Virus record (IMG/VR): IMGVR_UViG_3300039191_000303
Span: 1 to 31,554 of that record
Direction: 5' to 3' (one strand)
DNA: 31,554 nt
Origin: a virus
Shown: positions 1 to 31,554 of the stretch, piece by piece
How the letters are laid out: the number at the start of each line of letters is the position of its first letter
Numbering within the stretch: position 1 is the stretch's first letter
The notes under the pieces: model-generated
Told to the model about the DNA's origin: nothing
The model's database searches: none
Seen by the model: the letters and a program-made list of their open reading frames with translations, nothing else
Position numbers and translations under genes: made by a program

Positions 1-54
1 TGTAATTTCCATCAATTTCTGTGGATTAAATTCATCTTTTTTTTCTTTTGCCAT
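1..54 (-). CDS. N-terminal fragment of the Gp157/Gam-like gene, cut by window edge
   Basis: This is the first 18 codons (start ATG at 52-54, beginning MAKEKKDEFN) of the gene fully present at 30963-31481. It appears twice because of the 127-bp terminal overlap. It is not a separate gene and should be merged with 30963-31481 when the molecule is closed. Confidence 0.9.
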   Translation of the reverse strand, partial: MAKEKKDEFNPQKLMEIT

Positions 55-127
55 AATTACTTTACCTCTCTTATTGTAATTTCATATCTTGCACCATCTT
101 CAAGCACACCATCAATACCATTAAGTA
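1..127. repeat. Left copy of 127-bp exact terminal direct repeat
   Basis: Bases 1-127 are identical to 31428-31554, a constant offset of 31427. The repeat falls inside two coding genes rather than in a non-coding end. This fits a circular or circularly permuted genome whose contig was closed with a 127-base overlap, a common assembler k-mer length, better than a biological terminal repeat. The unique genome is therefore about 31,427 bp. Confidence 0.95.
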
Positions 128-353
128 CACCATTTTTATCACCTGCAAGTGTTGTTATGTTTTTTTCACCTGCTTCAACAAGTTCTTTTACCTTTTCAAA
201 TATTGCCAACTTATCAAGTTTGCAATCACCTTTTCTGCTTTCATACACTGCATTTCTTTTTTTGCCTGTTATCTTTGCAACTTCATCTGCATCAAGTACA
301 AAGTTATCATTTGCATCTTTAATTGCCAAAAGTCTTTTTAATTCATCTGCCAT
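57..353 (-). CDS. Hypothetical early protein, 98 aa
   Basis: I do not recognise a family. The protein is lysine- and acid-rich. Its N-terminal half (about residues 18-40, VLDADEVAKITGKKRNAVYE) reads like a helix-turn-helix: an aspartate-rich turn, then a candidate recognition helix ending in basic residues. The C-terminus is short and beta-like and ends REVK. The ATG at 351-353 has a strong Shine-Dalgarno (AAGGAG, 8 nt upstream), and an extended -10 promoter candidate lies at 385-413, so the gene may head its own transcript. Two bases after its stop the Gp157/Gam-like gene begins. A small DNA-binding regulator is possible but unproven. Confidence 0.75.
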   Translation of the reverse strand: MADELKRLLAIKDANDNFVLDADEVAKITGKKRNAVYESRKGDCKLDKLAIFEKVKELVEAGEKNITTLAGDKNGVLNGIDGVLEDGARYEITIREVK

Positions 354-384
354 CTTACCTGCTCCTTTTTTATTGCTTTTTTGA

Positions 385-413
385 AGTATATCACAATTTT
401 TTTGATTATTTAA
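385..413 (-). promoter_or_regulatory. Candidate extended -10 promoter upstream of the 98-aa gene
   Basis: On the minus strand TGATATACT (385-393) is an extended -10 element (TG-n-TATACT). A weak -35-like TTAAAT (408-413) lies 17 nt further upstream. It sits in the 85-nt gap between the HNH gene (stop at 439) and the 98-aa gene (ATG at 353), the only sizeable gap in this part of the early operon. Such AT-rich sequence can match by chance. Confidence 0.4.
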
Positions 414-438
414 TTGTTTTTATGCTTTGTTACCAAAT

Positions 439-951
439 TTATATGTTTACAACTCCACCTTGTTCAATATATTCTTGTAAAAATGCACTTGCACAATCTT
501 CAAAGTATTCAATAATATCTTCAATCATCAACTTGTGCTTTATAATATAATCACCTTTTGTGTTACTGTGATATGCACCATTGCCCCAACTATGCACATA
601 ACCCATAAGTGGTACAGATAAATAATCATTTCTGCCCTTGTTTCTGCTGTAAATATGATGTATATGTATATTGTTAGCTCCTATTCCTCTATCTGCAACT
701 ATTCCTGTAACTACACAAGGTTGAGTTCCTAACCACTTTGAATATTTATCATCTACAATATCATTTCTCTTTATCTTTGGCTTCAAGTTTTTACCTTTCT
801 TGTTCCATACTGTAGGCTTTTTACCAAATGTGCTTTCTTTTTTCTTTTTTGGCTTTCCAAGCTGTTGTGCTTTGCTATAACCAATGCTTGCAATTTCTTC
901 TGCTTCAAGTAAATCATCATCAACTTGTTTATCTTTTAAACTATCATACAT
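439..951 (-). CDS. HNH-type nuclease, DUF968/NinG-like recombination endonuclease candidate
   Basis: A 170-aa protein starting at the ATG at 949-951 (MYDSLKDKQ), which has AGGAAG 7 nt upstream; an in-frame ATG at 984 lacks this and is less likely. The N-terminal half is charged and lysine-rich. The C-terminal half has an HNH-like core: CVVTG, then IHIHHI, then VPLMGYVHSW and GAYH. The histidine pair in IHIHHI and the later histidines are the expected metal and catalytic residues. Phage proteins of this type (DUF968, NinG, Ref-like) process recombination or replication intermediates. The annealing protein in the same operon supports a recombination role. The exact family is not certain. Confidence 0.7.
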   Translation of the reverse strand: MYDSLKDKQVDDDLLEAEEIASIGYSKAQQLGKPKKKKESTFGKKPTVWNKKGKNLKPKIKRNDIVDDKYSKWLGTQPCVVTGIVADRGIGANNIHIHHIYSRNKGRNDYLSVPLMGYVHSWGNGAYHSNTKGDYIIKHKLMIEDIIEYFEDCASAFLQEYIEQGGVVNI

Positions 952-1072
952 TTTCAACTTCCTTTTTTTCAACTGTAACTGCATACAAAACTTTTATTAT
1001 TGTGTGTATTGGTACTTTATATTTATTTTCCAACATCTTCAACGGTATGTTGTTTTTATAATCCTGCACCAT
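944..1072 (-). CDS. Small hypothetical protein, 42 aa, coupled to HNH gene
   Basis: This ORF (MVQDYKNNIPLKMLENKYKV...) fills the gap between the 83-aa gene (stop 1083) and the HNH gene. Its TGA at 944-946 overlaps the HNH start ATG at 949-951, which suggests translational coupling. A GGTGGG sequence sits very close upstream of the ATG at 1070-1072, and a GTG one codon later is an alternative start. Residues 9-30 could form a small helix-turn-helix. There is no recognisable family, but the precise fit between neighbours argues that it is real. Confidence 0.55.
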   Translation of the reverse strand: MVQDYKNNIPLKMLENKYKVPIHTIIKVLYAVTVEKKEVENV

Positions 1073-1082
1073 ACCCACCAAA

Positions 1083-1334
1083 TTAACCATTGCCTTTGCC
1101 TTTGTGCTTATTCGCATATTCTATCATTTCATCAATTTTAATCATTTCAAAATAATTCAAATCTGTTACTTTTTTACAAAGCACATCTAGTTGCTTTTCA
1201 AATATATTTGTCATATATTCTTTTTGGCTTTGTGTAAACTTGCTATGTTCAATAGATATATAAATATCATTTATTGCTTGTTGCATCATATTGTGTGCAA
1301 TATCTTTTAAACCTCTTTTTTTTATATCACACAT
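1083..1334 (-). CDS. Hypothetical protein, 83 aa
   Basis: Unrecognised. It is predicted mostly helical, with two cysteines and a basic glycine-rich end (HKGKGNG). The start ATG at 1334 overlaps the end of the annealing-protein gene by 8 nt (ATGTGTGA), so the two are probably translationally coupled. Its place between the annealing protein and the HNH nuclease suggests a small accessory role in recombination or replication, by context only. Confidence 0.7.
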   Translation of the reverse strand: MCDIKKRGLKDIAHNMMQQAINDIYISIEHSKFTQSQKEYMTNIFEKQLDVLCKKVTDLNYFEMIKIDEMIEYANKHKGKGNG

Positions 1335-1857
1335 CTTTTACTTCTTTTTTTAAATCAACACCAACTTCAACAAGTTCCATTTCTGATATTTCGCCCTCTT
1401 GCTGTGCTGTGCCAACAAGTTCGCCATCTGTGTAAATATCTGCATTAAATCCAAGCCTTGATAATGCTTTTGTAATTGTATCTGTTTCAATTGCTTTTCT
1501 GTAAGTGTGATTTACTTTCATTACTTTATCAACTAAACACACTATTGGTAAACTGTTTGTTATTTCAAATTCAATTACTTTATTATCTTTTTCATAAAAA
1601 AATACTGCATCAAGTGTTGCAACTAAAAGTGTATCAAATATTCTTTGCTCTTTATGCACTAAAGTTTTTAAACCCCATTTTTCACCATAAACACCAAACA
1701 TCTCTGTAGCTTTTTTCATCTTGTTTATTGGTGCTACTGTCTTTAGCTTTTTACCATCTTCAACTTCATACTCTGTAATTAGTTCTTTTGGTGTATCTTG
1801 TACCTGCTTCCATAAGTATAAATTTTGTTCTTTTTTATCTACTTTTTCTTCACTCAT
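1327..1857 (-). CDS. Rad52/Sak-like single-strand annealing protein candidate
   Basis: A 176-aa protein. LYLWKQVQDTPKELI at the N-terminus, KMKKATEMFGVYGEKWGLK near residues 47-65, and a late TDTITKALSRLGFNADI block match the layout of a widespread phage family. In that family LW..V..T.P, then ATE.FGP.G.GWG, then DAITKALS.LGF.AD mark a Rad52/Sak-type annealing fold. Such proteins anneal single strands exposed by a phage exonuclease. The RecE-like exonuclease at 4143-5486 would be the partner, although it is on a different promoter. The ATG overlaps the previous stop as ATGA. The family assignment is from memory and the fold is inferred. Confidence 0.6.
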   Translation of the reverse strand: MSEEKVDKKEQNLYLWKQVQDTPKELITEYEVEDGKKLKTVAPINKMKKATEMFGVYGEKWGLKTLVHKEQRIFDTLLVATLDAVFFYEKDNKVIEFEITNSLPIVCLVDKVMKVNHTYRKAIETDTITKALSRLGFNADIYTDGELVGTAQQEGEISEMELVEVGVDLKKEVKDV

Positions 1858-2162
1858 TTTGCTTCTCCTGCATTATGTTTTTTTAGTTCTTCTACCCATT
1901 CTAAAACTTCATCTTCAATATCTTCATCTGCTTCTGCAAGTTCTATTAATTCATCTTGATAATCTGATACTTCAACTTCTATAGTTAATCCTTCATAATC
2001 AATTTCTTTTAATCCCTGCACTTCTCCCTCTATGAAACTATCGTATAAAATCTCTGCAATATCTTCTCTCTCTTGCTTTGTACCTTCAAGTTCATAAAAT
2101 GTTCTCATCTCTCCCCTGTTACCATCTGCATCTGCACCATAGTTTTCATTCCAAGTTCTCAT
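1854..2162 (-). CDS. Hypothetical acidic protein, 102 aa
   Basis: Unrecognised. It is strongly acidic, with a glutamate/aspartate-rich C-terminal helix (DELIELAEADEDIEDEVLEW). The start overlaps the upstream stop as TAATG, and its own stop overlaps the annealing-protein start as ATGA, so three genes are tightly coupled. Strong acidity would fit a DNA-mimic or protein inhibitor, but nothing specific shows this. Confidence 0.7.
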   Translation of the reverse strand: MRTWNENYGADADGNRGEMRTFYELEGTKQEREDIAEILYDSFIEGEVQGLKEIDYEGLTIEVEVSDYQDELIELAEADEDIEDEVLEWVEELKKHNAGEAK

Positions 2163-2722
2163 TATCTATTTCCTTTGTATTGTGATAATCTAATTTTAGA
2201 TATTTGCTTATCATCAAAATATTCACTCTCAACTCTTCTATCTGCATCTTTTGTTTCAACCGTTTTTCCATCTGTATTAAATACTACAAAAGTTGTACCA
2301 TTTGTGCTGTTCTCACAAAATCTACCAATATAACCTTCATATTTACCTCTTGTGATTTTACCTTCTAACACATTTTCAACTGTATTTATTTCAACCAATT
2401 CTTTACACCCAACTTCTTTAAACCATATAGCATCTGAATAATCTCCTGCTAAATGTGTAACATATTCAACACCATCTATGCTTACAACTTCTCCATCTTC
2501 TAAAAGTATTGAAGCTTCTTTTTCTTCTATATCTTTTGAGTTATCTTCTTTTGTTAGCATTGTTGCATATTGTAAACCAAATGCTGTTACATCTTCGCTA
2601 TGTGTAGAATTTTTATCATATCCACTTACAAAAATGTAACACTTTATTGTAATTCCTAAATCTTTTAATCTTCCACTTTTTCTTTCAATTTGCACATTTT
2701 GTCTATTAGTTAAATTTTTCAA
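2162..2722 (-). CDS. Hypothetical protein, 186 aa
   Basis: Unrecognised. It has no membrane segment or obvious catalytic motif. Beta-rich stretches follow a basic N-terminus (NLTNRQNVQIERKSGRLK). The C-terminal part holds repeated short strands around GKYEGYIGRF and GTTFVVF, which look like a small barrel. It follows the 73-aa gene by 1 nt and is coupled by TAATG to the acidic protein downstream. Confidence 0.7.
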   Translation of the reverse strand: MKNLTNRQNVQIERKSGRLKDLGITIKCYIFVSGYDKNSTHSEDVTAFGLQYATMLTKEDNSKDIEEKEASILLEDGEVVSIDGVEYVTHLAGDYSDAIWFKEVGCKELVEINTVENVLEGKITRGKYEGYIGRFCENSTNGTTFVVFNTDGKTVETKDADRRVESEYFDDKQISKIRLSQYKGNR

Positions 2723-2723
2723 C

Positions 2724-2945
2724 TTAAATCCTTTTTGATGTTACAGGGTATAAATAATCCCCTTCTTCTCTATCCACATAAACTGTACAGAAAACTTGTC
2801 CACCCTCATCTTCTATCTTTTTTACTACAGATAAAATTCTGCTATGCTTTTTGTTTAGTGATTTCATAAAAGCAACTGCATCTTTTTTAGTAGATGATGT
2901 TAAAAGTAAAACCTCATTGAACTTAACTGTATATCTATTTGCCAT
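2724..2945 (-). CDS. Hypothetical protein, 73 aa
   Basis: Unrecognised. A beta-alpha-beta-like small protein: a KFNEVLLLTS strand, a KKDAVAFMKSLNK helix, then an QVFCTVYVDR strand. It resembles the 66-aa protein just upstream in layout (strand, T/S-K/E-DA helix, strand), so the two may be diverged duplicates. Its ATG sits 2 nt after the upstream stop, inside a 26-nt junction also found at 47-72 with one mismatch. Confidence 0.65.
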   Translation of the reverse strand: MANRYTVKFNEVLLLTSSTKKDAVAFMKSLNKKHSRILSVVKKIEDEGGQVFCTVYVDREEGDYLYPVTSKRI

Positions 2946-2963
2946 AATTATTTTACCTCTCTT
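2938..2963. repeat. 26-nt gene-junction repeat, also at 47-72
   Basis: The stop/start junction here (minus strand AAGAGAGGTAAA...TAATTATGGCAAA) matches 47-72 at 25 of 26 positions. In both places it encodes REVK-stop, then an ATG two bases later with AGAGAGG as ribosome-binding site. It could be a duplicated gene end or a shared translation signal. Confidence 0.7.
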
Positions 2964-3145
2964 GCTTTTCCAATTGTTCCAAATGGCACTTCAAAGATTG
3001 ATATAACACTTGCGTTGTTTTCTGTTTTATCAACCATAAATTGTACATCATCTGTAAATTTCTTTGCTTTTTGTTTTGCATCTTCATCTGTTTCTGCATA
3101 AATGAATAAATCAAATGTTACTGCAAATCTTTTTCCTTGTGCCAT
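2948..3145 (-). CDS. Hypothetical protein, 65 aa, first gene of the early operon
   Basis: Unrecognised small beta-alpha-beta-like protein with FAVTFDLFIYAE, a TDEDAKQKAKKF helix, and a second strand pair. The ATG at 3143-3145 is chosen because GGTGG lies 6 nt upstream; a GTG three codons earlier overlaps that site. It is the first gene after promoter P1 (3175-3203), so it should be expressed early. The resemblance to the next protein suggests a duplication. Confidence 0.65.
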   Translation of the reverse strand: MAQGKRFAVTFDLFIYAETDEDAKQKAKKFTDDVQFMVDKTENNASVISIFEVPFGTIGKAREVK

Positions 3146-3174
3146 CTTTTCCACCTTATTTGTTTTATGATGTA

Positions 3175-3203
3175 AGTTTACAGTGTTTTCTTGGATTTGT
3201 CAA
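3175..3203 (-). promoter_or_regulatory. Promoter P1, sigma70-like, early operon
   Basis: On the minus strand a perfect TTGACA (3198-3203) is followed by a 17-nt spacer and TAAACT (3175-3180). An A/T-rich block upstream could act as an UP element. The same -35, spacer length and -10 occur in P2, with the spacer sequence partly different, which supports functional selection. It reads into the 65-aa gene at 3145. Confidence 0.75.
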
Positions 3204-3261
3204 GTGTTTTTTGGGATTTGGTAAGTTATTTTGTAAATTTGTATAAATGTTATATAAAACC

Positions 3262-3277
3262 TGCACCAGGTGGTGCA
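3262..3277. promoter_or_regulatory. 16-nt palindrome, operator or weak terminator
   Basis: TGCACCA-gg-TGGTGCA, with 7-nt perfect arms, sits 5 nt beyond the stop of the HTH-Lar gene and upstream of P1. The other copy, at 5799-5814, differs only in the loop. On the minus strand it is followed by GGTTTTAT, a poor U-tract, so an operator is as likely as a terminator. Confidence 0.55.
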
Positions 3278-3282
3278 AGCTA

Positions 3283-3921
3283 TTAAAATCTTTTGCTTAT
3301 TTTCCAATCTTTGGATAATTCTAAATGATTTATTACCCAATGTCTTGCATCTTCATCACTCTTTGCTTTAAAATTATATACTTCACTTCCATCTTTGGTG
3401 TTGTTTACTATATAATCAATATCAAATAAACTATTTGTATCTTGATTTTTTTGCATATATTGTAGTGTTCTGTTCCACATATAAATTGCATCACCTTGTG
3501 CATCTTGTTTACTACCTCTTGCCAAACACTGCTGGCACTCAACATGCCAATGATTTATTTGCATATCATCTTTTATTGTTACATCTGCAATTAATGCAAC
3601 TTTTGTGCTTTTACAAAATGTGCAACTCTCAATTGTTAAATGTGCAACTTTTCCATTTTGTGCTGGCTCAATCTTTTGCGCTCCAATATGCTTTGTAATT
3701 CCAACTGGATATTTAACAACTTTATATTCAAAATCTTTACCTGTGCCAAATGGTGTTTTTACTTCAATGTAATGTGTATTAAACTCATAACCATCATCTT
3801 TAAGCATTGATATAATTGCACCAAGTCTTGATATATAGTTTTTTAAACAAGTGTTTCTTGTTATTTTTCCATCATCAATTAATCTATTTTCAACCCATTG
3901 TTTTTGTGTAAAATCTAACAT
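3283..3921 (-). CDS. HTH plus Lar-type zinc-ribbon protein, restriction-alleviation candidate
   Basis: A 212-aa protein in three parts. Residues 1-60 (QKQWVENRLIDDGKITRNTC...RLGAIISMLKDDGYEF) look like the winged-helix HTH_39 type. Residues 97-152 carry CTFC, then HWHVECQQC, then AIYMWN: Cys100/103 and Cys129/132 plus a Trp-Asn, the pattern of the Lar restriction-alleviation zinc ribbon. The last 50 residues are a short domain ending HLELSKDWKISKRF. Lar of Rac prophage eases type I restriction, so an anti-restriction or regulatory role is plausible. It is the last gene of the P2 operon, and its ATG overlaps the stop of the 51-aa gene. The fusion is what I see; the function is inferred. Confidence 0.65.
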   Translation of the reverse strand: MLDFTQKQWVENRLIDDGKITRNTCLKNYISRLGAIISMLKDDGYEFNTHYIEVKTPFGTGKDFEYKVVKYPVGITKHIGAQKIEPAQNGKVAHLTIESCTFCKSTKVALIADVTIKDDMQINHWHVECQQCLARGSKQDAQGDAIYMWNRTLQYMQKNQDTNSLFDIDYIVNNTKDGSEVYNFKAKSDEDARHWVINHLELSKDWKISKRF

Positions 3922-4070
3922 TTTCTTGCACCTCTTATAATTTTTATACTAAACCCTGCATCAACATAAACTTCAAAAGTTCTTTTAAACTCTTGCACTG
4001 TGTATTCATCTATATTAACCATTTTACTTAAACCTGTTTTTATATTTGTTATTCTTAAATCACAACTCAT
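3915..4070 (-). CDS. Small hypothetical protein, 51 aa
   Basis: ORF MSCDLRITNIKTGLSKMVNI... with a strong ribosome-binding site (AAGGTAGG) upstream of the ATG at 4068-4070. Its TAG at 3915-3917 overlaps the start of the HTH-Lar gene. It has a beta-strand pair, then a helix (EYTVQEFKRTFEVYVDAG) and a basic tail. Unrecognised, but start signal and overlap make it a confident gene. Confidence 0.75.
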   Translation of the reverse strand: MSCDLRITNIKTGLSKMVNIDEYTVQEFKRTFEVYVDAGFSIKIIRGARKC

Positions 4071-4142
4071 TTTATTTACCTACCTTTTTTGTTTTTTTAA
4101 TCATTGCAAGCACATTTGGTGCAATGTAATTTTCATCATCTT

Positions 4143-5486
4143 TTATACTCCAAGGTCACCCATTGCATACTGCCGATACACTGGCACATCTAATGTTGTT
4201 ATTGCTTCAAATCTCATTTTTACATAATCAAATTTACTTTCTGAAAATATATTATTTTCTGTACAATACTTATATTTATTTATTCCTGCTTTTACAACTT
4301 TTTTTGCTTCATCTTTTGTGCTTATACCCCATTCATAAAAACCTGCACCACTAAATTTTTTCTTACCTGCACAATTAAAATAAAAAGCTTTTGCATTTAT
4401 TCCATTTTGTGCTAATACATCAAGATAAAATTGCTCTTGCATATCCCAAAAAAATGTGCCACCTTGTTTTACAAACATTGCTGGTGTTGCAACTTCTAAT
4501 GTTTTTAAATCTATTACAAACCATATATCACTTTTCAAACCAAGATTTAAAAGTATATCTGGTCTTACTTGCACATCAACACCATTTATTGTGCCATAAA
4601 ATGTTTTTTCAACATAACATTTATCTAATTCAAGTAAATCTTTTAATTGTGCTTTCAATAATGTTTTACCTGCAATAATTAATTCAAACCAACTATTAAG
4701 TGCTTTTTGTGAAGTTTGTGTTGCAAGTTCAACTTGTTCTTTTGTGCAAATTGTTTTTGTGCTTGTTGTTTTTTTTGCTTCAATCTTCTTTTTTAAACTT
4801 TCAACTGTATCTGCAACAACAATATCACCTTTGCCATTCTCTTTTAAATCAACCTCACCACCAAGTGTTTCAAGTGCTTCAACCAAATCATCTTTCACTG
4901 GTCTTGCTGGCATATCAATTACAAGATAATCTTCATCAAACTTATGTGCTTCCATTACAAATGTATGGTGTAATTTTCCAACAATAAGTGCTTCTGTTTC
5001 TTTTCTTTCAATTGTTTTTGTAATATATTTTGCTTCAAACTCTTTTGCATTATCAATCATTACTTTTAATTTTGATACGCCCATATTATTGCTACTGTGA
5101 TATTCTTCATTTGATATATCAATACCAATTTCTTTTGGCTTTTCTTCTGTTGCTGGTTCAACTTCTTTTTTTATAATCTTTTTTGACACTATACTTGCCA
5201 CACCTGTAACTTTTTCTTCTTTTTCAATACTTTGTACTGCTTTAACTTCTTTTGGCTTCTGTGGTGTTTCTGCAACTTCTTGTGCAACAATTTTTAAATC
5301 TTCTTTTTGCACTGGCTTTGCATCATTCTTATATGCTTCAAAAGCTTCTGCAAACTTCTTTGATATATTATCATCTACTTTAAACCTGCTCAATGTTCGT
5401 GGATTATATCCCATCTTTTCCACAAGGTCTTGATGCTTTTTAAATCCAAGTCTTGTTGCTTCATCAATAAATTTTTGCTTTGTCAT
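4143..5486 (-). CDS. RecE/ExoVIII-like PD-(D/E)XK exonuclease with N-terminal HTH-like region
   Basis: A 447-aa protein. Residues about 1-50 (FIDEATRLGFKKHQDLVEKMGYNPRTLSRF) resemble a helix-turn-helix. About residues 55-115 are a charged Lys/Glu/Pro-rich linker. The nuclease domain starts near GIDISNEEYHSS and carries VGKLHHTFVME, VRPDILL and FVIDLKTLE, where Asp, then Asp-x-Lys, form the PD-(D/E)XK site, then a QEQFYLDVL helix. This is the layout of the putative exodeoxyribonuclease 8 PDDEXK-like domain. It would resect duplex ends for the annealing protein. It follows the 61-aa gene by 1 nt and belongs to the P2 operon. Confidence 0.8.
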   Translation of the reverse strand: MTKQKFIDEATRLGFKKHQDLVEKMGYNPRTLSRFKVDDNISKKFAEAFEAYKNDAKPVQKEDLKIVAQEVAETPQKPKEVKAVQSIEKEEKVTGVASIVSKKIIKKEVEPATEEKPKEIGIDISNEEYHSSNNMGVSKLKVMIDNAKEFEAKYITKTIERKETEALIVGKLHHTFVMEAHKFDEDYLVIDMPARPVKDDLVEALETLGGEVDLKENGKGDIVVADTVESLKKKIEAKKTTSTKTICTKEQVELATQTSQKALNSWFELIIAGKTLLKAQLKDLLELDKCYVEKTFYGTINGVDVQVRPDILLNLGLKSDIWFVIDLKTLEVATPAMFVKQGGTFFWDMQEQFYLDVLAQNGINAKAFYFNCAGKKKFSGAGFYEWGISTKDEAKKVVKAGINKYKYCTENNIFSESKFDYVKMRFEAITTLDVPVYRQYAMGDLGV

Positions 5487-5487
5487 T

Positions 5488-5673
5488 TTATGCTACCTTT
5501 CTATTTGGCAAATATGTTGTGTATTGGTATTTACTCCAATGATTATGCTTTTGCACTGTTGTAAGTTTTGTTTTTGTATTTGTTTCATTAACAACAATTA
5601 CTTTTTGCCCATAACAATCTTTTACAATTTCACCAACTTTATATATTGTTGCTTGCTTTGTTTCATAATTCAT
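5488..5673 (-). CDS. Hypothetical protein, 61 aa, first gene of P2 operon
   Basis: Unrecognised small beta-rich basic protein (KVGEIVKDCYGQKVIVVNET pattern, like a small SH3-type barrel). It follows promoter P2, with AGAGGTG upstream of its ATG as ribosome-binding site, and is almost directly joined to the exonuclease gene, so the two are co-translated. Confidence 0.65.
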   Translation of the reverse strand: MNYETKQATIYKVGEIVKDCYGQKVIVVNETNTKTKLTTVQKHNHWSKYQYTTYLPNRKVA

Positions 5674-5703
5674 CTTAACACCTCTTATTTGTTATATGAT
5701 GCA

Positions 5704-5732
5704 AGTTTACAATGTTTTTTGGGGCTTGTCAA
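5704..5732 (-). promoter_or_regulatory. Promoter P2, sigma70-like, exonuclease operon
   Basis: TTGACA (minus strand, 5727-5732), a 17-nt spacer and TAAACT (5704-5709), the same architecture as P1. It reads into the 61-aa gene at 5673 and then the RecE-like exonuclease. Conservation of both hexamers and spacer length between two otherwise diverged flanks is the main support. Confidence 0.75.
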
Positions 5733-5798
5733 GTGTTTTTTGGGATTTGGTAAGTTATTTTGTAAATTTGTATAAAATGTGCTTTAAAATGTGCAACC

Positions 5799-5814
5799 TG
5801 CACCAAGTGGTGCA
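5799..5814. promoter_or_regulatory. 16-nt palindrome downstream of endolysin gene
   Basis: TGCACCA-ag-TGGTGCA, the counterpart of 3262-3277 with a different loop. It lies 10 nt after the endolysin stop. No U-run follows it on the minus strand, so a strong intrinsic terminator is unlikely; a protein-binding operator or a transcript-end hairpin fits better. Confidence 0.5.
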
Positions 5815-5824
5815 AGTTTATTAA

Positions 5825-6256
5825 TTATGCTTTGACTAACTCAAAATGTGGTAAATCATCAAATGATTGGTCTTTGAACTCTTTATCACTATCCCAATCT
5901 CCACCCCATCTTAATTGATGTGTAATTTTACCTTCGGCATATAGTGTTTCACTTGCCATAAAGAAGTATCCTGCTAGTAAATAAAATCTTGCTTTTGCTT
6001 TACTCTCATTTTTAAAGTCAATAGGGTATGGTGCAATATCTACTGCTAATGATGGAAATGATTGATGTTTTGATTTTCTATTAATCCCGTCTAATTTACT
6101 TTTACCATCTGTAAAATATTCCTGCTGTTTTTCAAGTGTTCTAGTTCCTTCAAGTATTGAAAAATCTATGTACTGTATAACTTCATTACAAATTGCTTGT
6201 ATATCTATATGAGTTGTATCTAATCTCTTTTGAGATGTGTTACCAAAATTATACAT
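5825..6256 (-). CDS. Endolysin, M15-type L-alanyl-D-glutamate/VanY-like peptidase
   Basis: From the ATG at 6254-6256, preceded by AAGGAAGAG, the protein is 143 aa; an ATG 15 codons upstream lies inside the o-spanin gene and lacks this signal. The zinc site is visible as SKHQSFPSLAVDI (His64, Asp73), then RWGGDW, then DLPHFEL (His137), the M15 D,D/L,D-peptidase pattern seen in T5-type lysins. There is no signal peptide, so it needs a holin to reach the peptidoglycan. It is the last gene of the lysis cassette, directly after the o-spanin (stop at 6258). Confidence 0.88.
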   Translation of the reverse strand: MYNFGNTSQKRLDTTHIDIQAICNEVIQYIDFSILEGTRTLEKQQEYFTDGKSKLDGINRKSKHQSFPSLAVDIAPYPIDFKNESKAKARFYLLAGYFFMASETLYAEGKITHQLRWGGDWDSDKEFKDQSFDDLPHFELVKA

Positions 6257-6257
6257 A

Positions 6258-6533
6258 TCACTCTTCCTTTTTTGTAGTATTGTTATCAAATGATATTTCA
6301 TAATCTTTAATCTGCTGATTGTGAAACAAAATAATATTTCTAAAGTTCTTTATATATGCTGTATATAACTTCATATCCTTGCTGTGAACTCTAATCTCTC
6401 TTATCTTAGGTAATTGTGTTGATTGAAACTTAAATGGCTTAGGCTTCAAATATACATACTCTGTTTTAGTGCTACACCCTACACTTAACAAACTCATCAT
6501 CACTAGCAAACTCGCTATTAGGATTTTCTTCAT
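6258..6533 (-). CDS. Rz1-like o-spanin lipoprotein
   Basis: A 91-aa protein with an N-terminal signal (KKILIASLLVMMSLLSVGC) ending in a lipobox whose cysteine is residue 20, so it should be lipid-anchored in the outer membrane. The mature part is charged, with a helix near NFRNIILFHNQQIKDYE. The first 62 nt overlap the Rz-like gene in another frame, the usual two-component spanin arrangement. It joins the inner-membrane spanin to disrupt the outer membrane in the final lysis step. This is the best evidence for a Gram-negative host. Confidence 0.8.
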   Translation of the reverse strand: MKKILIASLLVMMSLLSVGCSTKTEYVYLKPKPFKFQSTQLPKIREIRVHSKDMKLYTAYIKNFRNIILFHNQQIKDYEISFDNNTTKKEE

Positions 6534-6798
6534 TATCTTTAATCTCCTGCTCTATTTTATCAAGTGTGATTTCACTTTTTTTAAGTTCATCTGCTCTTGT
6601 TCTTTGCTTTGTATCAAAGATTGCTTTTTTAATTTCATCTTTTGATACTTCTTTTCTAACTTTGATTTCTTTGTGTAGTCTATCAATGTTTTCTTTTTGC
6701 TCTTCATTCGTAGCTCTAAGATATTTCATATAAGCTAAAAACCCAAGTACAACTGCTCCTGCAAACATTGATAAATATAATTTTATTGATGTAAACAT
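6472..6798 (-). CDS. Rz-like i-spanin
   Basis: A 108-aa protein with one N-terminal membrane segment (residues about 5-24, LYLSMFAGAVVLGFLAYM), then a long charged helix with coiled-coil character (QKENIDRLHKEIKVRKEV...). This is the i-spanin layout: anchored in the inner membrane, rod in the periplasm. It overlaps the lipoprotein gene out of frame at its 3' end and follows the holin candidate by 2 nt. Confidence 0.75.
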   Translation of the reverse strand: MFTSIKLYLSMFAGAVVLGFLAYMKYLRATNEEQKENIDRLHKEIKVRKEVSKDEIKKAIFDTKQRTRADELKKSEITLDKIEQEIKDNEENPNSEFASDDEFVKCRV

Positions 6799-6800
6799 TT

Positions 6801-7001
6801 TTATTTTCCTATCTTTATATTATCAATTAATTTACCAACCATTTCTGTTGTAAAATCACTCCTAAACATCATTGCTAAAGACATAAACACTGCAAACAAT
6901 CCTGTTGTATATACAATTGGCTCTGCCTTGCCTGTGTAAATTGTGTAATTATATGCAAGCATAAACAAAAACCAAGATAATATTGATTTCCAATTTTTCA
7001 T
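6801..7001 (-). CDS. Holin candidate, 66 aa
   Basis: From the ATG at 6999-7001, which has AAGGTAG about 8 nt upstream, the protein has two hydrophobic segments: SWFLFMLAYNYTIYTG and PIVYTTGLFAVFMSLAMMF, then a short charged tail. Size, two membrane segments and position next to spanins and endolysin fit a holin. An upstream ATG at 7035 gives 12 extra residues but has a poor site. It could also be an antiholin or another small membrane protein. Confidence 0.6.
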   Translation of the reverse strand: MKNWKSILSWFLFMLAYNYTIYTGKAEPIVYTTGLFAVFMSLAMMFRSDFTTEMVGKLIDNIKIGK

Positions 7002-7017
7002 TTTATTATCTACCTTT

Positions 7018-7467
7018 TTATTTTGTAGCAATTGCAACTACAACTGCAAGTGCTATATTTATAATTGTAAAAGCACCCATTGCTTTATACATAAACTTTT
7101 TAATATCTTCAATATCAAATATCACTCCGCCCCTACCATCTTTACCAAAAACTGCTCTATTCAATGTGTCAATTTCTGTAACCCTTAAATTTAAAGCACT
7201 ACAACCTGTTTTATCTTGATTGCTTTTTATACTTGCTATATCATCTTCATTCTCTTCAATTTTCTTATAAACTCTTACAAAACTTTCTTTCAAGTTAGTG
7301 TCCATATTTGATATTGTTTCGTGAATGACTGCCACGCTTTTCATTGATGTTGTAATTTGGTGCAACTCTTTAGCAATACCTGTAAGTGATTTCGTTAATG
7401 ATTGAAATTCAAAGTCGTGCCTTATTACTTTTACTTTCATTTCTTCATCTGTCACATCAAACCCCAT
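7018..7467 (-). CDS. Coiled-coil membrane-anchored protein, XhlA-like
   Basis: A 149-aa protein: about 125 residues of charged helical sequence with heptad character, including VYKKIEENEDDIASIK, then a C-terminal membrane segment (AMGAFTIINIALAVVVAIAT). This layout resembles phage XhlA-type lysis-associated proteins, which anchor at the membrane by the C-terminus. It overlaps the DUF1353 gene by 11 nt. A lysis accessory role is inferred from position. Confidence 0.55.
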   Translation of the reverse strand: MGFDVTDEEMKVKVIRHDFEFQSLTKSLTGIAKELHQITTSMKSVAVIHETISNMDTNLKESFVRVYKKIEENEDDIASIKSNQDKTGCSALNLRVTEIDTLNRAVFGKDGRGGVIFDIEDIKKFMYKAMGAFTIINIALAVVVAIATK

Positions 7468-7795
7468 ACTTAATTTTGTGATATATTCTTACAAATTTTA
7501 CCATTTTTTTTGTTCTCCAAGATATTTCTATCTCAAACAAGACTTCTTCAAACAAGTTATCTGCTAAATCATATTTTTCTTTATCACAAAGATAATCGTG
7601 TATCATAATTGCAGGTTGAAATTTTGGCTTATTTGGTGGAATTAAACTCCAAAATATTCGTGGTATATTTGCACCATTGCTTTTATAGCCTTTTGGTATC
7701 AATATGTTTTTTACTTCATAACTTACTTCTAGTACAAACTTATTATCTTTTGTAGCCTTTACAGTAGGGTATTTTGGATAACTTTCTTTTTTCAT
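7457..7795 (-). CDS. DUF1353 family phage protein
   Basis: A 112-aa protein. ILIPKGYKSNGANIPRIFW, then AIMIHDYLCDKEKYDLADNLFEEVL, matches the DUF1353 pattern: a V/IP.G..tDgaSiPr strand segment, an A..iHDyLy motif, then a helix beginning with AD.lF. The His-Asp pair suggests a catalytic or metal site, but the biochemical role of the family is unknown. In other phages it sits between tail fibre and lysis genes, as here. Confidence 0.75.
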   Translation of the reverse strand: MKKESYPKYPTVKATKDNKFVLEVSYEVKNILIPKGYKSNGANIPRIFWSLIPPNKPKFQPAIMIHDYLCDKEKYDLADNLFEEVLFEIEISWRTKKMVKFVRIYHKIKYGV

Positions 7796-7798
7796 TTC

Positions 7799-8206
7799 TT
7801 ACTTCACAAAATAGCTGTTTCTTTTGCCAACAAACCAAATTGCAAAAGTTTCAAACTCTGTGTTTTTAATTGGCATTTTTGTGCCATTTTCAAAACTAAT
7901 AATTGTATTTGTAAGCCCTAAACTAAAAGCCATACTTACTTGCATCATTCCATCTGCATCATCTTTCATAAATGAAACTTTATAATCAACACCATCAAGT
8001 GTGTAGTTCTCTCCTATCTCTTTGCTTTTTGCAAAATTTAGTGCATCTTCTTTTTCTTTTTTTAATACTATTGCTTCATTAAGCAATTCTACCTCAACAT
8101 TTTCTTTTGTGTCTAAAAATACATAATTTGTATCTTCCATCACAATATTTTTTCCTGTTATCTCTGAAATAACATCAACCATTGGTATTGTAAGTAAATC
8201 TTGCAT
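7799..8206 (-). CDS. Putative tail-fibre assembly chaperone (DUF4376-like)
   Basis: A 135-aa protein. The C-terminal half (GENYTLDGVDYKVSFMKDDA, then an alanine/methionine-rich helix and NGTKMPIKNTEFETFAIW) resembles DUF4376-type proteins found after tail fibres. Such proteins are often treated as fibre chaperones. Its ATG at 8204-8206 has GGGAG upstream, and both lie inside the 3' end of the Avd gene, which it overlaps by 32 nt. The assignment is moderate. Confidence 0.45.
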   Translation of the reverse strand: MQDLLTIPMVDVISEITGKNIVMEDTNYVFLDTKENVEVELLNEAIVLKKEKEDALNFAKSKEIGENYTLDGVDYKVSFMKDDADGMMQVSMAFSLGLTNTIISFENGTKMPIKNTEFETFAIWFVGKRNSYFVK

Positions 8207-8492
8207 ATTCTAACTCCCATTTTAATAATTTAAGCAAATTATAACTATCTGCTTTTGTTGCGTGTCCTGCATCTAATTCATAAAGCTTTGTTTTGTTTAT
8301 TGGCTTTGTTTTTACAACTCTATAAATTAACTCTGCTTGATGAAATACTAAAAGGATTATTTTCTCTTTTAGTATTCCGTGCTTTCGTGGTATTTCTTGA
8401 AGATGTGGATAGATATAGTGAAGAAACTTATCGTACTTTTCTATTAAAACTAATCCACTTTCACTATATCTTTTTTGCATTTCTCCACTCAC
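8175..8492 (-). CDS. avd: Avd-like DGR accessory protein, C-terminally short
   Basis: A 105-aa protein from GTG 8492 (101 aa from the ATG at 8480, which has GGAG 2-3 nt upstream). It resembles Avd, the accessory protein of DGRs: EKYDKFLHYIYPHLQEIPRKHG, then a helix with HQAELIYRV, then KTKLYELDAGHATKADS match the Bordetella phage pattern (Y.YP..Q.IPRKHG, Q.EL, KLY..DAG). Avd forms a pentamer of four-helix bundles that binds the reverse transcriptase and nucleic acid. Here the protein stops after the third helix, and its last residues lie inside the next gene, so the fourth helix is missing. It sits directly after the fibre variable tip, the normal avd position, but no reverse transcriptase follows. 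Confidence 0.8.
   Translation of the reverse strand: MSGEMQKRYSESGLVLIEKYDKFLHYIYPHLQEIPRKHGILKEKIILLVFHQAELIYRVVKTKPINKTKLYELDAGHATKADSYNLLKLLKWELEYARFTYNTNG
8344..8376. repeat. Inverted repeat inside avd-like gene, 11-bp arms
   Basis: AATACTAAAAG (8344-8354) and CTTTTAGTATT (8366-8376) are perfect inverted arms around an 11-nt loop. They lie within the coding sequence. In AT-rich DNA such arms may arise by chance, but a second perfect inverted repeat lies 35 nt away. Confidence 0.6.
8411..8471. repeat. Inverted repeat inside avd-like gene, 12-bp arms
   Basis: AGATATAGTGAA (8411-8422) and TTCACTATATCT (8460-8471) are perfect inverted arms with a 37-nt loop, at the start of the avd-like gene just downstream of the fibre variable tip. 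DGR variable regions are often followed by a hairpin needed for retrohoming. This pair sits at the right side but is further away and less GC-rich than known examples. Confidence 0.5.
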
Positions 8493-8501
8493 TTTCGTTC
8501 G

Positions 8502-8640
8502 TTAGTCAAGTATCAAGTGGTCACAAGCGAAACGAGAACCAATATTCCAATACGAATTCGAAAGAGAATAGTGCCAAGACGAACAACGAGAACCTGCATC
8601 ACCTGCATGGTCACGATAGCCACCCAAAACCACTGGATTA
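8502..8640 (-). other. Putative DGR variable region (VR) of the tail fibre
   Basis: This is the 3' end of the fibre gene, encoding the last 45 residues or so: GGYRDHAGDAGSRCSSW, HYSLSNSYW, NIGSRFACDHLILD. The GSR...W...S.YW.IGSR...CDHL pattern is that of C-type-lectin variable tips in DGR target proteins, where residues between the fixed W/G/R/S positions vary. The codons differ from the rest of the phage: Arg is CGT and several Ser are TCG, while AGA and AT-rich Ser codons prevail elsewhere. No second copy that could serve as template was found. Confidence 0.6.
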
Positions 8641-9980
8641 GCATTTGTGTAAACACTACCTCTACTATCAGTTATTGCACTCCACGAGCCACTTGAAGAT
8701 GTACCAAAATCTGCACCCCATACATTTTGAACACCTGTTGCTTGTTCCATACCTGTTGCACTTGTAAGGTTTGGATAATGTTCTATTTTACCCATTACAG
8801 TTTCATAACCATTTGTTGAAGATGATTTTCCCTCATCTACTCCATAAGCAAATGCAATAAATTCTTCATATTTTAATAATCTTTTTTTAAATGCTTTACC
8901 AATTTCTACTGCTTGAAACCAAGTGTATTTTCCATAATTTAATGTTCCATTTCCACCAAACACTAAAGGTATTTTTGGTATTCCTCTTCCATAATCTGTT
9001 GTTCCACCTGCAATCTTACCACCTGCTTTTGAATAACCTCTTATTCCATAATCTTCATCTGTTTGATAAATATCTACCCATAAGCCAAACTTGTAATGCA
9101 TACCTCTTGCATCTCCATTTGCAGGTAACCAAGTTAAATCCCAAAAAGAGTTTTTATTTATACCTCTTATTTCTGTCATTACTATTTCTGTTTTATTGCC
9201 TGTACTTACTTCTGTTTCTCCTGTAAGTCCATAATGAAAACCACCAATAACTCTTCCTGTTCCTGTGCTTTTATTTGCACTTAAATATAATGTACCATCA
9301 AATTTTACATAAACATAATAATCTGTACCTGCTGTTTTAATTCCTGTATCTAAATTTGTATCTAAAGATAAAATATTATCAGTTTCAAGTGTTACAGTTT
9401 CTCCATTAACAACTAAGCTTGTTCCACTAGGTACTTTTATAGATGAAGCATTTGTTTTTTGAAATAAAGGTTCTTTTGTAACTAATTTAGAAAAAGCATT
9501 GTTTAGAACTCCACCACCCTCTGCTCCTGCTGAAAAATTTTTTTGTATATTAAATCTTTCATTTGTTGCTGAATATATTATTGTGTATGTTTTATCTGAA
9601 CTTAAAAAACCTGCTGTTAGTGCTGAACCATTATAAAATAAAGGCTTTGCACCTAAAGTTTTTACCTTTACTGTTGTTGCACCTGTGTTTGCATTTGCAG
9701 GTGTAAACATTACAACCATACCATCAAACAAAGTTTCAAGTGTTTCTGTTGTTGCACCCCTTGATAATGCTACTGCATTTACTGTTCCTGTATCTGTATA
9801 AAACATAGCTTTACTTGCTATATCTATTGCTTTTGCTGATTGTTTACTATCTAAATCGCTTAGTGCCAAAAATGGTGTTACTATTCCCTTAGCTTCTCCC
9901 ATTAATGAATTATATTCATCTGCAACTACAACCCCTGCACTTGTGTTATCATTATCAATTTTTGTGTTAAAATTTCTCAC
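8502..9980 (-). CDS. Tail fibre / receptor-binding protein with C-type-lectin-like variable tip
   Basis: A 492-aa protein. Residues about 1-150 resemble phage fibre N-terminal segments (KAIDIASKAMFYTDTG, repeated short Thr/Ala/Gly strands). The middle is beta-rich. From about residue 270 it has a formylglycine-generating-enzyme/C-type-lectin-like fold: WDLTWLPANGDARGM, W-V-D-IYQT, YTWFQAVEIGKAFKKRLLKYEEFIAFAYG, then GSWSAITDSRGS and the GGYRDHAG...GSR...CDHL end. This is the architecture of DGR-diversified tropism proteins such as Mtd-like fibres. It follows the gp48-like gene by 1 nt and precedes avd. It should bind the host receptor at the baseplate. Confidence 0.85.
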   Translation of the reverse strand: MRNFNTKIDNDNTSAGVVVADEYNSLMGEAKGIVTPFLALSDLDSKQSAKAIDIASKAMFYTDTGTVNAVALSRGATTETLETLFDGMVVMFTPANANTGATTVKVKTLGAKPLFYNGSALTAGFLSSDKTYTIIYSATNERFNIQKNFSAGAEGGGVLNNAFSKLVTKEPLFQKTNASSIKVPSGTSLVVNGETVTLETDNILSLDTNLDTGIKTAGTDYYVYVKFDGTLYLSANKSTGTGRVIGGFHYGLTGETEVSTGNKTEIVMTEIRGINKNSFWDLTWLPANGDARGMHYKFGLWVDIYQTDEDYGIRGYSKAGGKIAGGTTDYGRGIPKIPLVFGGNGTLNYGKYTWFQAVEIGKAFKKRLLKYEEFIAFAYGVDEGKSSSTNGYETVMGKIEHYPNLTSATGMEQATGVQNVWGADFGTSSSGSWSAITDSRGSVYTNANPVVLGGYRDHAGDAGSRCSSWHYSLSNSYWNIGSRFACDHLILD

Positions 9981-9981
9981 T

Positions 9982-10725
9982 TTATAACCCCTTTACACAT
10001 ATTTCTGTATTTTCGCATTGTTCCTGCTCCTTATAAATTATTTTTGTAGTAATTATATCACCAAGTGTGTGTGGCACACTTGATGGTAATATGTCTTGTG
10101 TTGTGGTAACTTCAATATCAAAATCACCTACCAAATACAATATTTTTACCTGTGCTGGCTTAATTATATCATAAATCTTTTTTATCTTCTCAATCTTTAA
10201 CCCTGCACCAAGTCTGTGTGGCAAAGTGTGTGGTAATAAATCTGTTTCTTGTTCATAAAATGTTACAACTAAAATATTATTAGTATTTCCAAAATCACTA
10301 TAAAGCCTGTGTGGTATAGTGTTTGGTATTCTGCTATTTTCAAAGTATTCAACACCACTTGATACTTTTACACAATAACCATAAAGTTGTGCAATTTGTT
10401 TAAAATTAAAATGTGTGTTACTTTGCATTAAATATTTTAATACTTTTACATCAATTTGGTGTTCATCATCTGTTGTTTGATAAAACACATTATTTGGTAT
10501 TGAATAATCTTTTTTAAATTGTTCAATAAAAAACTTGCTTTCACATATAAATAAACCCTTAAAAGTTTCATTATATTTATCAACTAACCATTCAAAACTT
10601 TTTGCAAGCCATTTAATAAACTTATTAAAATTTGTACCTTGCACATTTGCTTGCTTGTACATTCTACCCTTTGGTAAATTGTTTAATAAAATCTTTTCTT
10701 GATTTTCTCTATTGAAATATAACAT
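9982..10725 (-). CDS. Baseplate protein, Mu gp48-like (DUF2313)
   Basis: A 247-aa protein. The N-terminus (ILLNNLPKGRMYKQ...FNKFIKWLAKSFEWLVDKYNETF) matches the start of Mu gp48/DUF2313 baseplate wedge proteins, which join the baseplate to the fibre. The C-terminal half holds three copies of a Pro-x-x-Pro-His-x-Leu motif: IPNTIPHRL, LPHTLPHRL and LPSSVPHTL. It overlaps the baseplate J-like gene by 17 nt and ends 1 nt before the fibre gene. Confidence 0.75.
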   Translation of the reverse strand: MLYFNRENQEKILLNNLPKGRMYKQANVQGTNFNKFIKWLAKSFEWLVDKYNETFKGLFICESKFFIEQFKKDYSIPNNVFYQTTDDEHQIDVKVLKYLMQSNTHFNFKQIAQLYGYCVKVSSGVEYFENSRIPNTIPHRLYSDFGNTNNILVVTFYEQETDLLPHTLPHRLGAGLKIEKIKKIYDIIKPAQVKILYLVGDFDIEVTTTQDILPSSVPHTLGDIITTKIIYKEQEQCENTEICVKGL

Positions 10726-11920
10726 TATCTAATTTCCAAAATGTATTATCTGTTGCTACCTGCCAACCACCAACAAGTGTAAAACTTGCAACTGTTTCTG
10801 CACCATTTGTTGTTTTATAAATTATTGCTTCAAGATTTTGTTGTGTTACTGCTATTTCATACATATCATTATCAAAAAAGTATTCTATGTTTTTTTTAAC
10901 TTCATTTTTTAACCCATCACTTGATGGTGTTAAATCTTGTATTACTATATCAACACCAATTACAGTTGCACTTGTTGTTGTAATTCCTGTGCTTGCAAAG
11001 TTTGCTGGTGCAATTGCTTTTGTGTTCTTTGTAATTTCATCTATTTCATAAGCTGTTAAACCTAAATCATCATTAAGTGCAATTACTCTTATTTCACCAT
11101 CTTCAATTGTTACATCATCATCATTGTTTTTTACCCAAACATACTTGATTGTTTTCAATCTTTCTTTATTTGTTGCAACAATATTTTGTTTACTAAATGG
11201 TGCTTGTGGATTTGATTTAAAATAAATAACCCTTTGTCTATATACTTCAACATCTTCATCATCAACACCACCACTTATTTGCAATGCTCCAAGTTCTGTG
11301 TTTACACCTGCAATTGTAATTTTAAGCTTTAGTACATCATTTAAATCTCTATTACCAACAATTCCTGCTTCACCTGCAACAACACTTGCAGGTGCATTAT
11401 TTACTTTAATTTCAACTGCTCCACCTGTTTGCAATGTTCCTGCTTCAAATTGTATTGTATCACCATCAATAATTGTAATTTGTTTTGATGTATCATTTAC
11501 AAGTGCTGTTGTGCTTGTAAGTTGATTTGAAATTATCATTGTTGCAATTCCATCTGCAACTGTTGCTGTGCCATTAAGTATTGTTTGTGCAATTGTTGCA
11601 TCACTAATTACTTTAAATACACCATTATCATCTTTTATTTCTGTATCTGCTGGTACTACACTGCCATTTTCACCATAAAACACAACCAAACCATTTGCAA
11701 TTTCTGCTGGCTTTGGTGGTAATAATTCACTTGCATTTAAATACAAATAATCTTTATCTGCTGTTGCAACAAATGCTTGCTTTTTAATAAAATTAAGTTT
11801 ATCTGTAAACTCTTTTAATCTACTTGCAAAACCTGCACCTAATGCACTCGCTAACCCCTTGTATATCCAACCTGTTACAAATTCATAATCTACTTTTAAC
11901 TTTTTAAATATATCTTCCAC
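10709..11920 (-). CDS. Baseplate J-like protein, Mu gp47 / P2 gpJ family
   Basis: A 403-aa protein. The C-terminal half is typical: PFSKQNIVATNKERLKTIKYV, GEIRVIALNDD, then VIGVDIVIQDLTPSSDGLKNEVKKNI, ending in a barrel-like stretch with LVGGWQVATDN. The N-terminal half has the helical KEFTDKLNFIKKQAFVATAD start and strand-rich segments. It forms the baseplate wedge with the gp46- and gp48-like proteins. The stop of the gp46-like gene precedes it by 11 nt. Confidence 0.85.
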   Translation of the reverse strand: MEDIFKKLKVDYEFVTGWIYKGLASALGAGFASRLKEFTDKLNFIKKQAFVATADKDYLYLNASELLPPKPAEIANGLVVFYGENGSVVPADTEIKDDNGVFKVISDATIAQTILNGTATVADGIATMIISNQLTSTTALVNDTSKQITIIDGDTIQFEAGTLQTGGAVEIKVNNAPASVVAGEAGIVGNRDLNDVLKLKITIAGVNTELGALQISGGVDDEDVEVYRQRVIYFKSNPQAPFSKQNIVATNKERLKTIKYVWVKNNDDDVTIEDGEIRVIALNDDLGLTAYEIDEITKNTKAIAPANFASTGITTTSATVIGVDIVIQDLTPSSDGLKNEVKKNIEYFFDNDMYEIAVTQQNLEAIIYKTTNGAETVASFTLVGGWQVATDNTFWKLDNVIFQ

Positions 11921-11931
11921 TTACTCACCCC

Positions 11932-12294
11932 TTATATTGCGAACTTACGATTTACAATAAGATTTTTTTTATCATAAGCTTGTATTAATAAAGTTAAAAT
12001 TCCATCATCAACACTTGTGCTTGTTTCAATTCTATCATATAAACCAATTGCAACCATTTCTTTTGCAATTTCCTTTGCTGTTTCATTTAAATTATTTGCT
12101 GTTTCATTTGTAAGCCTGCTTTGGTCATACTGCCAAATATCACTTAATGGTAAATCTAACCAATAACCTCTTTGCTTATTTACTCTTGCATCACTAAAAA
12201 ATGCTTGTATTAATGTTGTTTCACCATTCTCTTGCCCTTGTAACACATTATCAACAACTAATAAATCAAGATTATCTTCTAAGCCAATATCCAT
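11932..12294 (-). CDS. Baseplate wedge protein, Mu gp46 / gp25-like
   Basis: A 120-aa protein of the usual length for Mu gp46-type lysozyme-like wedge proteins. The sequence has IQAFFSDARVNKQRGYWLD, where Mu-type members carry a similar TPRG..WWLD motif, and a helical segment LNETAKEIAKEMVAIGLYDRIE before the last strands. It lies between the spike gene and the J-like gene, as in Mu. Confidence 0.8.
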   Translation of the reverse strand: MDIGLEDNLDLLVVDNVLQGQENGETTLIQAFFSDARVNKQRGYWLDLPLSDIWQYDQSRLTNETANNLNETAKEIAKEMVAIGLYDRIETSTSVDDGILTLLIQAYDKKNLIVNRKFAI

Positions 12295-12306
12295 TTAAAA
12301 CCCTTT

Positions 12307-12792
12307 TTAATTTGGTGGCGATGTTGTGCCACCACTATCGCCTGTGTGTGTATGCGATTTAAGACTTATTCCACCACCTGCAACATCTGTGCTACCAATA
12401 ACATTTGGTGCTGTTACACTTATACCTGCTTCAATTGTAGTATCACAAACGATTTTACCATTTACTGTTAAATCCTTTTTAATTGTTACATTATCATCAA
12501 AAACTGCATCACCTTGTATTTCAATTATACCTTGTTTAAATTTAAAATGTATAAAATTCTTATCATCTGTTAAATATACATCACCATCTTGTAAATCAAC
12601 ATCTTTTTGCAATGCAAGCACAACATCTTGATTTGCACCATTAGATAAATTAATTACAATTGCATTTTCATCTTTTGGCTTACTAAATAAACCCTTTGGT
12701 GAAATAAATCTATTTTGTGTTACACCACCAATACTTGTAATTTCTGTTAAAAAACTTTTAATCATTCTTTTTATTTTTGCAAATCTTATCAT
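12307..12792 (-). CDS. Baseplate spike, Mu gp45 / P2 gpV-like
   Basis: A 161-aa protein. The middle part is made of short beta repeats (FDDNVTIKKDLTVNGKIVCD, IEAGISVTAPNVIGSTDVAG), typical of a triple-stranded beta-helix. The C-terminal GGGISLKSHTHTGDSGGTTS is the P2 V/Mu gp45 tip, where a His-x-His motif binds iron in the trimer. It punctures the outer membrane during contraction. The start overlaps the previous stop as ATGA. Confidence 0.85.
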   Translation of the reverse strand: MIRFAKIKRMIKSFLTEITSIGGVTQNRFISPKGLFSKPKDENAIVINLSNGANQDVVLALQKDVDLQDGDVYLTDDKNFIHFKFKQGIIEIQGDAVFDDNVTIKKDLTVNGKIVCDTTIEAGISVTAPNVIGSTDVAGGGISLKSHTHTGDSGGTTSPPN

Positions 12793-13718
12793 TTTGTTAC
12801 TCTTTCAAAAGTTGCCAGTGTATATTTATCATCACCTTTTAAAACAAGCTTTATTCTTTTACAGTTCATTTGCTCATTTATAACAACCTGCACATCTTTT
12901 ATAAAATACTTTGTGTTTAAATCTAATTGCACATTATTTACTTTTGCTGTGTAACTTAATGATTTTCTTACATCTTTTTTATATTCAACTTCTGCAAGCT
13001 GTTCACATTCTTTTGGTGTAAGTGAATTTTTAACAACTTTTACTTTGTGAAATTTACCACTACCAAAAACACCATTTGTATTTACTTCTTGCTGTTGTTT
13101 TACTAGATAATTACTTTGTGCAACAATAATGTGTTTATCATACATTTGTGTTGTGTCATTTGTAAAGTTTCTTGAAATTATGTTTGTGCCAAATTCAAGT
13201 GTAATATCGCTTTTTGCTTTTCCTTCAAACTCAATTAGTAAACTACCATCTGCATCACTCGTTATAATCTTGCCTGCACTCTCTGCAATCTCTAAAAAAG
13301 CATTGATTATTTTTTCGCCAATCAATATTGTTTTAATATCTTGCTGTGGCAACGGTGCATCACCAATTACTTTTACACCAAAAGGTGTTGCAATTTCACT
13401 TAATACTGTATTTACTTTTTGACTTTGTGAAAATTGTGTTGTTTTTTGTGCATAACAATCAACAATGTATTTTACTTTATTTCTACCTGCATAAACAAAT
13501 TCACTTTTATCACCATCAAGTTCTGCTTCTATATATTCAATATCTGCTTTTATAAATAACTTACCACTATCATCATAAATTTCAACAACATCATCAACAA
13601 AGTATTTTTGTGCATCTGATACATCAACAAGTGTAAATTGTCTTGCTATGCTTCCAACATCTGCAACTGCTTCACATTCATCAACTGTTATTTCTTTACC
13701 ATTAATTAGTATTTGCAT
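12789..13718 (-). CDS. Baseplate hub protein, Mu gp44 (P)-like
   Basis: A 309-aa protein from the ATG at 13716-13718, which has AAAGG 8 nt upstream; a TTG two codons earlier is a weaker alternative. Strand-rich N-terminus (GKEITVDECEAVADVGSIARQFTL), a central DIKTILIGEKIINAFLEIAESAGKII helix, and LLIEFEGKAKSDITLEFGTNII match gp44/late-control-D type hubs, which hold the spike at the tail tip. It overlaps the gp43-like gene by 17 nt. Confidence 0.8.
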   Translation of the reverse strand: MQILINGKEITVDECEAVADVGSIARQFTLVDVSDAQKYFVDDVVEIYDDSGKLFIKADIEYIEAELDGDKSEFVYAGRNKVKYIVDCYAQKTTQFSQSQKVNTVLSEIATPFGVKVIGDAPLPQQDIKTILIGEKIINAFLEIAESAGKIITSDADGSLLIEFEGKAKSDITLEFGTNIISRNFTNDTTQMYDKHIIVAQSNYLVKQQQEVNTNGVFGSGKFHKVKVVKNSLTPKECEQLAEVEYKKDVRKSLSYTAKVNNVQLDLNTKYFIKDVQVVINEQMNCKRIKLVLKGDDKYTLATFERVTK

Positions 13719-14901
13719 CTTCAAAAACCTTTATATTTCCAACAATATTATCATTATCTGCAAAGTTGTTTATTAATCTTATAGCATCATAATTATCTAA
13801 ATTACCATACAACCCATAAACTATTGATGCAAGTGGCAATGCCTTTACAACTTCATAATCTACAATTTGATTTAATTTTCTTATATTTGAATAAGATTTT
13901 AAAATTTGTTGTGCATCAACAATTTTATCATAAGCTAATGGTGTGCTTTCAAGTCTTTCAATACATATACTTATTTGTGTATCAAATTCTTGTTGGCTTG
14001 AATATTGTTTTGTCAATGCTTGTTTCATTTCACCAACTGCTGTTACAAGATTTAAAAGTTGATTTGATTGTAAACTTTTCTTTATTGCTTCAACTTCTAC
14101 TTGTGAAAATGCACTTAAATCATCATCAAAACTTTTTATTGTTGTTGCTTTACTTGTTTTTGTTGCAAATATTTTAACATTTTTACCTGTTTGCACATCT
14201 GTTGTATCAAGTAATAAGTTTAAAAAAGCATTTGGCAATGATGTAACAAGTTTTAATGTTTCACCAATTCTTTTTAATCTGTTCACTTTTGATTGTATCT
14301 TATTATAAAAATCAAATGCAATAAATTGTAAATCAAGTATTGCTTCAAGTCCATCTTCCATTAAACTCATTGCTTCATCAATAAAGCTTTCAGTATTTGT
14401 TGCAACATCAATTATTGTATCTACTGTACCAACTTCTTTTATTGTTTCTGCAAATGCTGTTGATGCTGTTGCAATTTCAACTTCAAGTGCTGTTACTGTG
14501 CTTTTAAGTTGTGCTGTTGCATTTACTGTTGGTACTTTTTCAATATCTTGCACTGTTGCTGTAATATTAAATATTGTTTTACCAATATGTTTATCACTGT
14601 TTGATATTTCAACCTTATCAATATATACTTTTATTTTTCCAATAAATTTATCTGTTATCTCACAAAATCTTTCATTATATAGCACATCAAAAAGTGTATC
14701 TGTTTCATTCTTATCAAGTGTGTGTATTTTTATTGTGTGTACTCTTGCACCTGCACCTAAATCAATGCTGTAATTTTCGCCATCTTTTTTTGCTGGCGAT
14801 GGTTTGTTACTCTTTGCTTTTTTGTGACTTACTGCAAGCAGGCTTTCATCAACTTGTATTACTTTTATTTCATTTATTTTTGATACTAATAATTTAAACA
14901 T
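13702..14901 (-). CDS. Mu gp43 (N)-like DNA circulation / tail protein
   Basis: A 399-aa protein in the gp43 position between tape measure and hub. Residues 1-120 hold strands with GARVHTIKIHTLDKNETDTLFDVLY, like the DNA-circularisation N-terminal domain of Mu gpN. A long helical region with coiled-coil tendency follows (STAFAETIKEVGTVDTIIDV, FNKIQSKVNRLKRIGETLK). Despite the family name, in myoviruses it is a structural baseplate-tube connector. It ends by overlapping the hub gene. Confidence 0.75.
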   Translation of the reverse strand: MFKLLVSKINEIKVIQVDESLLAVSHKKAKSNKPSPAKKDGENYSIDLGAGARVHTIKIHTLDKNETDTLFDVLYNERFCEITDKFIGKIKVYIDKVEISNSDKHIGKTIFNITATVQDIEKVPTVNATAQLKSTVTALEVEIATASTAFAETIKEVGTVDTIIDVATNTESFIDEAMSLMEDGLEAILDLQFIAFDFYNKIQSKVNRLKRIGETLKLVTSLPNAFLNLLLDTTDVQTGKNVKIFATKTSKATTIKSFDDDLSAFSQVEVEAIKKSLQSNQLLNLVTAVGEMKQALTKQYSSQQEFDTQISICIERLESTPLAYDKIVDAQQILKSYSNIRKLNQIVDYEVVKALPLASIVYGLYGNLDNYDAIRLINNFADNDNIVGNIKVFEDANTN

Positions 14902-14904
14902 TTT

Positions 14905-16878
14905 TTAGACCCCATTGCTTGCTGTATTTAGCATAACTCTACCGCCTGTTGATTTTGCTTTTTGCTGTGTAGCAACTGCCCCTGTTGCAACAACATTTAC
15001 ATCAACAACTGTGTGATTTTTTTGCACATTATCAATTGGTGTTTCTTTTTGCTTATCATCACCACCAAAACCAAAAAAGTTTTTTGTACTTTCAAAAGCA
15101 CCTTTTACATTATCTTCAACTGCTCCTGCAATATTTGCAACTTTTGCTTTTGCTTTATTATATACTTCAAACTTACTCATAAAGCTATCAATCAAATCAA
15201 TCACATATTTAATTGGTGCTGTTAATACTGAAAAGTAAGCCTTTACACCTTTAAGTGCATTTTCAACAAGATTTAATGATGTAACAAACCCTGTGAATTT
15301 ATCCCACAATGTGCCAACCCAAGTTGTAATATCTTCAAAGTAATAAATTAATGCACCAACTGCAACAACTAAAGCAATCACACCTGCAACAATCCAAGTA
15401 ATTGGATTTGCCCATAATGCAACATTAAATAAAAGTGTTGCAATTTTTATTGCTTTTAATACAAATGTTAATGCTGAAAATACAGTTGTAAGCACACCCA
15501 CTGACATTGCCACCAATCCAAACAACACATAAAGCACACCCATAATTGCAATAAATCCACCAACATAAACAATTATATTACCAATCATTGATACTAAATC
15601 TTTGTTTTTATTAGTCCACTTTGTTACTGCTTCCATTATTTGTGTAATTTTTTCATAAGCACCACCAAGTTTTGATGTAAAGTTTTGCCCTATACTTATC
15701 ATTAAACCCTCAAATGCACTTTGTAATAACTTTAATTTACCACCTGCACCGCTTAATTGTATATCTGCAATTCTTTTACTTACACCTTGTGCCTTTTCAA
15801 GTGATGTTGTGTAATCTTTAATGCCTTTTTGCCCTTGCTCCATAAGCACTAATGCACTTGATAATGCTTCACTTCCAAATATTTGTTTTAAATATTCTGT
15901 TTTCTTTTGTTGCCCCATACCTTTTAATTTTTCTTGTATTTGTCCTATTTGTTCACTCATTGGCTTAAATTTATCCTGTGCATCAAAAGTTTTTAATCCA
16001 AGTTCTTCAATTGCTTTTTTTGCTTCGCCTGCTGGTGCTGATAAATTTAACATCATTCTTTTAAGTGCATTACCTGCAAGACTTCCATTTATACCTGCAT
16101 CGCCAAGCTTACCAATCATTGCACTTGTTTCTTCAATTGAAATACCCAAACCTGCACTTAATGGTGCAACAACCTTGAAACTTTCGCCAAGCATACTTAC
16201 TGTTGTGTTTGATGTTGTAATTGTTTTTGCCATCAAATCAGATACTTTTGCCATTTGGTCTGCTTTTAATCCAAACCCACTTAAAGCATTTGATGCAATA
16301 TCACTGGCTTGTGCTAAATCCATTTCACCAACTGTTGCAAGTGACAAAACACCATTCATTGCCTCAATTGTTTGTGCTGATGTAAAACCTGCCATACTCA
16401 TAAACTTCATACCCTCTGCAACCTGTGATGCACTCCATTCTGTTGTGCTTCCAAGTTCTTGTGCTTTGGCTGTCATTGATGCAAAATCTTTATTAAACCT
16501 TTGTGCTTCTGCACTATCTGTGCCATACCCACCTGATATAATAGATTTTACACTTAACATTTTACTATTAAATTCTTGTGCTGTTTTAACTGGTAAAGCT
16601 ATTGTTGATAATAAACTTGCACCACCTGCAAGTACACCAATACCTTTTGTAAGTGATGCTTTTCCTTTTTCACCAATATCACCAAGCTTTTTATTTATCT
16701 TAGTAAGATTATTTGATAATTTACTTGTACTTTGTGTTGCTCTTGACATTGCACCACTTATACCTGTGCTTGCTTGTTTTGCTTTATCACCCATTGTTGC
16801 CATTTTAGAGTTTATCTTGCTTACTGTGGCACTTATTTTATCTATTGCTTCGAACCGTACCGAGTAATCAAAAGCCAT
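14905..16878 (-). CDS. Tail tape measure protein, TP901-type
   Basis: A 657-aa protein from the ATG at 16876-16878 (MAFDYSVRFEAIDKIS); a TTG 10 codons earlier overlaps the small gene and is less likely. The TP901 core is clear: AQELGSTTEWSASQVAEGMKFM, LSGFGLKADQMAKVSD, GESFKVVAPLSAGLGISIEET, INGSLAGNALKRMMLNLS. A Lys/Ser-rich coiled N-terminus precedes it. Hydrophobic segments lie at IIVYVGGFIAIMGVLYVLFG and ITWIVAGVIALVVAVGALIY. It sets tail length, which the protein size suggests is short, and is folded around by the tail chaperones encoded just upstream. Confidence 0.92.
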   Translation of the reverse strand: MAFDYSVRFEAIDKISATVSKINSKMATMGDKAKQASTGISGAMSRATQSTSKLSNNLTKINKKLGDIGEKGKASLTKGIGVLAGGASLLSTIALPVKTAQEFNSKMLSVKSIISGGYGTDSAEAQRFNKDFASMTAKAQELGSTTEWSASQVAEGMKFMSMAGFTSAQTIEAMNGVLSLATVGEMDLAQASDIASNALSGFGLKADQMAKVSDLMAKTITTSNTTVSMLGESFKVVAPLSAGLGISIEETSAMIGKLGDAGINGSLAGNALKRMMLNLSAPAGEAKKAIEELGLKTFDAQDKFKPMSEQIGQIQEKLKGMGQQKKTEYLKQIFGSEALSSALVLMEQGQKGIKDYTTSLEKAQGVSKRIADIQLSGAGGKLKLLQSAFEGLMISIGQNFTSKLGGAYEKITQIMEAVTKWTNKNKDLVSMIGNIIVYVGGFIAIMGVLYVLFGLVAMSVGVLTTVFSALTFVLKAIKIATLLFNVALWANPITWIVAGVIALVVAVGALIYYFEDITTWVGTLWDKFTGFVTSLNLVENALKGVKAYFSVLTAPIKYVIDLIDSFMSKFEVYNKAKAKVANIAGAVEDNVKGAFESTKNFFGFGGDDKQKETPIDNVQKNHTVVDVNVVATGAVATQQKAKSTGGRVMLNTASNGV

Positions 16879-16879
16879 A

Positions 16880-16999
16880 TTATTCACCGTGTCCTTTATA
16901 AAATTCAAAACTTTTTAAAGCTTTTCTTCTTGCTTCAACTGCATCGTTAGAATTTTTGTCGTATCTCAAAATCTTTTTTAGTTCTTTTTGTGTAATCAC
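16880..16999 (-). CDS. Small protein between tail chaperone and tape measure, 39 aa
   Basis: ORF beginning at GTG 16997-16999 (ITQKELKKILRYDKN...) with AAAGGG 6 nt upstream, ending 1 nt before the tape-measure ATG. It is basic and helical. The stop of the frameshift extension overlaps a possible TTG start two codons earlier (TTGA), so coupling is likely. Many phages carry a short gene here. It may be a separate chaperone piece or part of a larger set. Confidence 0.55.
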   Translation of the reverse strand: MITQKELKKILRYDKNSNDAVEARRKALKSFEFYKGHGE

Positions 17000-17001
17000 A
17001 A

Positions 17002-17585
17002 TCAACCCTTTGCTTGCTTTGCTTGTTGTTTGCTCAACTTTTCAACCATCTTTTTAAGTTGCATAAACTCTAAAATATCAACCTTGTGCAATAAATCAAA
17101 ATAACTTACTGCACCATTCATAAAATAACTTATATCAAAAGCTATTTGTTCATACTGTTCATCTTTTGGGTAATTTTTGGTAACAAAAAATGTTTTAACA
17201 CCTCTTGATATAATCCATCTAAATCTTCAATATCCATACTATCAATTAAACTATCAGTTAATTTTGTACCTGCAATTGTTCCAAAACCTTTTAAAGCTCC
17301 TGTAACTTCATCAAATAACATTTCTGATGCACCTGTCATTTCTAAAATATTTAATACTTCATCAATTTCAACAACACTATCTTGCTTTTTTGCTTCTTGC
17401 TTTTGTGCTGTATCACCTTTTGATTGTTGTGCAAATGTTTTAAAAATAACATCTTGCAATCTTTTTAATGTTTGTAAACCTTTTTTACCTGTAAAACTTA
17501 CATTAACTTCACTACGTGCTTCATATGCACCTGTTGTATCTGTTTCTACATAAACTTGTAATTCTTTTTTTAATTGATAAATCAT
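17002..17585 (-). CDS. Tail assembly chaperone, -1 frameshift product (194 aa)
   Basis: The 0-frame gene shifts -1 at the T-TTT-TTG heptamer (17184-17190) and continues for 60 codons to the TGA at 17002-17004. The added part begins VTKNYPKDEQYEQIAF and ends KLSKQQAKQAKG. The long form therefore has 134 zero-frame plus 60 shifted residues. This is the gpG-gpT type arrangement of tail chaperones, where the short and long forms bind the tape measure in a fixed ratio. The extension has no stop for 60 codons and no good start of its own, which supports the frameshift. Confidence 0.8.
17142..17585 (-). CDS. Tail assembly chaperone, 0-frame product (147 aa)
   Basis: A 147-aa protein, mostly helical after a strand-rich start (YQLKKELQVYVETDTTGAYEARSEVNVSFTG). 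A Lys/Gln-rich linker (QSKGDTAQKQEAKKQDS) leads to an acidic helical C-terminus (EIDEVLNILEMTGASEMLFDE). Position between tube and tape measure matches Mu gp41-type chaperones. The 0-frame ending, LLPKITQKMNSMNK, is made when ribosomes do not shift. The terminator at 17608-17644 lies just upstream, so its transcript must read through or start nearby. Confidence 0.8.
   Translation of the reverse strand: MIYQLKKELQVYVETDTTGAYEARSEVNVSFTGKKGLQTLKRLQDVIFKTFAQQSKGDTAQKQEAKKQDSVVEIDEVLNILEMTGASEMLFDEVTGALKGFGTIAGTKLTDSLIDSMDIEDLDGLYQEVLKHFLLPKITQKMNSMNK
17184..17190 (-). promoter_or_regulatory. Programmed -1 frameshift heptamer T TTT TTG
   Basis: On the minus strand the 0-frame codons CAT TTT TTG present a canonical X-XXY-YYZ slippery site. 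A -1 slip gives TTT TTT GTT, opening a 60-codon frame that ends at 17002. Zero-frame termination follows 13 codons later (TAG 17142-17144). No strong downstream stem is obvious, but the region is AT-rich. Confidence 0.8.
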
Positions 17586-17607
17586 TTTCTGCCTTTTAAT
17601 TGTTTTT

Positions 17608-17644
17608 AATAAAAAGGCTAAAACTAAATCTTAGCCTTTTTATT
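17608..17644. terminator. Strong bidirectional intrinsic terminator
   Basis: Fourteen-base perfect arms (17608-17621 and 17631-17644: AATAAAAAGGCTAA / TTAGCCTTTTTATT) surround a 9-nt loop. The A/T-rich outer half of the stem supplies a U-tract in either direction. It lies between the tube gene (stop 17672) and the chaperone gene (start 17585), so it should end most transcripts after capsid, sheath and tube. Confidence 0.85.
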
Positions 17645-17671
17645 TTAATTTTGATTATAACATCTTAATTA

Positions 17672-18043
17672 TTAAGTTCCTTGCCCACCTGTAAATACAA
17701 TCTCAATTTCACTTGCAAAATCAATTTCTACATCTTCTATAATACTCATATTATTAAAAGTTTTTGTAAATCCTGTTCTACTATCAACCAATCTAATTGC
17801 ATTTTTACCAATATTATCTTGCCAATCTTGAACAAGTTCAATATTTTCTGCTGTTGGCTGTATCTTAATTGTACATTCACCTGTTGCTTCTGTATAATCA
17901 ACATTTTCATATACTTGTACTTTATCACCAATTGTTGCTGTTTTCACCTCAACCTTTGGCACACCTCTTTTGTACTTTGGTTTTCCAACCACTGCAACTG
18001 TACCACCATTTATTACTGCTGTATTTGCATTAACTAATTCCAT
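17672..18043 (-). CDS. Tail tube protein, Mu gpM-like
   Basis: A 123-aa protein of the usual tube length. It starts VINGGTVAVVGKPKYKRGVPKVEVKTA, then has a strand, short helix, strand order with ENIELVQDWQDNIGKNAIRLVD and a C-terminal EIDFASEIEIVFTGGQGT strand, all matching small myovirus tube subunits. It follows the sheath gene by 16 nt and is followed by the terminator. Confidence 0.85.
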   Translation of the reverse strand: MELVNANTAVINGGTVAVVGKPKYKRGVPKVEVKTATIGDKVQVYENVDYTEATGECTIKIQPTAENIELVQDWQDNIGKNAIRLVDSRTGFTKTFNNMSIIEDVEIDFASEIEIVFTGGQGT

Positions 18044-18059
18044 AAATTACCCCTTTACC

Positions 18060-19544
18060 TTAAAAATCATAACCAATTGCAACAATTCCGTTTAAACCTC
18101 TAAACTGTGAAACAATTGCAACTGGTGCATAAACACTATAAGTACCACTTGCTGTATCAAGTGTAACTGTTAAATTCTTTTTAAATGCTTTTATTGCATC
18201 TGCTCCACCTTGCACAAGTGCAAATGCAACCATATCTTCATACAGTCCAACAATATAAGCTTTTACACTTACTGTGTTGGTCATTGCAACACCTGATACT
18301 AAATCACCCCCTGTTGCTCTTGTTTGCCCAAATTCTTTTTGTGAATTTACAAATAAGTATTCTTGCACTGCAAGTGATGTATCAACTGCATTAAGATATT
18401 TAAATGCAACATCTTCAATACCTGTGTTATCAAATTTATATAATGTTACTAAACTACCAAGCACCACACCAATTGTTGCTGGTACAAATAAACTTAAACC
18501 TGCATCATTTAAATCTTGTACTTGCTCAATTATAATTTCATTCTTTGGTTCATCATAACTCATTGGTGTATTGTGATATGGTAATGATGATTTATTAATA
18601 CCACCAAAAGCTTCTTGTGCTTCAACAACTAAATCACCTAATACTGCACCATCTGTAAGCCTTAATGCTCTTTTTGCACCAAACTCTGCTGTTGCTAATA
18701 AAGGTAACATATTGTATTTCATTTCATCTAAGTTACCAAGCACAACCATTGTTTTTGAATTTTTAGAATTTGCAAAAGCTTTTAATGTTGAATAATCACC
18801 ATTTTGCACATTAATACCAACACCACCTTTTACTGTGTTACTCATATTAAATCTTGCTTCAAGCCATACTTCAACATCATCAAATGGTGTTGCACTATCA
18901 AATAATACTGTTTGGTATCTCTTTGTAACACCAACAAAAATATCATCTACATCATAAGTACCTGCACCACCTGTAAATACTACTGGTGTAAAACTTAACC
19001 CAAGCACTCTTGTTTTTACAACTGTTGTAATTCCATTTGAAATTTCACCCTTTATATCGAAATCAATTAATACAAGTGTTGCATCAACACCATCAACTGT
19101 TGCTGTAAATGGATAATCTTTTGCATTTATAGCACTTGCAATTTTAACTGCAATTTGTTCTGCTGTTTCATCTTTTAAGATTGTTACACTTACACCAAAT
19201 TCATCATCACCAACATTAAAGTTAAATGTTTTATTTTCTGTTGCTGTACCTGTTGTTTTTAGTCCACCCTGTGATGCAACACCACCTGCTGGTTCTGCAA
19301 GTGTAATAATATCAATTTCATTTGCTTTGTTATGTGCTTTAATTCTATCAAAAGCCATTGTTGCCATACTTCCTGCACCACATAATGTGATAATTTCAGT
19401 TTGCTGTACATCTTCAAGCAATTCTTTTGCTGTTGCTGTTCCACTACCTTGTGCAATCAATAAAATTCTTTGCTCACCAAAACCTGCTTTACTATCACCT
19501 GCTTTTACTTGCCAATTTATAATTGGTGCTTGTAGATTTGCCAT
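18060..19544 (-). CDS. Contractile tail sheath, Mu gpL-like
   Basis: A 494-aa protein of normal sheath length. The N-terminus (QRILLIAQGSGTATAKELL, LCGAGSMATMAFDRIKAHN) has the Mu-type fold seen as G.GSMLA.M......N in relatives. Threonine- and valine-rich strands form the central insert. The C-terminal part with LKAFANSKNSKTMVVLGNLD, NDAGLSLFVPATIGVVLGSLVT and the ALVQGGADAIKAFKKNLTVTLD block fits the subtilisin-like sheath core. Its presence, with tube and baseplate genes, shows a contractile tail (myovirus). Confidence 0.9.
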   Translation of the reverse strand: MANLQAPIINWQVKAGDSKAGFGEQRILLIAQGSGTATAKELLEDVQQTEIITLCGAGSMATMAFDRIKAHNKANEIDIITLAEPAGGVASQGGLKTTGTATENKTFNFNVGDDEFGVSVTILKDETAEQIAVKIASAINAKDYPFTATVDGVDATLVLIDFDIKGEISNGITTVVKTRVLGLSFTPVVFTGGAGTYDVDDIFVGVTKRYQTVLFDSATPFDDVEVWLEARFNMSNTVKGGVGINVQNGDYSTLKAFANSKNSKTMVVLGNLDEMKYNMLPLLATAEFGAKRALRLTDGAVLGDLVVEAQEAFGGINKSSLPYHNTPMSYDEPKNEIIIEQVQDLNDAGLSLFVPATIGVVLGSLVTLYKFDNTGIEDVAFKYLNAVDTSLAVQEYLFVNSQKEFGQTRATGGDLVSGVAMTNTVSVKAYIVGLYEDMVAFALVQGGADAIKAFKKNLTVTLDTASGTYSVYAPVAIVSQFRGLNGIVAIGYDF

Positions 19545-19556
19545 TTTGCTTTTCCT

Positions 19557-20264
19557 TTAATCGTTTATTTCAATAGTATCAAGAACTGTATCAAAGTTTT
19601 TTACCCTATTTCTTATTATATCATTTATATTCATATCTTCTAAATATGAAAAACCCATATCAACACAATAATATTCACCTGCATAAAATCTATCTTTTAT
19701 ACTATCAAATCTTATTAATGTTGCATCATCATCACCCACTTCAATTACACTGTGTGCAATTATCTTATCTAAAGCTTGACAACCACCAATTGCTTGCATT
19801 TCTGTTGCTTTCACTTTAAACATTACACCAAACTGTTGTTGCCACATTGTATGCCCATCTTCACTTGCTGTGTATTTAAAAGATGTTTTTGTGTTTTGTG
19901 TAGCTTCCCAATATGTAATGATTAAATTATCAATCTTTTCATCAATAATTGTTTCAAGTGCAAAATCTCTTGTTAAAGCACTACCAACATTTACTTTGTG
20001 TGTAACACAATTTACTGTGCTTTGTGCATCACCAAAAAAACATTCTAAAGTTACAACACCACTTACAAAATCGTGTATATCATTCAAACAACTCTTGCTT
20101 GCAACTCCATCAATCCCACCACTTAAAACATATTCACCATTTAAACCTGTAATTGTTACTGTGTTTTTTTCAGTAACACAAGTTGTGCTATTTGTTTCAG
20201 TGTCAAAGAGTTGTGTGTACTGTGCAATATTTGCCATTATTCTTTTAACAATTAATTCAATCAT
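19557..20264 (-). CDS. Tail completion/connector candidate, 235 aa
   Basis: Unrecognised by motif. It is soluble and strand-rich, with several cysteines (TTCVTEKN, LECFFGDAQS, YYCVDMG) and two acidic ends. It lies between the HK97-gp10-like protein and the sheath, the slot of Mu gp37/gp38-type tail-terminator proteins. It starts within ATGA of the preceding gene. A tail-terminator or joining role is inferred from position only. Confidence 0.55.
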   Translation of the reverse strand: MIELIVKRIMANIAQYTQLFDTETNSTTCVTEKNTVTITGLNGEYVLSGGIDGVASKSCLNDIHDFVSGVVTLECFFGDAQSTVNCVTHKVNVGSALTRDFALETIIDEKIDNLIITYWEATQNTKTSFKYTASEDGHTMWQQQFGVMFKVKATEMQAIGGCQALDKIIAHSVIEVGDDDATLIRFDSIKDRFYAGEYYCVDMGFSYLEDMNINDIIRNRVKNFDTVLDTIEIND

Positions 20265-20650
20265 TTTGTAAACCTTATACTGTTCATTAATGCACTTTTT
20301 ACAACTTTATCAATTTTGCTTTTGTTCTGCAATATTGATTTTGTGTAATTTGGTCTTTTATCCATCTTGCTTGTACCTAATTCAAGAAACTTTGCATATT
20401 TTATTTTGCTGTTACCTGCGCCAAATTCAAGCACTTTACCACTTATTTCAAACCTTATTGTTTTGCTTAATGCTCCACTTTCATTGTTTGCTGTATCACC
20501 TGCTTTACTTGCAATGTGTCTTTTACCACCTACAATGTAAACCCTACCAATTGATACTTTTTTCATATTGTCTTGTGCTTGCTCAACAAGTACATCACCA
20601 ACCTTGTTTAATGCTTTACTTGCAAATCTCTCAAAATCAAATTTAAGCAC
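20261..20650 (-). CDS. HK97 gp10-like head-tail/tail completion protein
   Basis: A 129-aa protein: an N-terminal helix (FERFASKALNKVGDVLVEQAQDNM), strands with GALSKTIRFEISGKVLEFGAGN, then AKFLELGTSKMDKRPNYTKSIL. The Y/F-x-x-x-E-x-G-T-x-x-M-x-x-R-P motif is the hallmark of the HK97 gp10-like family, which completes the tail end that joins the head. It is coupled to the next gene by ATGA. Confidence 0.85.
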   Translation of the reverse strand: MLKFDFERFASKALNKVGDVLVEQAQDNMKKVSIGRVYIVGGKRHIASKAGDTANNESGALSKTIRFEISGKVLEFGAGNSKIKYAKFLELGTSKMDKRPNYTKSILQNKSKIDKVVKSALMNSIRFTK

Positions 20651-21232
20651 TTAAAGCACCTCAATACAATTAATTGCCAAAAGTATATTTGTTTCATTGA
20701 TGTTTTCAATCGTTAAAACTTCAAACTTTCTTTCACTCCACTCAATTAAATCACTTGTATCAACTCCACCAATATATTTTAAAGTAAAAAGATGTGTTGG
20801 TACTTTTGCACCTTGCAATGCAAATTGTAAATAATCGTTTGGCTTAACTGTTTTAATTCTTGCTTTTGTATCAATTGCTGGTGTTGGCTTAACATTTGGT
20901 AAACTGCACCCTGTTGTTGTAAGTGATTGTTTTTTAATACTAATATTATTTACAAAATCATCTTTATAAACAACTGTTTCACAATAAGATATTTTACCAC
21001 TTGTATAAACTGGCATTGCTTCAAGCACACCAAAATTTACACCTTTCAATACAACTACATCATCAAGCAATACTTCTTGCACTGTGTGGATAACCTCAAC
21101 ATCAAATGATGTGTAAATTGTGCTTTTCTTAAAGTAGTAAGATTTTTTACTATCTTCAAAGTATGCTTTTACATTTACTGCATTAATCTTTGCTGGCTCA
21201 CCATACTTGCTTATAAGTCTTGCATTATTCAT
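20651..21232 (-). CDS. Head-tail adaptor/stopper candidate, 193 aa
   Basis: A 193-aa protein, beta-rich with a charged surface. The N-terminus (NARLISKYGEPAKI) and the DTKARIKTVKPNDYLQ segment resemble the stopper/adaptor proteins that follow head-completion proteins in Mu-like and SPP1-like phages. The end, EVLTIENINETNILLAINCIEVL, is strand-rich. The start overlaps the previous gene by 8 nt. Family assignment is by size and place. Confidence 0.5.
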   Translation of the reverse strand: MNNARLISKYGEPAKINAVNVKAYFEDSKKSYYFKKSTIYTSFDVEVIHTVQEVLLDDVVVLKGVNFGVLEAMPVYTSGKISYCETVVYKDDFVNNISIKKQSLTTTGCSLPNVKPTPAIDTKARIKTVKPNDYLQFALQGAKVPTHLFTLKYIGGVDTSDLIEWSERKFEVLTIENINETNILLAINCIEVL

Positions 21233-21698
21233 ATCTGCTACTTGATGATTTAATTTTAACTGTTGTTGCTCTCAATGGATTTAAAAAAGCAATAATGTTA
21301 CCACTAACAACACCATTTGTAAGATTGTCACTATTACTAAAAAATTCAGTTTCGTGTTTACCAATCTTTTCTTTTTTGATATTCTTAAATATTTCATCAT
21401 TGCTATAATCTAAACACATCATTGCAACTGCAAATTTAATGTTTTGTGGTATTACTAAACTTTCATTCCGTGGAAACTTCAACAATTGATTTGATGATGT
21501 TTTTGCACCTTGATACATTAATGCACCATCTACTGCCAAACTTGACTGCATAAGTAACATTTGCTTTTCTACATCTTCCAATATATCCCAAGCTTCACTA
21601 TTACTTTGCTTTAAAATTATATCATCTGCATCTGTTACACTTAAATAACTGTTTGCAATTTCATAATCTGCTTCTGTATGTGGCACAAATATCATCAT
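21225..21698 (-). CDS. Head-tail connector, DnaT-like/Ad1 type
   Basis: A 157-aa protein. It opens with EADYEIANSYLSVTDADD, then a helix DVEKQMLLMQSSLAVDGALMYQGAKT and QLLKFPRN. This is the layout of the adaptor proteins often annotated DnaT-like: a helix with a run of aliphatic residues, a GxK turn, then a strand with L-x-F/W-P-R. Despite that name the role is structural, at the head-tail join. Two ATGs stand at the start (21698 and 21695). Confidence 0.65.
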   Translation of the reverse strand: MMIFVPHTEADYEIANSYLSVTDADDIILKQSNSEAWDILEDVEKQMLLMQSSLAVDGALMYQGAKTSSNQLLKFPRNESLVIPQNIKFAVAMMCLDYSNDEIFKNIKKEKIGKHETEFFSNSDNLTNGVVSGNIIAFLNPLRATTVKIKSSSSRYE

Positions 21699-21705
21699 CT
21701 ACCCT

Positions 21706-22065
21706 TTAACCGTTAAAATGCTCTGCACATTCATCTGCTGTGCCAAAACCTTTTTTGTAATTATCTTTTTTACAATACCACTTACTGCCAACCATTCTTA
21801 CACCATCATAATTGTATTTTTTTGACTTTTCTTTTTTTGCATCTTCATCTGCACCACCATTTGCACCATTTGCATCACTTTCATCTGCTTGTGCTTCAAT
21901 TGCTTCAAGTAAATCTTTTAAATCTTTGTACTCTTGTGTGTTGCCATTTGCATCTTCTTCTTTTTCAAGTGCTTCAATGCTTGCATTTAATTCTGCATTA
22001 TCAATTGTACCTGCCAATGCTGTTGCTGTTGCTAAAGTTGCTATAACTGCTTTGCTCTTTGCCAT
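21706..22065 (-). CDS. Small structural protein with C-terminal FNG motif, 119 aa
   Basis: From the ATG at 22063-22065, which has AAGG 8 nt upstream, the protein is 119 aa; a further ATG upstream is weaker. The N-terminus is Ala/Thr-rich and acidic (AVIATLATATALAGTIDNAE), followed by an Asp/Gly/Ala-rich flexible segment, a Lys-rich stretch, and a compact end with GVRMVGSKWYCKKDNYKKGF and HFNG. Placed right after the major capsid gene, it could be a decoration or head-joining protein, but no family is recognised. Confidence 0.55.
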   Translation of the reverse strand: MAKSKAVIATLATATALAGTIDNAELNASIEALEKEEDANGNTQEYKDLKDLLEAIEAQADESDANGANGGADEDAKKEKSKKYNYDGVRMVGSKWYCKKDNYKKGFGTADECAEHFNG

Positions 22066-22131
22066 AATAAAAACCTTTTTGTTTATTTTGAACATCACAA
22101 TCTTAATTGGTTGTGATATGTGATTTACATA

Positions 22132-23130
22132 TTAAAGTGCAATATGTAAAATTGTAATTGGCGATAATTTAACATCAACTGCAAGTGTGTACATTGTACC
22201 ACCTTGTAATTCTGCTAATGTTGCACCACTTTTACTTGCTGTTGTACCACTAAATGTAAAACCAATTGGGTGCATAATAAATAATTTCTTTGTACCAAAA
22301 TCTTCACTACCTGCACCATTACCTGCTTTTGCATCTTCATTGTACATAATTGGCTTTTCAATATTATCTTTTTCTGCATAAGCAAAAGCATTTTCATCAA
22401 TAAATGCAATTTTTCCATTTGTCATTGTATCATCAATAACAACTTTTACATATCCGTCATAAATCCAACCTGTCGGCTTACCTCTTACATAAGTTTCAAC
22501 ACCACCAACAACTTTAAGAATTGCATCACCAAATGTTTGTGTAAACATTGCTGGCTCTTTTTTCTTGGCTGATACAAAAGTTGCACTATTCATTTGCATT
22601 GTATCAAGTCCTTGCATACCCATATCACCTTTAAGTGCCATTGTATCAATTACAAGATTTGATGTAAATGTTGCTGTACCATCACCTTGCACAAGTTCTG
22701 TAATTGCACTAATACCTGTAACTGTGTTTGCAATTATTTTATTAAATGTTTCACTCCAAAATCTACCCATAAACTCATTCACAACCAAATTTGGTTTTGT
22801 TGATGCAAGTAAATCTTTTTGAATTTTTTTAACATTCCACCATTGATTTACATAATATGTTTTTGCATCTGCTTCATCAAAGTTTTCTGCCAATGCTGTT
22901 GCAACTGTTGTACTTGCATCACCTAAATTACCCTCTGCCCAGTCATAACCAATCAATGCTGTTGTAATTTTTGAGTTTACATTTTGTTCATTAATCGCAT
23001 TAAGCATATCTGTTGCTTCTGATGAAGCTGTTGATACTATACCACTTTCTAATATTGCATTTACTGCTGTTGAACGATTTACACTCGTTGCTTTCCAATT
23101 GTTGTTTAATATTACATCTTGAATTGTCAC
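22132..23130 (-). CDS. Major capsid protein
   Basis: A 332-aa protein directly after the scaffold, the standard place. It starts at GTG 23128-23130 with AAGG upstream; no in-frame ATG is near. Segments such as AKTYYVNQWWNVKKIQKDLL, VNEFMGRFWSETFNKII and KKLFIMHPIGFTFSG match HK97-fold capsids of Mu-like and similar phages, where the spine helix precedes the P-domain strands. No N-terminal cleavage domain is seen, so the separate scaffold gene probably guides assembly. A TATAAT-like -10 lies 88 nt upstream. Confidence 0.85.
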   Translation of the reverse strand: MTIQDVILNNNWKATSVNRSTAVNAILESGIVSTASSEATDMLNAINEQNVNSKITTALIGYDWAEGNLGDASTTVATALAENFDEADAKTYYVNQWWNVKKIQKDLLASTKPNLVVNEFMGRFWSETFNKIIANTVTGISAITELVQGDGTATFTSNLVIDTMALKGDMGMQGLDTMQMNSATFVSAKKKEPAMFTQTFGDAILKVVGGVETYVRGKPTGWIYDGYVKVVIDDTMTNGKIAFIDENAFAYAEKDNIEKPIMYNEDAKAGNGAGSEDFGTKKLFIMHPIGFTFSGTTASKSGATLAELQGGTMYTLAVDVKLSPITILHIAL

Positions 23131-23217
23131 TTTATCTACCTTTTTTTATTTTTATTTTTTGTGTTTTTGTGCTTATTTTGATAATCCAATCAAATAAACT
23201 GTGTTGAAGTCCATCAA

Positions 23218-23223
23218 ATTATA
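23218..23223 (-). promoter_or_regulatory. Perfect -10 hexamer upstream of capsid gene
   Basis: TATAAT on the minus strand, preceded by TG, lies in the 116-nt gap between scaffold and capsid genes. The -35 position holds no good TTGACA match, so it is only a candidate for a separate capsid promoter. Confidence 0.35.
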
Positions 23224-23227
23224 CATA

Positions 23228-23257
23228 TTGTACCACAATTTACTTACTATGGTACAA
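23228..23257. repeat. Inverted repeat at the end of the scaffold gene
   Basis: TTGTACCA (23228-23235) and TGGTACAA (23250-23257) are perfect 8-bp arms with a 14-nt loop that includes the scaffold stop codon. No U-tract follows, so RNA processing, message stability or operator use is likelier than termination. Confidence 0.6.
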
Positions 23258-23918
23258 AGTCACCTTTTGTTTTACCACCTGCACCACTACCACTTGCACC
23301 ACTGTCTTGGACATCTATATTAAAAAACATACTTTCATTTGCTGTTTTCTCTTTGTCGAACATTTGCTTTACCATATCATCAACTGTTGCATCTTTACCA
23401 TCAATTCTTAAGCTTGTGCCATCTGTATTTTTAAACACAACTTTGCCATCTTCATATTGTGCTTTTGCTTCAACTGCTGTTGTAATATAATCATAACCTG
23501 CTGTTTTTGCATTGTGCTTTGGTAATGCTTTTGCAATTTCAGTTTTTAAACCCATTGCCATAAGTTGTTTTGATGATGTTGATTTTGTATCATCAAGTGT
23601 TGTTGTTAATGTTGTAATTTCATTTTTCAATTGCACAATCTCTGCATCTTTTACATCATCATTACCTGCTTTTTTATTTTTAATAGCATCTATTGCTTCA
23701 ACAACATTTTCAACATCTGCACCAAGTCCTGTTGCTATGCTTTTCAATTTAGATTTTGTATCATCACGACTTGCAATCGCATCAATCTTCAATCTCTCCT
23801 GCTCATTCACTTTTGTATCAAGTCCACTTATTGTGCTTTTCACTGTATCAAAAAGCTTTTGTGCTTCATCTTTTTTATCATCTGCTACTAATCCAAGTAA
23901 CTTTAGTAATTCTTCCAT
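23247..23918 (-). CDS. Capsid scaffold protein
   Basis: A 223-aa, highly charged, mostly helical protein with coiled-coil stretches (KLFDTVKSTISGLDTKVNEQERLKIDAI, DAEIVQLKNEITTLTTTLDD) and a short C-terminal tail ending GAGGKTKGDFVP. Position immediately before the major capsid gene and the helix-rich composition mark it as a GP20/DUF4355-like scaffold. No protease motif is seen. It is probably expelled from the prohead. Confidence 0.8.
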   Translation of the reverse strand: MEELLKLLGLVADDKKDEAQKLFDTVKSTISGLDTKVNEQERLKIDAIASRDDTKSKLKSIATGLGADVENVVEAIDAIKNKKAGNDDVKDAEIVQLKNEITTLTTTLDDTKSTSSKQLMAMGLKTEIAKALPKHNAKTAGYDYITTAVEAKAQYEDGKVVFKNTDGTSLRIDGKDATVDDMVKQMFDKEKTANESMFFNIDVQDSGASGSGAGGKTKGDFVP

Positions 23919-23990
23919 AATCTAACTCCATAAATTCTTTTTTTTTGTTTTAACTATTTCTAGCACCGTTATAATTTTAAATCCATAATA

Positions 23991-24914
23991 TTATAAAACT
24001 GCACCCCCTGTGTTAATTTTTTCTAATCTTGTTTTATTTACAATACCAAGTCTTTTTATTATTTCATCATTTGTGTAAAATCTACTGCCTTTAATATCAA
24101 TAAAACTGTTTATCTTTGCTTTACCTGTTTTAAATATTCTGTACTTCTTTTGCCCTAAAATTCCCTCTGCCATCTTTGGGTTGTTCTTTAAAAATGTATC
24201 TATCTTTTGCCCTTTGTATTTTGTAATATTTACACCCTCAAATACAGTTGTTAATATACTTCTACAATTTGGGTGTCGTGGTATCTGATAAGGTACATCA
24301 AATCTTGTTGTATAGTCTTTTTTTGAATAAAACTTATTGTGCAAGCTTATGCAAATTGCACTTGTACGATTATCAAGCACTGCTATACTTATCCAACCCC
24401 TTACTTGCTTTGATAACTTCTTATCATTCTCTGCATATCCAAATTCTCTTGCACCTTTTGTTTGTGTTCTGTAAAATGCTTCAATGCTTTTTTCATACTT
24501 ATTTATTTCATCTTTTATAAGTTGTGCAATTTGTGCTTTTTCATCTTTCAAAACATCTTGTGCTTGTGTCATAAATTTTATTGCTTGTTTTGTTGTTGTG
24601 TTTTTTCTAATCGCCACAAGTTCTTTATATGTGTAACCTGCAATTACTGCTTCATCATAATCAATCTTTGTTTTTTCATCTGTTATGTTTTCAAGCTGTT
24701 CATTGATTATTTTTCTAAGATTTTTTGATAAGTCTTTATTTATGTTTGCATCTGCAATAATCTTTTTTGTTTTCTTTAATGGCTCGCCTGCTTGTATTGA
24801 TGCAACTATTGCAAGTAATAGCACCTTAAATGCTTCATTACTTGTATCATCAAGTGCTTGTTGCTCAAAAAGTATTTCTGCACCAATCACATCACCAATT
24901 TCAATTACTGCCAT
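23991..24914 (-). CDS. Head morphogenesis protein, Mu gpF-like (MuF)
   Basis: A 307-aa protein. The family mark is WISIAVLDNRTSAICISLHNK, then PYQIPRHPNCRS: Asp-x-Arg-Thr-x-x-x-Cys, then Pro-Arg-His-Pro-Asn-Cys-Arg, as in SPP1 gp7/Mu gpF minor head proteins. Helical N-terminus (about residues 20-150). MuF proteins sit on the inside of the capsid near the portal. The start is 4 nt after the portal stop. About 90 residues follow the core, with no obvious toxin motif. Confidence 0.85.
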   Translation of the reverse strand: MAVIEIGDVIGAEILFEQQALDDTSNEAFKVLLLAIVASIQAGEPLKKTKKIIADANINKDLSKNLRKIINEQLENITDEKTKIDYDEAVIAGYTYKELVAIRKNTTTKQAIKFMTQAQDVLKDEKAQIAQLIKDEINKYEKSIEAFYRTQTKGAREFGYAENDKKLSKQVRGWISIAVLDNRTSAICISLHNKFYSKKDYTTRFDVPYQIPRHPNCRSILTTVFEGVNITKYKGQKIDTFLKNNPKMAEGILGQKKYRIFKTGKAKINSFIDIKGSRFYTNDEIIKRLGIVNKTRLEKINTGGAVL

Positions 24915-24918
24915 AATA

Positions 24919-26208
24919 TCAACCTGTTACATCTTTTTCAATTTTGTTGTTTTCATCATCAATTTTAAAATCCTTTGGCAATGTACCGTTTTTTAAAATA
25001 TCATAAAAAGTTTCTCTGCTCATATCACCTGCTTGTAACATCTTAAATGCAATTTCTAAATCCATCATTACTGTATCAAAATCTTTGTGCAATTCAAGTT
25101 TTGCATCTTTTGGTAATTCTTTATTTTCAAGTTGTGCCATATATTCCAAAAGCTTCACAAATTTTACTTCTGTTTCAAATGCTATATCACTCAAAAAAGA
25201 TGTGTTTTTACTTTTATTTTCTTGTGCATCAATTACTGTTGTGCTATCTGAATTTAACAACATACTAAAACTTAACTTATCAATTTGCTTTTCTGTTGAT
25301 GCAATCTTACTTTCAAGGCTTCCAATACTTTCACCTTTAATTTCTACATACTCAAAACCCTCTTTGCTCTTATCTGCAAATACAAGTGCATCTTTAACAC
25401 CAATTGTTACTGCATTTTCACTTGTTTGCCCATAAAACACTGGCACTGGATTACCTACAACACCAAGCACATTTGCAAGATTACTTTCAAGATTTAAATG
25501 CACCTTGTTTAATATAGCAATATCAAGTAATTTTGGTACAACTTCAAATGGTGATAAAATCTTACCTGCAATAACTGGTAAAACTGGTATTTCTTTCAAT
25601 GTGTTCATCCAGGTATCTCTTTGCTTAAATGTTTCATCACTTGCATTTGTATCTGCATACCATATTGCACCACCACCAATTGTAAATACAATGTATCTTT
25701 CTTGCTCTAATAATCCAAAATCACCATCTTGCACTTCAACAATTTCTTTAAACACAATTTGTTGCAATACATCATCTTTTATTACATAACTATATAAATC
25801 TTTATAATCATATCTTTTTAAATATGCTCTGTTTAAATCTTTGTTTGTTTCTGCACTTACAAAACTTACACCATTTGTAATTGATTTTTTGATTGTTTGT
25901 TTTATAAAGCCTGCAAGGTCATTGTGTTGTAAATCAATGTTTGTTATATCAATACTTTCATACCCTGTTGTAATTGGTTCTTTTTTTGTAACAAGTCCTG
26001 CAAGTGCATCAACAACTGGTGCAAACATATTTGCAAATGATGTTGATGCAACTCGTTCTGCATAACCCTCTTTTGTTTCACCTGTCCACTGTGGCAAGTA
26101 TTCTTTATTTAGCACATTAATTGCACCAATATAAAAATCACTGCACACTTTTGTTTTACTTATTATATTGGTAAGTTTTTCAAGCTTATCATTTGGCAAA
26201 TCACTCAT
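24919..26208 (-). CDS. Portal protein, DUF4055-type
   Basis: A 429-aa protein from the ATG at 26206-26208, which has AGAGG 7 nt upstream; an ATG 10 codons earlier is possible. YLPQWTGETKEGYAERVAST and FANMFAPVVDALAGLVTKKEP match the N-terminal motif of DUF4055 portal-like proteins. The middle is strand-rich (YADTNASDETFKQRDTWMN, KILSPFEVVPKLLDIAIL), and the helical crown includes IAFETEVKFVKLLEYMAQLE. Between large terminase and MuF, it can only be the portal, the dodecameric DNA gate. Confidence 0.85.
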   Translation of the reverse strand: MSDLPNDKLEKLTNIISKTKVCSDFYIGAINVLNKEYLPQWTGETKEGYAERVASTSFANMFAPVVDALAGLVTKKEPITTGYESIDITNIDLQHNDLAGFIKQTIKKSITNGVSFVSAETNKDLNRAYLKRYDYKDLYSYVIKDDVLQQIVFKEIVEVQDGDFGLLEQERYIVFTIGGGAIWYADTNASDETFKQRDTWMNTLKEIPVLPVIAGKILSPFEVVPKLLDIAILNKVHLNLESNLANVLGVVGNPVPVFYGQTSENAVTIGVKDALVFADKSKEGFEYVEIKGESIGSLESKIASTEKQIDKLSFSMLLNSDSTTVIDAQENKSKNTSFLSDIAFETEVKFVKLLEYMAQLENKELPKDAKLELHKDFDTVMMDLEIAFKMLQAGDMSRETFYDILKNGTLPKDFKIDDENNKIEKDVTG

Positions 26209-26275
26209 TTTACAACCTCTTTGTTTTTGTATTAACACATTTTTGATTAATTATACTATACTTTTTGTAAATTTA

Positions 26276-27520
26276 CTATCTTATCATATTTGGCTTTTTA
26301 ATTATCTGCACAATGTTTGGTTCTTTATTATCTATAAATACACCATATCTAAAACTATCACAAGCATCATCATTTTCTTTTACTGGTTCATCAAGTGCAT
26401 CACCATTTCTATCTAATTTCCAACTATATAAATCAAGTTCATTAATTATGTTTACACTTCTTTTTGTTACAAATATATTCATTGCTTTAATTTTATCAAT
26501 ACCTGCTGTTACATCTTTCAATGCTCCAAGCACATCAAAACCTGCATTTGTAAAATCTGCAATCCTTGCTGGCTCTGCACTATCAAGATAACCTTTTAAA
26601 TTAAGTAAGTGTGGGTGATTTGCTTTTGCTTTTCTTATTAATTCAGTATTTGTTAAATTACTTTCATATATTAATTCATCAAGATATAAATTATCACCAT
26701 CAATTTTTATTTCTGTGCAGGCTGTTGGGTGATTAAACCCAAAATCAATACCATACCTATGTATTGGTGCATCTTTTGGTAATTCATCAATGATTGTGTA
26801 TTTTGTGTAAATTAAACCTTTAAGCACACCCCACTTACCGAGTGCATAAATTTGGTAATAACTGTAATTGGTTTTTTTCAAGCTTTCAAGCACACCAATG
26901 TATTTATCATCTAAATATCTATTATCTTTATAAGTTGTGTGTATTACTGTTGCATCTGCATCTTTTTTATCAAAAAATCTCTTTTTTAACCAATGTTTGC
27001 TTGATATAGGATTAAAACTTAAAATTATTTGTTTGTAATTGACAATGTGCTTGCCTCTTAATCGTAAATCAAGTTGTGTAAAATCATCAAGTGTAAAATC
27101 ACTTGCTTCTTCAAGCCATAAGCCTGTAATATCTTTTATACTTTTTAGCTTTTCTTTATTGTCTAAACCTCTAAATATAATTTTATTACCATTTATACAC
27201 GATATTGTCATTTCGCCTGTTGGTGCTGTTGAATAGTTAAAAAGTGCTTCCATACCCATTTGCTCAATTGCACCAATTATTTCTGCTCTTGCACTTTCTC
27301 TTATTGTTGCTTCAACTTTTCTTACTACCAAAAACTTGTGGCTTTGTTCTGTTATCATTCTAAGCACAATTTTTTGCCCTACAAAAACACTTTTACCACT
27401 ACCTGCACCACCATACAAAACTAAATACCTTTTAAAGTCCATATAATAAGGCATATAAACTTTATTTGTAATTGCTGGTAAGTTTGTCAAATCAATATGT
27501 ATATTTTTATTCTTTTTCAT
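26276..27520 (-). CDS. terL: Terminase large subunit, PBSX/terminase_3 type
   Basis: A 414-aa protein. The ATPase has Walker A GGAGSGKS (residues 37-44), a Walker B-like GLWLEEAS (Glu137/138 region) and the coupling LSFNP at about 168-172. The nuclease half has RYGIDFGFNHPT (Asp259), YLDSAEPARI (Asp313) and DDACDSFRYGVF, the three acidic positions of the RNase H-like fold. It cuts and pumps DNA into the head. It starts in TAATG with a possible 27-aa ORF and follows the small subunit. Confidence 0.95.
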   Translation of the reverse strand: MKKNKNIHIDLTNLPAITNKVYMPYYMDFKRYLVLYGGAGSGKSVFVGQKIVLRMITEQSHKFLVVRKVEATIRESARAEIIGAIEQMGMEALFNYSTAPTGEMTISCINGNKIIFRGLDNKEKLKSIKDITGLWLEEASDFTLDDFTQLDLRLRGKHIVNYKQIILSFNPISSKHWLKKRFFDKKDADATVIHTTYKDNRYLDDKYIGVLESLKKTNYSYYQIYALGKWGVLKGLIYTKYTIIDELPKDAPIHRYGIDFGFNHPTACTEIKIDGDNLYLDELIYESNLTNTELIRKAKANHPHLLNLKGYLDSAEPARIADFTNAGFDVLGALKDVTAGIDKIKAMNIFVTKRSVNIINELDLYSWKLDRNGDALDEPVKENDDACDSFRYGVFIDNKEPNIVQIIKKPNMIR

Positions 27521-27603
27521 TATGTGCTAATTTCTGCACATTTTATGTGCTTAATGTTTTGTGCAAGTTGCACATTTTTAAAAGGTGTGCAATTATTTAT
27601 CAT
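27520..27603 (-). CDS. Possible 27-aa ORF between terminase genes
   Basis: The gap holds an ORF (MINNCTPFKNVQ...) whose ATG overlaps the small terminase end (ATGATAAATAA) and whose TAA overlaps the large terminase start (TAATG). Such exact joins may couple translation of the two terminase genes. The peptide has two cysteines and no family. The short GTGCA/TGCAC motifs in this stretch recur several times, so it may equally be a regulatory leader. Confidence 0.3.
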   Translation of the reverse strand: MINNCTPFKNVQLAQNIKHIKCAEIST

Positions 27604-28057
27604 CATCTTGTGCAAATTCTTTTGGCATTGTAACTGCAAATATTGTGCTACCACCTAAATCAACCTCTTTTTCAAATGCTTTTACACTTGTGTGCTTACC
27701 AATTATTTCAAGTGCCTTGCAAGCTTCCCTTAAATTTGTTTTATGCACATCAACTTTTTTTGTCTTGTAACTCATTGTGTGTGGCAATTCACCTTTGGCA
27801 ATCTTGTAAATCTCAATGGCTTCTTTTAAGACCCATTCTGCGTTTACTTCAAGTTTTTCTTCCCTATCTTTTTTTAGTTCGTTTATTTTATGTGCAATCT
27901 TAGGCTTTGATAACATTCTTGTTGCTTGCACACTTGCCACATTATCATTCTTTATTTTATATCCTGCTTCTTTATAAGCCTTTGTGCCATTAAAATCAAT
28001 GATATATGCCTTACAAAATAAAAGCTCTTTGGGTGTGTATCTATATTTAATATTCAT
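27593..28057 (-). CDS. terS: Terminase small subunit
   Basis: From the ATG at 28055-28057 (MNIKYRYTPKELLFCKAYII), which has AAGGA 9 nt upstream, the protein is 154 aa; upstream Lys/His-rich codons in the same frame are an overlap with the zincin gene. The HTH core FNGTKAYKEAGYKIKNDNVASVQATRML is the Terminase_2 type. The VLKEAIEIYKIAKGELPHT helix and the LREACKALEIIGKHTSVKAFEK motif complete the family pattern. It recognises the packaging site and recruits the large subunit. Confidence 0.9.
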   Translation of the reverse strand: MNIKYRYTPKELLFCKAYIIDFNGTKAYKEAGYKIKNDNVASVQATRMLSKPKIAHKINELKKDREEKLEVNAEWVLKEAIEIYKIAKGELPHTMSYKTKKVDVHKTNLREACKALEIIGKHTSVKAFEKEVDLGGSTIFAVTMPKEFAQDDDK

Positions 28058-28082
28058 TGTATGTTTTCCTTGTATCTTAGTC

Positions 28083-28535
28083 TTAATTGCTTGTGTGGTT
28101 TTTCTTATTTTTACTTTTTTGTGCTTTATGTGCTTTATGTGCTTTATCTTCTTTTTTAACTGCATCTTTTAATAATCTTGCATCAAGTAATGGCATTATT
28201 TCTTGATATAACCATTGTAATGTATAGCTTCTAAATTCATCACATTTAAAATTGTAGTATTCCATTAACTGGCTCACTGTGTGGCTTAATTCGTGTATCA
28301 ATAAGCCTTTGAGTGCATAAACATCTTTATACTTTCTAATACCAATAACAATTGCATATTCATCAACTTTTGTAAGTTCTATGCTATTTCCACACCACTC
28401 AATCTTTTCATCAACTCCAAATTGTGCTTTTATATACTTTGCATAAGCTTTTGCACCATAACAAAATACAATTCTTGTGCCTGTTGATTGATGTATAAAG
28501 TCCATTGTGCCTTTTATGCTGTTCTTCTTACTCAT
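28083..28535 (-). CDS. Zincin-like metal protein with HExxH motif
   Basis: A 150-aa protein. KGLLIHELSHTVSQLMEYYNFKCDEFRSY carries HELSH at residues 81-85 and a downstream Asp99/Glu100 as a candidate third ligand, the zinc metallopeptidase layout. A phage family of this size with IHE..H......D.E/F..Y is widespread just before terminase genes; its substrate is unknown. The C-terminus is a Lys/His/Ala-rich tail with HKAHKAHKAQK encoded by a 9-bp tandem repeat. The ATG overlaps the preceding ORF as ATGA. Confidence 0.7.
   Translation of the reverse strand: MSKKNSIKGTMDFIHQSTGTRIVFCYGAKAYAKYIKAQFGVDEKIEWCGNSIELTKVDEYAIVIGIRKYKDVYALKGLLIHELSHTVSQLMEYYNFKCDEFRSYTLQWLYQEIMPLLDARLLKDAVKKEDKAHKAHKAQKSKNKKNHTSN
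28121..28147. repeat. 9-bp tandem repeat, three copies
   Basis: GTGCTTTAT repeated three times in a row (28121-28129, 28130-28138, 28139-28147), encoding His-Lys-Ala units in the zincin C-terminal tail. Copy number may vary by slippage without shifting the frame. Confidence 0.9.
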
Positions 28536-28739
28536 TTTATCACCTCTTTATGTTTAAACCAAATGCAATATTGCTTTGATACTTTTCCACTGTCTTTGTA
28601 TATTTTAGCATCTTGCAACATTAATGTGCAATAAAGTGTGCCATTATGTGTTGTGCTACTTGCACATTTTGCACATTCTTGTAATGCTGTGCTTTTTTCT
28701 TTTAAGTCTTTTTGCTCTTAATTGTGATTTACTTGCCAT
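28532..28739 (-). pseudogene. Zinc-ribbon-like small gene interrupted by +1 frame change at an A6 run
   Basis: Two frames join here. An ATG at 28737-28739 opens MASKSQLRAKRLKR, which overlaps the stop of the 61-aa gene. At the A6 run (28693-28698) the reading must shift by +1 to enter a 55-codon open frame: AKCASSTTHNGTLYCTLM, then QYCIWFKHKEVIK, ending in ATGA with the zincin gene. One A fewer would make a single 68-aa protein with CxxC...C...C, likely a zinc ribbon. The downstream frame has no good start of its own. It may be a real loss, an assembly error in the run, or polymerase slippage. Confidence 0.5.
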
Positions 28740-28914
28740 CTTCAACACTTTTTTCTGCTTTTAATTCATCAATCTTTACTGATAAATTAATAATGATTTT
28801 GATTAAATCGCCTTTGCTGTTGTTTTTCAATCTTTGCTTAATTTCTGCATCACTAAACTCTTTTATTTTTTCTGGCACATCATCTTCTTTTACTTGCTCT
28901 TTTTGTTCTAACAT
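28729..28914 (-). CDS. Hypothetical acidic-basic protein, 61 aa
   Basis: Unrecognised, charged and helical (EFSDAEIKQRLKNNSKGDLIKIIINLSVKIDELKAEK), with coiled-coil tendency. It overlaps the methyltransferase end by 7 nt and the next ORF start at its stop. Probably a small early protein. Confidence 0.6.
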   Translation of the reverse strand: MLEQKEQVKEDDVPEKIKEFSDAEIKQRLKNNSKGDLIKIIINLSVKIDELKAEKSVEDGK

Positions 28915-29621
28915 TCGCGCAACCTTTTAACTGTTTTTTCAAAATATTTATCATCTATCTCACAACCTATAAAAAATCTATTCAATTTCTTACAAGCAAC
29001 TGGTGTTGCACCTATACCATAAAAAAAATCTGCAACTGTATCGCCCTCATTACTTGAATTTTTTATAAGAGTTTCCATCACTTCAACTGGCTTTTCTGTG
29101 TCGTGAATTGTTTTGTTGTCTTCGTCTTTTAGTTTCTTGTTTTTAGCATAAATTACATCACTATCGCCACAATTATTTATCTTTTTATGTTTTCCTTTTC
29201 TCAACATAATAATATATTCAAATTGGCTCATATAGCTTTGCCCCATAATCTTATTATCTTTTACCCATATAAGATTTTTTACAAAGTGAAACTTTTGCTT
29301 TTTATCATCATTAAAATACATTTCATTAATTGCTTTTAAATATTGTGTGATGTTTTTGTTGTTTGTCATAATGTAACAATGGCTTTCATCTTCCAATAAA
29401 TTATAAAACTTTGGTAACCAATCTTGTATTTCTAAATCATTTTTTTTAAACAATCTACCATTATTAACTTCTTTTTTTTGAAACATACCACCACTTGTGC
29501 CACCATTGCCTCTTGCTGTAATTTTATATGGTGGGTCTGTTATAATTAAATCAACTTTCACACCTGCCTCAAGCATATTATCCATTACTTGCATACTGTC
29601 TTTATTGTGATATTCATTCAT
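28908..29621 (-). CDS. DNA adenine/cytosine-N4 methyltransferase, beta-type motif order
   Basis: A 237-aa protein. Catalytic motif IV is TDPPY at residues 28-32; the SAM-binding motif I lies near the C-terminus as VADFFYGIGATPVACKKLNRFFIG with the acidic GCEID after it, giving the beta-class order. Between them are HCYIMTNNKNIT, FVKNLIWVKDN and EYIIMLRKGKHK, and TEKPVEVMETLIKNSS marks the motif before the SAM site (the T/D-x-K-P-x-x-L/M type). The usual DPF of motif I is DFF here. It probably protects phage DNA against host restriction. Site specificity cannot be told from sequence. It follows the 68-aa gene by an 8-nt overlap. Confidence 0.88.
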   Translation of the reverse strand: MNEYHNKDSMQVMDNMLEAGVKVDLIITDPPYKITARGNGGTSGGMFQKKEVNNGRLFKKNDLEIQDWLPKFYNLLEDESHCYIMTNNKNITQYLKAINEMYFNDDKKQKFHFVKNLIWVKDNKIMGQSYMSQFEYIIMLRKGKHKKINNCGDSDVIYAKNKKLKDEDNKTIHDTEKPVEVMETLIKNSSNEGDTVADFFYGIGATPVACKKLNRFFIGCEIDDKYFEKTVKRLREC

Positions 29622-29820
29622 TATTAATTGCCTTTGTAACTTTTTTAATTAGTTCATCATCATCAAGCCTTAAATCAAAAGTTATTGATATAGGCTCGCC
29701 ATTTCTTTTTGTGATTATGTAATTATCATTTAAATAACCCACTGCACTATTCCAACCCTCTTTATACTCATTGCTTCCATCGTCATTTGCAACAAGCATT
29801 AAATCTTGTATATCCACCAT
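29614..29820 (-). CDS. Hypothetical protein, 68 aa
   Basis: Unrecognised. Two halves: EYKEGWNSAVGYLNDNYI, a helix with the YK.GWN.A pattern seen in several small phage proteins, and an acidic SITFDLRLDDDELIKKV helix. The ATG begins just after the SSB-like stop, and the stop overlaps the methyltransferase start. Confidence 0.65.
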   Translation of the reverse strand: MVDIQDLMLVANDDGSNEYKEGWNSAVGYLNDNYIITKRNGEPISITFDLRLDDDELIKKVTKAINNE

Positions 29821-30318
29821 TTAAAAAGGTATTTCATCTTCATCAATATCATTTGCATTTGGTAATGGCTCTTGATGATTTTGTTGATGCTGTGTATTTT
29901 GATTGTTTTGATTGTATTGTGTTGCATCATATTGTTGTGGTGCTGGTGCTTCATAAGTATTTGTAAGTGGTGATGCTTCATACTTTTTAATTTCATATAT
30001 TACACCACCACCTTGTGTATTTTTTGCTTTAAAAGTTGCTTTTACATATCTATCAACAAATAAGCTTGTATCAATAATGTTTGGCAATTTTAGTGCTTTT
30101 GTAAATATCTTTAATCTCCACATTGCACTGTTTGTTATTGCAAAATCATCAATTGCATATCTTCCTGTTTTATCTTGAAAATGTACTTTTATCTGCTTGT
30201 AATTATTAGTGCTTATACCCTCTGTTACTTTTACAACTTTAAGTGTAATTTCACCCTCTTGTTTTATATAAACTCTTTCACCCTGCTCAACTTCAACACC
30301 CTCTGTATTTATAATCAT
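29821..30318 (-). CDS. Single-strand DNA-binding protein-like, acidic tail
   Basis: A 165-aa protein. The first 110 residues are strand-rich (RVYIKQEGEITLKVVKVTEG, YKQIKVHFQDKTGRYAIDDF, FVDRYVKATFKAK), like the OB-like DUF669 phage proteins. A Gln/Asn-rich linker (QQYDATQYNQNNQNTQHQQN) leads to an acidic end, DIDEDEIPF, the mark of SSB tails that bind partner enzymes. It should protect single strands for the annealing protein. The stop adjoins the 68-aa gene. Confidence 0.75.
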   Translation of the reverse strand: MIINTEGVEVEQGERVYIKQEGEITLKVVKVTEGISTNNYKQIKVHFQDKTGRYAIDDFAITNSAMWRLKIFTKALKLPNIIDTSLFVDRYVKATFKAKNTQGGGVIYEIKKYEASPLTNTYEAPAPQQYDATQYNQNNQNTQHQQNHQEPLPNANDIDEDEIPF

Positions 30319-30966
30319 TTAGTAAACCTCTTTTGCTTTGCTTTCAAATTTTCTGCCCATAATAACTGCAATGAATTGTGTAAATACAACACCATCATCA
30401 TCTGCTTTTTGTGCTACAATCTTAACTGTTGCTGTTTCAATATCACCATTTTCTTCAACTCTTTGTGGCATATAGTATATATCAAACATACTGCAATTAC
30501 TATAAGAGATAATTGGATTTAAATGTATATCATCAATAAAACAATTTTTTTGTGCCAACTCAAACTGTAAATCTTCAATACTCTCAATTGTAAAGTGATA
30601 TGGCACACTCATTTTAAAAACTGTATCTACTGCTGGATAATCTTCATACTTTGCACCAAGTTTGTGTTTTCCATCTTCATCTTCTACAAAATAACCTGTA
30701 TCAATGTTAAATCTTACATCACTTGCAATAAAATTATTATCTTCAAATCTTATAATTTCATCTTTGTAAACAATACTTTCAAAAGCTTTTAATAGTTTCT
30801 TATGTATTAATCCTTTACCCATTAAATCTTTAACATTAAATTTAATTACTTTTCTTGTATCTGTTGCAATAATTGCACCATATTCAACTTTTGCAAATGC
30901 CAATTCTGTTTTGCCATTCTTTTCACCAATAAATGATGATATTAATTTTAAATCTTGTTTTTTCAT
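30319..30966 (-). CDS. Unassigned 215-aa protein, sliding-clamp-like traits
   Basis: A 215-aa protein with alternating strands. KTELAFAKVEYGAIIATDTRKVIKFN and ATVKIVAQKADDDGVVFTQFIAVIMGR resemble the strand-rich repeats of DNA polymerase III beta clamps, and MPQRVEEN comes before the last part. The similarity is weak and could be chance. No membrane segment. It starts in ATGA with the Gp157/Gam-like gene and is next to the SSB-like gene, so a replication or recombination role is plausible. Confidence 0.4.
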   Translation of the reverse strand: MKKQDLKLISSFIGEKNGKTELAFAKVEYGAIIATDTRKVIKFNVKDLMGKGLIHKKLLKAFESIVYKDEIIRFEDNNFIASDVRFNIDTGYFVEDEDGKHKLGAKYEDYPAVDTVFKMSVPYHFTIESIEDLQFELAQKNCFIDDIHLNPIISYSNCSMFDIYYMPQRVEENGDIETATVKIVAQKADDDGVVFTQFIAVIMGRKFESKAKEVY

Positions 30967-31481
30967 TTTTGCACCCTTACACTTGCATCTTTTGTTGTTT
31001 CAACTTCTTTTGTTTGTACTCTTGTTTTAACACCTTGTGCTTCAAGCATTTCAATTAAATCATCTTTTGATAATTCAGATATATTTACATATTTTCTTTT
31101 TACCATAATTTGTTTTGTGCTTAAAATACCTTTTGTTGTTTTTGAGTGTTGTAATGTAATACTTTTTGTTTGCTCACCATCAAGTCTTTCAATATTTTTA
31201 TCAAGCAACCATTGTGTTAAATAACCTCTTAAATCTGTTTCTGCTTTTTTAAGTGGTCTTGCTACTGCATCAACAACTGCTTTAATATCCTTACCAACTT
31301 GTAATTTTTGTGCAATTGTTTTTTCAACTTCACCAAATATATCTGCAATATTATCTTGTGCTTCCATCATTGCACTAAAATCTTCATAATTACCAATACC
31401 AACAATTGCACCAACTTTTGATTGTTTTGTAATTTCCATCAATTTCTGTGGATTAAATTCATCTTTTTTTTCTTTTGCCAT
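30963..31481 (-). CDS. Gp157/Gam-like early protein, 172 aa
   Basis: A mostly helical, lysine-rich protein (EVEKTIAQKLQVGKDIKAVVDAVARPLKKAETDLRGYLTQWLLD), followed by a strand segment KSITLQHSKTTKGILSTKQI and a basic end. A long helix hairpin followed by strands is the pattern of siphovirus Gp157 and Gam-like nuclease-inhibitor proteins. A nuclease-inhibitor role would suit a phage relying on recombination, but the assignment is not firm. The start is 2 nt after the end of the 98-aa gene on the circle. Its first 54 nt appear again at 1-54. Confidence 0.45.
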   Translation of the reverse strand: MAKEKKDEFNPQKLMEITKQSKVGAIVGIGNYEDFSAMMEAQDNIADIFGEVEKTIAQKLQVGKDIKAVVDAVARPLKKAETDLRGYLTQWLLDKNIERLDGEQTKSITLQHSKTTKGILSTKQIMVKRKYVNISELSKDDLIEMLEAQGVKTRVQTKEVETTKDASVRVQK

Positions 31482-31554
31482 AATTACTTTACCTCTCTTA
31501 TTGTAATTTCATATCTTGCACCATCTTCAAGCACACCATCAATACCATTAAGTA
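31428..31554. repeat. Right copy of 127-bp terminal direct repeat
   Basis: Identical to bases 1-127. It should be removed once on closing the molecule. Confidence 0.95.
31484..31554 (-). CDS. C-terminal fragment of the 98-aa gene, duplicate from the terminal overlap
   Basis: This is the last part of the gene complete at 57-353 (ending ITIREVK), repeated because of the 127-bp overlap and cut at the window end. It is not a second gene. Confidence 0.9.
   Translation of the reverse strand, partial: LNGIDGVLEDGARYEITIREVK

Follow-up and report, generated by a model that had tools for sequence, protein, structure and literature searches.

Probable decay of a BPP-1-type DGR beside an mtd-type tail fibre gene in a closed phage genome

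The window, by which we mean the whole stretch of 31,554 nucleotides analysed here, very probably holds a decayed BPP-1-type DGR in which one deletion took the rest of avd, the template repeat (TR) and nearly all of the reverse transcriptase (RT) gene, with the fibre now probably fixed. What appeared to be an orphan Mtd/Avd pair becomes a readable deletion scar, and the locus is a warning that an Avd match beside a fibre gene does not equal a working DGR. The DNA is that of a complete contractile-tailed phage, probably with a host among the Campylobacterota. The host is deduced only from the organisms in which the closest RTs occur, since four Campylobacterota genomes searched for the terminase gave no match. 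The parts of the locus are the following:

8502..9980 (-), mtd-type receptor-binding tail fibre gene, encoding the DGR target protein (PDB 1yu4, PF21916, phrog_11262)
8521..8627 (-), 5' limit approximate, variable repeat (VR) with an IMH-type 3' end (GGTTCTCGTTTCGCTTGTGA), from in-register alignment with 19 cis VR/TR pairs
8487..8502 (-), hairpin of the target site, ACGAAC-GAAA-GTGAGT, located at the stop codon of mtd, its stem having tandem G.A mismatches and its loop being of the GRNA type
8268..8492 (-), 5' portion of the avd gene, roughly 75 codons that encode the first two helices and the beginning of the third (identity to the L003 Avd; PF22296)
8199..8267 (-), last ~23 codons of a DGR RT, in frame with avd (RT-tail scores against L026 and L027; DNA alignment)
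7799..8206 (-), 135-aa gene found directly after the RT in intact relatives, marking the far side of the deletion (homologues in L004, L003 and others)

The avd::RT fusion and the missing parts

Intact relatives give the arrangement from which the locus can be read. In the viral contig L004 the order is mtd-VR, avd (111 aa), TR, RT (335 aa) and a homologue of 7799-8206, and a scan with the L004 RT revealed some twenty further loci with the same order (L008-L027 and others). Most of the RTs in these relatives have the motifs IGNLLSQ and YMDD, and among cellular genomes the closest matches are RTs of Campylobacterota (Helicobacteraceae, Arcobacteraceae, Sulfurimonas and Sulfuricurvum).

The gene at 8175-8492 (-) had been put forward in a preliminary description as an Avd with clear motifs, to be confirmed by a search against the Avd family. 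That search does return a match, with a score above the bAvd cut-off (PF22296, 47.4 bits against 40) and with the BPP-1 Avd structure 4dwl (E 6e-10), but the name holds only for the first ~75-78 residues, the remainder being the tail of the missing RT. In every search the match ends at about residue 78 of 105. Residues 1-79 are 86% identical to the Avd of L003, which is the nearest relative of the window (Mtd 83% identical). Past residue ~76-78 the protein diverges from all Avds and continues as GHATKADSYNLLKLLKWELEYAR, where residues 76-98 show identity to the RT C-terminus of L026 (GHVVRADSFNLLNLLRGELEYAR) and L027 (GHASKADSFNLLNLLRGELQNAR), with alignment scores of 85 and 81 respectively compared with at most 45 in 2000 shuffles. 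The relationship is also visible when the DNA is aligned. Because the tail corresponds to an RT C-terminus, the DNA aligns and the intact relatives have the gene order given above, the gene is an avd::RT fusion that arose through a single deletion, and not a true Avd.

The breakpoint between avd and RT lies within about 8256-8267; in four intact loci the sequence lost from the window is 1353-1444 bases long. On the far side, homologues of 7799-8206 directly follow the RT in L004 and others and follow an HNH endonuclease gene in L003. Sequence similarity at the junction amounts to only about 10 imperfect bases, and the VR/TR repeat is not involved.

The ancestor would thus have had mtd-VR, avd, TR and RT, and a single deletion of about 1.35-1.45 kb is proposed because the intact relatives have these parts in this order, followed by the same downstream gene. 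The deletion would have taken place between short similar stretches, GGACTTGCAACA in avd and GG.CA.GCA..AAAGC in the RT gene, fusing avd codon ~76 to RT codon ~304-309. Avd would have lost its C-terminal part in this event, and the TR and the polymerase would have gone with it. A full-length four-helix Avd is absent from the window, where helix 4 and a portion of helix 3 are missing from the remnant. The structure model of the intact L003 Avd is confident and has four helices (pLDDT 89), whereas the model of the fusion has three and is of low confidence (pLDDT 71, pTM 0.45). Predicted to have three helices where the Avd bundle has four, the 105-aa in-frame remnant should not support retrohoming; the reconstituted BPP-1 system needs all three of Avd, TR and RT (PMC12875486). 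The fibre would retain the VR last written, with a receptor specificity fixed but for ordinary mutation.

A further reading, compatible with loss of the DGR, is re-use of the fusion gene, whose product would now be a new small helical protein maintained by selection. Its 105-aa ORF is indeed still open, in frame and overlapping the start of the next gene, but the low confidence of its model and the lack of the same fusion in any second genome among the loci found make such re-use improbable.

The closed genome contains no RT detectable with PF00078, or, down to matches at E <= 10, with a profile built from the nearest RTs, and only the last ~23 residues of a DGR RT are present in the window. 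Likewise, no TR copy of the VR was found in the 3.1 kb around the locus with adenine-tolerant scoring, or in a repeat search of the whole window. These searches bear out the preliminary description, which had reported neither a TR nor an RT in a genome closed by a 127-bp overlap. Bases 1-127 are in fact identical to 31428-31554, and since the overlap has the same length in the relative G004 it looks like an assembler k-mer overlap from a circular or permuted genome, which supports completeness.

The fibre, its variable repeat and the target site

The last ~330 residues of the fibre match solved Mtd proteins of Bordetella phages, the best being 1yu4 (E 8e-38; fibre residues 159-492, to the last residue), and the fibre is also matched by Pfam PF21916 (2.7e-17) and phrog_11262 (1.9e-71). 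Both the middle domain and the C-terminal C-type-lectin domain of the Mtd family are present (PF21916, 1yu4). By these matches the protein encoded at 8502-9980 (-) is identified as a homologue of BPP-1 Mtd, and the C-type-lectin variable-type tip that had been noticed earlier stands, the homology to 1yu4 and PF21916 running to the last residue. Second, remote Mtd-like genes occur in some relatives (L091:3374-4357, G004 22748-23707 and L026:11952-12791); the window has none. The second VRs of L026 and G004 have 0/79 non-A mismatches to their own TR, an adenine pattern like that of the first VR.

In the cis VR/TR pairs of intact relatives nearly all mismatches are at TR adenines, with 0-3 others in most pairs; the exceptions are L016 and L017, which have a shorter TR match. 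When the VR of the window is compared with that of L003, 15 of 21 adenine-type columns differ against 5 of 79 other columns (P = 2e-9), and the third codon position differs by 9% in the VR compared with 27-36% in the rest of mtd. The adenine-column pattern and the third-position likeness inside the VR indicate that a DGR rewrote the repeats after the lineages of the window and L003 had parted. That the window lineage lost its RT later than this rewriting is the simplest reading.

The target parts are all kept in the window, with the IMH extending to 8521 and the hairpin at 8487-8502. The BPP-1 hairpin, GCGGGGCC-GAAA-GGCCCCGC, is situated in the same place. The hairpin form is present at 23/23 related target sites at a shuffled rate of 4.5% per site, which serves as a guide only because the rule allowing tandem G.A was set after inspection of the aligned flanks. 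A strict Watson-Crick hairpin search gave nothing relevant and a search of Rfam gave no match. In this phage group the hairpin is built with tandem G.A mismatches, and at the window site and 22 related sites it takes one of two forms that differ by an exchange of the arms, RCGAAC-GRNA-GTGAGY or RTGAGY-GRNA-RCGAAY.

A target in this condition could in principle still be served from elsewhere, and the preliminary description had left it open whether the cassette was decayed or working in trans. Under the latter reading the fibre is still diversified with RT, Avd and TR supplied by the host or a co-infecting phage. The BPP-1 target needs the IMH, a GRNA-loop hairpin and homology (PMC3240598), of which IMH and hairpin are intact here; for BPP-1, a donor plasmid is known to serve as source for homing into a prophage (PMC3240598), and related intact DGRs are known in Campylobacterota genomes and phages. 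However, a fitting TR would have to match GGTTCTCGTTGTTCGNNTTGG...TTCTCTTTCG, and the foreign template searched for was found neither in the viral contigs, where only the two VRs of G003 itself match, nor in 397 Campylobacterota genomes, which hold no TR of the window lineage. Three extra matches to the VR pattern (L277-L279) were attributed to chance. When all cis TRs of relatives were tried as template for the window VR, the best (L026) had 11/80 non-adenine mismatches, compared with 0-3 in most cis pairs. On the viral contigs and genomes searched, diversification in trans is very unlikely, and the same low standing is given to its broader form, in which the phage group repeatedly drops its own RT but keeps VR, IMH and hairpin intact because the fibre is rewritten in trans by DGR phages that co-infect or are resident. 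Of the two possibilities, decay is favoured by the avd::RT scar and by RT losses in relatives, and action in trans is weakened by the incomplete Avd, the lost TR and the lack of a fitting TR elsewhere.

An assembly artefact in a phage with an intact DGR is hardly credible, for although VR/TR repeats can confuse assembly, the avd/RT junction lies outside them in only ~10 imperfect bases, below the usual assembler word, the reading frame runs on through the fusion and the contig is closed. The contig may come from a mixed population with the deletion in a minority of its members.

Loss of the RT in relatives and comparison with known systems

Roughly 75 Avd loci have 1 kb or more of downstream sequence. 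Among them, four others (L003, L088, L102 and L140) have no whole RT, and these relatives have lost it by different routes. L003 has a full Avd and an HNH endonuclease gene where TR and RT would be; the bases before its downstream gene have, by themselves, a weak likeness to an RT 3' end (score 30, shuffled maximum 29). In L088 a single ORF (2444-3184, -) combines an Avd with an internal deletion and an HNH endonuclease domain, replacing TR and RT; behind it lies a scar with RT tail sequence (score 53, shuffled maximum 26). A deletion scar in L102 (4019-4261) joins the first TR bases to RT codon ~263, in the last quarter. In L140 (4968-6233), read by eye, avd and a TR-like stretch are accompanied by an integrase-like gene in the place of the RT. 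The HNH gene replaces TR-RT at two loci, where the endonuclease may be the cause of the loss. In one phage group the tropism-switching machine has thus been lost repeatedly, by deletion or with an HNH gene now found where it was, and the fibre has been kept; when it is better to stop mutating becomes a testable question.

The DGR of the window descends from the BPP-1 type (mtd / avd / TR / brt), and it works or worked like it. The two share an Mtd-homologue target, a VR at the same end, a hairpin right after the stop codon and avd as the next gene, and the order is the same in the intact relatives of the window. They differ in that the window hairpin has tandem G.A pairs in its stem and in that, in the window, avd has lost its 3' end, the TR is gone and almost nothing of the RT is left. 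Of the features that define a functional BPP-1-type DGR, three are absent (RT, TR and full-length Avd); the VR is present and shows adenine-patterned variation, and the IMH and the hairpin are there as well.

This kind of finding is already known, because in epsilon crAss-like phages the DGR RT is fragmented or deleted with the receptor-binding target and its VR kept (PMC11054128). The window shares with these the lost RT and the persisting target (PMC11054128) and differs from them in phage group and fibre type. What is new in the present phage group, compared with the epsilon crAss-like phages, is that the breakpoints and an in-frame avd::RT fusion are defined and that several loss routes are found within one group. 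Marinomonas phage P12026 and Synechococcus phage S-CBS3 also have an annotated mtd-like gene without adjacent avd or RT, with about 35-38% identity to the window fibre.

Elsewhere in the window, a 93-base direct repeat (3155-3247 and 5684-5776, 92% identical) is intergenic and lies just 5' of minus-strand genes, the copies possibly being a shared promoter region. A DNA methyltransferase-like gene at 28908-29621 has no counterpart in the relatives G003 and G004.
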